Source of the DNA: Streptomyces geranii
Lineage (GTDB): Bacteria > Actinomycetota > Actinomycetes > Streptomycetales > Streptomycetaceae
Direction of reading: 5' to 3'
DNA length: 64,000 bases
NCBI RefSeq assembly: GCF_002954775.1
Contig: NZ_PJME01000008.1
Coordinates: 1 to 64,000, forward strand
This document shows positions 1 through 64,000 of the stretch, in pieces (the stretch's first letter is position 1; each line of letters starts with the position of its first letter). The position numbers and the translations under genes were made by a program. The notes below the pieces were generated by a model, which saw only the letters and a program-made list of their open reading frames with translations, was not told where the DNA came from and made no database searches.

Positions 1-2
1 GC

Positions 3-404
3 TACGGCTACCCGCCCGCCGCGGCGCCGCCCCCCATGCCCGCCGCACCGCCGCCCGGCGGACGCCCCGGCGCGGCCCCCGCGGGCCCGCCCATGGGACA
101 GCGGCCGACCGCGGCGGCGGGCCGCACGCGCGCGTGGGTCGAGATCAACGGCGCCCGCCACCAGATCACCCGCGCGACCCTGGTGCTCGGCCGCAGTACC
201 GAGGCCGACGTGCGGATCGACGACCCCGGCGTCTCACGCCGGCACTGTGAGATCCGTCCCGGAACGCCCCCGTCCATCCAGGATCTCGGGTCCACCAACG
301 GCATCGTGGTGGACGGAACGCACACCACCCGCGCTACGCTCCGCGACGGCTCGCGGATCGTCGTGGGCAGCACCACCATCATTTACCGGCAAGCCGAAGG
401 GTGA
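3..404 (+). CDS. fhaA: FHA-domain protein, C-terminal part (FhaA-like), cut by window edge
   Basis: The reading frame is open from the first bases of the window, so the N-terminus lies outside. What remains is a Pro/Ala/Gly-rich linker (about the first 35 residues) followed by one forkhead-associated domain: LVLGRSTEADVRIDD, the SRRHCEI core and DLGSTNGIVVDG. These carry the Arg, Ser, His and Asn positions typical of phosphothreonine-binding FHA domains. It is followed 10 bp later by fhaB and then by the pstP-rodA-pbpA-pknB run, the standard actinobacterial order. In mycobacteria FhaA binds a phosphorylated pseudokinase domain of MviN, and a matching pseudokinase gene lies at 47.9-49.6 kb here. 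The family call is firm. The FhaA assignment rests on context, because the DUF3662 N-terminus is not visible. Confidence 0.88.
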   Translation, partial: YGYPPAAAPPPMPAAPPPGGRPGAAPAGPPMGQRPTAAAGRTRAWVEINGARHQITRATLVLGRSTEADVRIDDPGVSRRHCEIRPGTPPSIQDLGSTNGIVVDGTHTTRATLRDGSRIVVGSTTIIYRQAEG

Positions 405-414
405 AGCGGGGGCA

Positions 415-936
415 ATGTCAGAGCTGACCCTCACGGTCATGCGGCTGGGTTTCCTGGCCGTACTGTGGCTGTTCGTGATCGTGGCCGTGCAGGTCATCCG
501 CAGCGACCTGTTCGGTACGCGCGTCACCCAGCGCGGGTCGAGGCGGGAGAGCGGCCGGCAGCAGCAGGCCGCCCGGCAGGCCGCCGCGCCACCACCGCAG
601 CGCCAGCAGCAGCCGTCCGGCGGCGGCAGGCAGCGCCGGGGCGCCCCCAGCAAGCTGGTCGTCTCCGAGGGCACCCTGACGGGCACCACCGTCGCCCTCC
701 AGGGGCAGACCGTCACGCTCGGCCGGGCGCACGACTCGACCATCGTCCTGGACGACGACTACGCGTCCAGCAGGCATGCCAGGATCTACCCGGACCGCGA
801 CGGCCAGTGGATCGTCGAGGACCTCGGATCCACCAACGGCACCTATCTCGACCGGACCCGACTGACGACTCCCACGCCGATTCCGCTCGGCGCCCCGATC
901 CGCATCGGCAAGACCGTCATCGAGTTGCGGAAGTAG
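415..936 (+). CDS. fhaB: FHA-domain membrane protein FhaB
   Basis: A protein of 173 residues. Residues about 8-27 form one hydrophobic membrane segment, followed by a basic, Gln-rich linker and a C-terminal FHA domain. FHA landmarks are VTLGRAHDSTIVLDDDYASSRHARI and the DLGSTNGTYLDR turn (each under 20 residues when split at the Arg and Ser-Arg-His positions). The ATG at 415 follows a GGGGG purine tract and matches the start of the membrane helix. The FHA domain faces the cytoplasm and is expected to read phosphothreonines made by PknB. In mycobacteria the equivalent FhaB/FipA connects PknA/B to division. It sits between fhaA and pstP in the same direction, in a likely single operon. Confidence 0.93.
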   Translation: MSELTLTVMRLGFLAVLWLFVIVAVQVIRSDLFGTRVTQRGSRRESGRQQQAARQAAAPPPQRQQQPSGGGRQRRGAPSKLVVSEGTLTGTTVALQGQTVTLGRAHDSTIVLDDDYASSRHARIYPDRDGQWIVEDLGSTNGTYLDRTRLTTPTPIPLGAPIRIGKTVIELRK

Positions 937-1028
937 TGCTACATCATGATTAGGCGCGAGCGGAGCGAGCACGCGGTGGCGGCCGTCATCCACGGCCCCG
1001 GCGCGCTCCCGACCGGAGGGTGGGCACC

Positions 1029-2594
1029 GTGCGGATGTACCCGGAGCCGACGGGCGAGGTGCGCATGAGTCTGTCACTGCGCTTCGCCGCCGGATCGCAC
1101 AAAGGCATGATCCGCGAGGGCAACGAGGACTCCGGCTACGCCGGTCCCCGCCTCCTCGCCATCGCCGACGGCATGGGCGGCCAGGCGGCCGGCGAGGTCG
1201 CCTCCTCCGAGGTGATCTCCACCATCGTCGCCCTCGACGACGACGTCCCCGGCTCCGACATCCTCACCTCGCTCGGCACCGCAGTGCAGCGGGCCAACGA
1301 CCAGCTCCGCATGATGGTCGAGGAGGACCCCCAGCTCGAAGGCATGGGGACCACCCTCACCGCGCTCCTGTGGACCGGCCAGCGCCTCGGCCTCGTACAC
1401 GTGGGCGACTCGCGCGCCTACCTCCTGCGCGACGGCGTCCTCACCCAGATCACCCAGGACCACACCTGGGTGCAGCGCCTCGTCGACGAGGGCCGCATCA
1501 CCGAGGAAGAGGCCACCACCCACCCGCAGCGCTCCCTGCTGATGCGCGCGCTGGGCAGCGGCGACCACGTCGAACCCGACCTCTCCATCCGCGAGGTCCG
1601 CGCCGGCGACCGCTACCTGATCTGCTCCGACGGCCTCAGCGGCGTCGTGTCCCACCAGACCATGGAGGACACCCTCGCCAGCTACCAGGGCCCCCAGGAG
1701 ACCGTCCAGCAGCTCATCGAGCTGGCCCTGCGCGGCGGCGGCCCCGACAACATCACGGTGATCGTCGCCGACGTCCTCGACCTCGACACCGGCGACACCC
1801 TCGCCGGGCAGCTGTCCGACGTACCCGTCGTGGTCGGCGCGGTCGCCGAGAACCAGCTCAACCTGCACGACGGCGGCGCCATGCAGACGCCCGCCGGACG
1901 CGCCTCCGGGCTCGGCCGCCAGCGGCCCGCGCACGGCGGCGGAGGCGGCGAGTTCGGCCCGCCCGGCTCCGGCGACACCACCGGCTACATCCAGACCGGC
2001 GGCTTCGGCGGCTACACCGACGACGACTTCGTCAAGCCCAGCGCAGGCCGCAAGTGGTTCAAGAGAACCCTCTACATCACCCTCGCCCTCGCCGTCATCG
2101 GCGGCGGCCTCTACGGCGGCTACCGCTGGACCCAGACCCAGTACTACGTCGGCGCCAACGACGAGCACGTCGCGCTGTACCGGGGCATCAGCCAGGACCT
2201 CGCCTGGGTCTCGCTCTCGAAGGTCGAGAAGGACCACCCCGAGATCGAACTCAAGTACCTGCCGTCGTACCAGCAGAAGCAGGTCGAGGCGACGATCACC
2301 GAGGGCGGCCTCAAGGACGCCCAGTCGAAGATCTCCGAACTGGCCACCCAGGCCTCCGCGTGCAAGAAGCAGGAAGCCCGGCGCGCGGCCGACAACGCGA
2401 ACAACGCCGAGACCGGCGAAGGCGAGGCCGGAGGCACCACGGGAACCACCCGTACCGCCGCCGCGTCCAAGGCGACGCCGAGCCCGACGCCGTCCGGATC
2501 GGCGTCCCCGTCCACAACCGCACCCACTCCCACACCCGGCCCCAGCCTCTCCGACGAAGAGCAGAAGCTGGTCTCGCAGTGCGGTAAGCAGTAG
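1029..2594 (+). CDS. pstP: PP2C-family serine/threonine phosphatase PstP
   Basis: A metal-dependent protein phosphatase expected to dephosphorylate PknB and its substrates at the membrane. The PP2C core spans about residues 12-250, with the metal-binding motifs GNEDSGY, ADGMGGQAAGE, GDSRAYLL, CSDGLSG and GGPDNITVIV. A Gly-rich linker follows, then one membrane helix (about residues 345-367) and an extracytoplasmic tail of about 150 residues that is coiled and Ser/Thr/Pro rich. GTG 1029 is preferred because GGAGGG ends 8 bases upstream. ATG 1035 and ATG 1065 are in-frame alternatives. The gene lies between fhaB and rodA, and the phosphatase-kinase pairing with pknB in one cluster is the conserved actinobacterial arrangement. 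Confidence 0.93.
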   Translation: MRMYPEPTGEVRMSLSLRFAAGSHKGMIREGNEDSGYAGPRLLAIADGMGGQAAGEVASSEVISTIVALDDDVPGSDILTSLGTAVQRANDQLRMMVEEDPQLEGMGTTLTALLWTGQRLGLVHVGDSRAYLLRDGVLTQITQDHTWVQRLVDEGRITEEEATTHPQRSLLMRALGSGDHVEPDLSIREVRAGDRYLICSDGLSGVVSHQTMEDTLASYQGPQETVQQLIELALRGGGPDNITVIVADVLDLDTGDTLAGQLSDVPVVVGAVAENQLNLHDGGAMQTPAGRASGLGRQRPAHGGGGGEFGPPGSGDTTGYIQTGGFGGYTDDDFVKPSAGRKWFKRTLYITLALAVIGGGLYGGYRWTQTQYYVGANDEHVALYRGISQDLAWVSLSKVEKDHPEIELKYLPSYQQKQVEATITEGGLKDAQSKISELATQASACKKQEARRAADNANNAETGEGEAGGTTGTTRTAAASKATPSPTPSGSASPSTTAPTPTPGPSLSDEEQKLVSQCGKQ

Positions 2595-2621
2595 GCAAGC
2601 CGTGAGGGGCCACTTCATACG

Positions 2622-4061
2622 ATGAGCAGTACAACCAACAGTCCGACACACCACACGTCCACGATCGGCGCGATCGGCACACCCAGCCGACGCAACACCG
2701 AACTGGCACTACTGGTGTTCGCCGTGATCATCCCGGTGTTCGCCTACGTCAACGTGGGCCTCGCCATCAACGACAAGGTCCCGGCCGGGCTCCTCGCCTA
2801 CGGCCTCGGCCTCGGCCTGATCGCCGGCGTCGGCCACCTCGTCGTACGCAAGTTCGCCCCGTACGCGGACCCCCTGCTGCTGCCCCTGGCCACGCTGCTC
2901 AACGGCGTCGGCCTGGTCGTCATCTGGCGGCTCGACCAGTCCAAGCGGCTCCAGCGCCTCCCCATCTACGTCGAGGCCGCTCCCCGCCAACTGCTGTACT
3001 CCGCACTGGGCGTGGCCCTCTTCGTCGCCGTACTGGTCTTCCTCAAGGACCACCGCATCCTGCAGCGCTACACCTACATCTCCATGGCCGGCGCGCTGAT
3101 CCTGCTGGTCCTCCCGCTCGTCCCCGGCCTGGGTGTCGACATCTTCGGCGCCAAGATCTGGATCAAGATCCCCGGCCTCGGCACCGTCCAGCCCGGTGAG
3201 TTCGCCAAGATCGCCCTCGCCATCTTCTTCGCCGGCTACCTCATGGTGAAGCGCGACGCCCTCGCCCTCGCCAGCCGCCGCTTCATGGGCCTCTACCTGC
3301 CCCGCGGACGCGACCTCGGCCCGATCATCGTCGTCTGGATCATCTCGATCCTGATCCTCGTCTTCGAGACCGACCTCGGTACGTCGCTGCTGTTCTTCGG
3401 AATGTTCATCATCATGCTGTACGTCGCCACCGAGCGGACCAGCTGGATCGTCTTCGGTCTGCTGATGTCCGCGGCCGGCGCGGTCGGCGTCGCCAGCTTC
3501 GAGACGCACGTCCAGCAGCGCGTCGAGGCCTGGCTCGACCCGATGAACGAATACCTGCTCAGCCAGAAGGGCATCGCCGGCCACACCGAGCAGTCCATGC
3601 AGGCCCTGTGGGCCTTCGGCTCCGGCGGCACCCTCGGCACCGGCCTCGGCCAGGGCAACTCCGACCTCATCGGCTTCGCCGCCAACTCCGACTTCATCCT
3701 CGCCACCTTCGGCGAGGAACTCGGCCTGGCCGGCGTCATGGCGATCCTGCTCATCTACGGCCTGGTCGTCGAACGCGGCGTCCGCACCGCCCTCGCCGCC
3801 CGCGACCCCTTCGGCAAGCTCCTCGCCATCGGCCTCTCCGGCGCCTTCGCCCTCCAGGTCTTCGTCGTCGCCGGCGGCGTCATGGGCCTCATCCCGCTCA
3901 CCGGCATGACGATGCCCTTCCTGGCGTACGGCGGCTCCTCCGTCATCGCCAACTGGGCCCTCATCGGCATCCTCCTCAGAATCAGCGACACCGCCCGCCG
4001 ACCCGCCCCGGCCCCCGCGCCCAACCCCGACGCCGAGATGACCCAGGTGGTCCGACCGTGA
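2622..4061 (+). CDS. rodA: SEDS-family peptidoglycan glycosyltransferase RodA/FtsW-like
   Basis: A polytopic protein of 479 residues with roughly ten or more hydrophobic segments and the SEDS family pattern. This includes the FETDLGTSLLFF region and the C-terminal PLTGMTMPFLAYGGSS motif. SEDS proteins polymerise glycan strands from lipid II and work with a cognate class B PBP. That partner is the next gene: the stop codon here overlaps the GTG start of pbpA (GTGA), implying translational coupling. Position in the pstP-pknB cluster identifies it as the RodA-like member; the division FtsW would normally be in the dcw cluster elsewhere. The N-terminal 25 residues are polar and cytoplasmic. Confidence 0.93.
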   Translation: MSSTTNSPTHHTSTIGAIGTPSRRNTELALLVFAVIIPVFAYVNVGLAINDKVPAGLLAYGLGLGLIAGVGHLVVRKFAPYADPLLLPLATLLNGVGLVVIWRLDQSKRLQRLPIYVEAAPRQLLYSALGVALFVAVLVFLKDHRILQRYTYISMAGALILLVLPLVPGLGVDIFGAKIWIKIPGLGTVQPGEFAKIALAIFFAGYLMVKRDALALASRRFMGLYLPRGRDLGPIIVVWIISILILVFETDLGTSLLFFGMFIIMLYVATERTSWIVFGLLMSAAGAVGVASFETHVQQRVEAWLDPMNEYLLSQKGIAGHTEQSMQALWAFGSGGTLGTGLGQGNSDLIGFAANSDFILATFGEELGLAGVMAILLIYGLVVERGVRTALAARDPFGKLLAIGLSGAFALQVFVVAGGVMGLIPLTGMTMPFLAYGGSSVIANWALIGILLRISDTARRPAPAPAPNPDAEMTQVVRP

Positions 4062-5530
4062 ACAAGCCCCTGCGCCGGATCGCGCTCTTCTGCGGACTCC
4101 TCGTCCTCGCCCTGCTCGTCCGCGACAACTGGCTCCAGTACGTCCGCGCCGACGAACTCAAGGACGACAAGTACAACCGCCGCGTCGCCATCGAGCGCTA
4201 CGCCACCCCCCGCGGCAACATCATCGTCGACGGCGAGGCCATCACCGGCTCCACCACGTCCGACAGCAGCGACTTCGAGTACAAGCGCACCTACAAGGAC
4301 GGCCCCATGTGGGCCCCCGTCACCGGGTACGCCTCGCAGGCGTTCGGCGCCACACAGCTGGAGTCCATCGACGACGGCATCCTCACCGGCAACGACGACC
4401 GGCTCTTCTTCCGCAACACCCTCGACATGATCACGGGCAAGAAGAAGCAGGGCGGCAACGTCGTCACCACCCTCAACGCCGCCGCCCAGAAGGCCGCGTA
4501 CGACGGCCTCAAGGAGCGCGGCAAGGGCGCCGTGGCCGCCATCGACCCCTCCACCGGTGCGATCCTGGCGCTGGCCTCCTTCCCCTCGTACGACCCCTCG
4601 GTGTTCGCGGGCAACTCGACCAAGGACTCGGAAGCCTGGCAGAAGCTGCAGAAGGCCCAGGACCCGAACGACCCGATGCTCAACCGGGCCCTGCGCGACA
4701 TCTACCCGCCCGGCTCGACCTTCAAGGTCGTCACGGCGGCGGCGGCCCTGGAGAACGGCCTCTACACGGACGCCGACGAGAAGACCGACTCCCCGCTCCC
4801 CTACACGCTGCCGACGACCACGACCGAGCTGAAGAACGAGGGGACCATCCCCTGCAAGAACGCGACCATGCGCGTCGCCCTGCAGTGGTCCTGCAACACC
4901 GTCTTCGGCAAGATCGGCGCCGACCTCGGCAAGGACAAGATGCTCGCCGAGGCCAAGAAGTTCGGCTTCAACTCCGAGCAGTTCGTCCCGGTCCGCTCCG
5001 CCGCCTCCAACTTCCCCGAGAAGATGGACGAGCCGCAGACCGCCCTCAGCTCCATCGGCCAGTTCGAGACGGCGACGACCCCGCTGCAGATGGCCATGGT
5101 CGCCGCCGCGATCGCCAACGACGGCAAGCTGATGAAGCCGTACATGGTCGACAAGCTCCAGGCCCCCAACCTCGACGTGCTCGAACAGACCGAGCCCGAG
5201 GAGATGAGCCAGCCGCTGTCCTCCAAGAACGCCCAGATCCTCCAGTCGATGATGGAGACGGTCGTCAAGGAAGGCACCGGCAAGAAGGGCCAGATCAGCG
5301 GCGTCACCGTCGGCGGCAAGACCGGCACCGCCCAGCACGGCGTCGACAACAGCGAGAAGCCGTACGCCTGGTTCATCTCGTACGCCAAGCTCGCCGACGG
5401 CAGCTCACCGGTGGCCGTCGCGGTCGTCGTCGAGGACGAGGGCGCCATCCGCGACAACATCTCCGGCGGCGGTCTGGCCGCCCCCATCGCCAAGAGCGTG
5501 ATGGAGGCGGTCATCAAGAGCAAGCAGTGA
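4058..5530 (+). CDS. pbpA: Class B penicillin-binding protein (PBP2/PbpA)
   Basis: A DD-transpeptidase of 490 residues. A single N-terminal membrane anchor (about residues 7-24) precedes a short dimerisation region and the transpeptidase domain. The active-site set is complete: STFK with the nucleophilic Ser in the PPGSTFKVV context, SCN in WSCNTVFG, and KTG in GGKTGTAQ. The GTG start overlaps the rodA stop (GTGA), so the two form a coupled SEDS/bPBP pair. It is smaller than FtsI and fits PbpA-type proteins that are substrates of PknB in actinobacteria. No frame disruption or missing catalytic residue was seen. Confidence 0.93.
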   Translation: MNKPLRRIALFCGLLVLALLVRDNWLQYVRADELKDDKYNRRVAIERYATPRGNIIVDGEAITGSTTSDSSDFEYKRTYKDGPMWAPVTGYASQAFGATQLESIDDGILTGNDDRLFFRNTLDMITGKKKQGGNVVTTLNAAAQKAAYDGLKERGKGAVAAIDPSTGAILALASFPSYDPSVFAGNSTKDSEAWQKLQKAQDPNDPMLNRALRDIYPPGSTFKVVTAAAALENGLYTDADEKTDSPLPYTLPTTTTELKNEGTIPCKNATMRVALQWSCNTVFGKIGADLGKDKMLAEAKKFGFNSEQFVPVRSAASNFPEKMDEPQTALSSIGQFETATTPLQMAMVAAAIANDGKLMKPYMVDKLQAPNLDVLEQTEPEEMSQPLSSKNAQILQSMMETVVKEGTGKKGQISGVTVGGKTGTAQHGVDNSEKPYAWFISYAKLADGSSPVAVAVVVEDEGAIRDNISGGGLAAPIAKSVMEAVIKSKQ

Positions 5531-5701
5531 GCCCCGTCACGTCCCCTTCACATCGGTGCACGTTGCGATACCGGTCCGGTATCGGCTGACGGGCTTGGCC
5601 AGGTCACACAAATGAACCCGGGTACCGTATGCCCGGACGGCACACCGCCGGACCACACAGCAGGTGCGGTCGGGACCGACGGAGAGGGCTGGTAGGAAGC
5701 T

Positions 5702-7708
5702 ATGGAAGAGCCGCGTCGCCTCGGCGGCCGGTACGAGCTGGGCCAGGTGCTCGGTCGTGGTGGCATGGCGGAGGTCTACCTCGCACATGACACCCGCCTC
5801 GGCCGCACCGTGGCAGTGAAGACGTTGCGCGCCGACCTCGCGCGCGACCCTTCCTTCCAGGCCCGGTTCCGCCGGGAGGCCCAGTCGGCCGCCTCGCTCA
5901 ACCATCCCGCGATCGTCGCCGTGTACGACACCGGCGAGGACTACATCGACGGGACGTCCATCCCGTACATCGTCATGGAGTACGTGGACGGCTCGACCCT
6001 GCGCGAACTCCTCCACTCGGGCCGCAAGCTGCTGCCCGAGCGGACCCTGGAGATGACCATCGGGATCCTCCAGGCCCTGGAGTACTCCCACAGAAGCGGC
6101 ATCGTCCACCGCGACATCAAGCCCGCGAACGTGATGCTCACGCGCAACGGCCAGGTCAAGGTCATGGACTTCGGCATCGCCCGCGCGATGGGCGACTCCG
6201 GCATGACGATGACGCAGACCTCCGCGGTCATAGGAACGGCCCAGTACCTCTCGCCGGAACAGGCGAAGGGCGAACAGGTCGACGCCCGGTCGGACCTCTA
6301 CTCGACCGGCTGCCTCCTCTACGAACTCCTGACGGTACGTCCGCCCTTCATCGGGGACTCCCCGGTCGCGGTGGCCTACCAGCACGTACGGGAGGAACCG
6401 CAGCCCCCGTCGGTGTTCGACCCCGAGATCACGCCCGAGATGGACGCCATCGTCCTCAAGGCCCTGGTCAAGGACCCGGACTACCGCTACCAGTCCGCCG
6501 ACGAGATGCGCGCCGACATCGAGGCCTGCCTCGACGGCCAGCCGGTCGCCGCCGCGCACGCCATGAGCTCGGTCGGCTACGGCGGCTACGGCTACCCCGA
6601 CGACCAGGCCACGACCGCCCTGCGCTCCGACGCCGGCGCGACCACCATGCTCCCCCCGATGAACCCGGACGACGGCGGCTACGGCTACGACGACCGGGGC
6701 CCCCGACGCCGCCAGCAGCAGAAGAAGTCGAACACCTCGACGATCCTGCTGGTCGTGGCCGGGCTGCTGGTGCTGGTGGGCGCGATCCTGATCGGCAGGT
6801 GGGTCTTCGACGGGCAGAACGCCGGCGACTCCACCATCAAGAACCCCAACTTCGTCAGCCAGACCAAGGAAGACGCGGAAAAGGCGGCGGTGAACGTCGA
6901 CCTCAAACTGGCGTTCACGGAGAAGGCCTGCGAGGACGAGCCCAAGGGCAACATCTGCGACCAGACTCCGGATGCCGGTGTCGACGTGAAGAAGGGCGAC
7001 ACCATCACGCTGGTGGTGTCCACCGGCGCGCCGAAGGTGGCGGTCCCGAGCGTGATCGGCCTCAGCCTCGACGAGGCACGGACGAAGCTGGAAGGCGACG
7101 ACTACGGCTTCACCGTCAAGACGGAGTCGCGGGAGTCCTCGGAGGAACCTGACAGCGTCCTGGACCAGGACCCGGCTTCCGGCAAGGAGGTGGAGAAGGG
7201 ATCGACGATCACCCTCACCATCGCCAAGGAAGAGGAGAAGTCGACCGTCCCGGACGTCACCGGCCAGGACTGTGACACCGCCAAGCAGCAGATGCAGGAC
7301 AACGACCTCGTCGGCGAGTGCACGGAGGTCGAGACCCAGGACGGCAACCAGGTCGGCAAGGTCATCGCGACCTCGCCCCAGGCCAACACCCAGGCCGACC
7401 CCGGCTCCACGGTCACCATCCAGATCGGCAAGCAGGCCGAGCAGCAGAAGACCCAGGTCCCGAACGTCATCGGCCAGACCGTGGGCCAGGCAAAGCAGAC
7501 CCTCCAGGCAGCCGGCTTCACGAACATCCAGTTCACCAACGGCAGCGACCAGAGCGACAACGCGTTCGTCACCGGCCAGAACCCGGGCCAGGGCAACGAG
7601 GTCGACGATCCGGGCAACACCCAGATCACCCTCCAGAGCGTCGGCTTCGGCAACGGAAACGGCAACAACGACGGAGACAACGGCGACAACGACGGCCTCT
7701 TCGGCTGA
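5702..7708 (+). CDS. pknB: PASTA-domain serine/threonine protein kinase PknB
   Basis: A transmembrane Hanks-type kinase of 668 residues. The kinase domain (about 8-275) has the glycine loop LGRGGMAEVY, the VAVK lysine, catalytic HRDIKPANV (near residue 138), DFGIA and the activation-loop Thr residues TMTQTSAV. A Gly/Tyr-rich linker and one membrane helix (about 344-368) lead to four extracellular PASTA repeats, which in this family sense muropeptide or lipid II. The tail is Asn/Asp/Gly rich. It is the last gene of the run from fhaA, after a 171-bp gap from pbpA, and is followed by a strong terminator at 7723. The ATG at 5702 follows GAGAGGGCTGGTAGGAAG-type purine sequence. Confidence 0.96.
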   Translation: MEEPRRLGGRYELGQVLGRGGMAEVYLAHDTRLGRTVAVKTLRADLARDPSFQARFRREAQSAASLNHPAIVAVYDTGEDYIDGTSIPYIVMEYVDGSTLRELLHSGRKLLPERTLEMTIGILQALEYSHRSGIVHRDIKPANVMLTRNGQVKVMDFGIARAMGDSGMTMTQTSAVIGTAQYLSPEQAKGEQVDARSDLYSTGCLLYELLTVRPPFIGDSPVAVAYQHVREEPQPPSVFDPEITPEMDAIVLKALVKDPDYRYQSADEMRADIEACLDGQPVAAAHAMSSVGYGGYGYPDDQATTALRSDAGATTMLPPMNPDDGGYGYDDRGPRRRQQQKKSNTSTILLVVAGLLVLVGAILIGRWVFDGQNAGDSTIKNPNFVSQTKEDAEKAAVNVDLKLAFTEKACEDEPKGNICDQTPDAGVDVKKGDTITLVVSTGAPKVAVPSVIGLSLDEARTKLEGDDYGFTVKTESRESSEEPDSVLDQDPASGKEVEKGSTITLTIAKEEEKSTVPDVTGQDCDTAKQQMQDNDLVGECTEVETQDGNQVGKVIATSPQANTQADPGSTVTIQIGKQAEQQKTQVPNVIGQTVGQAKQTLQAAGFTNIQFTNGSDQSDNAFVTGQNPGQGNEVDDPGNTQITLQSVGFGNGNGNNDGDNGDNDGLFG

Positions 7709-7722
7709 CCCGCTCGTCATCT

Positions 7723-7764
7723 GAGTGAGCCCCGGCACCTGACATCAGGCGCCGGGGCTCACTC
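7723..7764 (+). terminator. Rho-independent terminator after pknB
   Basis: Two 20-base arms, beginning GAGTGAGCCCCGGC and closing GCCGGGGCTCACTC, pair with one mismatch around a very short loop. The stem lies 14 bases after the pknB stop and ends the cell-wall operon ahead of the accessory gene at 7854. Confidence 0.85.
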
Positions 7765-7773
7765 ATACCCCTG

Positions 7774-7833
7774 TACGAAATCCGACCAGAACTTCGTATG
7801 CCTGGACTCGTTGGACAGTACGGAAAATCCGAC
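7774..7833 (+). promoter_or_regulatory. Repeated motif and inverted repeat upstream of the Mrr-like gene
   Basis: TACGAA (7774-7779) and TTCGTA (7793-7798) form an inverted repeat. The stretch TACGAAATCCGAC at 7774 recurs as TACGGAAAATCCGAC at 7819. These lie between the pknB terminator and the GTG at 7854, so they are candidate operator elements for the downstream gene, whose N-terminus may bind DNA. This is pattern only. Confidence 0.35.
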
Positions 7834-7853
7834 GATTCGAGGAGCAACGGAAC

Positions 7854-8906
7854 GTGATCAACGAAACGGCACTGCTGGAGTCCAAGACCCTGCGCGACAG
7901 CGTGCTGGAACGCACAGACGTACTCGACAAGGTCAAGACTCTGTCACTGCTGCCGGACGGCATGCATGTGACAACGGCGATGGTCGCGGCGTACTTCGAG
8001 GTCGCGGAGCGCGCCGTCAACCGGATGGCACAACGCCACCGGGACGAGCTCACGACGAACGGCCTGCGGATCCTGCGCGGCGAAGAACTCGCGCGGTTTA
8101 AGGGAGACACCCTGTCTCTCTATCCCGAGCGCCATCCACAACCCCGCTCCAGCCTGGCCCTTTGGTCCCGCCGAGCGATTCTCAACGCGGCCATGCTCCT
8201 CCGCGACAGCGAAGTGGCCCGCAAGGTCCGCACCTACCTCCTGGACATGGAGTACCTGGCACGCACCACCCAGCCTGTGGACAACCCTGTCCCCCAGGAC
8301 ACCCCCTCCCTCGACGACCGCATCGACCAACGCATCACCCACGTCCTCGGCAAGACCGTCGTCCCCATGTTCAACGCCCTGATCGAAACCTCGGGCGAAC
8401 ACCGCAGGGAACTCATCGCCCTGCGGACCGGAGTCCAGCGCATCGAGCGACGGCTCCACCAGCACCACACCCGCCTGCAGCGGCTCGAAGGAACAAGGGA
8501 CGACCGGCCCGCCATCGGAGTCATGGCCACCATGGACGCCATGAACGGCCGCACGTTCGAGCACCACATCGCCAAACTGCTCCGCCGCGACGGCTGCACC
8601 AACGTCGTCGTACAGGGCGGTCACGGAGACCGTGGCGTGGACATCATCGCGTTCACGGCCGACGGGCGAAGCCTCGTCGTCCAGTGCAAGAGGTTCGCGC
8701 CCTACCTCAGCATCACCAGCCCCGACGTCCAGAAGTTCATCGGCTCGGCGAAGGTCCTCCACAGTGCCGATGTCGCCCTCTACGTGGCGACCTGCCCCTT
8801 CACCCCGGAAGCCCTGAACATCGCCGCCGAGGCCGGAATCACCGTCGTACACCGCGGAGTGCTGGAGGAGTGGAGCGCCGGGGAACCCCTGAAGGTGCTG
8901 GAGTAG
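7854..8906 (+). CDS. Mrr-type restriction endonuclease domain protein with novel N-terminal module
   Basis: A protein of 350 residues. The C-terminal third (about 230-345) looks like an Mrr/PD-(D/E)XK nuclease: GRTFEHHIAKLLRRDG helix, GGHGDRGVDIIA with the catalytic Asp, and VVQCKRF supplying the Q-x-K pair, then the ITVVHRG strand. The N-terminal part (about 1-135) contains a segment resembling a sequence-specific DNA-binding module (VTTAMVAAYFEVAERAVNRM) and a conserved-looking helical stretch LWSRRAILNAAMLLRDSEVA. I do not recognise that family. A coiled linker (about 165-215) joins them. The GTG start follows GAGGAGC. It sits between pknB and the sortases, where I recall no such gene in S. 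coelicolor, so it is probably an accessory, defence-type insertion. Function beyond nuclease fold is unknown. Confidence 0.75.
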   Translation: MINETALLESKTLRDSVLERTDVLDKVKTLSLLPDGMHVTTAMVAAYFEVAERAVNRMAQRHRDELTTNGLRILRGEELARFKGDTLSLYPERHPQPRSSLALWSRRAILNAAMLLRDSEVARKVRTYLLDMEYLARTTQPVDNPVPQDTPSLDDRIDQRITHVLGKTVVPMFNALIETSGEHRRELIALRTGVQRIERRLHQHHTRLQRLEGTRDDRPAIGVMATMDAMNGRTFEHHIAKLLRRDGCTNVVVQGGHGDRGVDIIAFTADGRSLVVQCKRFAPYLSITSPDVQKFIGSAKVLHSADVALYVATCPFTPEALNIAAEAGITVVHRGVLEEWSAGEPLKVLE

Positions 8907-8927
8907 TCACGACTGGAGTAGTCACGA
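8898..8927 (+). repeat. 15-bp tandem duplication spanning the Mrr-gene stop codon
   Basis: CTGGAGTAGTCACGA occurs twice head to tail (8898-8912 and 8913-8927). The first copy carries the TAG stop of the Mrr-like gene. The pattern looks like a slippage or insertion-scar duplication. Confidence 0.8.
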
Positions 8928-8935
8928 GCTGACGA

Positions 8936-8980
8936 CGAAGGCCCGAAGCCGCAAGAGAAAGTTGCGGCTTCGGGCCTTCG
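8936..8980 (+). terminator. Strong terminator hairpin after the Mrr-like gene
   Basis: A perfect 19-bp stem starting CGAAGGCCCGAAGCCGCAA with a 7-base loop. It lies 30 bases after the Mrr-like stop and faces the convergent sortase gene, so it may terminate both directions. Confidence 0.88.
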
Positions 8981-8990
8981 CCATGCTAAC

Positions 8991-9017
8991 GACAGACCCC
9001 CTCGCAGGGGGTCTGTC
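8991..9017 (-). terminator. Terminator at the end of the first sortase gene
   Basis: GACAGACCCCC and GGGGGTCTGTC form a perfect 11-bp stem with a 5-base loop, overlapping the stop codon of the sortase gene at 9016. Confidence 0.75.
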
Positions 9018-9765
9018 ACCGCAACTCCTCCGGCACCGTCCGCTCCGAGTCCACCTTCTCCACCCGCACCAGCTCCCCCCACACGATGTACCGGTACTCC
9101 GACGTGAACACCGGCGTGCAGGTCGTCAGCGTGATGTACCGGCCCGCCTTCCGTTTCCCCGACTCCTTCGGGATCGGCGACAGCACCTGGACGTTGTACT
9201 TCGACGTCTCGGGGAGGGTCTCGTAGACCTTGTAGACGTACCACTCGTTCTTCGTCTCGAAGACGATCGGGTCGCCCACCTTCAGCTTGTCGATGTTGTG
9301 GAACTTGGCGCCGTGGCCGTCCCGATGGGCCGCCAGGGTGAAGTTGCCCGTCTTCGACTGCGGGAGCGCCGACTTGATGGGGTCCGTGTAGTAGCCGGCC
9401 ACGCCGTCGTTCAGGACGCTCGACGACGTGCCCTTCTTGACCAGGACCTCGCCGTTCTTCATGGCCGGGACATGCAGGAAGCCGATGCCGTCCTTGGTGT
9501 CCAGGGCGCCGGGACCCGTGTCCGGGTCGGCCCAGTGGTCGCGTACCTCGTCGCCCTGTTTGTTCGCCTCGCGGTCCGCGACGACGTTCGTCCACCAGAG
9601 CGAGTACGCCACGAACAGGCCGAGCACCAGGCCCGCCGTGATGAGGAGTTCGCCGAAAACACTCACCGCGGTGGCCAGTTTGCCGACCGCCCGCCCGGGG
9701 CGGGCCCGCGACGGGGAGACAGGCGCCTGCGCGGTCTGCTCGTCGTGGTCCGTCGTCGCTGCCAC
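9016..9765 (-). CDS. srtE2: Class E sortase (SrtE2-like)
   Basis: A membrane-anchored transpeptidase of 249 residues. One signal-anchor helix lies at about residues 32-55. The sortase barrel has the catalytic His in LAAHRDG, Cys in YITLTTCTP and Arg in SEYRYIVWG. The Tyr-containing strand YRYIVWGEL is typical of class E enzymes, which in Streptomyces cleave LAxTG signals and attach long chaplins to peptidoglycan. It is the last gene of a leftward run with a second sortase (57 bp upstream) and matches the srtE1-srtE2 tandem known in S. coelicolor. Which copy is E1 or E2 is inferred from order. Confidence 0.9.
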   Translation of the reverse strand: MAATTDHDEQTAQAPVSPSRARPGRAVGKLATAVSVFGELLITAGLVLGLFVAYSLWWTNVVADREANKQGDEVRDHWADPDTGPGALDTKDGIGFLHVPAMKNGEVLVKKGTSSSVLNDGVAGYYTDPIKSALPQSKTGNFTLAAHRDGHGAKFHNIDKLKVGDPIVFETKNEWYVYKVYETLPETSKYNVQVLSPIPKESGKRKAGRYITLTTCTPVFTSEYRYIVWGELVRVEKVDSERTVPEELR

Positions 9766-9822
9766 TCTGCATCTGCCCTAACTGCTACTGCACGAGCCCG
9801 CCGTCGTCACCGTCACCACCAA

Positions 9823-11274
9823 CTACAGCAACGCATCCGGCTTGCCCTTGCTGCGCGGCCGTTCCTCGACCATCTTGCCCCACACGATCATCCGGTACTT
9901 GCTCGTGAACTCCGGCGTACACGTCGTGAGGGTGATGTAGCGGCCCGGCTCGGTGAAACCCGAGCCCTTGGGGATCGGGTCCAGCACGCTCGTGTTGCTC
10001 GGTGACGTGACCGGCAGGATCGCCTCCATCTTGTAGACGTAGTACTTGTCCTGCGTCTCCACGACGATCGCGTCGCCCTTCTTCAGCCGGTTGATGTACC
10101 GGAACGGCTCACCGTGCGTGTTGCGGTGACCCGCGAGCCCGAAGTTGCCGGTCGCCGCCGACGGCATCGCCGTCGTGAGACCGCCCTCCGCGTAGTGCCC
10201 GACCATCCCCCGGTCCAGCACCTTCTTCTTGCTGGTGCCCTCCGCGATCGGCACCACCACGTCCAGCTTCGGGATGTCCAGGATGGCGAACCCCTGCCCC
10301 GGCTCGAACACCCCCGGCGCCCGCTTCCCGCTCGCCCAGTCGTCCTGGAGGCTCGTCGTCTCGTTCCCGGCCTGCGCGTGCGCCCGCACGTTCGTCCACC
10401 ACAGCTGGTAGGTCACGAACAGCAGCATCAGTACGCCCGTGGTGATGAACACCTCGCCGATCGCCCGGCTCGCCATCACGGCCATGCCCGGCTTCTGCGC
10501 CCGCGCCGCCTGCCGAGCCGCCACCCGCGAAAGGGCCGCTCCCTCCGCAGCCACCACGGCCACCTCGGCGCCCGGACCCTCCGATGCCTCCAGAGGGCCT
10601 CCATGGCGCCCGTGACGGGCTTTGGCGGCCTTCCGGCGTGCCGCCCGCCCACCGGCCACCGAAGGGCCCTCAGAGGCGCCTGTGGCCCCTGTGGCGGCCG
10701 AGCCCGCCGACACCGAGCCCTCGTCGGGTATTCGCGGCAGATCCGCCAGCCGCAGCGCCACCGTCTCCTCGTCGACCGGCGGCACCACCGGCGAGGCCGC
10801 GCGAGGGGGCACGGCAGGGGACACGGGAGCGGCTGCCTGCGGGGCGGTCCGGGGGGCGGCCTGGAGGTGGGCGGCCTGAGGAGGCACCCGCCTCGCCGCC
10901 CGAGGAGCCGGGGCAGGAGCCGCGTACGGCACCTGCTCCTCGTACACCCCCACCTGCCAGTCCTGCGCGTACCCCCGCGATTCGTACTCCGACTCCGGCC
11001 CAGGCCCCCGGTGCTCCGCCGCGCCCTGTTCGGCGCCCTGCTCGGCCGAGGCGTCGTACGGCCGCGCATGGCCGCGCCTGCGCCGCCCGGTACCCGGCGC
11101 CGGATCGCTCCGCGGCGCCGGCAACGGGTCGCTCAACGGATCCGCCGGCCGTTCCGCCGGCGCCTCGAACGCGCCCGGCACCCCGTACGGCTCCTGCTGC
11201 CCGTACGAGGGTCCCTGGTCGCCGGTTTCTCCGTACGCGGAGCCGGACTCGCGCTCGGGGCGCACGGCGGTCAC
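9823..11274 (-). CDS. srtE1: Class E sortase with long disordered N-terminal region (SrtE1-like)
   Basis: A protein of 483 residues. About the first 250 are low-complexity, rich in Pro, Ala, Gln, Tyr and Gly, and probably cytoplasmic. A membrane helix follows (about 268-290), then the sortase domain. Catalytic residues are His in LAGHRNTHG, Cys in YITLTTCTPEF and Arg in SKYRMIVWG. The GTG start overlaps the stop of the upstream amidotransferase (GTGA), which fixes the long start and suggests coupled translation. The extended N-terminus is roughly twice the usual sortase leader and is the odd feature of this copy. Expected role is cell-wall anchoring of LAxTG proteins such as chaplins, alongside the 9016 gene. 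Confidence 0.88.
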   Translation of the reverse strand: MTAVRPERESGSAYGETGDQGPSYGQQEPYGVPGAFEAPAERPADPLSDPLPAPRSDPAPGTGRRRRGHARPYDASAEQGAEQGAAEHRGPGPESEYESRGYAQDWQVGVYEEQVPYAAPAPAPRAARRVPPQAAHLQAAPRTAPQAAAPVSPAVPPRAASPVVPPVDEETVALRLADLPRIPDEGSVSAGSAATGATGASEGPSVAGGRAARRKAAKARHGRHGGPLEASEGPGAEVAVVAAEGAALSRVAARQAARAQKPGMAVMASRAIGEVFITTGVLMLLFVTYQLWWTNVRAHAQAGNETTSLQDDWASGKRAPGVFEPGQGFAILDIPKLDVVVPIAEGTSKKKVLDRGMVGHYAEGGLTTAMPSAATGNFGLAGHRNTHGEPFRYINRLKKGDAIVVETQDKYYVYKMEAILPVTSPSNTSVLDPIPKGSGFTEPGRYITLTTCTPEFTSKYRMIVWGKMVEERPRSKGKPDALL

Positions 11275-11909
11275 GCCGAGGCCCTGCCCACCACCGGGGC
11301 GAGCCCCGACGACCTCGCCACGGCACCGCGGTCACCGCACTCCACCAGCCAGTTGGCCAGCATCAGGTGACCGTGCTCCGTCAGCACCGACTCGGGGTGG
11401 AACTGCACCCCCTCGACCGGCAGTTCACGGTGCCTGAGACCCATGATGATCCCGTCGTGCGTACGGGCCGTGACCTCCAGCTCGGCCGGGACCGTCTCCG
11501 GCTCCGCCGCGAGCGAGTGGTAGCGCGTCGCAGTGAACGGCGTGGGCAGGCCCGCGAAGACGCCCTTGCCCTCGTGTTCCACGAGGGACGTCTTGCCGTG
11601 CAGCAGCTCGGGCGCCCGGTCCACCACACCGCCGTACGCCACCTGCATCGACTGCATCCCCAGGCAGACCCCGAACACCGGCACCCCGGTGGCCGCACAG
11701 TGCCGCACCATCTCGATGCAGACCCCGGCCTCCTCGGGCGTACCAGGGCCCGGCGACAGCAGCACACCGTCGAAGCCGTCCTGCGCGTGCGCCGTCGACA
11801 CCTCGTCGTTGCGCAGCACCTCGCACTCGGCGCCCAGCTGGTAGAGGTACTGGACCAGGTTGAAGACGAAGCTGTCGTAGTTGTCGACGACGAGAATCCG
11901 GGCGCTCAC
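11271..11909 (-). CDS. pabA: Class I glutamine amidotransferase, TrpG/PabA type
   Basis: A protein of 212 residues. It starts ARILVVDNYDSFVFNLVQYL and contains the nucleophile-elbow motif PVFGVCLGMQS with the catalytic Cys, and the HPESVLTEHG motif with the catalytic His-x-Glu. Such subunits supply ammonia to a chorismate-using partner (anthranilate or aminodeoxychorismate synthase). No large subunit lies nearby. GTG 11909 is chosen because it begins the conserved first strand and overlaps the stop of the small gene upstream; an open frame continues to 12116 but would overlap that gene. The downstream end overlaps srtE1. TrpG versus PabA cannot be decided from sequence alone. Confidence 0.9.
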   Translation of the reverse strand: MSARILVVDNYDSFVFNLVQYLYQLGAECEVLRNDEVSTAHAQDGFDGVLLSPGPGTPEEAGVCIEMVRHCAATGVPVFGVCLGMQSMQVAYGGVVDRAPELLHGKTSLVEHEGKGVFAGLPTPFTATRYHSLAAEPETVPAELEVTARTHDGIIMGLRHRELPVEGVQFHPESVLTEHGHLMLANWLVECGDRGAVARSSGLAPVVGRASA

Positions 11910-12067
11910 TGGTCGTTCACCGTCACATCGTTGAAGGGGAGCAGGGGTTCGGCCCACGGGAAGACGTACTGGAAGAGCACATAGACCACCGCCAGCGCCA
12001 GCACGAGGGAGAGCAACGCCTTCACCCACGCGTTCCCCGGCAGATGCCGCCAGATCCAGCCGTACAT
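11906..12067 (-). CDS. Small membrane protein, 53 aa
   Basis: ATG 12067 follows GGAAGGGAC at good spacing and opens a 53-residue protein, MYGWIWRHLPG followed by a hydrophobic helix (ALLSLVLALAVVYVLFQYVF) and a short acidic tail NDVTVNDQ. Its stop overlaps the GTG of the amidotransferase gene (GTGA), which strongly supports translation. An ATG at 12088 is an alternative. I recognise no family. Its place between two sortase genes and coupling to a soluble amidotransferase make a sortase-associated membrane factor possible, but this is only inferred from position. Confidence 0.75.
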   Translation of the reverse strand: MYGWIWRHLPGNAWVKALLSLVLALAVVYVLFQYVFPWAEPLLPFNDVTVNDQ

Positions 12068-12131
12068 GCCGTCCCTTCCGTCGCCCACGGCACCCGACTC
12101 GCGGCACCGGACTCACGCGTACCTCACCAGA

Positions 12132-12848
12132 TTAACGGCGCAGCGCCGCAGGTTTCCCGGCCTCCACAGCCTGTGTGGAATCCAGGTGTGCCCAGACGAT
12201 CAGCCGGTGGCTGTGCCCCCACTCCGGATCGCACGTGGTCAGCGTGAGGTAACGACCCGAACGCGTGTACCCGCTCTTACGTGGCACAGGATCGATCACC
12301 TCAATGTCCGTGGGCACGGTTTTGTAGGGCCCTTTGTCGATCCGATACGTGAACCAGGTCGTCCCGTCCGTAAGCACGACCGCGTCCCCGCGCCGCAGCT
12401 CCGGAAAGTCCTTGAACGGATCGCCGTACGTACGCCGGTGGCCGGCGACCGAGAAGTTGCCCTCCTGACCGAGCCGCGCGGTGGTGGCGTAGTGGCCGAG
12501 GCCCTTCTTCAGAGTGCTGGTCCTCGTACCTTCGAGCACGGGCTTGTTCCACGTGAAACCAAAGCGCGGGATGTACATGATCGCGAAGGGCTTGCCCGAG
12601 GAGTACGGCCCCGGGGGCTTCGGCCCGGTCGGGGCCTCGCCGCTCGCGGGGGTGGGCGTCGGCTCGGGCGACGCCTGCGTGACCGCGCCCTTCGACCACT
12701 CGTCCCGCAGCCGATGGATCTGGTCGTCCATCTCGCCGTCGGCCTTCACCCCGGTCCAGAAGAGCACGTACACGACGAAGAGCACGATCACCGTGCCCAC
12801 CGTGACGCACAGTTCACTGACCGTCCTGATGATCACGCGCCCCGACAC
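12132..12848 (-). CDS. Third class E sortase-family protein
   Basis: A protein of 238 residues. A membrane helix (about 10-32) precedes a Pro-rich spacer and a sortase barrel with His in VAGHRRTYG, Cys in YLTLTTCDPEW and Arg in HSHRLIVWA. It differs from the other two in the CDPEWGHSHR substrate-groove region, so substrate choice may differ. It lies 64 bp upstream of the 53-aa gene, in the same leftward run as the srtE pair and pabA-like gene. GTG 12848 is taken as start; GTG 12836 is an alternative. A one-mismatch parS sequence is embedded at 12546. Confidence 0.85.
   Translation of the reverse strand: MSGRVIIRTVSELCVTVGTVIVLFVVYVLFWTGVKADGEMDDQIHRLRDEWSKGAVTQASPEPTPTPASGEAPTGPKPPGPYSSGKPFAIMYIPRFGFTWNKPVLEGTRTSTLKKGLGHYATTARLGQEGNFSVAGHRRTYGDPFKDFPELRRGDAVVLTDGTTWFTYRIDKGPYKTVPTDIEVIDPVPRKSGYTRSGRYLTLTTCDPEWGHSHRLIVWAHLDSTQAVEAGKPAALRR
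12546..12559. promoter_or_regulatory. Degenerate parS (one mismatch) inside a sortase gene
   Basis: GTTCCACGTGAAAC differs from the parS consensus GTTTCACGTGAAAC at one base. It lies in the coding sequence of the third sortase. ParB may bind it weakly. Confidence 0.5.
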
Positions 12849-12883
12849 AGGCCCCCCAGTGGTGAGCTACCCGGCTGTTCCGG

Positions 12884-13663
12884 CTACTCCACAGGCTTCG
12901 CGTACTGCAGATCCACTGTGCCCGAGTACCCGGGCAGAGTCACCGTCCCGTCCTCGTCGACCTGCCAGCCGAGCCCGTAGACGTTGACGTAGACCATGTA
13001 GTTCTGGATCGCCTTGGACGCCGAGAGCGCGTTCCGCAGCTTCTCCGGGTCACCCACCGCGGTGATCTTGTACGGGGGTGAGTAGACGCGTCCCTGGAGG
13101 ATCAGGGTGTTGCCCACGCAGCGGACCGCGCTGGTGGAGATCAGCCGCTGGTCCATGACCTTGATGCCCTTGGCGCCGCCCTGCCACAGGGCGTTCACGA
13201 CGGCCTGGAGGTCCTGCTGGTGGATGACCAGGTAGTCGGGCTGCGGCTCGGGGTAGCCGGGGAGCTTCGCGGTGGCGTTCGGCGGGGCGTCGTTGAGCGT
13301 GACCGTGAGGGCCTCGCCCTTGAGTTTCTGGGTGCCCGCGGCCTTCTCCAGCGCCGCCAGCTTGGCGTCCTCGGCCTCGGTGCTGCCGTCGTCGCGCTCG
13401 GCGAGCGCCTCGACGTCGCCGCGCAGGGCCGCGTTGGACTCGTCGAGCCGGCCGTTCTTGTGGCTGCGCTCCTGGATGAGGTCCGAGAGCCGCAGCAGGG
13501 AGGCGTCCGTGCGGATGTTCGTGCCCTTGGCCGTGTCGAAGCTCGTGAAGAAAATCAGCCCGGCGAGAGCGAAGACCCCCACGGTGAGCACCCGGACCGG
13601 GCGGAAACGGCGGTTACCGGCGGGACTGGATTCCGTACCGGGGGAGTCGGCAGAATTGCTCAA
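12884..13663 (-). CDS. DUF881 family protein
   Basis: A protein of 259 residues. An N-terminal membrane helix (about 27-45) precedes a coiled-coil region (about 50-120, DLIQERSHKNGRLDESNAAL onward) and the DUF881 domain: DYLVIHQQDLQAVVNALWQ, GGAKGIKVMDQRLIS, RVYSPPYKITAVGDP and the final VYVNVYGLGWQVDE block. DUF881 proteins resemble the Bacillus YlxW/YlxX group, often near division genes. Here it is divergent from crgA across about 140 bp, consistent with a division or envelope role. Biochemical function is unknown. It may head the leftward sortase run, being only 35 bp from it. Confidence 0.9.
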   Translation of the reverse strand: MSNSADSPGTESSPAGNRRFRPVRVLTVGVFALAGLIFFTSFDTAKGTNIRTDASLLRLSDLIQERSHKNGRLDESNAALRGDVEALAERDDGSTEAEDAKLAALEKAAGTQKLKGEALTVTLNDAPPNATAKLPGYPEPQPDYLVIHQQDLQAVVNALWQGGAKGIKVMDQRLISTSAVRCVGNTLILQGRVYSPPYKITAVGDPEKLRNALSASKAIQNYMVYVNVYGLGWQVDEDGTVTLPGYSGTVDLQYAKPVE

Positions 13664-13805
13664 CGTACCCTTATCTCCTTCGGCGCCGCGGAAGCACTAC
13701 GCTAACGGACGCCCGGGGGAGCACTAAGTGTCCCCTTGTACGCTGCCCCCGAGCCCGACCCAGTTACCTGCGCGGCCACGCAGCGCATCGACAGGAGAGA
13801 CCCTC

Positions 13806-14060
13806 GTGCCGAAGTCACGTATCCGCAAGAAGGCCGACTACACGCCGCCGCCCGCCAAGCAGGCGACGGCCATCAAACTGAACAGCCGCGGCTGGGTCGC
13901 ACCGGTCATGCTGGCGATGTTCCTCATCGGCCTGGCCTGGATCGTCCTCTTCTATGTGACCGACGGCACGCTGCCGATCGACTCACTGGACAACTGGAAC
14001 ATCGTGGTGGGCTTCGGCTTCATCGCCGCGGGGTTCGGCGTCTCCACGCAGTGGAAGTAG
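13806..14060 (+). CDS. crgA: Cell division protein CrgA
   Basis: A small protein of 84 residues with the CrgA layout: basic N-terminus [15 protein letters not shown], then two membrane helices (about 32-53 and 64-80) separated by a short loop. GTG 13806 is chosen because GACAGGAGAG sits about 8 bases upstream and it begins the conserved PKSRIRKK sequence. CrgA coordinates FtsZ and septal peptidoglycan synthesis; in Streptomyces it delays septation in aerial hyphae. It is divergent from the DUF881 gene and followed by a 325-bp gap carrying DnaA-box-like sequences. Confidence 0.94.
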
Positions 14061-14096
14061 GGCCTCTCAGGGCTCTGCCCAGGGCTTTTCGCTGAG

Positions 14097-14105
14097 TTAT
14101 CCACA
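14097..14105 (+). promoter_or_regulatory. DnaA box (TTATCCACA) away from oriC
   Basis: An exact match to the classical E. coli R-type box TTATCCACA, about 20 kb from oriC. Confidence 0.6.
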
Positions 14106-14151
14106 GCCAGGGTCCAATTTCCACACCCCACCTGGGGAAAAGACGACGATC

Positions 14152-14160
14152 TGTGGATAA
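14152..14160 (-). promoter_or_regulatory. DnaA box (TTATCCACA on the minus strand) away from oriC
   Basis: TGTGGATAA, inverted relative to the box at 14097 and 46 bp from it. The two face each other across a GC-rich spacer. Confidence 0.6.
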
Positions 14161-14300
14161 CTCATCGAGGGTTGACGCCGGTACGACTGACACACCGGTA
14201 ACCGTAAGCCTGTTCGCCCCCTGTCTGACCTGGGGAAACTCCGGTCGGTGACAGGGGGCACAGCTGTTCCCGCACACTGTGCACAGGTAGCGCCACGGAC

Positions 14301-14309
14301 TGTGGACAA
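14301..14309 (-). promoter_or_regulatory. DnaA box (TTGTCCACA on the minus strand) away from oriC
   Basis: TGTGGACAA is an exact inverse of the Streptomyces DnaA-box consensus and the third such site in this gap. Confidence 0.6.
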
Positions 14310-14338
14310 CAGGCACCCAGTGACAGGAGTGACCTGTC

Positions 14339-14359
14339 GGGGCGCCTCGCCGGCGCCCC
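14339..14359 (-). terminator. Terminator after the rhomboid gene
   Basis: GGGGCGCC and GGCGCCCC form a perfect 8-bp stem with a 5-base loop, 27 bases past the rhomboid stop. Confidence 0.6.
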
Positions 14360-14385
14360 TTGCCGACGCTCCTTGCCGGGTCGCG

Positions 14386-15282
14386 CTAGAGCAGCTGGCC
14401 TGTGCGGATCAGTGTCATCACGAGCACCGCGACCAGGACCACCGCGCAGACGCCGTACTGGACCAGGGACCGGCGCTCGCGCGGGGCGTGGACCATGGCG
14501 TAGCCGATGACGACGCCGGCGACGAGGCCGCCGATGTGGGCCTGCCAGGCGATGTTGAGCGGGCCGAAGGTGAAGATGAGGTTGATCACCAGCAGGGCGA
14601 GGATCGGCCGCATGTCGTAGTTGAGGCGGCGCATCAGGACGGCGGTCGCGCCGAAGAGGCCGAAGATGGCGCCGGAGGCGCCGAGCGACGGCGTGGTCGG
14701 GGCCTCGATCAGATACGTCAGCGCGCTGCCGGCGAGGCCTGAGACGACGTACAGCGTGAGGTAGCGGGCGCGGCCGAGGGCGGCTTCCAGGGGGCCGCCG
14801 ATCCACCACAGGCTGAGCATGTTGAAGAGGATGTGCATGATGCTGCCGTGCAGGAACATCGAGGTCAGCAGGCGGTACCACTGGCCCTCGGCGACACCCT
14901 GTGCCGAGTCGAACTGCTGGTAGTAGGCGCTGCCGATGAGTTCGAAGCGTTGGGTGAACTGGTCGCCGAGTGTCAGCTGGACCAGGTAGGCGGCGAGGTT
15001 GATGCCGATCAGGATCTTGGTGAGGAGCCTGGGGTCGGCTGTGACGGTGCCGCCCGCGATGGTGCGGGGGGTGGAGGCGTTCGGCGCGTGTCCGGTGCCC
15101 GAGCCGTTGCGCACGCACTCGGGGCACTGGAAGCCGACGGAGGCGTTGACCATGCACTCGGGGCAGATGGGGCGTTCGCAGCGGGTGCAGCGGATGCCTG
15201 TCTCGCGGTCCGGGTGGCGGTAGCAGGTGGGCAGGCTGGGGGCGTCCTGTGGGCCCTGCGGGCTGCCTGGCGCCTGGTCCAT
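14386..15282 (-). CDS. Rhomboid-family intramembrane serine protease with N-terminal zinc-binding motif
   Basis: A protein of 298 residues. The first about 60 contain a Cys/His cluster (CYRHPDRETGIRCTRCERP then CPECMVN and CPECVRNG) resembling a B-box-like zinc ribbon. Six or seven membrane helices follow, with the catalytic Ser in GASGAIFG and the catalytic His in AHIGGLVAG, plus the HILFNMLSLWWIG motif of the family. It should cleave membrane proteins within the bilayer; substrates are unknown. It is transcribed leftward after the cyclophilin gene, with a terminator between them, so it likely has its own promoter. Confidence 0.92.
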   Translation of the reverse strand: MDQAPGSPQGPQDAPSLPTCYRHPDRETGIRCTRCERPICPECMVNASVGFQCPECVRNGSGTGHAPNASTPRTIAGGTVTADPRLLTKILIGINLAAYLVQLTLGDQFTQRFELIGSAYYQQFDSAQGVAEGQWYRLLTSMFLHGSIMHILFNMLSLWWIGGPLEAALGRARYLTLYVVSGLAGSALTYLIEAPTTPSLGASGAIFGLFGATAVLMRRLNYDMRPILALLVINLIFTFGPLNIAWQAHIGGLVAGVVIGYAMVHAPRERRSLVQYGVCAVVLVAVLVMTLIRTGQLL

Positions 15283-15340
15283 GGGATCCCCTAAGTCCTT
15301 AGGTCCGTCGTCGTACGGTTCGTCGTCGTATGCAATGCAC

Positions 15341-15372
15341 CGCCCCGCCCATCCTTACGGATGAGCGGGGCG
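15341..15372 (-). terminator. Terminator after the cyclophilin gene
   Basis: CGCCCCGC and GCGGGGCG pair, with an internal ATCC/GGAT extension around a TTAC loop, about 60 bases past the cyclophilin stop. Confidence 0.7.
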
Positions 15373-15433
15373 TTTGGTTCCCTGCCGGCTCCCTTCGGAC
15401 GGAGCCGGTGGGAGGCGTTGCGGGGTGTGGGTC

Positions 15434-15961
15434 CTAGCGCTTCTCGACGACGACCGACTCGATGACCACGTCGCTGACGGGGCGGTCGGTGCGCGGGTTG
15501 GTCGCCGTGGTGGCGATGGCGTCGACGATCTTCTGGCTGGCCGCGTCGGTGATCTCACCGAAGATGGTGTGCTTGCGGGTCAGCCAGGCCGTCGGGGAGA
15601 CGGTGATGAAGAACTGTGAGCCGTTGGTGGCCGGGCCGGCGTTGGCCATGGCCAGGAGGTACGGCTTGTCGAAGCGGAGGTCCGGGTGGAACTCGTCCTC
15701 GAACTGGTAGCCGGGGCCGCCGGTGCCGTTGCCGAGGGGGTCGCCGCCCTGGATCATGAATCCGCTGATCACCCGGTGGAAGACCGTGCCGTCGTAGAGC
15801 TTGTCCTTGGACTTCTCACCGGTCGTCGGGTTGGTCCACTCACGCTCACCGGTGGCGAGTTCGACGAAGTTCTGGACCGTCTTGGGCGCGTGGTTCGGCA
15901 GGAGCCGGACTTCGATGTCGCCGTGGTTGGTCTTCAGGGTGGCGTAAAGCTGCTCGGCCAC
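15434..15961 (-). CDS. cypA: Peptidyl-prolyl cis-trans isomerase, cyclophilin type
   Basis: A cytoplasmic cyclophilin of 175 residues. The signature FHRVISGFMIQGGDP contains the catalytic Arg, and the LLAMANAGPATNGSQFFIT stretch carries the Gln/Phe residues of the active site. A short insertion (REWTNPTTGEKSKDKLYDG) is typical of actinobacterial forms. GTG 15961 starts the conserved AEQLYATLKTNHGDIEVRL and follows GGAAGGCAG; the frame stays open to 16216 but the extra residues are not family-like. It catalyses proline isomerisation during folding. It is divergent from the DUF5324 gene. Confidence 0.94.
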   Translation of the reverse strand: MAEQLYATLKTNHGDIEVRLLPNHAPKTVQNFVELATGEREWTNPTTGEKSKDKLYDGTVFHRVISGFMIQGGDPLGNGTGGPGYQFEDEFHPDLRFDKPYLLAMANAGPATNGSQFFITVSPTAWLTRKHTIFGEITDAASQKIVDAIATTATNPRTDRPVSDVVIESVVVEKR

Positions 15962-16363
15962 GATCTGCCTTCCGTTGTCCTCTTGTGACTCCCAGATCCT
16001 TGCACGGTCCACGCCGTGCGTCGCCCGGCACCCTCCTCCGAGCGAAATTCGGGCGATTCCGCTTGCGCGTCGGGCGCTGCGGAGAAAACCGGTCGAGTGG
16101 GCGCCGAGTAGGCACAGGACGGGGGCGCGGGGCTGCGATCCGTGGCATTGTCGACGACAAGCTCTTGTTGCCCTGTATTCATCGCTATTGCATGTGATCG
16201 TCATCCGCTGCCACATGCGACCGGTTCGGTGCCGTCAGTCCCGCGTGATCGGCCGTCCATGACCCGGATGCCCGCCCTCGCATGCCCCGTGTCGTATTGC
16301 CGGGCATGATCCGTCAAAGGGTGGAGAGTCGAATAACCGTACGCCACCGAGGAGGAGGATCCT
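15962..16363. other. Divergent promoter region between cyclophilin and DUF5324 genes
   Basis: About 400 bp with no supported gene. A 6-bp inverted repeat GCACGG/CCGTGC lies near 16002-16019 close to the cyclophilin start. The GAGGAGGAGG ribosome site for the right-hand gene lies at its right edge. I see no other clear signal. Confidence 0.6.
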
Positions 16364-17068
16364 GTGACCCGCATCGAAAGCGTGCGTGCCGCAACCGGCT
16401 CGGCCAAGGACAGCGTCCTGCACGCAGCGGACGTGGTGGCGCCCTACGCCGACACGGCCAAGGACAGGGCCACGCAGTACGCACACGAGGCACGCGTACG
16501 GCTTGCGCCCAAGGTGTCCCAGGCCGCGGAACAGGCCCGTGTCCAGTACGGCGCGCATCTCGCGCCGCGCCTGGAGCAGGCCCGTACGCATGTGCCGCCG
16601 AAGGTCGACCATGCCGCCCACGAGGCCGCTGTCCGTACCGCCAGGGCCGCCCGGCAGGCCGCCGACTACACCGCGCCGCGGGTGGAGCGGGCGGTCGCGG
16701 CGGCCGGGCCCGTACGAGAGGAAGCCGCCGCGCGGGGTGCCGCGGCGCTGGCCGCGCTGCGCGGTCAGGTCACCCCGCAGGAGATCCGGAAGCTGACCCG
16801 CAGGCACGAGCGGCGGGCCCGGGCGGGCCGGCTCGTGAAGGGGCTGGCCGTGCTGGGGGTCCTGGCGGGCGGTGCGTTCGCCGCGTGGAAGTGGTGGGAC
16901 AAGCAGGCCAACCCTGACTGGCTGGTCGAGCCGCCCGCCGCGACCGAGGTCCCGGAGACGGGCCGGTTGACGTCGGTGGACGGCACGGTTCCGTCGGTCC
17001 TGGACCCGGAGGTCGAGGCGAAGGAGGCCGAGTCGGAGGCGGCGGAGGGCGACGAGGGCCGTCGCTGA
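16364..17068 (+). CDS. DUF5324 family protein
   Basis: A protein of 234 residues. A long Ala-rich, heptad-like region (about 1-145) with repeated AxxAR patterns suggests extended amphipathic helices. One membrane helix follows (about 158-176, LAVLGVLAGGAFAAWKWW), then an acidic tail. GTG 16364 is supported by GAGGAGGAGG just upstream. I recall this as DUF5324, a Streptomyces family of unknown function; the family name is from memory. Its stop is 20 bp from a pair of parS sites. A role in envelope or nucleoid organisation would be speculation. Confidence 0.8.
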   Translation: MTRIESVRAATGSAKDSVLHAADVVAPYADTAKDRATQYAHEARVRLAPKVSQAAEQARVQYGAHLAPRLEQARTHVPPKVDHAAHEAAVRTARAARQAADYTAPRVERAVAAAGPVREEAAARGAAALAALRGQVTPQEIRKLTRRHERRARAGRLVKGLAVLGVLAGGAFAAWKWWDKQANPDWLVEPPAATEVPETGRLTSVDGTVPSVLDPEVEAKEAESEAAEGDEGRR

Positions 17069-17087
17069 CGGTTGAGGGCGCGGCGAT

Positions 17088-17101
17088 GTTTCACGTGAAA
17101 C
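17088..17101. promoter_or_regulatory. parS site
   Basis: A perfect GTTTCACGTGAAAC palindrome, ParB-binding centromere sequence. It is the left member of a pair separated by 13 bp, with flanks that make the pair an overall inverted repeat. Confidence 0.95.
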
Positions 17102-17114
17102 AGTCCGGAGCTGT

Positions 17115-17128
17115 GTTTCACGTGAAAC
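17115..17128. promoter_or_regulatory. parS site
   Basis: A perfect GTTTCACGTGAAAC, right member of the pair next to the MMPL remnant. GGCGATG on the left and CATCGCC on the right frame the pair symmetrically. Confidence 0.95.
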
Positions 17129-17162
17129 ATCGCCGTCGGCCGTTCGACGGCGGGATCTTCTC

Positions 17163-17844
17163 GACGGGCGGGCAGAGGTCACCGCGTCCGACGAGCGGGC
17201 GGCGATCGACCGGCTGGCGGGCGAGGTGTCGGACAGGCCACAGGTCGCCGGTGTGGTGAACCCGTTCCGGACCGCCGACTCGCTGAGCCAGAGCGGGACG
17301 ACGGCGTTCGCGACGGTCACCTACACGGTGATGGCGGACGAACTCATCGACGCGAGCAAGGCTGCGCTGAGGGCCGCCGTGGAGCGGGCCCGGGACGCCG
17401 GTCCGACCGTCGAGGTCGGGGGTACGGCGCTGGCGAGCCAGCCGTCGGCGGGCGGGGCGGGCGAGGTCATCGGTATCGCCATCGCGGCCGTGGTGGCCGG
17501 GTTCCGGTACAGCACGCAGGTGGTCGTGGCCGCCGCGCTGATCATGATCGCGGTGTTCTCCGGCTTCATCACCGCCGGTGAGTCGATGATCAAGAGGGTC
17601 GGCTTCGGTCTGGCCATCGCCGTGCTGTTTCGACGCGTTCGTCGTCCGGCCGGCCTTCGTACCTGCCGTGCTGGCGCTGGTCGGTGATCGGGTCAGCCGG
17701 CTCCCGGGGTGGCTGGACCGGCTGCTGCCGCATGTGGACGTGGAGGGCGAGAAGCGGGTCCAGCAGCATCCGCCGACGCGGGCGGCGGAGTCCGGCGGCC
17801 CGGCCACGGGCGACAGCGCCGACTCGACGTCGACGCTGGTGTGA
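17163..17844 (+). pseudogene. Decayed MMPL-family (RND-like) membrane transporter
   Basis: Three kinds of damage are visible. The N-terminal about 60 residues (first membrane helix) are missing: homology starts at AEVTASDERAAIDRL. After EVIGIAIAAVV the sequence jumps in frame to AGFRYSTQVVVAAALIMIAVFSGF, a later transmembrane block, removing a large central part. A single extra T near 17628-17630 then shifts the frame; reading the next frame restores DAFVVRPAFVPAVLALVGD and PGWLDRLLPHVDVEGE to a stop at 17844. Intact MMPL proteins are about 700 residues or more. It lies immediately right of a parS pair. It cannot encode a working transporter. Confidence 0.85.
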
Positions 17845-17866
17845 GGCCCGGCCCGGTGTCGCCTCG

Positions 17867-18508
17867 TCAGGAGACGGCCAGCCGGGTGCGTGCGCCGAGG
17901 CTGCCGAGGCCGGTCATGGCCGGGGCGCGCAGCACCCTGCGGAGGGCCGGCGCGGCCACCGCGACCGGGGCAGCGGCCGGGACCGGGGCCGTGACCGGCA
18001 CCGGGATCTCCACCGGCACCAGGACCGGGGCCTGAGCCGGAGCCGGAGCCGAGGCCGTGCTCTTGTTCCGGCCGACGGCGAAGACGAAGACCCGGAGGAC
18101 CAGGAAGCGGCCTATGCCGGCGAGGCCGGAGGCGCTGAGGTAGACGATCTGCTCGGTCAGCATGCCCGGCGAGGACTGGACCAGGTGCAGGACGAACATC
18201 GCGACGCAGGTGACGACGTAGGCGGCGGTGGCCGAGCCGGCCGACTGCCAGTGCTGGCGCCAGCCGGCGCGCTTGCCGGCGCCGAAGGTGAAGCGGGCGT
18301 GGAGTTCGGTGCACAGGATGGTCGAGGCGACCGTGATCAGCGCGTTGGCCAGCGCCCAGGGCATCGCTGCGGCGAGCAGTGCGACGGCGCCGCTGGAGAG
18401 GAGGCCGACGCCACCGCCGCACAGCACGAACCGGGCGAAGGAGGCGAACGGCCCGGGAGCAGCAGCGGCGCCGGTGGTGCTGGGCTTCGACGAGAGCTGC
18501 GACTTCAC
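17867..18508 (-). CDS. GtrA-like family membrane protein
   Basis: A protein of 213 residues with four hydrophobic helices (about 25-130) in the GtrA pattern: FARFVLCGGGVGLLSSG, ALANALITVASTILCTELHARFTFG, and two more with FLVLRVFVF at the end of the last. A long Pro/Ala/Val-rich tail (VPVEIPVPVTAPVPAAAPV) follows, repetitive and probably cytoplasmic. GTG 18508 is supported by CCGGAAGGAAA upstream; a frame opening at 18562 is less likely. GtrA proteins are thought to help translocate lipid-linked sugars. Substrate is unknown. It ends 22 bp from the MMPL remnant, convergent to it. Confidence 0.85.
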   Translation of the reverse strand: MKSQLSSKPSTTGAAAAPGPFASFARFVLCGGGVGLLSSGAVALLAAAMPWALANALITVASTILCTELHARFTFGAGKRAGWRQHWQSAGSATAAYVVTCVAMFVLHLVQSSPGMLTEQIVYLSASGLAGIGRFLVLRVFVFAVGRNKSTASAPAPAQAPVLVPVEIPVPVTAPVPAAAPVAVAAPALRRVLRAPAMTGLGSLGARTRLAVS

Positions 18509-18688
18509 GGCGGTTTCCTTCCGGCGGGGTGGCTGTGGACCTCTGTGGATCACGGGGATCAACTGGGTTCAACGATGCCGTCGCGCGCTCTGGGAAACGA
18601 TGACGTGTACTCCCGAACCGATGGTGTAGCTGGCCCCACCATCGGGGTACCGCTGAGCCCACCCGCCGAGGTGCGCAGCGTCCGCGAA

Positions 18689-18730
18689 AAATGCCCCCTG
18701 AACTGCGTTTCCGCAGTTCAGGGGGCATTT
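18689..18730 (-). terminator. Terminator after tRNA-Ala
   Basis: A perfect 19-bp stem beginning AAATGCCCCCTGAACTGCG with a TTTC loop, immediately downstream of tRNA-Ala on the minus strand and ending in a T run in that direction. Confidence 0.9.
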
Positions 18731-18736
18731 CGGGGG

Positions 18737-18809
18737 TGGAGCCTAGGGGAGTCGAACCCCTGACATCTGCCATGCAAAGACAGCGCTCTACCAACTGAGC
18801 TAAGGCCCC
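18737..18809 (-). tRNA. tRNA-Ala (anticodon TGC)
   Basis: 73 bases. The acceptor stem pairs GGGGCCT with AGGCTCC, the D arm reads AGCTCAGTTGGTAGAGC, the anticodon loop CTTTGCATG has TGC, and the T loop GGTTCGACTCC is canonical. CCA is not encoded. Confidence 0.96.
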
Positions 18810-18951
18810 GAAGGAAGGCGTCCGCCCAGAACTACCCGGAACAACCAGGTCCTGGTGGGTGCCGACGACCAGAGTACCGGGTCATCCCCCGTATCTCGCA
18901 AAAGGATTGGGGGTCCCCGTGAACGACCACTCTCCGTAAGATGCTCGACGT

Positions 18952-18969
18952 GGTTCGCTACAGCGAACC
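18952..18969. promoter_or_regulatory. Inverted repeat, candidate operator of the HTH gene
   Basis: GGTTCGCT and AGCGAACC form a perfect 8-bp inverted repeat with a 2-base centre, 31 bases upstream of the ATG at 19001. Typical placement for autoregulation by the adjacent HTH protein. Confidence 0.5.
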
Positions 18970-19000
18970 GCGGTATTTGGGGAAGCGATGGGGAGACGCA

Positions 19001-19549
19001 ATGGATGCCGCACAGCAGGAAGCAACCGCAAGAGCGCGGGAGCTTCAGCGGAACTGGTACGGGGAGCCGCTGGGGGCGCTCTTCCGTAAGCTCATCGACG
19101 ATCTTGGTCTCAACCAGGCTCGCCTCGCGGGGGTACTGGGGCTGTCCGCGCCGATGCTGTCACAGCTGATGAGCGGCCAGCGGGCCAAGATCGGCAATCC
19201 GGCGGTGGTGCAGCGCGTTCAGTTGCTGCAGGATCTGGCCGGTCAGGTCGCGGACGGCAGCGTCAGCGCGGCCGAGGCGACCGAGCGGATGGACGAGATC
19301 AAGAAGTCGCAGGGGGGTTCGGTGCTCAGCAACACCACGCAGTCCACGACGAGTTCGGGGGCGCCCACGGTCAAGCGGGTGGTCCGCGAGATCCAGTCGC
19401 TGCTGCGCTCGGTGGCCGCCGCGGGGGACATCATCGACGCGGCGGACACTCTCGCCCCGAGCCACCCGGAACTGGCAGAGTTCCTCCGGGTGTACGGCGC
19501 GGGCCGCACCTCCGACGCCGTGACGCACTACCAGTCCCACCAGAACTGA
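19001..19549 (+). CDS. Helix-turn-helix DNA-binding protein
   Basis: A protein of 182 residues. An XRE-like HTH lies at about residues 28-60 (LIDDLGLNQARLAGVLGLSAPMLSQLMSG split over two helices), with recognition helix SAPMLSQLMSGQRAKI. The C-terminal part (about 125-170) is helical, REIQSLLRSVAAAGDIIDAAD, and may dimerise or sense a ligand. ATG 19001 follows GGGGAGA; an in-frame ATG at 18941 would place a perfect inverted repeat inside the gene, so the shorter start is preferred. Transcriptional regulator of unknown target, probably autoregulated. Confidence 0.82.
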   Translation: MDAAQQEATARARELQRNWYGEPLGALFRKLIDDLGLNQARLAGVLGLSAPMLSQLMSGQRAKIGNPAVVQRVQLLQDLAGQVADGSVSAAEATERMDEIKKSQGGSVLSNTTQSTTSSGAPTVKRVVREIQSLLRSVAAAGDIIDAADTLAPSHPELAEFLRVYGAGRTSDAVTHYQSHQN

Positions 19550-19557
19550 GCCGCCGG

Positions 19558-19589
19558 CCCGGCCGCCGACCGGGGGTTCGGCGGCCGGG
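19558..19589 (+). terminator. Terminator after the HTH gene
   Basis: CCCGGCCGCCGA and TCGGCGGCCGGG form a perfect 12-bp stem with an 8-base loop, starting 9 bases after the stop. Confidence 0.8.
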
Positions 19590-19815
19590 CTCCGGCTCAG
19601 GAGCGGCAACGGCGGGGCGGGCGTTCAGGGGACGGGCGTACCGAGGACGGACAGGCAGGAAGACGGACGCGGAAGTTGGGCGGGGAAACAGGTATGGAGA
19701 CAGGTTCTGGGCGGGCGGGGTGACAGCGGGCTCCGGCGCCGGGTAGAAGGGGCCGTACCACCCGCCGGTCCGCAGCCGACCGAGCGGGGATCCGAAGGGG
19801 GATCGACGCAGAGCC

Positions 19816-21762
19816 ATGGGTGAGGTCTTCGCCGGCCGGTACGAACTGGCCGACCCGATCGGGCGTGGGGGAGTCGGCGCCGTCTGGCGTGCCTGGGACC
19901 ACCGTCGCCGCCGGTATGTGGCCGCCAAGGTGCTCCAGCAGAGCGACGCCCACTCGCTGCTGCGCTTCGTGCGCGAACAGGCGCTGCGGATCGACCACCC
20001 GCATGTGCTCGCCCCGGCCAGCTGGGCCGCCGACGACGACAAGGTCCTGTTCACGATGGACCTGGTCGCGGGCGGCTCGCTCGTCCATCTGATCGCGGAC
20101 TACGGCCCGCTGCCGCCCGCGTTCGTCTGCACCCTCCTCGACCAGCTCCTGTCGGGCCTCGCCGCCGTGCACGCGGAGGGCGTCGTCCACCGTGACATCA
20201 AGCCCGCCAACGTGCTCCTCGAAGCGACCGGCACGGGCCGCCCGCGGCTGCGGCTGTCCGACTTCGGCATCTCGATGCGGCTGGGCGAGCCCCGGCTGAC
20301 GGAGACCGACTACGTGGTGGGCACGCCGGGTTACTTCGCGCCCGAGCAAATGCTGGGCGCGGACCCGGACTTCCCCTCCGACCTGTTCGCCGTCGGCCTG
20401 GTCGCGCTCTATCTCCTGGAGGGCGCCAAGCCGGACTCCAAGGCCCTCATCGAGTACTTCGCGGAGCACGGCACGCCCAGTGCCCCGCAGGGCATACCCG
20501 AGCCGCTCTGGCAGGTCGTGGCCACGCTGCTGCAACCGGACCCGCAGGCACGCTTCCGCACCGCCACGGGCGCCCGCAAGGCCCTCGGCCAGGCCGCCGA
20601 GCTACTGCCCGAGCCGGGCCCCGACGACGAGTTGATCGAGATCTTCGACCAACTCGGCCCGCTCCCAAGGGGTTTCGCCCCGGCGGGCCCCCTCAAGCCG
20701 TCCCCGGGCGTGACCGCGAACGGCGCGCGTACGGGAGCGGCGGCGGGCGGCAACACAGCGGGCGGGCAGGCGACGGGCACCGGGCACGGCGGCGAGTACG
20801 GCGACGCGGACTCGGACGGCCCGCACACCGGCCCGGGGGCGGCCCGCCCGTACGACCCGTACCGCGAACCGCACCCGGACGGCACACCCACCGGCCCGGC
20901 GACGGGCGGCACGCACACGGGCCCGGGGCTCAGACCACCCCGGGGCCCGATCCCGGCCCACGTCCCCCTGCAGACACCGGCGCCGGGCACACTCCCCTCG
21001 CTGCCCGGACCGGGTACCGGCGGCATACCGGCCATGCCGGCCAGGCCTGCCGAGGACCCCACGCCCACCGGCTCCGGTCCCGGCCACCCCTGGCCGCCCG
21101 CCGCCTCCGGCGCCACCCCGGCGTGGCCCGGCAGCGACCCCGTACCACCGTCCCGGCCACCGGCCCCGAACGGCACCGAGGCTCCCGGCGGACCCCACCA
21201 GGCCCACCCCGCCCAGCTCACGCACCCCGCGCACCTTGGCCACCCCGGTCACCTCGCGCAGCGCAACGGCGTCCCTCCCCACCCGGACGTCACCCCACCG
21301 CGCCCCGCTCACCCACCTTCCACAGCGCCCTCGGGCTCCTCGCCCACGCCGCCGGCCCCCATCCCCCCGCAGCCCTCCGCGCGGCCACCCCAGCCGTCCA
21401 CCATGTCGGACACGGGCAGCTTCCACCTGCCCCCGCCGCAGCCGACGGCCTCCGCCACTCCCCCCTCGGCGGCGGCCCACGTACACCCGCACTTCGACAC
21501 CCCGCACGCGCACGGGGCCACCACCCGGACCCAGACCGCGACGGTTCCCCCCGCTCCGACGCCGCGTCAGGACACGTACGCCTCCACCCCTTCGTACGTC
21601 GACCCGCTCCCGCAAGTTCCCGACACGCCGCAGGCCGTTCCGCAGCGCCGTGGCCGACGTCGTCAGCGTCGTCCCGGGCCGCCCGCGAAGGTGGCGATAC
21701 CGGTGCTTTTCCTGGCGCTGACCTGCTACGCGGTCGGTTTCTGGGCCCTGTTCCGCATCTGA
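19816..21762 (+). CDS. Serine/threonine protein kinase with Pro-rich linker and C-terminal membrane helix
   Basis: A protein of 648 residues. The kinase domain (about 8-260) has GRGGVGAVW, AAKVL lysine, catalytic HRDIKPANVLL, DFGISM and the APEQ motif. About residues 290-615 are a low-complexity Pro/Gly/Thr/His linker with repeated HPAH- and GP-rich runs. It ends with VAIPVLFLALTCYAVGFWALF, a membrane helix only a few residues from the C-terminus, so there is essentially no extracellular sensor. That differs from PknB. Substrate is unknown. It is convergent with the secreted-protein gene at 21860. The start has only weak ribosome-site support. Confidence 0.87.
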   Translation: MGEVFAGRYELADPIGRGGVGAVWRAWDHRRRRYVAAKVLQQSDAHSLLRFVREQALRIDHPHVLAPASWAADDDKVLFTMDLVAGGSLVHLIADYGPLPPAFVCTLLDQLLSGLAAVHAEGVVHRDIKPANVLLEATGTGRPRLRLSDFGISMRLGEPRLTETDYVVGTPGYFAPEQMLGADPDFPSDLFAVGLVALYLLEGAKPDSKALIEYFAEHGTPSAPQGIPEPLWQVVATLLQPDPQARFRTATGARKALGQAAELLPEPGPDDELIEIFDQLGPLPRGFAPAGPLKPSPGVTANGARTGAAAGGNTAGGQATGTGHGGEYGDADSDGPHTGPGAARPYDPYREPHPDGTPTGPATGGTHTGPGLRPPRGPIPAHVPLQTPAPGTLPSLPGPGTGGIPAMPARPAEDPTPTGSGPGHPWPPAASGATPAWPGSDPVPPSRPPAPNGTEAPGGPHQAHPAQLTHPAHLGHPGHLAQRNGVPPHPDVTPPRPAHPPSTAPSGSSPTPPAPIPPQPSARPPQPSTMSDTGSFHLPPPQPTASATPPSAAAHVHPHFDTPHAHGATTRTQTATVPPAPTPRQDTYASTPSYVDPLPQVPDTPQAVPQRRGRRRQRRPGPPAKVAIPVLFLALTCYAVGFWALFRI

Positions 21763-21859
21763 GAACGCGGAACCGCAGGGTCACGGGACCGCAGGCCGTA
21801 CGACCACGGCCGCACACACCGGCGCGATCACCCGATCGCCCGGCTAGACGAGTGCGCGA

Positions 21860-23218
21860 CTACGCGCGACCTGCCCGCCGCCGGGCGACCAGCGTCCACA
21901 GCCCGAGCCCCAGCACCAGCGCGCTCCCCGCCCCGATGCCGCTCGCCGCGACCACTCGCATCACGGCGTCACCGCCCCCGTCGCCGTCGCCGCTCGCCGC
22001 GGTGCTCTCGTCGGCTCCGGTGTCGCCCGTCACGCCGCCCGACGTCCACCCCTCGGCCGCTTCCCGGTCCGCCTCCGTGACCGCGAAGGTGCCCCGGGGC
22101 ACGGACTGGCCCACATACGCGGGCGCGTCCTGCACGGTGCCGCTCACCTGCACGCGCAGGGTCAGTCCGTACGGTCCCGCGCCGAATCGTTCCGTCATCT
22201 CGTCTCCGAGATGGACGACGAGGTAGTACGAGCCGGCGAACCGCATCCCGCGCATCCGGTCGCCGGTGCCGAAGCGGTTGGCGTACTCGACCGGGGGCAG
22301 CGGGTCGAGGGCGGCGGAGGCCTGGTCGCCGTCGTAGCTGAGGCCCTCGTCGTCGACGTACCCGCGCGCGGGGTTGTAGAGCGACATGACGAGCGCGTTG
22401 CCGAGGAACTCGCCGTCGCCGGTGGAGCTGCCCAGTTCGACCACGGCGTGCAGTTGCTGCCCCCAGTCGACCGGGACCCGGTAGAACAGCGTCCGGCCGG
22501 GCGTGATCTCGTCCCGCCAGACTCCCTGCCCCACCGCGGTGGCCGTGGCGAAGCCGGGGCCGCCCGCGCGCGTGACGGCGTCTCCGGCGAGGGGGTCGGG
22601 CGTGGCGGAGTCCCAGGCGCCGGGGGACTCGGGCGCGGTCGTGGCGCCCTCGCCGACGAGGCCGGGCTCCGACACGTAGGTCAGTTCCAGGTCCCAGTCG
22701 TCCGCGGAGGAGCCCGCGGAGTCGATGCGGTCGACGACGACGTAGTACGTGCCCGCGCTGCGGCAGGCCGTCGTCGCGCCGTCGGTCGTGCGCGAGGCCC
22801 AGGCGGCGACCGGATGCGGGCTGCGGGAGGCCCCGAAGCGGGTGCTGTCGTAGGAGCAGGACCGGGCGTCGGCGTCCTGCACGGACACCTTGACGCCGTC
22901 GGAGGAGGACACGGTCGTGCCCTGGCGAGGGACGGCGGTGGCGGAGACGTACGCGTTCGAGGTGGCGTCGAGGTCGAGGCGGTAGTAGAGCCTGCCGTTG
23001 ACCGGGAGGGTGCTCCGGTAGGTTCCGCCGGCCTCCAGCCGTACGGCGTCGGTGGTGCTCTCGGCGCCTTCGACGGCCTGCGCGTCCGCGGCGAAGCCGT
23101 AGGCGTACGGATCCGGCGCGGCGACCGCCGCGGAGCCGGCCCCCGGCCCCGTGCCCGCTGCCGCCAGCGCGCACAGCACCGCCGTCACGACCGCGCCCCG
23201 TACCGTGCGCCGCCCCAT
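21860..23218 (-). CDS. Secreted, C-terminally membrane-anchored protein of unknown function
   Basis: A protein of 452 residues. A signal peptide (MGRRTVRGAVVTAVLCALAA, then AVAAPDPYAYG) precedes two repeated beta-rich modules: about 60-190 (RSTLPVNGRLYYRLDLDAT) and about 225-370 (DEITPGRTLFYRVPVDWGQ). Each resembles bacterial pre-peptidase C-terminal type domains. A Gly/Ser/Asp spacer and a hydrophobic helix (ASGIGAGSALVLGLGLW) ending in a basic VARRRAGRA tail follow. No LAxTG motif precedes the helix, so it looks membrane-anchored rather than sortase-linked. ATG 23218 or GTG 23221 are equally good starts. It is convergent with the kinase gene at 19816. I do not recognise a function. Confidence 0.72.
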   Translation of the reverse strand: MGRRTVRGAVVTAVLCALAAAGTGPGAGSAAVAAPDPYAYGFAADAQAVEGAESTTDAVRLEAGGTYRSTLPVNGRLYYRLDLDATSNAYVSATAVPRQGTTVSSSDGVKVSVQDADARSCSYDSTRFGASRSPHPVAAWASRTTDGATTACRSAGTYYVVVDRIDSAGSSADDWDLELTYVSEPGLVGEGATTAPESPGAWDSATPDPLAGDAVTRAGGPGFATATAVGQGVWRDEITPGRTLFYRVPVDWGQQLHAVVELGSSTGDGEFLGNALVMSLYNPARGYVDDEGLSYDGDQASAALDPLPPVEYANRFGTGDRMRGMRFAGSYYLVVHLGDEMTERFGAGPYGLTLRVQVSGTVQDAPAYVGQSVPRGTFAVTEADREAAEGWTSGGVTGDTGADESTAASGDGDGGGDAVMRVVAASGIGAGSALVLGLGLWTLVARRRAGRA

Positions 23219-23443
23219 CACGCGCCCCCCTAGTCCCGTTCGCCGCCCGAACGTCCGCCGGGCCCGTCCCTGCCCGGGCACCGTTTCTGCCCGGGCCGTC
23301 GCTCATCCTGCCCCGCCGTCCGCCCCACCACCCACGCAATTCGCACGACTGCCCGAAACGGCTGCCCTAAGGAGGCTTGAATTTGCCCAAGCAACCATTT
23401 CATTAACGACGGCGAACTGTCCGTCAGCTCCGGAGAACACAAA

Positions 23444-23469
23444 ACCCCGACCGCGTCGGCGGCCGGGGT
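23444..23469 (-). terminator. Terminator after the DLW-39 gene
   Basis: ACCCCGACCG pairs with CGGCCGGGGT (one mismatch) around a 6-base loop, followed on the minus strand by TTTTG. It lies 24 bases past the DLW-39 stop. Confidence 0.7.
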
Positions 23470-23493
23470 CTGTTCACAGACTGCTGTCGATAC

Positions 23494-23622
23494 TCAGGAA
23501 CCCGTGGGCACGGAGTCGGTCGCCTCCGTCCACAGGTCCTGCTCGGCGCGATCCGCCTGGATCTGGCGGTACACGAGGAGCCCGCCGATGGCGGCCAGTG
23601 CGACCAGGAGAAGCTTCTTCAC
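23494..23622 (-). CDS. DLW-39 family microprotein, 42 aa
   Basis: GTG 23622 after a GAGG ribosome site opens a 42-residue protein: a hydrophobic N-terminal helix KKLLLVALAAIGGLLVYRQ, then a polar segment containing the Asp-Leu-Trp triplet in EQDLWTEATD. The DLW motif and size match the DLW-39 family of actinobacteria, typically found near gyrA and the origin; that family recall is from memory. One membrane segment with a short cytoplasmic or periplasmic tail is predicted. Function is unknown. A terminator follows directly, so it is probably monocistronic. Confidence 0.8.
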   Translation of the reverse strand: MKKLLLVALAAIGGLLVYRQIQADRAEQDLWTEATDSVPTGS

Positions 23623-23939
23623 CGTGCGACCTCGTCTTTCCTTGACGTAGGGGACCTCTGGCGCCCGACTATACCCTCCGGCCGAGACCGATCGGTTACC
23701 TACGCGGGCCGCCAACTCCCGCCCGGCGCACCGCAGTAGAAGCGGACGAGACCGCTCCGATCGGAAGGTGATCACACCTCCACGCACGGTGACCATTTGC
23801 GGACATTGCCCCCCTTGCGTCCATCCGAGTGGTGTTCATCAGAAGATCGACGCGCCACGGTCGCAGGTCCACCACTTCCGGTCCGCCATACACATCATGA
23901 GGAAAGTACGCAAATCGCCCAACCCGAAAGTGAGGGGCC
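23623..23939. other. Divergent intergenic region
   Basis: 317 bp between the DLW-39 gene (-) and the small secreted-protein gene (+). Open frames across it have no ribosome site or family features. No repeat or clear promoter could be fixed by eye. Confidence 0.5.
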
Positions 23940-24278
23940 ATGGCCCAGAACAAGGTCTTGAAGCTGTGGACCGCCGTCGTCACCGCCTTCCTGGCGCTGT
24001 GCACGACGCTCGGCCTGATCACGACGACCGCCACCGCGGCCGTAGCCGACAGCCACCCGGCCCGCAACTGCGCCACCGCACCCGCGGCGCCTCTCGCGAC
24101 AGCCGCCTGGGACTGGTCCTACGCCCGCTCCCTGCCCCCCACGATGAAGCAGCGCATCCGGGCCGAGGCCCACGGCTCCTCCCCGAGCTGCCGCCACCAC
24201 TCGCCCGCGGACACGGAGGCGGACACGGAGCAGGAGACCGCCACGGACGCGGAGACGGCGCCCCAGCCCCTCTCCTGA
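23940..24278 (+). CDS. Small secreted protein, DUF6344-like
   Basis: A protein of 112 residues starting MAQNKVLKLWTAVVTAFLAL, a classical signal peptide with a likely cleavage near TATAAVADSH. The mature part has two Cys residues (RNCATAP and PSCRHH) that could form a disulphide, a WDWSYARSLPPTMKQRIRAE motif, and an acidic Thr/Glu-rich tail. ATG 23940 follows GTGAGGGG. The sequence resembles what I recall as DUF6344 from Streptomyces. Function is unknown. It is the last protein gene before tRNA-Ile, which is on the other strand. Confidence 0.72.
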   Translation: MAQNKVLKLWTAVVTAFLALCTTLGLITTTATAAVADSHPARNCATAPAAPLATAAWDWSYARSLPPTMKQRIRAEAHGSSPSCRHHSPADTEADTEQETATDAETAPQPLS

Positions 24279-24384
24279 CCGGTCCGGCACGATCCCGCAC
24301 CCGAACCTGCCCCTCCCCATGTAGCGGCGAACTTGCGTACGAAGCCACACGGAAGCACCAGGAGACAGGCACCAGGACAAACGA

Positions 24385-24416
24385 AAGACCCCCAACCATG
24401 ACTGGCTGGAGGTCTT
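24385..24416 (-). terminator. Terminator after tRNA-Ile
   Basis: Arms AAGACCCCCAACCA and TGGCTGGAGGTCTT pair with two wobble or mismatch positions around a TGAC loop, 8 bases downstream of tRNA-Ile on the minus strand, followed by a T run. Confidence 0.75.
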
Positions 24417-24423
24417 CTGACTG

Positions 24424-24497
24424 TGGGGCTAACAGGATTTGAACCTGTGGCCTCATCCTTATCAGGGATGCGCTCTAACCAACTGAGCTATAGCCCC
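24424..24497 (-). tRNA. tRNA-Ile (anticodon GAT)
   Basis: 74 bases. The acceptor stem GGGGCTA pairs with TAGCCCC, the D arm reads AGCTCAGTTGGTTAGAGC, the anticodon loop CTGATAA gives GAT, and the T loop GGTTCAAATCC is canonical. CCA is not encoded. It lies downstream of gyrA and DUF3566 on the same strand. Confidence 0.96.
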
Positions 24498-24619
24498 GCC
24501 GCGCTCTGCGGTGTATGTCCCGCGCGCTGACCTCTGAAGATTAGCGCACGACGCGGCCAGTCCCAAAATCGATAGCCGAGCCAGGTTTGAGGCCGTACTT
24601 CAGCCGCTCGCTCGACCGG

Positions 24620-25549
24620 TCACTCGTCCTCGGCGAGCGTCAGCTCGATGCCGCCGACGAAGCCCGCGGAGAGGTTGTAGATGAACGCGCCGAGGGTCGC
24701 CAGCGCCGTCGCGAGGACGACGTCGATGACCGCGATGACCGACGTGAACAGCACGACGTTCCGCAGCGACAGGAAGGACTGGAGGTCGAAGCCGTTCGAC
24801 TCGTTCGAGCCCGTCGCCTCCGAGATCGTGCCGCCGACCGTCGAGAAGACGCCCATCGCGTCCATGACCATCCACAGGACGACCGCCGCGACGATCGTGC
24901 AGATGCCCAGCGCGATCGACAGCAGGAAGCTGACCTTCATCACCGACCACGGGTCGGCCTTCGCCACGCGCAGCCGTGCCTTGCGCGTACGCGGCAGCGT
25001 GCGCGCCCCCGTGCGCGGCAGCCGTACGGCCCCCGCCGCCTGATTGCCCGCCGGAGCCTGGACCGGGGCCGCCGGAGCGGCCGGCGGATAGGCCTGCGGC
25101 GGGTGGTAGGGCCCCGCGGGCTGGTGCTGCTGACGCTCACCGGGCAGCGGCGAACCCTGCTGCAGGCCCTGCTGCTGCGAACCCTGCTGCTGGGGCGGCG
25201 CGGCGGCGCGCTGTGCGGCCGGCTCCGCCACCGGCAGGGCAGCGGGGGCGCCCTGGCCCGCCGGGCCCGCGCCGGCCCCGTACTGCTGGGTCTGCGGACC
25301 TCTGGCGTCCGTCACGGTTCCCCCCTGGGATCCCTGGGATCCATGTGTGTCGGGCGAGCGCTTGCCCGTCGTACGGGGCTTGATGGCCTGCAGGTTGGTC
25401 GTGTGCGGATCTGTCGCACTGTGTGCGTCCCGCGCACCCTGCCCATCGGTCGCACGCGCGGCGGAGCCACGACCGCCGCCGTCTTTGTCCGTACCGGTCG
25501 AGGGACCGGACGAACTGCCGGACGAACCGGCGCCCGTGGCTCCGCTCAC
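24620..25549 (-). CDS. DUF3566 domain membrane protein
   Basis: A protein of 309 residues. The first about 185 are low-complexity (Gly, Ser, Gln, Pro, Ala). The C-terminal domain has a basic lead-in RKARLRVAKADPWSVMKVSF, then two membrane helices (about 205-228 and 268-295), and ends FVGGIELTLAEDE. This is the DUF3566 pattern of the protein encoded after gyrA in most actinobacteria; the Corynebacterium homologue affects cell shape. GTG 25549 is preceded by AGGAGTGAG and starts 18 bp after the gyrA stop, indicating one operon with gyrBA. Molecular function is unknown. Confidence 0.9.
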   Translation of the reverse strand: MSGATGAGSSGSSSGPSTGTDKDGGGRGSAARATDGQGARDAHSATDPHTTNLQAIKPRTTGKRSPDTHGSQGSQGGTVTDARGPQTQQYGAGAGPAGQGAPAALPVAEPAAQRAAAPPQQQGSQQQGLQQGSPLPGERQQHQPAGPYHPPQAYPPAAPAAPVQAPAGNQAAGAVRLPRTGARTLPRTRKARLRVAKADPWSVMKVSFLLSIALGICTIVAAVVLWMVMDAMGVFSTVGGTISEATGSNESNGFDLQSFLSLRNVVLFTSVIAVIDVVLATALATLGAFIYNLSAGFVGGIELTLAEDE

Positions 25550-25567
25550 GATGACTCACTCCTCGCG

Positions 25568-28162
<2,595 letters not shown>

Positions 28163-28207
28163 TGCTGGTGAAGATCCTTCCTGGTGCGGTCAGCGGAGAA
28201 GACCGAC

Positions 28208-30668
<2,461 letters not shown>

Positions 30669-31229
30669 TCACCCGTAGGTGTCACCCGGACCCGTGCTCC
30701 CGGGGGCCCGCAACGGGCCGAAACGCCGGGCCGGGCCGTTCGGCCCCAGCACCTTGAGCAGCCGCACCCGGCCGTGCCCGAGATCCTCGTTCAACCGTGC
30801 GACGAGCTGCGGCGCGAGCAGCCGCACATTCGTCGCCCACGCCGTCGAGTCGCAGCGCACCGTCAGCACCCGCTCGTCCTCGTCGTACGACTCCGGCTCG
30901 CAGTGGTTGGCCAGATCCGCGCCCACGATCTGCGGCCAGCGCCCCATCACCCCGCCCACCGCGGCCGGCGCGTCCCACCCGCGCTCCGTCACCAGGCGGT
31001 TGATCGCCGCGCCCAGCGCCATGGGGTCCCGCCGGTCCCGCCCCGAACCGGACCGCAGACCGCCCCCGCGACGCGACTGCTTCTTCTGCTGGGCCGCGTC
31101 CCCACGCGCGCGTGCCGCCTCTTTCGCCGCCCGCAACGCCACCCGCGCCAGATCCACCCCGGACGGCTCCGGGGTCGGCCTGGGGGCTTCCTCGGGGTTC
31201 CCCCCGGACAAGGGCTCCTGGGTGCTCAC
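30669..31229 (-). CDS. DUF721/DciA-like protein
   Basis: A protein of 186 residues. A polar N-terminus (about 1-75, Arg/Gln/Gly-rich) precedes the DUF721 domain: [29 protein letters not shown], the [20 protein letters not shown] strand, and [19 protein letters not shown]. The KH-like fold of this family in DciA loads replicative helicase, which fits the location next to recF, dnaN and dnaA. GTG 31229 overlaps the recF stop (GTGA), so start and coupling are clear. The helicase-loading role is inferred from the family and context. Confidence 0.9.
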
Positions 31230-32347
31230 GCGCGCTCCACCACCCCGTCGGCCACCGCATACCGCGTGCCGGCCAGCACATGCGGTACGTCGTCGTCGAC
31301 CGCGGCCGTCACCAGCACCTGCTCGCCGGGCGCCACCAGCTCCGCCAGCCGCTCCCGGCGCCGCGTGTCCAGTTCCGCGAACACGTCGTCGAGCACCAGC
31401 ACCGGCTCGTTCCCCTCGGCCCGCAGCAGGTCGTACGAGGCCAGCCGCAGCGCCAGCGCGTACGACCACGACTCCCCGTGCGACGCGTACCCCTTGGCGG
31501 GCAGCGAGCCGAGCTTGAGGTGGACGTCGTCGCGATGCGGCCCCACGAGCGTGACGCCACGCTCGATCTCCTGCTTGCGCACCTCCGCCAGGGCCCCCAT
31601 CAGCTGCTCGTACAGCTCCTCGCGCGCGTGCGCCTCACCCGGCGCCGACGGCTTGTACTCCAGGGCGAGCGGACCGCCGCCGGGCGCCAGTTGCTCGTAC
31701 GCCTTGTCGGCCAGCGGCTGGAGCGCGGCGATCAGGTCGAGCCGCTGGGCCAGCAACTCGGCCCCCACGCGAGCGAGATGCTGGTCCCACACGTCGAGCG
31801 TCGACAGGTCCATCGTCCGCCCGCCGTGCCGCCGCGCCAGCGCCGCCGACTTCAGGAGCGTGTTGCGCTGCTTGAGGACCCGGTCGTAGTCGGAGCGCAC
31901 ACCCGCCATCCGCGGGGAGCGCAGGGTGACCAGCTCGTCGAGGAACCGCCGCCGCTCACCCGGATCGCCCTTCACCAGCGCGAGATCCTCCGGCGCGAAC
32001 AGCACGGTCCGTACGATCCCCAGCACGTCCCGGGGTCTGACCTGCGACGACCTGTTGATGCGGGCGCGGTTGGCGCGGCCGGGGTTGAGTTCCAGCTCGA
32101 CCAGCTGCTGCCGCTCGCCCTGTCTGACCTGGGCCCTGATGATCGCCCGGTCGGCGCCCATGCGGACCAGGGGCGCGTCCGAGGAGACCCGGTGGCTGCC
32201 CAGGGTGGCGAGGTAGCCGACCGCCTCGACGAGGTTGGTCTTGCCCTGGCCGTTGGGGCCCACGAACGCGGTGACGCCCGGTTCGAGCGGGACCTCGACC
32301 CGGGCGTACGAGCGGAAGTCGGCCAGCGACAGATGCGTGACGTGCAT
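31226..32347 (-). CDS. recF: DNA replication and repair protein RecF
   Basis: A protein of 373 residues. Walker [17 protein letters not shown] (about 30-45), the [13 protein letters not shown] region, and Walker [12 protein letters not shown] near the C-terminus followed by the [10 protein letters not shown] stretch. RecF is an SMC-like ATPase that helps load RecA on gapped DNA. It lies between gnd and the DUF721 gene, in the standard dnaN-gnd-recF-DUF721-gyrB order. Its 3' end overlaps the next gene by 4 bases. Confidence 0.97.
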
Positions 32348-32400
32348 GGTCGTTCGCCGACCTCCCCCGCGCTTGTGGACCGTTTACCGGGCCCTGTGGA

Positions 32401-33276
32401 TTACTTCGCCTCGACCGCGTGGCCGCCGAACTGGTTGCGCAGCGCCGCGATCATCTTCATCTGCGGGGAGTCGTCCTGCCGGGACGCGAACCGCGCGAAC
32501 AGCGACGCGGTGATCGCGGGCAGCGGGACGGAGTGGTCGATCGCCGCCTCCACCGTCCAGCGGCCCTCCCCGGAGTCCGCCGCGAACCCGCGCAGCCGGT
32601 CCAGGTGCTCGTCCTCGGCAAGGGCGTTGACCGCGAGATCGAGCAGCCAGGAACGGATGACGGTGCCCTCCTGCCAGGACCGGAAGACCTCCCGTACGTC
32701 CGTGACGGAGTCGACCTTCTCCAGCAGCTCCCAGCCCTCGGCGTACGCCTGCATCATGGCGTACTCGATGCCGTTGTGGACCATCTTGGAGAAGTGCCCG
32801 GCGCCCACCTTGCCCGCGTGCACCGCCCCGAAGTCCCCCTTGGGCTTGAGGGCGTCGAAGACGGGCTCCACCTTGGCGATGTGCTCGGCGTCGCCGCCGT
32901 ACATCAGCGCGTAGCCGTTCTCCAGGCCCCAGACGCCCCCGGAGACCCCGCAGTCGACGAAGCCGATGCCCTTGGCCGCCAGCTCCTCGGCATGCCGCTC
33001 GTCGTCCGTCCAGCGGGAGTTGCCGCCGTCCACGACCACGTCACCGGGTTCGAGCAGCTCGGCCAGCTCGTCGACCGTGGACTGCGTCGGGGCGCCGGCC
33101 GGGACCATCACCCACACCACGCGCGGGGCGCTGAGCCCGTCCACAAGCTCCTGGAGGCTGTGGACATCGGCGACGTCCGGGTTGCGGTCGTATCCGACGA
33201 CGGTGTGGCCCGCGCGGCGGATCCGCTCGCGCATGTTGCCGCCCATCTTGCCGAGGCCGACGAGACCGAGCTCCAT
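32401..33276 (-). CDS. gnd: 6-phosphogluconate dehydrogenase, short decarboxylating type
   Basis: A protein of 291 residues. It starts MELGLVGLGKMGGNMRER, a Rossmann nucleotide-binding loop, and contains the DVVVDGGNSRW and FVDCGVSGG substrate motifs and KMVHNGIEYAMMQAYAEG with the catalytic Lys. At about 290 residues it belongs to the short, tetrameric GndA-like class rather than the 470-residue dimeric enzyme. It oxidises 6-phosphogluconate to ribulose 5-phosphate. Its presence between dnaN and recF is a conserved actinobacterial insertion, 53 bp ahead of recF. Confidence 0.95.
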   Translation of the reverse strand: MELGLVGLGKMGGNMRERIRRAGHTVVGYDRNPDVADVHSLQELVDGLSAPRVVWVMVPAGAPTQSTVDELAELLEPGDVVVDGGNSRWTDDERHAEELAAKGIGFVDCGVSGGVWGLENGYALMYGGDAEHIAKVEPVFDALKPKGDFGAVHAGKVGAGHFSKMVHNGIEYAMMQAYAEGWELLEKVDSVTDVREVFRSWQEGTVIRSWLLDLAVNALAEDEHLDRLRGFAADSGEGRWTVEAAIDHSVPLPAITASLFARFASRQDDSPQMKMIAALRNQFGGHAVEAK

Positions 33277-33440
33277 CAGTTGTTCCTTAGGTTGCGACGT
33301 GGCATGAGGGCACTCCTGTTGCTCGTACCCACGTCCGAGCCTAAACCCGGACGCTCACGCACATCTGTGGGCATACGCGCTCAAACGCATGCCCACACCT
33401 GCGGCGTTCCGCCTCGGAGGCGATCAGCCGCTCAGAAGGG

Positions 33441-34571
33441 TCAGCCGCTGAGGCGGACCGGCATGATCAGGTACTTGTACGCCTCGTCCGCCTCGGCGTC
33501 CACGGCCGGCTTGCCGCTGAGCAGCGCGGGCTTCGTGGACGTCGTGAAGGAGAGCTGGGCGACCGGGGAGTCGATCGCGCTCAGGCCGTCCAGCAGGAAC
33601 GTCGGGTTGAAGGCGATCGACACGTCGTCACCCTCCAGCTGGGCGTCGACCCGCTCCACAGCCTGTGCGTCGTCGCTGGAACCGGCCTCCAGGATGAGCA
33701 CGCCCTGCTCGAAGCTGAGCCGCACCGGGGTGTTCCGCTCGGCCACCAGGGCCACACGCTTGACGGCCTCCACGAAGGGGGCGGTCTCGATCACGGCGAT
33801 GGAGTTGAACTCCGTCGGGAACAGCGAGCGGTACTTCGGGAGGTCGCCCTCCAGGAGACGCGTCGTCGTACGGCGGCCCGCGCCCTCGAAGCCGATGAGG
33901 CCCTCGCCCGCGCCCGAGCCGGACAGCGCCAGGATCACGCTGTCGCCGCTCGTGAGGGCCTTGGCGGTGTCCAGGAGCGTCTTGGCGGGCACCAGGGCCA
34001 CCGCGGACGCCTCCGGGTCCTCCGGCTTCCACAGGAACTCCCGGACCGCGAAGCGGTAGCGGTCAGTGGACGCCAGCGTCACCCGGTCGCCCTCGATCTC
34101 GATGCGCACACCGGTGAGGACGGGCAGCGTGTCGTCACGGCCCGCCGCGATGGCCACCTGGGCGGCGGCGGAGGCGAAGACCTCACCGGGGACCGTGCCG
34201 GTCGCGGTGGGCATCTGCGGCAGCGCCGGGTACTCCTCCACAGGCAGTGTGTGCAGCGTGAAGCGGGAGGAGCCGCACACCACCGTCGCCCGGACACCGT
34301 CCATGGAGATCTCCACCGGACGGTTGGGCAGGGCGCGGCAGATGTCGGCGAGCAGGCGGCCGGACACCAGGACCGTGCCCTCCTCCTCGACCTCGGCCTC
34401 GACCGAGACCCGCGCCGAGACCTCGTAGTCGAAGCTCGACAGGCTCAGCTGGCCTTCCTCGGCCTTCAGCAGCAGCCCGGCGAGGACAGGGGCCGGCGGA
34501 CGGGCCGGGAGGCTGCGCGCCGCCCAGGCAACTGCCTCCGCGAGTACGTCGCGTTCCACCCGGATCTTCAC
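33441..34571 (-). CDS. dnaN: DNA polymerase III sliding clamp (beta subunit)
   Basis: A protein of 376 residues with three tandem clamp folds. It starts KIRVERDVLAEAVAWAARS and ends LIMPVRLSG, the standard C-terminus. GTG 34571 is preferred over an open frame to 34682 because GCAGGAGG precedes it and the extra residues are not clamp-like. The clamp encircles DNA and tethers polymerase III. It begins immediately left of oriC and is transcribed away from it, followed after 164 bp by gnd. Confidence 0.97.
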   Translation of the reverse strand: MKIRVERDVLAEAVAWAARSLPARPPAPVLAGLLLKAEEGQLSLSSFDYEVSARVSVEAEVEEEGTVLVSGRLLADICRALPNRPVEISMDGVRATVVCGSSRFTLHTLPVEEYPALPQMPTATGTVPGEVFASAAAQVAIAAGRDDTLPVLTGVRIEIEGDRVTLASTDRYRFAVREFLWKPEDPEASAVALVPAKTLLDTAKALTSGDSVILALSGSGAGEGLIGFEGAGRRTTTRLLEGDLPKYRSLFPTEFNSIAVIETAPFVEAVKRVALVAERNTPVRLSFEQGVLILEAGSSDDAQAVERVDAQLEGDDVSIAFNPTFLLDGLSAIDSPVAQLSFTTSTKPALLSGKPAVDAEADEAYKYLIMPVRLSG

Positions 34572-35451
34572 TGTTGCCGCCTCCTGCTGTTGCCGGCGCT
34601 TCTCGGCCTGCCTGGCTTCGTCGTCTGTCTCGGTGTCGTCGGTCCCCGTGGTGGGAAGGACACCGGGAACAGTCTGACGCACGGCACTGACAGTAGGTGC
34701 CCGTCGGGGTCAAGTCGTGACGAGGGGCAGCCGGGCTCCCGACAGCGAGTTGTGCACAGGACCCACTTCGAAACGGATTCTCAGCTCTCTCTAGTTGTCA
34801 GTAGTAGTAGGGGCTGTGGATACCGTGGATAACCCCGTTTGCGCAGCTCAGGCGCCAAATTTTGTCCACTGACCCTGTGGGTGGAGGCGGTGGATAACTC
34901 ACCCTCTCTGTGGAGAACAGAAAGTTCTGCACACACCGTGCACAGGCAGGGGTGAGTTCTCCCCAGATCCGTCCCCAGCTTTACCCACGTTTCCCACAGC
35001 CCAACCCGGCAACTTCGTGTGACGCCTTTCACTCGACCCGGCGAGGAGGCGCGTCGTGTTGCCGAACAGTGGACAGGGGTGTGGAGAAGCCGCCGATCGC
35101 TGGGGACAACCGGCCGCAGCCTGTGGGCCGCCGGTGGACAACTCCGTGCACAGCCTGTGGATCAATTTTTTGTCCACAGCCTGTGGAGATCTTTTGTCCA
35201 CTGTTCCACAGCCACTTGACCTGCTCTGATGGTCTATCACCAGCCTGGCCTGTGGACACAGTCTGGACAACTTCGCGGTCCCCAGGGTGTGGACGCGAGA
35301 AAGTCACCAAATCTGTGGAGGGTGGCCGTAACCCGGCCCGCATTCGAACAGCGGGTTGCGGCCCGGCAACGGCCGCCGGGGCCCGGAAACGCCGAAGGGC
35401 GCCCCGGGAAGTCGTCCCGGAGCGCCCTCGGTGCCGTGAACTCGGCTGCTG
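34572..35451. other. oriC: dnaA-dnaN intergenic region containing oriC
   Basis: Roughly twenty DnaA-box-like 9-mers crowd 34750-35322. Closest matches are TTGTCCACA at 35170 (perfect), TTGTCCACT at 34862 and 35194, GGTGGACAA at 35133, TGTGGACAC at 35251, TCTGGACAA at 35262, TTGTGCACA at 34750, TGTGGATAC at 34815, CGTGGATAA at 34824, GGTGGATAA at 34889 and TGTGGATCA at 35156. Weaker ones include 34909, 34990, 35080, 35182, 35202, 35288 and 35314. Boxes occur in both orientations. Short AT-rich runs near 34856 and 35162 could assist opening. Position between dnaA and dnaN and box density make this the chromosomal origin. No ORF is credible here. Confidence 0.95.
35397..35427 (-). terminator. 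Terminator after dnaA
   Basis: GGGCGCCCCGGGA and TCCCGGAGCGCCC form a 13-bp stem with one wobble and a 5-base loop, 24 bases past the dnaA stop. It should insulate oriC from dnaA transcription. Confidence 0.75.
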
Positions 35452-37338
35452 TCAGCCGTTCTTGATGCGGTTGGTCAGCTCGGTGACCTGGTTGTAGATG
35501 GAGCGGCGTTCGGCCATCAGCGCGCGGATCTTGCGGTCGGCGTGCATGACGGTCGTGTGGTCGCGTCCGCCGAACTGGGCCCCGATCTTCGGCAGGGACA
35601 GGTCCGTCAGCTCGCGGCACAGGTACATGGCGATCTGGCGGGCGGTGACCAGCTGGCGGCCCCGTGAGCTGCCGCAGAGGTCCTCGACGGTGAGGCCGAA
35701 GTAGTCGGCGGTCGCCGCCATGATGGCCGGCGCGGTGATCTCGGGGGTCGAGTCCTCGCCGCCGGGGATCAGGTCCTTGAGGACGATCTCGGTGAGACCG
35801 AGGTCCACCGGCTGCCGGTTGAGCGACGCGAACGCCGTCACCCGGATCAGCGCCCCCTCCAGCTCGCGGATGTTGCGCGAGATGCGGGAGGCGATGAACT
35901 CCAGTACCTCCGGCGGGGCGTTGAGCTGCTCCTGCACCGCCTTCTTGCGGAGGATCGCGATCCGCGTCTCCAGCTCGGGCGGCTGTACGTCGGTGATCAG
36001 ACCCCACTCGAAACGGTTCCGCAGCCGGTCCTCCAGGGTGACCAGCTGCTTGGGCGGCCGGTCGGAGGAGAGGACGATCTGCTTGTTCGCGTTGTGGAGC
36101 GTGTTGAAGGTGTGGAAGAACTCCTCCTGCGTCGACTCCTTGTCCGCGAGGAACTGGATGTCGTCGACGAGCAGGATGTCCATCTCGCGGTAGCGCTTGC
36201 GGAAGCTGTCGCCCTTGCCGTCGCGGATGGAGTTGATGAACTCGTTGGTGAACTCCTCCGAGCTGACGTACCGCACGCGCGTGCCGGGATAGAGGCTCCG
36301 CGCGTAGTGCCCGATCGCGTGCAGCAGGTGGGTCTTGCCGAGCCCCGACTCCCCATAGATGAAAAGAGGGTTGTACGCCTTCGCGGGTGCCTCGGCGACG
36401 GCGACGGCCGCGGCGTGGGCGAAACGGTTGGACGCGCCGATGACGAAGGTGTCGAACAGGTATTTGGGGTTGAGGCGTGCGGTCGGCTCGCCCGGACCCG
36501 GTGCCGGTGACTGCCGCGAGGCCGACGAGCCGGGGGCACCGCCGCCGGGGCGCCCGGAGCCGCCCGGTCCGCCGCGGTGCGCGTGGCCGCCGCCCGACGG
36601 GGAGTCCGTCAGGTCGCGGCGGCCGTCGCGACCCTCGTACTCCGCGCGCTGCTGCTCGTAGCCGTTGCGCTGCTGGCCGTACTCGGACTGCTGCTGCTCG
36701 TATTCGGGGCGCTGCTGTTCGTACGGTGAGCGCTCGCGCGGCGGCTGCGGGCGGTAGTCGGAGGAGGGCGACGCGTACGGGTCGCGGTCGGGGAAGCCGA
36801 GCCGGGGCTGCTGCCAGCCGTAGTCGTCCTGGGTGGTCCGGGGCCAGGCGCCGGGTTCGGGGCGCTGGTACTCGGACGGGTAGGCGGGGCGGGCGGTGGG
36901 CAGCGGGTCCGCGTGGGAGGGCTGCTGGCCGTCGCGCCCGCGGTCGTGGTCTTCGGCGCGGTGGCGGCCGTAGCCCTGGTAGGGGTCGCGGGCCGGGGGC
37001 AGCTCGGGCTCGTCGTAGCGCGACTGCGGCGGGGCCGGGGGTGCGGGCGGGGAGGGTTCGCCGACGGAGTCGTCGACGGTGATCGCGATGCGGATCGGCC
37101 GGCCGCACTCACGGCTCAGTGTCTCGCTGACGATCGGGGCGAGGCGGCCTTCGAGCACGCCCTTCGCGAATTCGTTCGGTACGGCGAGCAGTGCGGTGTC
37201 CGCGACCAGGGCCAGCGGCTGGCAGCGGCGGATCCAGCGCTCGTCCTTCACCTCGACGCCCTGTCCGCGGCCCTCACCGAGGAGATGTTCGAGCACTCGT
37301 GGCCACACTGCGGCAAGATCGGCAGGTACGTCAGCCAC
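35452..37338 (-). CDS. dnaA: Chromosomal replication initiator protein DnaA
   Basis: A protein of 628 residues, long as in Streptomyces. Domain I (about 1-95) starts [19 protein letters not shown]. Domain II (about 100-285) is a large low-complexity region rich in Tyr, Gln, Arg, Pro and Gly, much longer than in E. coli. The AAA+ domain has [19 protein letters not shown] and LLVDDIQFL. Domain IV has the DnaA signature [18 protein letters not shown] 37338 begins the conserved ADVPADL start; an in-frame ATG at 37365 exists. It is transcribed toward oriC, which follows, and preceded by DnaA boxes suggesting autoregulation. Confidence 0.98.
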
Positions 37339-37430
37339 AGGGGCACGCTCTCTCACGGGTCCCACGAACGTGTGGTTCTGGGACGTATCGGGATGTACAT
37401 CGGGTGTGACGGGCGAATGGGAGTCCGGCC

Positions 37431-37460
37431 AAGGTAGTCAGGGCGACGGGTGCGGTTCAA
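37431..37460 (-). promoter_or_regulatory. Putative dnaA promoter
   Basis: On the minus strand TTGAAC (37460-37455) and TACCTT (37436-37431) are spaced by 18 bases, a good vegetative promoter, with about 85 bases from the expected start site to the dnaA GTG. Confidence 0.6.
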
Positions 37461-37464
37461 GTTG

Positions 37465-37485
37465 TTGTCCCCAGGCTGTGGATAG
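37465..37485. promoter_or_regulatory. DnaA boxes upstream of the dnaA promoter
   Basis: TTGTCCCCA (37465-37473) and TGTGGATAG (37477-37485) are one- and two-mismatch boxes facing each other just upstream of the putative -35. This fits DnaA autoregulation as reported in Streptomyces. Confidence 0.6.
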
Positions 37486-37726
37486 TGTCTCGCCCAGGGC
37501 GCTGGTTTGACCGGATGGCGTAGCCCCGCGTACCGTAACCAGGTCGAGTTGTCGATGGCTGCTGCCGCCTGCCTCCGATGGGCATAGATCATCAACAGGT
37601 GCTCCCACCAGGGCATCTTCCAGTGATCGGGAGCGGTGCACTCGGGCGTAAGCGAGCTACTCGTGGGCGCACGGTGACAGCCAAGACGGCACCCCGGTAC
37701 CTACCGATTCTTTCTGGAGCCCCCGA

Positions 37727-37864
37727 GTGAGCAAGCGCACCTTCCAGCCGAACAACCGTCGCCGCGCGAAGACCCACGGCTTCCGCCTGCGGATGCGTAC
37801 CCGTGCCGGTCGCGCGATTCTCGCGAACCGCCGTGGCAAGGGTCGCGCCAGCCTGTCGGCCTGA
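37727..37864 (+). CDS. rpmH: 50S ribosomal protein L34
   Basis: A protein of 45 residues: [19 protein letters not shown] and then [19 protein letters not shown], the universally conserved L34 pattern, ending ASLSA. GTG 37727 follows CTGGAGC. It heads the rpmH-rnpA-yidD-yidC-jag-rsmG run on the side of dnaA opposite oriC, the classic origin gene order. Confidence 0.98.
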
Positions 37865-37885
37865 TCCTGATCAGGTTGTGACGTC

Positions 37886-38257
37886 GTGCTGCCTACCGAG
37901 CATCGGCTGAGGCGGCGCGAGGACTTCGCGACCGCGGTACGACGGGGTCGCCGGGCCGGCCGCCCGCTCCTCGTCGTCCATCTTCGTAGCGGTATCACAG
38001 ACCCGCACGCGCCTGGGGAGAGCGCTCCCCCGACGCGTGCGGGTTTCGTCGTCAGCAAGGCAGTGGGCGGTGCGGTCGTCCGCAACAAGGTGAAGCGCAG
38101 GCTTCGCCACCTGATGCGGGACAGAGTCGCCGAGCTGCCCCCCGGTAGCCTGGTAGTCGTACGAGCGTTGCCCGGTGCGGGCGATGCCGACCATGCACAG
38201 TTGGCCCGAGACCTGGACGCCGCTCTGCAGCGGCTGCTGGGAGGGGGCGCGCGATGA
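37886..38257 (+). CDS. rnpA: Ribonuclease P protein component
   Basis: A basic protein of 123 residues. It starts [20 protein letters not shown] and contains the RNR signature [16 protein letters not shown] that contacts the P RNA. It assists the RNA subunit in maturing tRNA 5' ends. GTG 37886 lies 21 bp after rpmH, and the stop overlaps the yidD ATG (ATGA). Length is normal. Confidence 0.96.
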
Positions 38258-38607
38258 AGTACCCGCTGCTGGCTCTGATCAAGCTGTACCAGTGGACGAT
38301 CAGTCCGCTGCTCGGGCCGGTCTGCAAGTACTACCCGTCGTGCTCCCACTACGGCCATACGGCCATCGACCGGCACGGCGCGGTCAAGGGAACGGCACTC
38401 ACGGCCTGGCGCATCCTGCGGTGCAACCCGTGGTCGCTCGGCGGTGTGGACCATGTCCCGCCGCGCAAGCGTCCGCGGTGGCACGAAATGCTGCGCAACG
38501 CCTGGCATGCACGCAAGGGCGGGACCTCCGCCGCCGGCGCGGCCATCGAGGGGCAGAATCCTTCGAGTCCGGCCGCCGAGACCCCGTCCCATGTCCAAGG
38601 AGCATGA
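38254..38607 (+). CDS. yidD: Membrane protein insertion efficiency factor YidD
   Basis: A protein of 117 residues. The domain has [23 protein letters not shown] with the paired Cys residues, then [23 protein letters not shown]-terminal extension of about 35 residues is polar and not part of the core. YidD is a peripheral membrane protein assisting YidC. It overlaps rnpA and ends 3 bp before yidC. Confidence 0.95.
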
Positions 38608-38610
38608 TTA

Positions 38611-39897
38611 GTGGACACGATCGCCAGCATTTTCAGCTTCATCACGACACCCGTTTCCTGGGTCATCGTCCAGTTCCACAAGGTCTACGGCGCGATCTTC
38701 GGCGACGACACCGGTTGGGCCTGGGGCTTGTCCATCGTGTCCCTGGTGATCCTGATCCGCATCTGCCTGATCCCGCTCTTCGTGAAGCAGATCAAGGCGA
38801 CCCGGGCCATGCAGACACTGCAGCCCGAGATGAAGAAGATCCAGGAGCGCTACAAGAACGACAAGCAGCGCCAGTCCGAAGAGATGATGAAGCTGTACAA
38901 GGAGACGGGCACCAACCCGCTCTCCTCGTGCCTGCCCATCCTGGCGCAGTCGCCGTTCTTCTTCGCGCTGTACCACGTGCTCAACAGCATCGCGAACAAC
39001 GACACCATCGGTGTCATCAACCAGAGCCTGCTGGAGAGCGCGCAGAAGGCGCACATCGTCGGTGCTCCGCTGGCCGCGAAGTTCACGGACAGCGCGGCTG
39101 ACGTCACGGCGCTCGACGCCTCGCTGACCACGGTCCGCATCGTCACCGCGGTCATGATCGTCCTGATGTCGGCGTCGCAGTTCTACACGCAGCGCCAGCT
39201 GATGACGAAGAACGTCGACACCACGGTGAAGACGCCGTTCATGCAGCAGCAGAAGATGCTGATGTACGTCTTCCCGATCATGTTCGCCGTCTTCGGCATC
39301 AACTTCCCGGTCGGTGTCCTCGTCTACTGGCTGACCACCAACCTGTGGACCATGGGCCAGCAGATGTTCGTCATCCGCAACAACCCGACCCCGGGCAGCA
39401 AGGCGCAGGCCGCCTACCTGGAGCGCCTGCACAAGCACGTCACGCAGCACGGCAAGACCCGCAGCCGCGGTGAGCGCGCCATCGTGAAGGCCATCGTCTC
39501 CAAGGGCCGTGACCGCAACGAGTTCGAGCGCAAGTTCATCAACGGCCTCAACAAGGCGGGTCTGGCGGCCCAGGCCGACGGCACGGTGACGAAGGGCGTG
39601 AACCCGGAGGTCACCGAGACCGAGGACGGTACGCCCGCCACCGGCGCCGCCAAGCGCCAGCAGCCCAAGCGCCAGAGCAAGTCCCAGCGTCAGTCGGGCG
39701 GCCCCAAGCCCGCGGGCGGTGCCGATCCGGACACCCCCACGACGTCGCTGGTCAAGTCCGACCAGCCCGAGGACGCCAAGCCGGCCGGAGGAGCCGCCAA
39801 GCAGGCCGCCTCCAAGCCCGGTGCCGGTACCCGCAGCAAGGCCCAGTCCGGACAGCGCAAGGGTCCGCAGCGCCCCAAGTCCCCGTCCAAGAAGTAA
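38611..39897 (+). CDS. yidC: Membrane protein insertase YidC (Oxa1 family)
   Basis: A protein of 428 residues with the actinobacterial layout: an N-terminal helix, the conserved core [30 protein letters not shown] (split across helix 2 and its loop) carrying the hydrophilic-groove Arg, and later helices near 180-260. A long Lys/Gln/Pro-rich basic tail (about 275-428) could touch ribosomes. It inserts membrane proteins alone or with Sec. GTG 38611 is 3 bp after yidD; jag follows 15 bp downstream. Confidence 0.95.
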
Positions 39898-39912
39898 GAA
39901 GGAGTCCATCCC

Positions 39913-40428
39913 GTGACGGAAGGCACCACCACCTCCGCCGCAGCCGAGGGTGTCGACACCCTGTCCCGCCTGGAGCAGGAGGGCGAGATCGCGGCGGACT
40001 ACCTCGAAGGTCTGCTGGACATCGCCGACCTCGACGGCGACATCGACATGGATGTCGAGGCCGACCGCGCCGCTGTGTCGATCATCAGCGACGCGGGCAG
40101 CCGCGACCTGCAGAAGCTGGTCGGCCGGGACGGCGAGGTGCTGGAGGCCCTCCAGGAGCTCACTCGTCTTGCCGTGCACCGGGAGACCGGGGACCGCAGT
40201 CGGCTGATGCTCGACATCGCGGGCTACCGCGCCAAGAAGCGTGAGGAGCTCTCGGAGCTGGGCGCCAAGGCGGCGGCCGAGGTCAAGAGCTCCGGCGAGC
40301 CGGTCAAGATGAACCCGATGACCCCGTTCGAGCGCAAGGTCGTGCACGACGCGGTGAAGGCCGCGGGCCTGCGCAGCGAGTCCGAGGGCGAGGAGCCCCA
40401 GCGCTTCGTCGTCGTCCTTCCCGCCTGA
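39913..40428 (+). CDS. jag: Jag/KhpB-type RNA-binding protein
   Basis: A protein of 171 residues. After an acidic N-terminus comes a KH domain (about 50-115) with LQKLVGRDGEVLEALQEL, and an R3H domain (about 120-170) with NPMTPFERKVVHDAVK and the terminal RFVVVLPA. The Jag_N domain of firmicute homologues is absent, as usual in actinobacteria. It probably binds RNA; KhpB proteins affect envelope growth. GTG 39913 follows AAGGAG. It is downstream of yidC in the same run and followed by a terminator. Confidence 0.92.
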   Translation: MTEGTTTSAAAEGVDTLSRLEQEGEIAADYLEGLLDIADLDGDIDMDVEADRAAVSIISDAGSRDLQKLVGRDGEVLEALQELTRLAVHRETGDRSRLMLDIAGYRAKKREELSELGAKAAAEVKSSGEPVKMNPMTPFERKVVHDAVKAAGLRSESEGEEPQRFVVVLPA

Positions 40429-40446
40429 CCGGTACGTACGTCCCTC

Positions 40447-40475
40447 CGGCCCCGTCTGTCACCCAGACGGGGCCG
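40447..40475 (+). terminator. Terminator after jag
   Basis: CGGCCCCGTCTG and CAGACGGGGCCG form a perfect 12-bp stem with a 5-base loop followed by AACTTTG, 18 bases past the jag stop. Confidence 0.82.
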
Positions 40476-40550
40476 AACTTTGTCAGCCTGTAGTTCAGTC
40501 CTGGTGATCAGCGCCCAGTGCGCTCGTGCGGTACGGAAGGACGGTCCCCC

Positions 40551-41267
40551 GTGACGGAGGCAGCGGAACTCCCCCCGGCGCCCGAGGTGGCGCGCGAGGT
40601 GTTCGGTGATCGCTTCGCGGACGCGGTCCGGTACGCGGAGCTGCTCGCCGAGGCGGGTGTGCAGCGCGGTCTGATCGGACCGCGTGAGGTGCCCCGGCTG
40701 TGGGAGCGGCATCTGCTGAACTGCGCCGTGCTCTCGGAGGTCGTCCCCGAGAACGTGACGGTGTGCGATGTCGGCTCGGGTGCCGGCCTGCCGGGCATTC
40801 CGCTGGCGCTGGTCCGGGAGGACCTGAAGATCACGCTGCTGGAGCCCCTGCTGCGCCGGACCAACTTCCTCGCCGAGGTCGTCGAGCTGCTGGGCCTGGA
40901 CCATGTGACGGTGGTGCGTGGGCGGGCCGAGGAGGTCATGGGGTCGCTCCAGCCGGTCCATGTGGTGACGGCCCGTGCGGTGGCTCCGCTGGACCGGTTG
41001 GCCACCTGGGGCATTCCGCTGCTGCGTCCGTACGGGGAGATGCTCGCGCTCAAGGGGGACACCGCCGAGGAGGAGCTGAAGGCCTCGGCCACCGCCCTGA
41101 GCAAGCTGGGGGCGGTGGAGACGTCCATCCTGCATGTGGGTGAGGGCGTGGTGGACCCGCTGTCGACCGTCGTGCGGGTCGAGGTCGGGGAGAGCCCCGG
41201 TGGTGTGCGGTTCGCGGCGAAACGGGCGAAGGCCGCCCGGACGGGTCGGACGCGGCGCCGGCGCTGA
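40551..41267 (+). CDS. rsmG: 16S rRNA (guanine-N7) methyltransferase RsmG
   Basis: A protein of 238 residues. The SAM-binding loop is VCDVGSGAGLPGIPLAL and the acidic end LEPLLRRTNFLAEV, followed by RGRAEEVMG and VTARAVAPLDRL, the RsmG pattern. It methylates G527-equivalent of 16S rRNA; loss gives low-level streptomycin resistance in Streptomyces. GTG 40551 follows GGAAGGA and begins the family N-terminus; an upstream ATG at 40518 is less likely. It lies between jag and parA in the usual origin order. Confidence 0.95.
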   Translation: MTEAAELPPAPEVAREVFGDRFADAVRYAELLAEAGVQRGLIGPREVPRLWERHLLNCAVLSEVVPENVTVCDVGSGAGLPGIPLALVREDLKITLLEPLLRRTNFLAEVVELLGLDHVTVVRGRAEEVMGSLQPVHVVTARAVAPLDRLATWGIPLLRPYGEMLALKGDTAEEELKASATALSKLGAVETSILHVGEGVVDPLSTVVRVEVGESPGGVRFAAKRAKAARTGRTRRRR

Positions 41268-41410
41268 ACCGTCGCCCGGTCATTACTGCGGCGGGAGTTT
41301 TTCGTCACGTTCGTTGATCCGCCCTGACGACGAGCCTTACTCCACACAAGCTGTCAAACCTACACATCTCGGAGTGTCGCGTCATCGCGGCCCTCGCGGC
41401 TAGGCATCTT

Positions 41411-41424
41411 GTTTCACGTGAAAC
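41411..41424. promoter_or_regulatory. parS site upstream of parA
   Basis: A perfect GTTTCACGTGAAAC, 172 bp upstream of the chosen parA start. Confidence 0.95.
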
Positions 41425-41519
41425 GTCGCTCACTGCTGCACGGCATCATCAGCCGCGGTCGGGCCGCGGCTGCACCCCGCGACCGAAAGTCTCTCCGTTC
41501 ACTCGGAGAGGTAACGGAG

Positions 41520-41528
41520 TTGTCCACA
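41520..41528 (+). promoter_or_regulatory. DnaA box upstream of parA
   Basis: TTGTCCACA, the exact Streptomyces consensus, about 6.3 kb from the core of oriC and 55 bp before the chosen parA start. Confidence 0.6.
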
Positions 41529-41582
41529 GAGGTGGATTTCTCCACAGAACACCAGGCCTCACTGGTTCATGACCCCGATGGC

Positions 41583-42656
41583 ATGGCAGGCTCTGTTCAT
41601 TGCGAGCCTGAAGTCGAGGAGAGTGAATCCTTGCGGTCCAACGCCAACATCGCGGGACCGATGACCGATCCGGTCCCCGGTCCCCGTACCGAGTCGATCG
41701 GGGAGGATGTTTCACGTGAAACACCGCCCCCGATGGACGACACTCCCATCGGTCGTGCTGCCCAATTGGCGGTGGAGGCTCTGGGGCGGGCCGGCGAAGG
41801 CCTGCCACGGCCGGAGCAGACCCGCGTCATGGTGGTCGCCAACCAGAAGGGCGGGGTGGGAAAGACGACGACAACCGTCAACCTCGCCGCCTCGCTGGCC
41901 CTGCACGGGGCTCGCGTTCTGGTCGTGGACCTCGACCCTCAGGGCAACGCTTCCACGGCACTGGGGATCGACCATCACGCCGATGTTCCTTCCATCTATG
42001 ACGTGTTGATCGACAGCAGGCCACTCTCGGAAGTCGTTCAGCCGGTCCCCGATGTCGAGGGCCTCTTCTGTGCACCCGCCACCATCGATCTCGCCGGTGC
42101 GGAGATCGAGCTGGTGTCGCTGGTGGCACGAGAGAGCAGGCTTGAGCGGGCGATCCAGGCGTACGAGCAGCCTCTGGACTACATCCTCATCGACTGCCCG
42201 CCCTCGCTCGGTCTGCTGACGGTCAACGCACTGGTCGCCGGTGCCGAGGTTCTCATCCCGATCCAGTGCGAGTACTACGCACTGGAGGGCTTGGGCCAGC
42301 TGCTGCGCAACGTCGATCTGGTACGGGCTCACCTCAACCCCGACCTTCATGTGACGACGATCCTGCTCACCATGTACGACGGCCGGACGCGCCTCGCGTC
42401 ACAGGTCGCCGACGAGGTGCGCAACCACTTCGGCGACGAGGTGCTGCGGACGAGCATTCCGCGCTCGGTCCGTATCTCCGAGGCACCGAGCTACGGACAG
42501 ACGGTGCTGACCTACGACCCAGGATCGAGCGGTGCCCTGTCCTACCTTGAGGCAGCCCGGGAAATCGCGTTGAAGGGTGTCGGCGTCAGCTATGACGCGC
42601 CGCACGCCCACATCGGCGCACAGAGCGAACAGAGCCTCGTGGAGGGGATCCAGTGA
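41583..42656 (+). CDS. parA: Chromosome partitioning ATPase ParA (Soj family)
   Basis: A protein of 357 residues from ATG 41583. The deviant Walker A is VVANQKGGVGKTTTTVNL, with VVDLDPQGNAST (A' box) and IDCPPSLGLLTVNAL (B box). The first about 75 residues are an extra polar leader, and a parS inside it is translated as VSRET. The start is uncertain: ATG 41661 and TTG 41631 (the latter after GAGGAG) are in frame, and the frame is open back to 41409. ParA binds nucleoid DNA as an ATP dimer and moves or anchors ParB complexes; in Streptomyces it forms filaments in aerial hyphae. The stop overlaps parB (GTGA). Confidence 0.93.
   Translation: MAGSVHCEPEVEESESLRSNANIAGPMTDPVPGPRTESIGEDVSRETPPPMDDTPIGRAAQLAVEALGRAGEGLPRPEQTRVMVVANQKGGVGKTTTTVNLAASLALHGARVLVVDLDPQGNASTALGIDHHADVPSIYDVLIDSRPLSEVVQPVPDVEGLFCAPATIDLAGAEIELVSLVARESRLERAIQAYEQPLDYILIDCPPSLGLLTVNALVAGAEVLIPIQCEYYALEGLGQLLRNVDLVRAHLNPDLHVTTILLTMYDGRTRLASQVADEVRNHFGDEVLRTSIPRSVRISEAPSYGQTVLTYDPGSSGALSYLEAAREIALKGVGVSYDAPHAHIGAQSEQSLVEGIQ
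41709..41722. promoter_or_regulatory. parS site inside parA
   Basis: A perfect GTTTCACGTGAAAC within the parA coding sequence, read as Val-Ser-Arg-Glu-Thr together with flanking bases. Confidence 0.95.
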
Positions 42657-43753
42657 GTGAGCGACGGAGGGGGTTGGGCCGTGGTCTCGGCGCACTGATC
42701 CCTGCTGCACCGACCGGAGACAGGCCGGCGCCACCGGCGATGGGGGGTGGTGCCTCCACCTCACCGGCGGCGGTACCTGTACTCACCGCCGAGCGTGGAG
42801 TGGCCGCGGCGAAGGTGGCCACGCTGCCGCCTGTTTCACGTGAAACAGAGGCCTTCTCCTCGAACGAGTTCGGGGAGGCACCGGCGCCGCCCATCGGCGC
42901 TCACTTCGCCGAACTGCCCCTCGACTCCATCTCGCCGAACCCGCGTCAGCCGCGTGATGTGTTCGACGAGGACGCGCTGGCGGAGCTGGTCACCTCCATC
43001 AAGGAAGTGGGTCTCCTCCAACCCGTCGTCGTACGGCAGGTGGGTCCCGCTCGCTACGAGCTGATCATGGGCGAGCGTCGCTTTCGGGCCTGCCGTGAAG
43101 CCGGCCTTGAGGCGATCCCGGCGATCGTGCGGGCCACGGAGGACGAGAAGCTCCTCCTGGACGCGCTGCTGGAGAACCTCCACCGGGCTCAGCTGAACCC
43201 GCTGGAAGAGGCAGCCGCTTACGACCAGTTGCTCCAGGACTTCCACTGCACGCACGACCAGCTGGCGGACCGGATCGGCCGGTCCCGTCCACAGGTCTCC
43301 AACACCCTGCGTCTGCTGAAGCTCTCGCCGGCGGTCCAGCGCCGGGTCGCCGCCGGAGTTCTCTCCGCGGGGCATGCCCGGGCGCTGCTCTCCGTGGACG
43401 ACTCGGAGGAGCAGGACAAGCTGGCTCACCGGATCGTGGCCGAGGGCCTCTCGGTGCGGGCCGTCGAGGAGATCGTGACCCTGATGGGCTCGCGGCCGAA
43501 GGCGGCTGCGCGGAACAAGGGGCCGCGGGCCGGTGCTCTGGTGTCGCCGGCGCTGACCGATCTGGCGGGCCGCCTCTCGGACCGCTTCGAGACGCGGGTG
43601 AAGGTCGACCTGGGGCAGAAGAGGGGCAAGATCACCGTCGAGTTCGCCTCGATGGAGGACCTGGAGCGCATCCTCAGCACCCTTGCCCCGGGCGAGGGAC
43701 CGGTCCTGCAGAAGAGCCTTCTCGACGACGACTCCGAGGACACGGAGGAGTGA
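42653..43753 (+). CDS. parB: Chromosome partitioning protein ParB
   Basis: A protein of 366 residues. An N-terminal region starting [16 protein letters not shown] is the ParA-contact type. The CTPase/ParB-like domain shows ISPNPRQPRDVFDE, the GERRFRACREAG box and ENLHRAQLNPLEEA. The HTH lies around LADRIGRSRPQVSNTLRLLKL, followed by a C-terminal dimerisation domain. GTG 42653 overlaps the parA stop, with GGAGGGG upstream. ParB loads at parS as a CTP-dependent clamp and spreads. A parS lies inside the gene at 42833. Confidence 0.96.
   Translation: MSERRRGLGRGLGALIPAAPTGDRPAPPAMGGGASTSPAAVPVLTAERGVAAAKVATLPPVSRETEAFSSNEFGEAPAPPIGAHFAELPLDSISPNPRQPRDVFDEDALAELVTSIKEVGLLQPVVVRQVGPARYELIMGERRFRACREAGLEAIPAIVRATEDEKLLLDALLENLHRAQLNPLEEAAAYDQLLQDFHCTHDQLADRIGRSRPQVSNTLRLLKLSPAVQRRVAAGVLSAGHARALLSVDDSEEQDKLAHRIVAEGLSVRAVEEIVTLMGSRPKAAARNKGPRAGALVSPALTDLAGRLSDRFETRVKVDLGQKRGKITVEFASMEDLERILSTLAPGEGPVLQKSLLDDDSEDTEE
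42833..42846. promoter_or_regulatory. parS site inside parB
   Basis: A perfect GTTTCACGTGAAAC in the linker before the ParB-like domain, translated as PVSRETEAF. Confidence 0.95.
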
Positions 43754-43759
43754 AGCCTC

Positions 43760-43782
43760 GGGCGGGCGGTCTCCGCCCGCCC
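43760..43782 (+). terminator. First hairpin after parB
   Basis: GGGCGGGCGG and CCGCCCGCCC form a perfect 10-bp stem with a 3-base loop, 7 bases past the parB stop. Confidence 0.6.
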
Positions 43783-43791
43783 GGCGGTCCT

Positions 43792-43833
43792 GAGCGGGCC
43801 GTGTTCCGGTGTGTACCGGAACACGGCCCGCTC
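43792..43833 (+). terminator. Main terminator after parB
   Basis: A perfect 19-bp stem starting GAGCGGGCCGTGTTCCGGT with a GTGT loop, followed by TTTGCTTT. The strongest intrinsic terminator form in the window. Confidence 0.92.
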
Positions 43834-43932
43834 TTTGCTTTCAGTCGGTATCGAGGCAATCACTTGGTGGATACGATGCGTTCGGGTATGGCACATCCAC
43901 CTGGCAGCACCTCTGATGGGGAGGCGGGGGCC

Positions 43933-44190
43933 ATGCGAACGGTGAGCCGCACCGGACTGGTGAGCGCGGGTCTGGGACTGGGAGCCGTCGGCGGATTCGT
44001 CGGCAGTCTGCTCAGGGAACGGAGCGCTCTGACAGCCGCCCGCGACGCTGCGGGCGAAGGAAGCGAGGAACAGCCTTCATGGGGCGTCGGCTCGTACCGC
44101 TCACGCTGGACAATCTTCCGGACCTTCCCAAGCGCTGCCGGACGTGTGTCTTCTGGGAACTCGACCCCGTCAGCGGAGGAGCCGCGGTAA
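43933..44190 (+). CDS. Possible small protein overlapping the GNAT gene
   Basis: ATG 43933 after GAGGCGGGGG opens 85 codons: MRTVSRTGLVSAGLGLGAV, then GGFVGSLLRERSALTAARD, a hydrophobic stretch followed by a charged helix. The last about 37 codons overlap the GNAT gene start (44079) in another frame and are Arg/Ser-rich, as shadow frames are. The good ribosome site argues for translation; the overlap argues against the C-terminal part being selected. Function is unknown. A leader peptide for the acetyltransferase is possible. Confidence 0.4.
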   Translation: MRTVSRTGLVSAGLGLGAVGGFVGSLLRERSALTAARDAAGEGSEEQPSWGVGSYRSRWTIFRTFPSAAGRVSSGNSTPSAEEPR

Positions 44191-44696
44191 AGGCGGGCAC
44201 ACCCGCACTGGAGAAGGAAGCGTGGATCTCGGCGGTCCTGCTCGACTGGGGCTCCTGCGGCCGGGTCGTCTACGTCGACGACAACCCGGTGGGGTTCGTG
44301 CTCTACGCCCCGCCGGCCTACGTTCCCCGTGCCACGGCGTTTCCCACGAGCCCGGTCTCACCGGACGCGGTGCAGCTGATGACCGCGTTCATCATGCCGG
44401 GGTACCAGGGGCAGGGGCTGGGGAGGGTGATGGTCCAGACGGTCGCCAAGGACCTGCTGCGACGGGGCTTCCGGGCCATCGAGGCCTTCGGGGACGCCCG
44501 TTGGAAGGAGACGGCGTGCGTTCTGCCCGCCGACCATCTGCTCGCCGTGGGCTTCAAGACGGTGCGGCCCCATCCGGTGCACCCTCGCCTCCGGTTGGAG
44601 CTGCGGACGACGCTCTCCTGGAAGGAAGACGTGGAGCTGGCGATCGACCGGCTGCTGGGGGCAGTGCAGAAGGAGCCGGTGCTTCGGCCGCTCTAG
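44079..44696 (+). CDS. GNAT-family N-acetyltransferase
   Basis: A protein of 205 residues. The acetyl-CoA loop is MPGYQGQGLGRVMVQTVAKD, preceded by PVGFVLYAPP and AVQLMTAFI strands of the GNAT fold. The N-terminus RRLVPLTLDNLPDLPKRCR with RTCVFWELD contains two Cys residues, conserved as far as I recall in Streptomyces. Substrate is unknown. It is on the + strand, convergent with trxA, with a terminator between. It may be transcribed with the small ORF at 43933, but is separated from parB by a strong terminator. Confidence 0.87.
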   Translation: MGRRLVPLTLDNLPDLPKRCRTCVFWELDPVSGGAAVKAGTPALEKEAWISAVLLDWGSCGRVVYVDDNPVGFVLYAPPAYVPRATAFPTSPVSPDAVQLMTAFIMPGYQGQGLGRVMVQTVAKDLLRRGFRAIEAFGDARWKETACVLPADHLLAVGFKTVRPHPVHPRLRLELRTTLSWKEDVELAIDRLLGAVQKEPVLRPL

Positions 44697-44721
44697 GAAC
44701 TTGAACGTCGAGCGAAAGACG

Positions 44722-44751
44722 AGTGGGCCGGTCCTTTCGGACCGGCCCACT
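44722..44751. terminator. Bidirectional terminator between GNAT and trxA
   Basis: AGTGGGCCGGTCC and GGACCGGCCCACT form a perfect 13-bp stem with a TTTC loop between convergent genes. Confidence 0.88.
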
Positions 44752-44754
44752 GAT

Positions 44755-44768
44755 GTTTCACGTGAAAC
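44755..44768. promoter_or_regulatory. parS site between GNAT and trxA
   Basis: A perfect GTTTCACGTGAAAC within a 20-bp palindrome (44752-44771), abutting the terminator. Confidence 0.95.
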
Positions 44769-44784
44769 ATCGCTGCTGCGTCGA

Positions 44785-45117
44785 CTACTCGGCGATGAAG
44801 TCCTCAAGGTCGCGCACGATCGCGGCCTTCGGCTTGGCGCCGACGATGGTCTTGGCGACCTCGCCACCCTGGTAGACGTTCAGGGTCGGGATGGACATCA
44901 CGCCGTACTTGGCGGCCGTACCCGGGTTCTCGTCGATGTTGAGCTTGACGACCTCGATCTTGTCGCCGTACTCGGCGGCGATCGCCTCAAGGGACGGCGC
45001 GATCTGGCGGCACGGTCCGCACCAAGCGGCCCAGAAGTCCACCAGGACGGGCTTGTCGCTCTTCAGGACGTCCTCGTCGAAGGAGTCGTCGGTCACGTTC
45101 TTCAGGGTGCCGGCCAC
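44785..45117 (-). CDS. trxA: Thioredoxin
   Basis: A protein of 110 residues with the redox motif FWAAWCGPCRQIAPS and the cis-Pro in MSIPTLNVYQGGE. It reduces protein disulphides with electrons from TrxB. GTG 45117 follows AGGAG. It lies 41 bp downstream of trxB on the same strand, so a trxBA operon is likely under the sigma-R-type promoter at 46201. It is convergent to GNAT. Confidence 0.97.
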   Translation of the reverse strand: MAGTLKNVTDDSFDEDVLKSDKPVLVDFWAAWCGPCRQIAPSLEAIAAEYGDKIEVVKLNIDENPGTAAKYGVMSIPTLNVYQGGEVAKTIVGAKPKAAIVRDLEDFIAE

Positions 45118-45158
45118 AGGGGCTCCTTAACTCGATGCTGCGGTGGGGCGGACGGGGG

Positions 45159-46130
45159 TCAGACAGAGGTCTTCTCGGGCTCGGCCTGCTCTTCGCTGTC
45201 CGCGAGGGCGGCGAGGAAGCGCTCGGCGTCCAGAGCGGAGGCACAGCCGGTGCCGGAGGCGGTGATCGCCTGGCGGTAGGTGTGGTCGACGACGTCTCCG
45301 GCGCCGAAGACACCGCTCAGGTTGGTCCGGGTCGAGGGTGCGTCGACCTTCAGGTAGCCCTCTTCGTCGAGGTCCAGCTGACCCTTGAACAGCTCGGTGC
45401 GCGGGTCGTGGCCGATCGCGATGAACAGGCCGGTCACGGCCAGGTCGGACAGCTCGCCGGTCTTGAGGTTGCGCAGCTTCAGTCCGGAGAGCTTCGGGTC
45501 GCCCTGGATCTCGGCGACCTCGCTGTCCCAGACGAAGCGGATCTTCGGGTCGGCGAAGGCGCGCTCCTGCATCGCCTTGGAGGCGCGCAGGCTGTCCCGG
45601 CGGTGGACGATCGTCACCGACTTGGCGAAGCGGGAGAGGAAGGTCGCCTCCTCCATCGCGGTGTCTCCGCCGCCGATCACGGCGATGTCCTGGTCCTTGA
45701 AGAAGAACCCGTCACATGTCGCGCACCAGGAGACGCCACGGCCGGACAGCGCGTCCTCGTTCGGCAGACCGAGCTTGCGGTGCTGCGAGCCGGTCGCGAC
45801 GATGACGGCCTTCGCCCGGTGCACCGTGCCCGCAGTGTCCGTGACGGTCTTGATGTCACCCGTCAGGTCGACGGACACGATGTCGTCGGCCACCAGCTCG
45901 GCGCCGAAGCGCTCGGACTGGGCGCGCATGTTGTCCATCAGGTCGGGGCCCATGATGCCGTCCTGGAAGCCGGGGAAGTTCTCGACCTCGGTGGTGTTCA
46001 TGAGCGCACCGCCCGCGGTGACGGCGCCCTCGAAGACCAACGGCTTCAGCGACGCGCGTGCGGTATAGAGCGCCGCTGTGTAGCCGGCGGGCCCTGAGCC
46101 GATGATGATCACGTTACGGACGTCGCTCAC
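45159..46130 (-). CDS. trxB: Thioredoxin-disulfide reductase
   Basis: A protein of 323 residues. The FAD-binding [12 protein letters not shown] is followed by the redox-active [15 protein letters not shown]-binding [15 protein letters not shown], and the FAD motif [13 protein letters not shown] 46130 is preceded by GAGGAAA and begins the conserved [12 protein letters not shown]; the frame open to 46202 runs into the promoter. It transfers electrons from NADPH to thioredoxin. A perfect GGGAAT-N18-GTT promoter lies about 70 bp upstream. Confidence 0.97.
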
Positions 46131-46200
46131 GGCGTGTTTCCTCGTTTCTGGACGGCTTCGTCGACCGGTGGGAGCCTCTCTCAGAACTCTCACCCCACCC

Positions 46201-46227
46201 AACGGATCCTACGGGGCCCGCATTCCC
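46201..46227 (-). promoter_or_regulatory. Sigma-R-type promoter of trxB-trxA
   Basis: On the minus strand GGGAAT (46227-46222) and GTT (46203-46201) are separated by exactly 18 bases, the consensus of the thiol-stress sigma factor SigR in Streptomyces. The expected start site leaves a leader of about 60-65 bases. Confidence 0.85.
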
Positions 46228-46310
46228 GCTGTGTCCGGGCACACAGGGGCACCACTCGGTACGGGTACGGCAGAGGGAAGAGAGAAGGAGGAGGGAGGGG
46301 AGACGTCCGC

Positions 46311-47162
46311 TCAGCGACGCGCGTAGGACTGCGTCAGCAGAACCTTGGCGGAGACCGACGGCTTCTTCTCACAGGCCGAGTCGACGACATAGGCGGTGAC
46401 GCGCGTGGTGTCGCCCGCTGCGGGCAGCACGACGAGGTATGCGTCCGTGCCGTCGTAGGTGCCTTCCTTGAGTCCGAGGACGGAGGCGCCTGTGCGGCCG
46501 ATGCCCTTCATGACGCAGTCCGGGACCGTCGGGACGTCGAAGATGAGGCCGTCGTGCTCGTTATCCCCCGGCGCGCTGGTATGGGACTCGATGCCCACGG
46601 ACGGCCCTCCGGTACGGGGGCTCTTCTTGACGTCGCGGCCCTTGAGAATCTCCGCGACCTGGGTCTCGACCTTCTGCCCGGAGAACGTGCTCGCGACCAC
46701 GGGCGCCTTGGAGTCGTCGCCCAGCGACGACACGAGCAGGGAGCCGAGTCCCAGGGCGGCGGCGGTGAAGACGGTGCCCAGGACGATCGTCCGGCGGCGA
46801 CCGCGTCGTGCCCGGTCCTTCCGCCCCGGCCCGGTGGCCGCGTGGGCGTGGCCCGTGGGACGGTCGGTCAGGCGGTCCGTGAGCCGGTCGACCGGAGCCG
46901 ATGTTTCACGTGAAACATCGGCCTCGGCGGCGAGTGCCGCATCGATGCGCTCGGCGACGTCGTCGGGCATGCGCTCTGCGCCCGGCATCGTGCCGAGGAG
47001 GCCGCGGATCTCCTCCAGCGAGGCGTACACATCGGCGCACAGGACGCACCCGTCCAGATGCCGTTGCATGTCTGCCGACTGGGACGGTGTGAGCAGGCCT
47101 TCGGTGAGGTCGGAGATCTCCGTGACGTCCGGGTGTCCAGCTGTGTCGGTCGTGGATGTCAC
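46311..47162 (-). CDS. rsmA: Anti-sigma factor for SigM (RsmA-like)
   Basis: A protein of 283 residues. The N-terminal anti-sigma domain (about 1-75) contains MQRHLDGCVLCADVYASLEEI, a His-x3-Cys-x2-Cys metal motif of zinc-binding type; the S. coelicolor homologue was reported to carry a 2Fe-2S cluster (recalled). A membrane helix lies at about 127-148, then an extracytoplasmic domain ending LLTQSYARR. A parS is translated as DVSRETSAP at about residue 85. The GTG start overlaps the sigM stop (GTGA), so the two are co-translated. It should sequester SigM. Confidence 0.88.
   Translation of the reverse strand: MTSTTDTAGHPDVTEISDLTEGLLTPSQSADMQRHLDGCVLCADVYASLEEIRGLLGTMPGAERMPDDVAERIDAALAAEADVSRETSAPVDRLTDRLTDRPTGHAHAATGPGRKDRARRGRRRTIVLGTVFTAAALGLGSLLVSSLGDDSKAPVVASTFSGQKVETQVAEILKGRDVKKSPRTGGPSVGIESHTSAPGDNEHDGLIFDVPTVPDCVMKGIGRTGASVLGLKEGTYDGTDAYLVVLPAAGDTTRVTAYVVDSACEKKPSVSAKVLLTQSYARR
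46903..46916. promoter_or_regulatory. parS site inside the anti-sigma gene
   Basis: A perfect GTTTCACGTGAAAC within a 26-bp palindrome (46897-46922), in coding sequence. Confidence 0.95.
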
Positions 47163-47869
47163 GCTCGCCCACCTCCGCCCTTCACAGCAGCTGAATCGCT
47201 TGGCCCTGCATCCGTCGGTCCCGCTGCGGGTGGGACGGATGTCCCCGACGCCCGGTTCCGTCCATCTTCCGATTCCTTGCCGCCACCGGCGTTTTCCGGC
47301 CTGAGGTGGGTGAGGAGCGGCAGCAGTCTGGCTCTGCCACGGGCGCAGCGGCTCTTCACCGTGCCGGTGGGTACGTCGAGGACGCGGGCGGCCTCCGCGA
47401 CGGGGTAGCCCTGCATGTCCACCAGGACGAGGGCCGCGCGCTGGTCGGGCGGGAGGGTGCCGAGCGCTTCGATGAGCTGGCGGTGCAGGTCGTTGCGCTC
47501 GGCCGGGGCCGACGCCGACTCGTGCGGTTCGAGCAGCTGCTCCAGCCGTTCGGTGTCGTCGACCGGTGAGGTCTTGCGGGAGGCGGCCTTGCGGGCGCGG
47601 TCCAGGCAGGCGTTCACCGTGATGCGGTGCAGCCAGGTCGTGACGGCCGACTGGCCGCGGAAGGTGTGGGCGGCCCGGTAGGCGGAGACGAGGGCGTCCT
47701 GGACGGCGTCAGCGGCCTCCTCGCGGTCGCCCAGCGTCCGCAGGGCCACCGCCCAGAGCCGGTCACGATGCCGACGCACGATCTCACCGAAGGCGTCGGG
47801 GTCACCGTCGACATGGCGGGCGAGGAGGTCCTGATCGCTCACTCCGTCGAACGCGGCGCCTTCCGCCAT
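47159..47869 (-). CDS. sigM: ECF RNA polymerase sigma factor SigM
   Basis: A protein of 236 residues. Region 2 shows LWAVALRTLGDREEAADAVQ then DALVSAYRA and TWLHRITVNACLDRAR; region 4 shows LPPDQRAALVLVDMQGYPVAEAARVLDVPTGTVKSRCARGR (as successive segments of the -35-binding HTH). The tail is Ser/Ala/Gly rich. It is 25 bp after the pseudokinase gene and coupled to the anti-sigma gene. The family SigM directs a small envelope- or sulphur-stress regulon. The ATG at 47869 has no other strong competitor. Confidence 0.93.
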   Translation of the reverse strand: MAEGAAFDGVSDQDLLARHVDGDPDAFGEIVRRHRDRLWAVALRTLGDREEAADAVQDALVSAYRAAHTFRGQSAVTTWLHRITVNACLDRARKAASRKTSPVDDTERLEQLLEPHESASAPAERNDLHRQLIEALGTLPPDQRAALVLVDMQGYPVAEAARVLDVPTGTVKSRCARGRARLLPLLTHLRPENAGGGKESEDGRNRASGTSVPPAAGPTDAGPSDSAAVKGGGGRA

Positions 47870-47894
47870 GGAACCCCTTCCCCTCGGTGGATCG

Positions 47895-49613
47895 TCAGCC
47901 GGTGAACTTCAGGTCCGTTATGGCCTGCTTGTAGCCCGCGTTGCTGAAGGAGTCACCAGGTGCGTACGGAAGGGCGGTGAACCAGACCAGCACGTACTGA
48001 CTCTTCGTCGGCTTGGCGACGGACACCTTCGCGGTGGTGCCCGTCGTCGTCACCGTACCGAGCTTCGTCATCGAGGTCAGAGGGACCGACGAACTCGACG
48101 ACTCCGTCGCGTACAGCGTGACCGTCGTGTGGTCCCCGCCGAAGAGAAGCCCTATCGAGGCGGCCGAGACCTCCTTGGCCGAGCCGAAGTCGTAGACGAT
48201 GCCCACACCGGGCTTGTACGCCGGGTTCATGTCCGGGCCGTCTGTGTAACTCGCGGTGCGCCAGTACGTCGAGCTGTCGTTGTCGTACGTCTTGCCGACG
48301 TCCTCCGGGTGCTGGGCGCTGCCCTTGGCGACGTACTCCTCGGCGCCCTCGATCTTCAGGGTCGTCACCGGCTTGGCCGTGTTCGTGGGCTTGTCGTTGT
48401 CGTCCGGTGTCTGGGTCTGGTTGGTGTCCTCGGAGCCGCCCTGGTCCAGCAGCGCGTCCGCCAGCTGCCAGCTGCCCAGGCCCAGTGCGGCGATCAGCAG
48501 CGCCGACACCGCCCACTTCAGCGCCTTGCCGGTGCGGCTCTGCAGCGGGGGCGGCGGGGTGGGCAGGGGCTGGGTGACGCCCGGGCGGGGCGCCTGGCGG
48601 CCGTACGAGCCCTGTTGGTAGGTGGTGCGCTGGTACTCGGGCGGGGCCGTGAACACCGGCTCCGGCGGGCGGATGCGGGGCATCTCGCCGATCGCCTTGA
48701 CCAGTTCCTCGGGCGTCGTGCACGCGGACTCGTGCCGCGAGGCGGTGGCGCCGTCGTTGGCGAGGGCGCGCATCGCGAGTTCCGACAGGCCGCGGTGGAC
48801 TCCGGCCCGGACCTGGTCGGGTGCGATCAGGCCGACGCCCTTGGGCAGCCCCGACAGGCCGTACGCGTCGCTCTCGTACGGCCAGCGCTGGGTGAGCGCG
48901 GCGTACAGCAGGGCGCCGATCGCCTCCGTGTCGGTGCGCTGCGGGGTCTCGGAAGTGATGCCGCGCAGCGCGGCGTTGACCGCGAGGCCGCGCACGCGCC
49001 ACTGGCCGGACGAACTGCGCAGGATGGTGCCCGGGGTCAGGCGCAGATGCGCGAGGCCCTCACGGTGGGCGGCAGCCATCGCGGAGGCGATCTGGCTGAC
49101 CATCTGGTAGGCGTCGTGCGGCTCCAGCGGGCCGGCGGCCAGGAGCGCGGTCAGCTCCGTGGCGTCGGGCAGCCACTCGTGGACCACGTAGACGAGGTCG
49201 TTCTCCTCGACGGCGTCGAGGACCTGCACGAAGCGGGGGTCGCCGAGCAGCGCCGAGGAGCGGGCCGCGGCCAGCACGGAACGTGCCCGTGAGTGGTCCG
49301 CGGGCAGGATGTGCACGCCGACGGCGCGACGAAGTTTCTCGTCGACCGCGCGCCAGCTGCTGAATCCGTCCAGACGGGTGACGCACTCCTCCAGGCGGTA
49401 GCGCCTGGCGAGTTTGTGGCCGCTGTGCAGTTCGGGCGGTGAGGCCTTTCCGGGACTCTCGGTCCCGCCGCTCCCCTGTGCCTCGTCGTTGTCCGTGTCC
49501 CGCTCCCGGTTCTGGGCCACGCCGTCGGCCGTGGACTCGTCCGCCTGCGCGGTCAGCGGCTCGTCGCCGCTGTTGCCTGCCACGTCGACGGCAGCCGTGC
49601 TCCGTTCCGCCAC
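47895..49613 (-). CDS. Membrane pseudokinase with discoidin-like ectodomain (MviN-associated)
   Basis: A protein of 572 residues. A polar Asp/Glu-rich start (about 1-65) precedes a kinase-like fold (about 75-305) that lacks catalytic residues: the HRD site reads AHLRLTPGTIL and the DFG site reads VRGLAVN, with no clear glycine loop. A Pro-rich linker, a membrane helix (about 357-378, LKWAVSALLIAALGLGSW) and an ectodomain (about 410-572) follow. The ectodomain has YDNDSSTYWRTASYT and VYDFGSAKEVSAASI, as in discoidin-type sugar-binding folds. This is the split form of the C-terminal half of mycobacterial MviN (Rv3910). GTG 49613 follows GGCAGGAG. It lies 118 bp downstream of murJ. Confidence 0.87.
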   Translation of the reverse strand: MAERSTAAVDVAGNSGDEPLTAQADESTADGVAQNRERDTDNDEAQGSGGTESPGKASPPELHSGHKLARRYRLEECVTRLDGFSSWRAVDEKLRRAVGVHILPADHSRARSVLAAARSSALLGDPRFVQVLDAVEENDLVYVVHEWLPDATELTALLAAGPLEPHDAYQMVSQIASAMAAAHREGLAHLRLTPGTILRSSSGQWRVRGLAVNAALRGITSETPQRTDTEAIGALLYAALTQRWPYESDAYGLSGLPKGVGLIAPDQVRAGVHRGLSELAMRALANDGATASRHESACTTPEELVKAIGEMPRIRPPEPVFTAPPEYQRTTYQQGSYGRQAPRPGVTQPLPTPPPPLQSRTGKALKWAVSALLIAALGLGSWQLADALLDQGGSEDTNQTQTPDDNDKPTNTAKPVTTLKIEGAEEYVAKGSAQHPEDVGKTYDNDSSTYWRTASYTDGPDMNPAYKPGVGIVYDFGSAKEVSAASIGLLFGGDHTTVTLYATESSSSSVPLTSMTKLGTVTTTGTTAKVSVAKPTKSQYVLVWFTALPYAPGDSFSNAGYKQAITDLKFTG

Positions 49614-49731
49614 CGTCGCTCCTGCCTCCCCATCCAATGTGAGCTTTCCGACGCCAAACCCAATTGTGCCCACAGTCCGCCGCTCTGCACGACACGCGGT
49701 GGCGGACGATGGTTGTGCGCTTGCCCTCGAC

Positions 49732-51990
49732 TTACCGTCCCAGTCGCCCGCGCACCATACCCACCAACGAGTTGAGTTCCTCAATGCGCATCCGGCGGGC
49801 GGCCACGTAGAAGACGACGAGCAGGACGGCGCCGCCGCCGAGCAGGGAGGCGAACGAGCCGCCGACACCCTGCCCCAGGGTGATGCCGATGCCGTAGCAG
49901 GCCGCGCCGCTGAGCAGCGCCGCCGGTACCGAGGCGATGCCCAGCCGGGCGTAGGTGCGCAGGACGCGGGTGCCGTCGAGGTCGCCGCCCAGCCGCTTGC
50001 GCAGCCGGTTCCAGGCGACGCCGACGCCGATCGCGTAGGCGAGGCCGTAGGAGGCCGCCATGCCGACCACGGCCCAGCGGGACGGGAGGACGAAGAAGCA
50101 GAGGGCGGAGGCCGTCGCGTTGACGGCGGCCACGATCACCGTGTTGTAGAAGGGCGTGCGGGTGTCCTCGTACGCGTAGAAGGCGCGCAGGACGACGTAC
50201 TGCACGGAGTAGGGGATCAGGCCGAGGGCGAAGGCCATCAGCATGAAGCCCATGTTGGTGGCCTCGGTGGTGCCCGAGGAGCCGAAGATCAGAGTGCACA
50301 TGGGGATGCCGAGGGCGACGAAGCCGAAGGCGATGGGCACGATCGCGACGGCGGTGGTGCGCAGGCCCTGGGAGATGTCGTCGCGGACCGCGCCGGCGTC
50401 GCCCTCGTGGGCGGAGCGGGCCAGTCGTGGCAGCAGGGCCGCCATCAGGGAGACCGTGATGATGGCCTGCGGCAGACCCCAGATGAGCTGGGCGTTGGCG
50501 TAGGCGGCGAAGCCGGTGCCGTCGACCGGGGAGTTCTTGCCCGCGGCGGTGGACAGCTGGGAGACGACGATCGCACCGGCCTGGTTGGCGAGCACGAAGA
50601 GGAACGTCCACTTGGCCAGCGTCACCGCCTTGCCGAGGCCGTGGCCCTTCCAGTCGAAGCGCAGCCGCATCCGGAAGCCGGTCTCGCGCAGGTACGGGAT
50701 CATCGCGAGGGCCTGGACGACGAGGCCGAGCAGGATGCCGATGCCGAGGAGCCGCTGGCCCTCCGGCGGGATGGTCGTGACCTTCATGCCGGAGTCCGCG
50801 GCGGTGCCGTAGACCCAGATGAACATGCCCAGCGTCACGATGATGACGATGTTGTTCAGGACCGGCGTCCACATCATCGCGCCGAACTTGCCGCGGGCGT
50901 TGAGGATCTGACCCATCACCACGTGGATGCCCATGAAGAAGATCGTGGGCAGGAAGTAGCGGACGAAGGTGATGCCGACCTCGTTGGCCGCCGGGTCACT
51001 GGCGACCGGGTCGGACAGCAGGCGGATCAGGAGGGGGGCTCCGGCGACCGCGAGCACGGTGAGAGCGCCGAGCGCGACCACGACCAGGGTCAGCAGCCGG
51101 TTGGCGTAGGACTCGCCCCCGTCCTCGTCCTCCTTCATCGCGCGGACGAGCTGGGGTACGAAGACGGAGTTGAGACCGCCGCCCACGGTCAGGATGTAGA
51201 CCATCGTCGGCAGCTGGTAGGCGACCTGGAACGTGTCGCCCAGCAGGCCGACGCCCAGCGCCGACACGATCAGCGCGGAGCGGATGAAGCCGGTGAGGCG
51301 GGAGACCATCGTGCCCGCCGCCATGACGGCGCTCGACTTCAGCAGCCCCGAGGCGCGACCGCCCTTCTTGGTGGCCACCGGTGCCGGTGCGGGCGTGGCC
51401 TTGGGGGTGAGCTGCATCGTGGCGTCGGACGCCGGTGTCTGGGCCCGCGGCACGGGGCCGGGTCCCCGTACGGGCGAGGGGGACGGGCCGGGGACGGCCG
51501 GCGGCTCCATGGGCTGCTGGCCGCCGCCCTGCTGCTGGTCCCGGAAGAGATGGGCGAAGGCGTCCGGCTCGTGCCGTTCCTCCCCGGCCCGGCTGACCAG
51601 GGCGTCGACACCCACGTACTGCGTGGTGCGGGGATCGTCGCCGTACGGCAGGTACTGGGTGGCCCCGTCCGGCTCGGGCGCCGGTGTCTGGGCCCAGACC
51701 TGCGGGTCGGGGGCGTACGGCGACTGGGCGGGCTGTCCGTAGAGCGGGGGCTGCGGCTGGTAGGTCCCGGGGGGCGGCGGGGGGTGCGCGGCGCGGTCGT
51801 AGAGCGCCTCGGCAACCGGGTCCTGGGCGGAGAGGTCCTGGGACCGGTACGGGTCCTGGGCGTAGGCGTCCTGGAGGTACATGTCCGCGGGGGGCTGCGC
51901 CGGCACCTGGCCGTGCTCGGGCGGCGGGCCCTCGGGGTGGCCCGAGTCGCCCGCGCCCTGACCGCGGTCACCGTCGTACGGCGCGTTCAT
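49732..51990 (-). CDS. murJ: Lipid II flippase MurJ (MviN)
   Basis: A protein of 752 residues. The first about 195 form a low-complexity cytoplasmic leader (Pro, Gln, Tyr, Asp, with DAYAQDPYRSQD repeats). The MATE-like core (about 215-745) has some 14 helices, including the LLKSSAVMAAGTMVSRLTGF first helix and LLGDTFQVAYQLPTM. MurJ moves lipid-linked peptidoglycan precursor outward. It is followed by the pseudokinase gene and preceded by the DUF6049 gene. The long leader distinguishes it from the about 510-residue enzymes of proteobacteria. The start at ATG 51990 is tentative because the leader is low-complexity. Confidence 0.94.
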   Translation of the reverse strand: MNAPYDGDRGQGAGDSGHPEGPPPEHGQVPAQPPADMYLQDAYAQDPYRSQDLSAQDPVAEALYDRAAHPPPPPGTYQPQPPLYGQPAQSPYAPDPQVWAQTPAPEPDGATQYLPYGDDPRTTQYVGVDALVSRAGEERHEPDAFAHLFRDQQQGGGQQPMEPPAVPGPSPSPVRGPGPVPRAQTPASDATMQLTPKATPAPAPVATKKGGRASGLLKSSAVMAAGTMVSRLTGFIRSALIVSALGVGLLGDTFQVAYQLPTMVYILTVGGGLNSVFVPQLVRAMKEDEDGGESYANRLLTLVVVALGALTVLAVAGAPLLIRLLSDPVASDPAANEVGITFVRYFLPTIFFMGIHVVMGQILNARGKFGAMMWTPVLNNIVIIVTLGMFIWVYGTAADSGMKVTTIPPEGQRLLGIGILLGLVVQALAMIPYLRETGFRMRLRFDWKGHGLGKAVTLAKWTFLFVLANQAGAIVVSQLSTAAGKNSPVDGTGFAAYANAQLIWGLPQAIITVSLMAALLPRLARSAHEGDAGAVRDDISQGLRTTAVAIVPIAFGFVALGIPMCTLIFGSSGTTEATNMGFMLMAFALGLIPYSVQYVVLRAFYAYEDTRTPFYNTVIVAAVNATASALCFFVLPSRWAVVGMAASYGLAYAIGVGVAWNRLRKRLGGDLDGTRVLRTYARLGIASVPAALLSGAACYGIGITLGQGVGGSFASLLGGGAVLLVVFYVAARRMRIEELNSLVGMVRGRLGR

Positions 51991-52037
51991 GGTTACCCCA
52001 CCTCATCGTTCACCGGGCCCACCGGCCACGACATCGC

Positions 52038-54437
52038 TCAACGGTCCACTCTCTCACCCGTCCCGGACGGGTCGGCGCTTTCCGGTGCGGTGTCCGGCGC
52101 CGGGTCACTCGGCTGCTCCGGGGCGTCTGCCCGCGGCAGCGGGTCCGACTCCCCCTGAGGACGGTCCTCGGGACCGGCGTGGTTCTCGTCGCCGTCCTCG
52201 CCCTTGTCCGCGTCCTTGTCAGGGTCCGTCTCCGCGGCCTCGTCCCCGGGTCCGTCGCCGGACTCCTGGGGACGCCGGGCCGCGGCGCGCTTGCGCTGGG
52301 TGTACATGCGCAGGCCGGCCAGCACCAGCAGCAGGAAGCCGCCGCCGATGACCAGCATCGCCATGGCCGTGAACTCGGTGACCCGCACGTCGAAGTAGAC
52401 GGCCGGTCCGTACTTCTGGCCGTCCTTCGTGTACAGCTGCGCCATCACGGTGATCGGGCCGTTGGCGTTGGACGACGTGTCGAACTTCACCGACTGGCTG
52501 TGCCCGCCGGAGACCGCGACGGACCGCTCCTGGTAGTCGTCGTCACCGATCTTGAGCCGCGTCGGGTTGGTCGAGGTGACCCGCAGGACGAGGTTGTCGA
52601 CGGGCTGTACGAGGTTGTTCTGGACGGTCACCGGGATCGTGGCGCTGCCGCCGGAGAGCTTCGTCTCGGACTTGTCGATCAGCTTGACCTGGTCGGTGAG
52701 GTTGTCGAGGTACGACTTCACGCCCTTGCGGAAGCTGTCCGCCGCGCCGGACCGGCCGCGCCAGGAGGTGGCCATCTCGCGGTTGATGGCCCGCCCGAAG
52801 GGGGTCTCCACGCGGGTCCGGTCGGTCAGGATGATCTTGAAGTTGTCGAGCTTGTCCTGCGTGGTCGCGATCTGCGCGAAGGCCGACTGCGGCGCCTGCT
52901 GCTTGCGCAGGGAGGCCGGGTACGAGGACGCCGAGGGCACCTTGGTGGTGGCGCCCGGGTCCGGCTTGGTGTCGGCGGTCGCGGTGAGTTCCTGGGCCTG
53001 GGACCAGTTGCTGTCCTGGAGGGCGGTGACCGCCTCCGCCATCGTCCGGGCCTGGCCGGCGGACGGCATGCGCTGCGGGGCGACGACGACGGTGCGCTGC
53101 TTGTGGGTCTGGAGGTTGGCCGTGAGGCTCTGGGCGAGGAATCTCTGCACCGCGAGCGTGGAGCTGTCGGCGTTCGTCATGTCGCCCTGGAAGGCCGTGG
53201 ACAGCCGGGCGTCCGAGACCACCGCCGTGGTGCCGCCGCCGATGGGGCGGGCGGCGGAGGGCGTGTACGGCAGGTCGCCGGTCTCCTTGAGGCTGTCGCT
53301 GCGCGCGATCACCTTGTCGGCACCCGCGGAGGTGGCGATCTTGACGATCGACGGGTCGACGGCGCCGTTCACCGGCCAGGCGAAGTCGGTGCTCGGGGTG
53401 ACGTGGAGGATCGTCTCCACCGTGCTGGCGGCGACGTCCGTGGCGCTCTTGAGATGGCTCAGGGTGCCGGTGACGTTCTTGCCGTTGTGCGCGATGGAGG
53501 CGAGGTCGGGGTCGGCGAAGGGCAGCGCGACGACCTCCTTGCCCGCGACCGCGTCCTGGAGTTCGGCGAGCCACTGCTTGGCGACGGCCTGGCCCGTGCC
53601 GGGTGTGCTGGTGCCGTCGGCGCCCTGGACGCCGTAGGTGCCGATCATCGCGTCGACGGAGGCCAGCAGGTCGGGGTCGATCACCCAGGTGACGTCGAGG
53701 CTCTTGCCCAGGGACAGCATCTGGTCCAGGCGTCCGCCCGGGGAGATCTCCTGGGAGAGGTCGTCGTTGAGGAAGACGGGCGTCTGCTGCTCGCCCGGCC
53801 CGGTCTCCGCCGTCATGTGGACCGTGGAGACCAGCGGCCACAGATACGTCGTCCGCGTCCTGGTGTCCGCCTCCTCGGGCTGCCACGGCAGGAACGTCCG
53901 CTGGATCCCGAGCACCTGCTCGTACGGCGCCGCGGCGGTCTCGCCGGACAGGGAGACGCCGAACTGGTAGACGCCGTCCTGGCCGAGGTCCAGCTTGTCG
54001 ACCGGCACGGAGATGCTGAACGGCTGGGCGACGCCCGGAGTGAGCTTCGAGAACTTCTCGACGTACTTGCCGCCGATCTCCGTCCCGTCGGCTCCCGGTA
54101 CGTAGTCGGTGCGCGCGGCGACGTCGTCGATCCCGGAGCGGGTGGTCAGCAACTGGCCCACCCGCAGGTCCACATGGGCGTCCGTGACGGCCCGCTTGCC
54201 CTTGTTGAGCACCGTGCCGGACACGGTCAGGGTGTCCCCGTCCGTGGGGGCGCTCGGGGTGAGCGTGTCGACGGAGACGAGCACCGGGTCCGACCCGGCG
54301 GCGTACGCCGGCTGCCCGGCGGGAAGCTGGAGGAGACCGGCCAGCAGGGGCGCCCCCGTGAGCAGCACTCCGGCTCGCCGGAACCACCGGCGCGCGGGAG
54401 AGGGAGTCAGCCCCGGGAAGTCTGCCGGCTCGGCCAC
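52038..54437 (-). CDS. DUF6049 family secreted membrane-anchored protein
   Basis: A protein of 799 residues. A signal sequence (FRRAGVLLTGAPLLAGLLQL then PAGQPAYA) is followed by a large beta-rich extracytoplasmic part starting SDPVLVSVDTLTPSAPTDGD. A C-terminal membrane helix (about 690-712, AMAMLVIGGGFLLLVLAG) and an acidic Asp/Glu/Pro tail follow. Recalled as DUF6049, the homologue of mycobacterial Rv3909, always next to murJ. A role in wall synthesis is inferred from that linkage only. It is divergent from cca across 219 bp, and murJ starts 47 bp downstream. Confidence 0.85.
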   Translation of the reverse strand: MAEPADFPGLTPSPARRWFRRAGVLLTGAPLLAGLLQLPAGQPAYAAGSDPVLVSVDTLTPSAPTDGDTLTVSGTVLNKGKRAVTDAHVDLRVGQLLTTRSGIDDVAARTDYVPGADGTEIGGKYVEKFSKLTPGVAQPFSISVPVDKLDLGQDGVYQFGVSLSGETAAAPYEQVLGIQRTFLPWQPEEADTRTRTTYLWPLVSTVHMTAETGPGEQQTPVFLNDDLSQEISPGGRLDQMLSLGKSLDVTWVIDPDLLASVDAMIGTYGVQGADGTSTPGTGQAVAKQWLAELQDAVAGKEVVALPFADPDLASIAHNGKNVTGTLSHLKSATDVAASTVETILHVTPSTDFAWPVNGAVDPSIVKIATSAGADKVIARSDSLKETGDLPYTPSAARPIGGGTTAVVSDARLSTAFQGDMTNADSSTLAVQRFLAQSLTANLQTHKQRTVVVAPQRMPSAGQARTMAEAVTALQDSNWSQAQELTATADTKPDPGATTKVPSASSYPASLRKQQAPQSAFAQIATTQDKLDNFKIILTDRTRVETPFGRAINREMATSWRGRSGAADSFRKGVKSYLDNLTDQVKLIDKSETKLSGGSATIPVTVQNNLVQPVDNLVLRVTSTNPTRLKIGDDDYQERSVAVSGGHSQSVKFDTSSNANGPITVMAQLYTKDGQKYGPAVYFDVRVTEFTAMAMLVIGGGFLLLVLAGLRMYTQRKRAAARRPQESGDGPGDEAAETDPDKDADKGEDGDENHAGPEDRPQGESDPLPRADAPEQPSDPAPDTAPESADPSGTGERVDR

Positions 54438-54656
54438 GCGTTCGCCCGTCCCTAGTCGTCAGTGGTCGTCGGAATGTGCGTCCACGCATGGTAACGATGC
54501 GCGCTGAGGGGAAGTGCCGCGGACTGCTCCACAAGATCGTGGAACACCCTCCGGCTGTCCTCTATGTGCGTGTATTGATGGAGGAGTCCCCGGCGGCGGG
54601 CGTGGACGTTTTATGAAGGCGCGGTCCGCGGCCCGCGCCACGTACCCTTTTCTGTT
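54438..54656. promoter_or_regulatory. Divergent promoter region of cca and the DUF6049-murJ operon
   Basis: 219 bp between divergent starts. It must carry promoters in both directions; no boxes could be assigned reliably. Confidence 0.5.
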
Positions 54657-56099
54657 GTGCCGAACGCCAACGAAGACACCTCCAGCGCCCTGAACCAGGG
54701 GCAGCCCCACACGGTCAGCGAACTGCTGAGGATCGCCCCTGTCGCCGACGATCTCGCCCGCCGCTTCCAGGAGGCCGGGTTCTCCCTCGCCCTGGTCGGC
54801 GGCTCCGTCCGGGACGCGCTGCTGGGCCGGGTCGACAACGACCTGGACTTCACGACCGACGCTCGCCCCGAGGACGTACTGAAGATCGTGCGGCCCTGGG
54901 CGGACGCCGTCTGGGAGGTCGGGATCGCCTTCGGGACGGTCGGTGCGCAGAAGGGGGGCTACCAGATCGAGGTGACGACGTATCGGTCGGAGGCCTACGA
55001 CCGGACCTCGCGCAAGCCCGAGGTGTCGTACGGCGACTCCATCGAGGAGGACCTCGTCCGGCGGGACTTCACCGTGAACGCGATGGCCGTCGCGCTGCCG
55101 GAGAAGGTGTTCATCGATCCGTACGGCGGACGCGAGGACCTGGTACGGCGGGTGCTGCGTACGCCGGGCACGCCCGAGGCGTCCTTCTCGGACGACCCGC
55201 TGCGGATGATGCGGGCCGCGCGGTTCGCCGCCCAGCTCGACTTCGAGGTGGCCCCCGAGGTCGTCACCGCCATGACCGAGATGGCCTCGCGCATCGAGAT
55301 CGTCTCGGCCGAGCGGGTACGGGACGAGCTGAACAAGCTGGTCCTCTCCGCGCACCCGCGCAAGGGCCTGACGCTGCTGGTGGACACCGGCCTCGCCGAC
55401 CACGTCCTGCCCGAGCTGCCTGCCCTGCGGCTGGAGCGCGACGAGCACCACCGGCACAAGGACGTGTACGAGCACACGCTGATCGTCCTGGAGCAGGCGA
55501 TCGAGCTGGAGCAGGACGGTCCCGACCTCGTCCTGCGCCTCGCCGCGCTGCTGCACGACATCGGCAAGCCGCGCACGCGCCGTTTCGAGGAGGACGGCCG
55601 GGTCTCGTTCCATCACCACGAGGTGGTCGGGGCGAAGATGACCAAGAAGCGGATGGCGGCGCTGAAGTACTCCAACGAGCTGGTGAAGGACGTCTCACGT
55701 CTGGTCGAACTTCACCTGCGTTTCCACGGGTACGGCACCGGGGAGTGGACGGACTCGGCGGTCCGCCGTTACGTCCGGGACGCCGGCCCTCTTCTCGACC
55801 GCCTCCACAAGCTGACCCGCTCGGACTGCACGACACGGAACAAGCGCAGGGCCACGGCGCTCTCGCGTGCCTACGACGGCCTGGAGGAGCGCATCGCTCA
55901 ACTCCAGGAGCAGGAGGAGCTGGACGCGATCCGTCCCGACCTGGACGGCAACCAGATCATGGAGATCCTGGGCGTCGGGCCCGGACCGGCGATCGGGCAG
56001 GCGTACAAGTTCCTGCTGGAACTGCGGCTGGAGAACGGTCCGATGGAGCGGGAAGCGGCGGTGGCGGCGCTCAAGGAGTGGTGGTCCGAGCAGGGCTGA
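54657..56099 (+). CDS. cca: CCA tRNA nucleotidyltransferase
   Basis: A protein of 480 residues. The class II nucleotidyltransferase head shows LVGGSVRDALLGRVDNDLDF with the DxD metal pair and RRDFTVNAMA, RMMRAARFAAQLDF motifs. An HD domain follows with HTLIVLEQA, ALLHDIGKPRTR and HHEVVGAKM. It adds or repairs the 3' CCA of tRNAs, needed here because neither tRNA gene in the window encodes CCA. GTG 54657 is used. Annotated PcnA in some Streptomyces genomes. It is convergent with the LppU-like gene; two parS sites separate them. Confidence 0.94.
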   Translation: MPNANEDTSSALNQGQPHTVSELLRIAPVADDLARRFQEAGFSLALVGGSVRDALLGRVDNDLDFTTDARPEDVLKIVRPWADAVWEVGIAFGTVGAQKGGYQIEVTTYRSEAYDRTSRKPEVSYGDSIEEDLVRRDFTVNAMAVALPEKVFIDPYGGREDLVRRVLRTPGTPEASFSDDPLRMMRAARFAAQLDFEVAPEVVTAMTEMASRIEIVSAERVRDELNKLVLSAHPRKGLTLLVDTGLADHVLPELPALRLERDEHHRHKDVYEHTLIVLEQAIELEQDGPDLVLRLAALLHDIGKPRTRRFEEDGRVSFHHHEVVGAKMTKKRMAALKYSNELVKDVSRLVELHLRFHGYGTGEWTDSAVRRYVRDAGPLLDRLHKLTRSDCTTRNKRRATALSRAYDGLEERIAQLQEQEELDAIRPDLDGNQIMEILGVGPGPAIGQAYKFLLELRLENGPMEREAAVAALKEWWSEQG

Positions 56100-56118
56100 G
56101 GCCGTGAAACGGCGCGAT

Positions 56119-56132
56119 GTTTCACGTGAAAC
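56119..56132. promoter_or_regulatory. parS site in an extended palindrome
   Basis: A perfect GTTTCACGTGAAAC at the centre of a perfect 30-bp palindrome (56111-56140) 11 bases after the cca stop. As RNA it would form a hairpin. Confidence 0.95.
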
Positions 56133-56159
56133 ATCGCGCCGGAACCCGCAGAGGGCGAT

Positions 56160-56173
56160 GTTTCACGTGAAAC
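56160..56173. promoter_or_regulatory. parS site in an extended palindrome
   Basis: A perfect GTTTCACGTGAAAC at the centre of a perfect 28-bp palindrome (56153-56180), 27 bp right of the preceding parS, between convergent genes. Confidence 0.95.
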
Positions 56174-56214
56174 ATCGCCCTTCGTGCGTGTGGGCCGGGT
56201 CAGGCCCGGACGGC

Positions 56215-56664
56215 TCAGACCTCCTTGAGGCAGAGCACCACGTCGTGGCTGCCGCCCTGCTGGTAGTAGGCGATCGTCGACTCCGTGACGGCCTCGCACT
56301 TGTTGGCGTCGCTGGTGTTGTCGAACTTCTGGACAACCTTGAACTGTGCGTCGCTGGAGGTGCAGTCGACCTCGTTGAGGTCGGCGTCCGTGTCCGTGCC
56401 GTCGTTGTGCATGCAGGCGCCCACGGACGTCGTCTCCGCGTCGCTCTGGTTGAAGTACCACTTGCCGCCGGCGATGGCTATCGCGACGACGATGAACACG
56501 CCTATGCGGACCAGCTTCTTGCCGAAGCGGTTCGTGGGCGCGGGCGGCGGGACCGGAGCTCCCTGGAACGGGGCACCCTGGTGCGGCGGGTACGGAGCCT
56601 GGGGCGCCGTCGGCTCGGCAGAAGCAGGGGTGTTCGGGTTCTGGTCCTGCGGCGGAGTGGTCAC
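56215..56664 (-). CDS. LppU/SCO3897-like membrane protein
   Basis: A protein of 149 residues. A Pro/Ala/Gln-rich cytoplasmic part (about 1-45) leads to a membrane helix (about 50-70, KLVRIGVFIVVAIAIAGGKW) and an extracytoplasmic domain of about 75 residues with four Cys (VGACMHN, VDCTSSD, NKCEAV, VVLCLKEV), likely two disulphides. This matches the LppU/SCO3897 family by context and Cys pattern (recalled). GTG 56664 follows AAGGGGGA; an ATG at 56739 is in frame but adds unlikely residues. Function is unknown. Confidence 0.82.
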   Translation of the reverse strand: MTTPPQDQNPNTPASAEPTAPQAPYPPHQGAPFQGAPVPPPAPTNRFGKKLVRIGVFIVVAIAIAGGKWYFNQSDAETTSVGACMHNDGTDTDADLNEVDCTSSDAQFKVVQKFDNTSDANKCEAVTESTIAYYQQGGSHDVVLCLKEV

Positions 56665-56779
56665 TCGGGGGTCCCCCTTGGCTATGGGTGTGCTTGGTGC
56701 GAAGTAAGACGCACGTAAATTACCGGGACCCACTGACATCTCTGTACCTCAGAGGGTCTCTGTGGCCTTCATGTGACAC

Positions 56780-58042
56780 TTACCGGTGTTCAAAGCGGGC
56801 CATAGCCGCAGCAATTGCCCCGTAGATAACGGCGATTGTGACCAGGAGAGGCACCGAGCGGCCGTCGGACGGCAGCATCAGGGCCGCCACTCCGGCCGCG
56901 CCGACGAAGGCGACGTTGAACAGGACGTCGTAGACGGAGAAGATCCGGCCGCGGAAGCCGTCGTCGACCGAGGACTGGACGATCGTGTCCGTGGCGATCT
57001 TCGAGCCCTGGGTGACGAGGCCCAGGACGAACGCCGCGATCAGCATGGGCACTTCGGTGAAGGCCAGGCCGAGCCCGGGCACCAGGACCGCCGCCGCCCC
57101 GGCGCACACCACGATCCAGCCGACCGGACCGAGCCGGCCCGCCGCCGCCGGAGTCAGCACCGCCGCGACGAAGAAGCCCGCCCCGGAGATCCCCACGGCG
57201 AGGCCCAGCAGGGCCAGCCCGTCGTCGGAGTCGTCCGACCAGGCGTACCGGCAGAGCATCAGCACCATCACCGTCAGGGCGCCGTAGCAGAACCGCATCA
57301 GCGTCATCGCGGCCAACGACCAGGCCGCCTCCCGACGCCCCGGCTCGGCGAGGTGCCGTACGCCCGCCGCCAGGCCGCGCGCGGTGCCGGTGAGGGCGGC
57401 CGTCAGCTTCGGCTGCACCAACTCGGCGTCGGGTCCGAGCAGTTCCCGGTCGAGGCGGAGGGAGGCGAGGGACGAGCAGAGGTACAGGGCCGCGCCCAGG
57501 AGGACCACCGCCGCGTCGGAGTCGGAGGCCGCGATGCGTACGACGAAGGCGAGGCCGCCGCCGGCCGTGGCGGCGAGCGTGCCGGCCGTCGGGGAGAGCG
57601 AGTTGGCGATCACCAGCCGGTCCTCGTCGACCACGCGGGGCAGGGACGCCGAGAGCCCGGCCAGGACGAAGCGGTTGACGGCGGTGACGCAGAGGGCGGA
57701 GGCGTAGAAGAGCCAGTCGGGGACCTGGCTCAGGATCAGGACGGCCGTCACGCACGCCAGCAGGGCGCGCAGCAGATTGCCGTACAGAAAGACCTGACGG
57801 CGCCGCCAGCGGTCGAGCAGGACGCCTGCGAAAGGGCCGACCAGGGAGTACGGCAGGAGCAGGACCGCCATGGCCGAGGCGATGGCGGCCGGTGAGGTCT
57901 GCTTCTCCGGTGAGAAGACGACGTACGTGGCGAGCGCGACCTGGTAGACGCCGTCGGCGCCCTGGGAGAGCAGCCGTACGGCGAGCAGGCGCCGGAAGTT
58001 CCGCAGGCGCAGGAGTACCCGCAGGTCACGTACGACAGCCAT
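56780..58042 (-). CDS. MFS transporter
   Basis: A protein of 420 residues with about twelve hydrophobic helices. Landmarks include LLAVRLLSQGADGVYQVALA, the loop 2-3 motif GVLLDRWRRRQVFLYGN (GxLaDrxGrr-like), and FRGRIFSVYDVLFNVAF late in the sequence, like the enterobactin-exporter or DHA3 type group. Substrate is unknown. The open frame runs further right, but ATG 58042 after GTGAGG begins the family N-terminus. It is next to inositol-phosphate synthase, separated by a terminator, and upstream of the LppU-like gene. Confidence 0.88.
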   Translation of the reverse strand: MAVVRDLRVLLRLRNFRRLLAVRLLSQGADGVYQVALATYVVFSPEKQTSPAAIASAMAVLLLPYSLVGPFAGVLLDRWRRRQVFLYGNLLRALLACVTAVLILSQVPDWLFYASALCVTAVNRFVLAGLSASLPRVVDEDRLVIANSLSPTAGTLAATAGGGLAFVVRIAASDSDAAVVLLGAALYLCSSLASLRLDRELLGPDAELVQPKLTAALTGTARGLAAGVRHLAEPGRREAAWSLAAMTLMRFCYGALTVMVLMLCRYAWSDDSDDGLALLGLAVGISGAGFFVAAVLTPAAAGRLGPVGWIVVCAGAAAVLVPGLGLAFTEVPMLIAAFVLGLVTQGSKIATDTIVQSSVDDGFRGRIFSVYDVLFNVAFVGAAGVAALMLPSDGRSVPLLVTIAVIYGAIAAAMARFEHR

Positions 58043-58066
58043 GGGGCACAGCCTCACATACGAGGA

Positions 58067-58095
58067 GGGTCCCCGGGCGGATGACCCGGGGACCC
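58067..58095 (-). terminator. Terminator after inositol-phosphate synthase
   Basis: GGGTCCCCGGG and CCCGGGGACCC form a perfect 11-bp stem with a 7-base loop, about 65 bases past the synthase stop. Confidence 0.75.
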
Positions 58096-58161
58096 TCGAC
58101 GGGCAGGAGCGACAAGCTTGTGGGAGCTGGACCGGCGCTGGACTCCTCTCAGCGCACGACC

Positions 58162-59244
58162 TCAGCGCTCGACTTCGCCCTTGATGAACTTCTCGACGTT
58201 GTCCCGTGCCTCGTCGTCGAAGTACTGGACCGGCGGGGACTTCATGAAGTAGCTCGACGCGGAGAGGATCGGGCCGCCGATGCCGCGGTCCTTGGCGATC
58301 TTCGCGGCGCGCACGGCGTCGATGATGACACCGGCGGAGTTCGGGGAGTCCCAGACCTCGAGCTTGTACTCCAGGTTCAGCGGGACGTCGCCGAACGCGC
58401 GGCCCTCCAGGCGGACGTAGGCCCACTTGCGGTCGTCGAGCCAGGCCACGTAGTCCGACGGGCCGATGTGGACGTTGTCGGCGCCCAGCTCGCGGTCGCG
58501 GATCTGGGAGGTGACGGCCTGCGTCTTGGAGATCTTCTTGGACTCCAGGCGCTCGCGCTCCAGCATGTTCTTGAAGTCCATGTTGCCGCCGACGTTCAGC
58601 TGCATCGTGCGGTCCAGGACCACACCCCGGTCCTCGAACAGCTTCGCCATCACCCGGTGCGTGATCGTGGCGCCGACCTGCGACTTGATGTCGTCGCCGA
58701 CGATCGGGACGCCCGCCTCGGTGAACTTGTCCGCCCACTCCTTGGTGCCGGCGATGAAGACCGGGAGGGCGTTGACGAAGGCGACCTTGGCGTCGATGGC
58801 GCACTGGGCGTAGAACTTCGCCGCGGCCTCGGAACCGACGGGCAGGTAGCAGACGAGGACGTCGACCTGCTTCTTCTTGAGGATCTTGACGACGTCGACC
58901 GGTTCGGCCTCGGACTCCTCGATGGTCTCGCGGTAGTACTTGCCGAGACCGTCGAGGGTGTGGCCACGCCGGACCTTCACACCGGTGTTCGGCACATCGC
59001 AGATCTTGATGGTGTTGTTCTCGGAGGCGCCGATGGCGTCCGCCAGGTCGAGGCCGACCTTCTTGGCGTCCACGTCGAACGCGGCGACGAACTCGATGTC
59101 CTTGACGTGGTAGTCCCCGAACTGCACATGCATGAGGCCCGGGACCCTGGACGCCGGATCGGCGTCCTTGTAGTACTCGACTCCCTGTACCAGCGACGCG
59201 GCGCAGTTGCCCACGCCGACGACGGCTACGCGAACCGAACCCAT
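58162..59244 (-). CDS. ino1: Inositol-3-phosphate synthase
   Basis: A protein of 360 residues. The NAD loop is [20 protein letters not shown], and the family motifs [26 protein letters not shown] and [15 protein letters not shown] are present, with [13 protein letters not shown] downstream. It converts glucose 6-phosphate to inositol 3-phosphate, the first step to phosphatidylinositol and mycothiol in actinobacteria. ATG 59244 opens the conserved [10 protein letters not shown]. It is 43 bp downstream of a padR gene on the same strand, so PadR control is likely. Confidence 0.95.
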
Positions 59245-59287
59245 TCGGTTGCTCCCTGTGTGTACGAGTGAGGCCCTGGCAGGGGCC

Positions 59288-59974
59288 TCACGTGGCGGTG
59301 TCGTCGGACGGACCGGTCCGGGAGTCGTCCTCCCGGGACCGGGGCAGGCCGCCCGGCGCTCCAGATGTGGTGTCCTGCGAGTCGGATTCGCCGGCCGCGG
59401 TCCCCTTGAGGTCCCGTCCGGCCCGCTCGCTCTCGATGAGCTCGTTCAGCCAGCGCACTTCGCGCTCCACGGACTCCATCCCGTGGCGCTGGAGCTCGAG
59501 GGTGTAGTCGTCGAGGCGCTCCCGCGTACGCGCCAGGGAGGCGCGCATCTTCTCCAGGCGCTCCTCCAGCCGGCTGCGGCGGCCCTCGAGCACGCGCATG
59601 CGTACATCGCGGGACGTCTGCCCGAAGAAGGCGAAGCGAGCGGCGAAGTGCTCGTCCTCGTACGCGTCCGGACCCGTCTGCGAGAGCAGCTCCTCGAAGT
59701 GCTCCTTACCTTCCGCCGTCAACCGATAGACGATCTTGGCGCGGCGCCCTGTCAGCGGAGCGGCGAGCGCGTCCTCCGACGCGCCCCCGGACTCCTCGAT
59801 CAACCAGCCGCTGGCGACCAGCGTCTTGAGGCAGGGATACAGCGTGCCGTAGCTGAAGGCGCGGAAAACACCCAGTGACGTATTGAGTCGTTTGCGCAGC
59901 TCATAGCCGTGCATCGGGGACTCGCGGAGCAGGCCCAGGATGGCGAACTCGAGGATCCCGGAACGCCGGCTCAT
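59288..59974 (-). CDS. PadR-family transcriptional regulator
   Basis: A protein of 228 residues. The winged helix (about 5-85) shows [20 protein letters not shown], then [20 protein letters not shown] and [16 protein letters not shown] long coiled helix (about 120-190) for dimerisation follows, then a polar Ser/Gly/Asp tail. ATG 59974 is preferred over 60019 because it starts the family sequence. It probably controls itself and ino1 through the 21-bp palindrome at 60035, which lies 61 bp upstream. Confidence 0.92.
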
Positions 59975-60034
59975 CGTCGCCTCCTGTCTTCCACGGTCCG
60001 ACCGTGACGTCTCCGGCACTGTTTATGCCGAGCT

Positions 60035-60055
60035 GATGTATCGACTCGATACATC
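60035..60055. promoter_or_regulatory. PadR-type operator
   Basis: Two perfect 9-bp arms GATGTATCG and CGATACATC with a 3-base centre. ATGTAT-ATACAT palindromes are typical PadR sites, and it lies in the padR-ino1 promoter region. Confidence 0.8.
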
Positions 60056-60357
60056 CAGACGATAGAACGGACCTGTGGATGCGACAAGAGGGGAAGTCGT
60101 GAACGGGATCACATCACCGATTCGTAGGAAGCAAGTTGCCTGATTTGGGGTGAACTTCGGAGCTAGACAGGTTTTGACGGTGCGTAGTCTGTGCGGCATG
60201 CAGTCCACCGGGAACCGAGTGACGTCTGGGGACGTCGTCGTGCTTGGTGCGGTACGGATGAATGCGAACACGGCCGCATCCGTACTTGGGGGGGACCGGA
60301 AACCAGCCGCCGTTTCCAGGCGCGCACGGGTGCGCCTGCCCAAGGAGTAGTCGTTCG

Positions 60358-63075
60358 ATGAGCGAGCACCGTCGCAAACCGCCGCAGCCGCAGGGAGGCG
60401 GACGTGCCGCGGCCCGACGCGGCCAGTCCGGTTCGTCCTCCGGCCGCCGTGCGGCACCGCGGGGCGCAACCGAGTCTCCTTCCGATTCCTACGGATCGGG
60501 TTCCTACGGGTTGGGTCCCTACGGAGCCGAAGGTGACGAGCCCCAGTTCGGAAGCCGCGCCGAGTCCCGGCGCGCCGCCCAGAGAAGTACTGGCGGACGT
60601 CGCAGAGGGGCCGAGGACGGCGGACGCCGCAGCGGCCCGAACGGGCCCGGGCGTGGCAGAGGCCGCGCGGCTGGTCCCCCGCCCGAGAAGCGTTTCATCG
60701 ACTATCCACGCGCGGGCAAGTACGGCGCGGCGCGCTGGATGCCGTCCTGGCGGCAGGTGACGGGGCTGTTCATCGGTTTCGTCGGCAGCCTGGTGGCGGT
60801 GGCCGGCATCGGCTACGCCCTGGTGGGCGTGCCGGATGTCGCCAAGGCCGCCAACGCCCAGAACAACGTCTACTACTGGGCCGACGGCAGCCAGATGGTG
60901 GCGACCGGTGGTGAGACGAACCGCCAGATCATCGGCTACGAGAAGATCCCGGCGGCGATGCGGTACGCCGTGATGTCGGCCGAGAACAAGACGTTCGAGA
61001 CCGACAGCGGCGTCGACCCCATGGGTATCGGCCGCGCCCTTTTCAACATGGCCAAGGGCGGTCAGACGCAGGGTGGTTCGACGATCACCCAGCAGTACGT
61101 GAAGAACGCCCGCCTGGACGACCAGTCGCAGACGCTCTCGCGGAAGTTCAAGGAGCTGTTCATCTCCATCAAGGTCGGCACCAATGTCTCCAAGGAGGAG
61201 ATCATGGCCGGCTATCTGAACACCGCGTACTACGGCCGTGACTCCTACGGCATCCAGGCGGCTGCCCGCTCGTACTTCAACAAGGACGCCGAGGACCTGG
61301 ACCCCAGCGAGTGCGCCTTCCTGGCCGCTGTGCTGAAGGGCGCCACGTACTACGACCCGGCCGGCAACGTCGCCGTCGACCCCGCCAACGCCACCCCCGA
61401 GAAGAACCGCAAGCGGGCCGAGGAACGGTGGAGCTGGATCCTCAGCGAGGAGGTCAAGGACGGGCGCATGACCGCCACCGAGCGCGCCAAGTACACGACC
61501 TTCCCGAAGATCCAGAGCCCGCGTTCCAACACCGCGCTGAGTGGTCAGATCGGCTACCTCGTCGACCTGGCGAAGAGTTACCTCATCAGGAACAGCGACA
61601 AGACCGGGATCACTGAGAGCCAGCTACGGCAGGGCGGCTACTCGATCAGCACGACCTTCGACAAGAAGAAGGTCCAGGAGCTGGAAAGCGCGGTCACGAA
61701 GGTCCAGAAGGCCAACATCAAACCCGACGAGCGCCCGAAGACGGACAAGTACGTTCAGTTCGGCGGAGCCTCCGTCGACCCGGCGACGGGTGCGATCAAG
61801 GCCATCTACGGCGGTGAGGACGCCACCAAGCACTTCACCAACAACGCCGACACGACCGGCGCCCAGGTGGGTTCGACGTTCAAGCCGTTCGTGCTCGCCG
61901 CCGCGATGAAGTGGGGCGTACGGGATCCTGAACTGGGGGCGACGCAGGCGCAGGACGAGCGGACCCAGGTCTCTCCGGAGAGCATCTACAGCGGCAAGAA
62001 CAAGCTCAAGATCGAGAACTACGACGACACGATCTGGAAGGACAAGGACGACAAGGAGTGGCTGCAGCGCAACGACGGCGACGAGTCGTACAACGCGCCC
62101 ACCTTCCGGATCGACCTGCGTGAGGCGATGCGGGTCTCCTCCAACTCCGCTTACGTGCAACTCGGTATGGACGTCGGCCTGGACAAGGTGAGGGAGTCCG
62201 CCACCGACGCGGGCATCCTCGACAGCAGCCTGGCCAGTGCTGAGTTCCCGTCGTTCTCGATCGGTACCTCCAGTCCGAGTGCGGTCCGCATGGCCGGCGC
62301 TTACGCGACCTTCGCAGCCAGCGGCAAGCAGAACAATCCGTACTCGGTCGAGAAGGTCACCAGCAAGGACGGCACGGTCTTCGATCACGAGAAGATCGCC
62401 GACGCCAAGCAGACGTTCACCGCCCAGGTCGCCGACAACGTCACCGACGTCCTCAAGACCGTGGTCGACGACGGTACGGGTACGGCGGCTCAGCTGACCG
62501 GCCGGGAGGTGGCCGGCAAGACCGGTACCACTGACGGCAACAAGTCGGCCTGGTTCGTCGGCTACACCCCGCAGCTGTCCACCGCGATCAGCATGTACCG
62601 GATGGACGACGACGAGACCAAGAAGAATCGCCCCTTCCTGGAGATGTACGGCACGGGCGGCCAGGAGAAGATCCACGGCGCCTCGTTCCCGGCCGAGATC
62701 TGGCACGACTACATGGAACAGGCCCTCAAGGGCCAGCCGGTGGAGAACTTCCCGACCCCCGAGCCCTACGGCGAGGTCGTCGACGAGGACCCGCTGCCGA
62801 GCCCGACTCCCTCGGTCACCGAGTCCGAGGAGGAAGTGATCCCGACACCGAGCCCGACGCCCACCGACGAGATCGAGACCACTCCGTCTCCCTCGCCGAG
62901 CGAGACCTGCGGCACCTTCGACATCAACTGCGAGGACACCGGAGGGACCGAGACGGGCGGCACCGACGAAGGCAGTACCGACGGCGGAGTGACAACGAGT
63001 CCAAGTCCGTCGGAGAGCGACGAAGACACTGACGGCAACTCGAACGGAAACGGCAGCGGAGGGATCTTCGGCTGA
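60358..63075 (+). CDS. Class A penicillin-binding protein (bifunctional)
   Basis: A protein of 905 residues. A basic, Ser/Gly/Arg-rich cytoplasmic part (about 1-135) leads to a membrane helix (about 137-160). The GT51 glycosyltransferase has SAENKTFETDSGVDPMGIGR and GGSTITQQYVKNA. The transpeptidase has STFKPFVLAA (nucleophilic Ser), SSNSAYVQLG (SxN) and GKTGTTDGN (KTG). The C-terminal about 120 residues are a Ser/Thr/Pro/Glu-rich tail. It polymerises and cross-links peptidoglycan. ATG 60358 follows AAGGAG; an open frame from 60262 lacks this. It is divergent from padR. Confidence 0.94.
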   Translation: MSEHRRKPPQPQGGGRAAARRGQSGSSSGRRAAPRGATESPSDSYGSGSYGLGPYGAEGDEPQFGSRAESRRAAQRSTGGRRRGAEDGGRRSGPNGPGRGRGRAAGPPPEKRFIDYPRAGKYGAARWMPSWRQVTGLFIGFVGSLVAVAGIGYALVGVPDVAKAANAQNNVYYWADGSQMVATGGETNRQIIGYEKIPAAMRYAVMSAENKTFETDSGVDPMGIGRALFNMAKGGQTQGGSTITQQYVKNARLDDQSQTLSRKFKELFISIKVGTNVSKEEIMAGYLNTAYYGRDSYGIQAAARSYFNKDAEDLDPSECAFLAAVLKGATYYDPAGNVAVDPANATPEKNRKRAEERWSWILSEEVKDGRMTATERAKYTTFPKIQSPRSNTALSGQIGYLVDLAKSYLIRNSDKTGITESQLRQGGYSISTTFDKKKVQELESAVTKVQKANIKPDERPKTDKYVQFGGASVDPATGAIKAIYGGEDATKHFTNNADTTGAQVGSTFKPFVLAAAMKWGVRDPELGATQAQDERTQVSPESIYSGKNKLKIENYDDTIWKDKDDKEWLQRNDGDESYNAPTFRIDLREAMRVSSNSAYVQLGMDVGLDKVRESATDAGILDSSLASAEFPSFSIGTSSPSAVRMAGAYATFAASGKQNNPYSVEKVTSKDGTVFDHEKIADAKQTFTAQVADNVTDVLKTVVDDGTGTAAQLTGREVAGKTGTTDGNKSAWFVGYTPQLSTAISMYRMDDDETKKNRPFLEMYGTGGQEKIHGASFPAEIWHDYMEQALKGQPVENFPTPEPYGEVVDEDPLPSPTPSVTESEEEVIPTPSPTPTDEIETTPSPSPSETCGTFDINCEDTGGTETGGTDEGSTDGGVTTSPSPSESDEDTDGNSNGNGSGGIFG

Positions 63076-63110
63076 CCGGACGGAGGGCCGGATCAGCGTC
63101 CGGTACCGGT

Positions 63111-63124
63111 GTTTCACGTGAAAC
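63111..63124. promoter_or_regulatory. parS site
   Basis: A perfect GTTTCACGTGAAAC in a 22-bp palindrome (63107-63128), 36 bases after the PBP stop. Confidence 0.95.
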
Positions 63125-63142
63125 ACCGATCCGATTCACGCT

Positions 63143-63156
63143 GTTTCACGTGAAAC
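63143..63156. promoter_or_regulatory. parS site
   Basis: A perfect GTTTCACGTGAAAC, 18 bp right of the previous site, completing the fourth parS doublet or cluster of the window. Confidence 0.95.
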
Positions 63157-63160
63157 ATGG

Positions 63161-63189
63161 GGCCGTCGCACCGACCAGGTGCGGCGGCC
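63161..63189 (+). terminator. Terminator after the class A PBP
   Basis: GGCCGTCGCACC and GGTGCGGCGGCC form a 12-bp stem with one wobble and a 5-base loop. Confidence 0.7.
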
Positions 63190-63228
63190 CTCGGCGTACT
63201 CCTAGGCGCGTACGGCAGGATGTGCCCC

Positions 63229-64000
63229 ATGCCCAGTGCAGAGACGACGCAAGCGAGCGTGCGCGAGCCGGACCCCGTACGGCCGACCAGGGACGACGAG
63301 ATCGCCGTGGCCGGCAGTGAGCTGATCGGCGGCCCCATCGGGCGGCGTGCCCTGCTGGGGACGTCCTGGTGGACCCCGGTACGGGTGGTCGCGCTCGTGG
63401 CGATCGGCATGTTCGCCCTCGGCCTGGTCCAGAAGGCGCCCTGCTACAACGGCGGCTGGTTCTTCGGGGCCAGTACGCAGTACACGCACGCCTGTTACTC
63501 GGACATCCCGCACCTCTACCAGGGGCGCGGATTCGCCGACGGGCTCGTGCCGTACTTCGACAAGTTCGACGGCGACATGCAGTACCTCGAATACCCGGTG
63601 CTGACCGGTGTGTTCATGGAGGTGGCCGCCTGGCTCACGCCCGCGAGCGGCACCATCCAGCACCAGGAGCAGTGGTACTGGTTCGTCAACGCCGGGATGC
63701 TGATGGCGTGCGCGGCGATCATCGCCGTATGCGTGTCCCGTACGCACGCGCGGCGCCCCTGGGACGGTCTGCTGGTCGCTCTGGCGCCCGCCTTCGCGCT
63801 CACCGCCACCATCAACTGGGACCTGCTGGCGGTCGCTCTGACGGCCGCGGCGATGCTGATGTGGTCCCGGCAGCGGCCCCTCGCCTTCGGTGTCCTGCTG
63901 GGGCTCGCCACGGCCGCCAAGCTCTATCCCTTCCTGCTGCTGGGCCCCCTGTTCGTGCTGTGCTGGCGCGCGGGGAAGTGGAAGCCGTTCGGCAAGGCCG
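63229..64000 (+). CDS. Membrane glycosyltransferase 87-like protein, truncated by window end
   Basis: ATG 63229 follows GGCAGGA; the frame is open to the window edge (about 257 residues visible). After a polar start (about 1-45) there are several helices: VVALVAIGMFALGLVQ, MLMACAAIIAVCVS, LLVALAPAFALTATI and LLLGPLFVLCW. Between the first two lies a loop with YSDIPHLYQGRGFADG and YLEYPVLTGVFMEVAAW. The D-x-Y/R-G and EYPVLTG patterns resemble GT87/DUF2029 polyprenyl-phosphate-mannose-type transferases. The reading is family-level only, because the C-terminal half is missing. An ATG at 63220 is also in frame. Confidence 0.8.
   Translation, partial: MPSAETTQASVREPDPVRPTRDDEIAVAGSELIGGPIGRRALLGTSWWTPVRVVALVAIGMFALGLVQKAPCYNGGWFFGASTQYTHACYSDIPHLYQGRGFADGLVPYFDKFDGDMQYLEYPVLTGVFMEVAAWLTPASGTIQHQEQWYWFVNAGMLMACAAIIAVCVSRTHARRPWDGLLVALAPAFALTATINWDLLAVALTAAAMLMWSRQRPLAFGVLLGLATAAKLYPFLLLGPLFVLCWRAGKWKPFGKA

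What the first reader, a model, noticed from the sequence alone, without database searches (positions are those of the whole stretch)
7854..8906. Accessory Mrr-like nuclease fused to an unrecognised N-terminal module inside a core operon boundary
The C-terminal domain has GDRGVD and VVQCKR motifs of Mrr-type PD-(D/E)XK nucleases, but the N-terminal 135 residues match no family I know. They contain a possible DNA-binding segment plus a helical LWSRRAILNAAMLLRD block. The gene sits between pknB and the sortases, is bracketed by terminators on both sides, and carries a 15-bp duplication at its stop, all consistent with insertion. A nuclease with its own recognition or regulatory module and no partner methylase nearby could be a stand-alone defence factor, for example a modification-dependent one.
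Basis: partly seen in the sequence, partly recalled or inferred. Interest (0 to 1): 0.72.

Follow-up and report, generated by a model that had tools for sequence, protein, structure and literature searches.

The report
Streptomyces nuclease with swappable phage-type cassette
A Streptomyces gene joins a DNA-cutting enzyme to a DNA-binding module of the kind that viruses of bacteria use as a genetic switch, and the part that should read the DNA is exchanged like a cartridge among species and in related viral proteins, which suggests a small defence enzyme that can be re-aimed without a partner methylase.

Summary
The ORF at 7854-8906 is real: 350 aa with a clear Mrr_cat nuclease domain. Its "unrecognised" N-terminus is the N-terminal DNA-binding domain of temperate-phage antirepressors, KilA-N/ORF6N-like by distant sequence and by fold. 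The gene is accessory: at the pknB-srtE1 site in at least 53 of 295 Streptomyces genomes, 13 of the 53 decayed or nuclease-less. It lies between the pknB terminator and srtE1. The 15-bp duplication is not an insertion footprint.

The main result was not in the finding. Within the N-domain, aa ~50-104 (recognition-helix position to wing) is exchanged as a cassette. In 105 of 195 gene pairs with a near-identical coil and nuclease the cassette is unrelated; cassette types sit almost randomly on the nuclease tree (36 changes; shuffled mean 39.3). Antirepressor relatives in viral contigs vary the same segment, and one viral cassette matches a host cassette at 73% aa where flanks match at 46%.

Best reading: a methylase-free nuclease, re-aimed by cassette exchange at phage-type DNA sites, working like the phage nuclease Odn. 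Target and activity are untested, and nuclease-less copies persist.

The parts
7854..8906 (+). CDS of the chimeric protein, 350 aa, GTG start
   Evidence: start and length shared by locus-I relatives
7854..8267 (+). N-domain (aa 1-138), phage antirepressor N-domain, KilA-N/ORF6N-like
   Evidence: tblastn to 67 phage records; ORF6N in 28 of 88 relatives; AF2 pLDDT 88; fold match to viral KilA-N proteins
8001..8165 (+). exchanged cassette (aa ~50-104): recognition-helix position H52-61, H63-68, E72-75, H76-85, loop, E100-104
8313..8498 (+). long helix, probable coiled coil / dimerisation (aa 154-215)
   Evidence: AF2 (pLDDT only about 50 in aa 154-180, 73-85 in aa 181-210)
8517..8903 (+). Mrr-type PD-(D/E)XK nuclease domain (aa 222-350)
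   Evidence: PF04471 E 6e-21; AF2 pLDDT mostly above 90
8640..8642 (+). D263, catalytic Asp of the GVD motif (assignment recalled from the Mrr family)
   Evidence: 41 of 42 aligned rows
8682..8690 (+). Q277-C-K279, the QxK motif
   Evidence: Q 40 of 42, K 39 of 42 rows; exceptions L113, L137, L139
7722..7765 (.). hairpin after pknB, counterpart of the single hairpin seen in empty sites
8936..8980 (.). hairpin after the gene, present after the gene in the 6 sequences looked at
8991..9017 (.). third hairpin, at the 3' end of srtE1
8898..8927 (.). tandem 15-bp duplication over the stop codon, not an insertion footprint
   Evidence: single copy in L151

Best explanation
A stand-alone chimeric nuclease that most likely protects the cell against phages or other invading DNA. 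SHOWN by sequence: an antirepressor-type N-domain, a helical linker and an Mrr nuclease with kept catalytic residues form one gene; the segment corresponding to recognition helix and wing is exchanged as a cassette between species while the rest of the protein stays the same; related viral proteins vary the same segment. INFERRED: the protein binds a specific DNA sequence through the cassette, as a dimer through the long helix, and the Mrr domain cuts the bound DNA. Without a methylase the host survives because the site is missing from its chromosome, the site being a phage regulatory sequence of the kind that antirepressors bind. Cassette exchange re-aims the nuclease as phages change. In logic it is the host-side counterpart of the phage nuclease Odn, whose DNA-binding domain is taken from its target.
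For: Mrr_cat above cut-off, catalytic D263/Q277/K279 in 41/40/39 of 42 rows, dN/dS 0.15-0.21 in all five segments of 43 concordant pairs: the nuclease is under purifying selection where present. N-domain homologous to antirepressors placed just after repressor/cro genes in temperate phages, with KilAC (ANT) C-terminus in 2 of 3 phage proteins scanned. AF2: cassette spans H52-61 (recognition-helix position) to E100-104. Exchange: WIN versus G115 and G288, flanks mostly 75-95% nt identity, cassette core 40-47%; 105 of 195 pairs with coil+Mrr at or above 85% have cassette at or below 65% and 31 of 78 pairs with cassette at or above 85% have Mrr at or below 75%; synonymous difference pS 0.67 in the cassette versus 0.30-0.40 in other segments of the discordant pairs, so replacement and not fast amino-acid change; 36 changes of cassette type on the coil+Mrr tree, shuffled 39.3 +- 1.7. 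Viral relatives: 31 of 50 pairs with C-terminus at or above 75% have cassette under 70%. Viral L299 against S. tuirus L205: cassette 73% aa, 74.5% nt over 161 nt, flanks 46%. Patchy and decaying: at least 53 of 295 genomes, 13 of the 53 broken or nuclease-less. PADLOC candidate model PDC-M59A on the N-domain. Precedent: Odn (PMC8263062, passages).
Against: No activity, target or phage phenotype is known. Six nuclease-less locus-I copies compared end cleanly after the helix and keep dN/dS 0.17-0.48, and a second gene family (group II) has N-domain and helix only, so the N-domain may work without cutting. The gene is not in a defence island. The nuclease also tracks the host poorly (rho 0.12-0.32), and some srtE1 windows reach only 0.12, so recombination is not confined to the cassette. 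The window's own N-domain misses Pfam's ORF6N cut-off (13 against 27.8 bits); PDB fold matches are weak (best E 0.13). In the phage pair L277/L300 the upstream region stays about 73-100% identical while the cassette changes, so the cassette did not change together with the upstream control region in that pair. In one search many pairs share members and are not independent. PDC-M59A is a candidate, not a tested system.
Confidence: 0.5

Rival explanations
1. A type IV-like, modification-dependent restriction enzyme: the N-domain senses modified bases, as winged-helix and SRA domains do when fused to Mrr-type or other nucleases.
For: Same layout as EcoKMrr (winged helix + Mrr_cat; PMC12707154 passages) and wH-fusion nucleases (PMC11037411, two passages); no methylase among the neighbours scanned; PADLOC mREase_IV matches the C-terminus at E 6e-8.
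Against: Nothing here shows modification sensing; the N-domain is homologous to antirepressors, not to a known modified-base reader; a modified-base reader would not need a recognition segment that is swapped among species.
Confidence: 0.2
2. A domesticated phage regulator: it binds operators of resident or incoming phages and blocks or induces them; the Mrr domain is secondary.
For: Nuclease-less copies with clean ends and constrained N-domain; group II has no nuclease; N-domain comes from phage control regions.
Against: Catalytic residues and dN/dS of the nuclease are kept in most copies; locus-I copies at least begin as N+helix+Mrr (39 of 52 besides the window in frame).
Confidence: 0.17
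3. A selfish homing-type nuclease that cuts the empty pknB-srtE1 site and copies itself in.
For: Stand-alone nuclease gene at fixed intergenic sites, patchy distribution, several sites of the same layout between convergent genes, partial srtE1 copies and second N-domain pieces beside some genes.
Against: One and the same site holds genes with different cassettes, which a site-reading homing nuclease should not tolerate; loss by decay is common.
Confidence: 0.08

Closest known systems
Odn (gp88), origin-directed nuclease of Vibrio phage ICP1 (PMC8263062; abstract and passages seen)
   Same: Single-gene chimera of a DNA-binding domain related to one of the opponent's own DNA-binding proteins and a nuclease domain; sequence-directed attack without a methylase.
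   Different: Odn is phage-borne, RepA_N + T5orf172 (GIY-YIG) and aimed at a satellite's replication origin; here the gene is bacterial, antirepressor N-domain + Mrr, and the recognition cassette itself is exchanged on a large scale.
EcoKMrr and Mrr-type modification-dependent enzymes (PMC12707154 passages)
   Same: N-terminal winged-helix-type DNA-binding part + Mrr_cat nuclease with QxK motif.
   Different: The N-domain is of the antirepressor/KilA-N type; no evidence for modified-base reading; swapped cassette.
Phage antirepressors with KilAC C-terminus (e.g. Gordonia phage Finkle, Alicyclobacillus phage MMB025)
   Same: Homologous N-domain (44-51% identity) with a variable segment at the same place.
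   Different: Their C-terminus is ANT/KilAC or other; 0 of 80 viral loci carried a detectable Mrr.
Type I restriction HsdS target recognition domains (PMC12707154 passages)
   Same: Exchange of recognition segments changes specificity while the enzyme stays constant.
   Different: HsdS works with a methylase and a translocating HsdR; here one chain, and no methylase among the neighbours scanned.
PADLOC candidate PDC-M59A
   Same: The model covers the same N-domain (aa 23-132, E 2e-14).
   Different: Match covers only positions 24-132 of 338; partner genes and function not known to me; no paper with 'PDC-M59' in the held library.

Membership tests
Mrr_cat PD-(D/E)XK nuclease | Match above the curated cut-off | tested here: met
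   75.1 bits against 21
Mrr_cat PD-(D/E)XK nuclease | Catalytic D and QxK kept | tested here: met
   present in the window; 41, 40 and 39 of 42 rows
Mrr_cat PD-(D/E)XK nuclease | DNA cleavage | not testable with these tools
   needs protein
KilA-N/ORF6N DNA-binding superfamily | Pfam cut-off reached by this protein | tested here: not met
   ORF6N 13.0 against 27.8 bits
KilA-N/ORF6N DNA-binding superfamily | Relatives match the family | tested here: met
   ORF6N in 28 of 88 relatives at E up to 0.01, best 2e-6; the window's own domain has no match at that limit
KilA-N/ORF6N DNA-binding superfamily | Same fold | tested here: met
   viral KilA-N proteins E 8e-5 and 8e-4, TM 0.54 and 0.53 by query length; predicted models on both sides; PDB matches weak
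Phage antirepressor (N-domain + KilAC) | Homologous N-domain | tested here: met
   67 phage records
Phage antirepressor (N-domain + KilAC) | KilAC/ANT C-terminus | tested here: not met
   Mrr instead
Type IV modification-dependent restriction enzyme | Needs modified DNA | not testable with these tools
   no sequence evidence for it
Classical restriction-modification | Cognate methylase nearby | tested here: inconclusive
   none among 10 neighbouring proteins scanned within about 11 kb; rest of the genome not scanned for methylases
Homing endonuclease | Recognises its own empty site | not tested
   cassettes differ at one constant site, which speaks against it
Odn-like chimeric anti-element nuclease | Recognition part derived from, or shared with, the opponent | tested here: met
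   N-domain shared with phages, cassette shared with viral L299; direction of transfer not shown
Odn-like chimeric anti-element nuclease | RepA_N and T5orf172 domains | tested here: not met
   no such match in the Pfam scan at E up to 1

The most novel reading that the evidence does not exclude
A host-encoded, methylase-free restriction factor whose specificity is changed by exchange of a roughly 55-residue recognition cassette drawn from a pool shared with phage antirepressors: the bacterium re-aims a nuclease with the phages' own operator-reading parts.
Probability: 0.4. Interest if true: 0.85.

Novelty: new variant of a known kind. Interest (0 to 1): 0.66.

Why it matters
If true, it adds a one-gene defence with switchable sequence specificity, intermediate between fixed restriction enzymes and adaptive systems, and shows a common bacterial genus reusing a phage regulatory module against phages. 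The natural collection of cassettes (7 types at 70% and 12 at 80% aa identity among 78 genes) on an almost constant scaffold makes it directly testable whether cassette determines DNA site and phage range, and would offer ready-made parts for programmable DNA binding. It also shows that the variable segment of antirepressors deserves attention: in viral relatives it changes while the rest stays.

Tried and rejected
15-bp duplication as insertion footprint: rejected, one copy in the nearest relative L151 and no copy at the 5' end. Unknown N-domain: rejected. Presence in nearly all Streptomyces: rejected. Fast positive selection instead of exchange as the cause of cassette divergence: rejected, synonymous sites are as far apart as in replacement (pS 0.67 against 0.30-0.40) and same-type pairs have dN/dS 0.17. 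Cassette reading its own promoter: not favoured; upstream DNA is 87-93% identical between the window and G115/G288 although the cassettes differ, and L152 shares the cassette with different upstream DNA. Cassette changing with the phage control region: one good phage pair (L277/L300) gives no support upstream, while 0.5 kb downstream diverges; left open. Fold search in the PDB gave only weak MarR/winged-helix matches; sequence search of solved structures gave no relative. NCBIfam gave nothing useful. AU test: the cassette rejects the coil+Mrr tree (difference in logL 3071), but the coil segment used as control is rejected too (82, p 0.001), with too few replicates for a reliable AU value, so I rely on the label counts. 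Literature: no description of an antirepressor-Mrr chimera appeared in the listings, nor 'PDC-M59'; listings show titles and abstract starts only, and only CC-licensed PubMed Central papers are held. Rows left out: of 79 loci with N-domain whose surroundings were read (out of 113 genomes with a match) the remaining matches were not fetched; the 78-gene set holds only in-frame N+Mrr genes of 330-360 aa next to srtE1 from the 80 best of 360 loci plus those of 17 chosen genome-search loci that were not duplicates; host comparison used 60 of the 78.

Full report
OBSERVATION. The ORF at 7854-8906 is present as described. Pfam finds Mrr_cat at aa 228-340 with E 6e-21. Hairpins stand on both sides. 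The 15-bp tandem repeat at the stop exists, but the nearest relative L151 (Streptomyces sp. GQFP) has one copy and no copy lies at the 5' end, so it says nothing about insertion. Of 10 neighbouring proteins scanned, none is a methylase.

THE N-DOMAIN IS OF PHAGE TYPE. tblastn of aa 1-149 against annotated phages gives 67 records with under 60% identity, among them Gordonia, Mycobacterium, Paenibacillus and Alicyclobacillus phages, many annotated 'antirepressor'. In the three temperate phages whose control region I looked at (Hayley, Finkle, Pagassa) the gene follows the repressor/cro-type genes; in Alicyclobacillus phage MMB025 it is annotated Ant but lies elsewhere. Two of three phage proteins scanned carry the ANT/KilAC C-terminus. 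28 of 88 relatives match ORF6N at E up to 0.01, best 2e-6; the window's own protein does not reach the cut-off. The AF2 model of aa 1-149 (pLDDT 88.3, pTM 0.81) matches predicted viral KilA-N proteins (E 8e-5 and 8e-4; top match 1.5e-11 is unnamed), and only weakly winged-helix proteins of the PDB (best E 0.13). The full-length model has confident N- and nuclease domains joined by a long helix of low confidence in its first half, and an uncertain overall arrangement (pTM 0.42).

THE GENE IS ACCESSORY AND OLD AT THIS SITE. In 295 Streptomyces genomes 113 hold an N-domain match and 291 the neighbouring sortase. Reading the surroundings of 79 N-domain loci gives 52 genomes besides the window with the gene next to pknB and/or srtE1, hence at least 53 of 295; in 39 of the 52 the Mrr match is in frame with the N-domain, in 13 it is missing, out of frame or partial. 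Of 80 named loci kept from a scan of GTDB genomes (360 relatives found), 72 lie at this site. Of 15 loci without N-domain match, 12 had pknB within the held stretch; 11 of these show one hairpin (judged by eye) between the two convergent genes and nothing else recognised, and one (L090) a remnant of the nuclease; a further locus, L108, holds a nuclease piece. Outside the genus the N-domain is rare: 17 of 345 class-level genomes, 3 of 126 genera. Other chromosomal sites exist, in the loci read always between convergent genes by a rough gene caller: group II (N-domain + helix, near serS), group III (N+helix+Mrr near a GNAT gene and dnaB), and L180.

CASSETTE EXCHANGE. Compared with its closest hosts G115 and G288 the window has pknB, helix, nuclease and sortase largely at 75-98% nt identity, but codons ~50-90 of the gene at 40-47%; the more distant G236 shares that stretch at 85-90%. 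In 78 distinct intact genes, 105 of 195 pairs with coil+Mrr at or above 85% have a cassette at or below 65%; 31 of 78 pairs with cassette at or above 85% have Mrr at or below 75%; rank correlation of pairwise identities is 0.03 for cassette-Mrr and 0.71 for coil-Mrr. In 81 discordant pairs identity falls sharply near codon 50 and recovers near codon 103. Synonymous difference in the cassette is 0.67 against 0.30-0.40 in the other segments, so the segment was replaced and did not merely evolve fast. Seven cassette types at 70% aa identity need 36 changes on the coil+Mrr tree; shuffled labels need 39.3 +- 1.7, range 33-43, while the nuclease subtype A/B needs 1. Correlation with host distance (srtE1 and pknB kinase, 60 genes) is 0.04-0.13 for the cassette and 0.47-0.52 for its flanks; it is also low for the nuclease (0.12-0.32), so larger pieces move too. 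In the AF2 model the cassette runs from the recognition-helix position (H52-61) through the wing (E72-75 to E100-104).

PHAGE RELATIVES DO THE SAME. Of 80 viral loci kept (126 found), none has a detectable Mrr. Among 50 viral pairs with C-terminus at or above 75% aa identity, 31 have a cassette under 70% and 12 under 50%, e.g. L277/L300: C-terminus 100%, aa 1-49 98%, cassette 64%, following part 98% (pairs share members). The cassette of L205 (S. tuirus) is 73% identical in protein and 74.5% in DNA to that of viral L299 (E 6e-22), while their flanks are 46% identical. So hosts and phages appear to draw on a common pool; the direction is not known.

MECHANISM. Shown: chimeric architecture, kept catalytic residues (41, 40 and 39 of 42 rows), purifying selection in each segment (dN/dS 0.15-0.21), exchange of the recognition segment. 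Inferred: sequence-specific binding, dimerisation, cutting, protection from phages, and self-protection by absence of the site. The nearest precedent in logic is Odn of phage ICP1, a nuclease with a DNA-binding domain highly similar to its target's own origin-binding protein (PMC8263062, abstract and passages). In layout the nearest is EcoKMrr, winged helix + Mrr_cat (PMC12707154, passages).

AGAINST. Six nuclease-less copies end cleanly after the helix with dN/dS 0.17-0.48, including the related G230/G200 pair at 0.24; group II is nuclease-less throughout the loci read. The N-domain may therefore act alone, with the nuclease as an addition that is often lost. No target site is known and no assay exists. 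The one good phage pair does not show the cassette changing with the upstream control region.

VERDICT. Observation partly confirmed; interpretation partly supported; a new variant of a known kind (chimeric DNA-binding nuclease), made interesting by a recognition cassette that is exchanged among species and resembles those of phage antirepressors.

Noticed in passing
L042:5623-6327, L041, L039 and other group II loci: A second conserved gene, about 220-260 aa, N-domain + helix without nuclease, at a fixed place near serS in the loci read; where coordinates allowed, about 100-140 kb from srtE1.
   Followed up: partly
L140, L141, L144, L174, L199, L180: N-domain + helix + Mrr genes at other sites (next to a GNAT gene and dnaB; beside a Ser/Thr kinase homologous to window 19816-21762), again between convergent genes.
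   Followed up: partly
L255, L260, L268, L269, L286: Viral proteins with the same N-domain followed by what looks by eye like an HNH nuclease (CAYC...H motifs), another natural N-domain-nuclease pairing.
   Followed up: no
L062, L063 (G230, G200); L036, L037; L178, L226: Locus-I copies that end cleanly after the helix with no nuclease and with constrained sequence; function without cutting is unexplained.
   Followed up: partly
L127:2758-2823, L143:2823-3065, L060:1100-1414, L031:7528-7611: Pieces of srtE1 upstream of the gene and second pieces of N-domain beside it: signs of tandem duplication and recombination at the site.
   Followed up: no
L277 versus L300: In this viral pair about 0.5 kb directly downstream of the antirepressor diverges together with the cassette while the upstream 1.3 kb stays similar.
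   Followed up: partly
window 9016-12848: Three sortase genes with a trpG-like GATase gene between them next to the pknB operon (Pfam).
   Followed up: no
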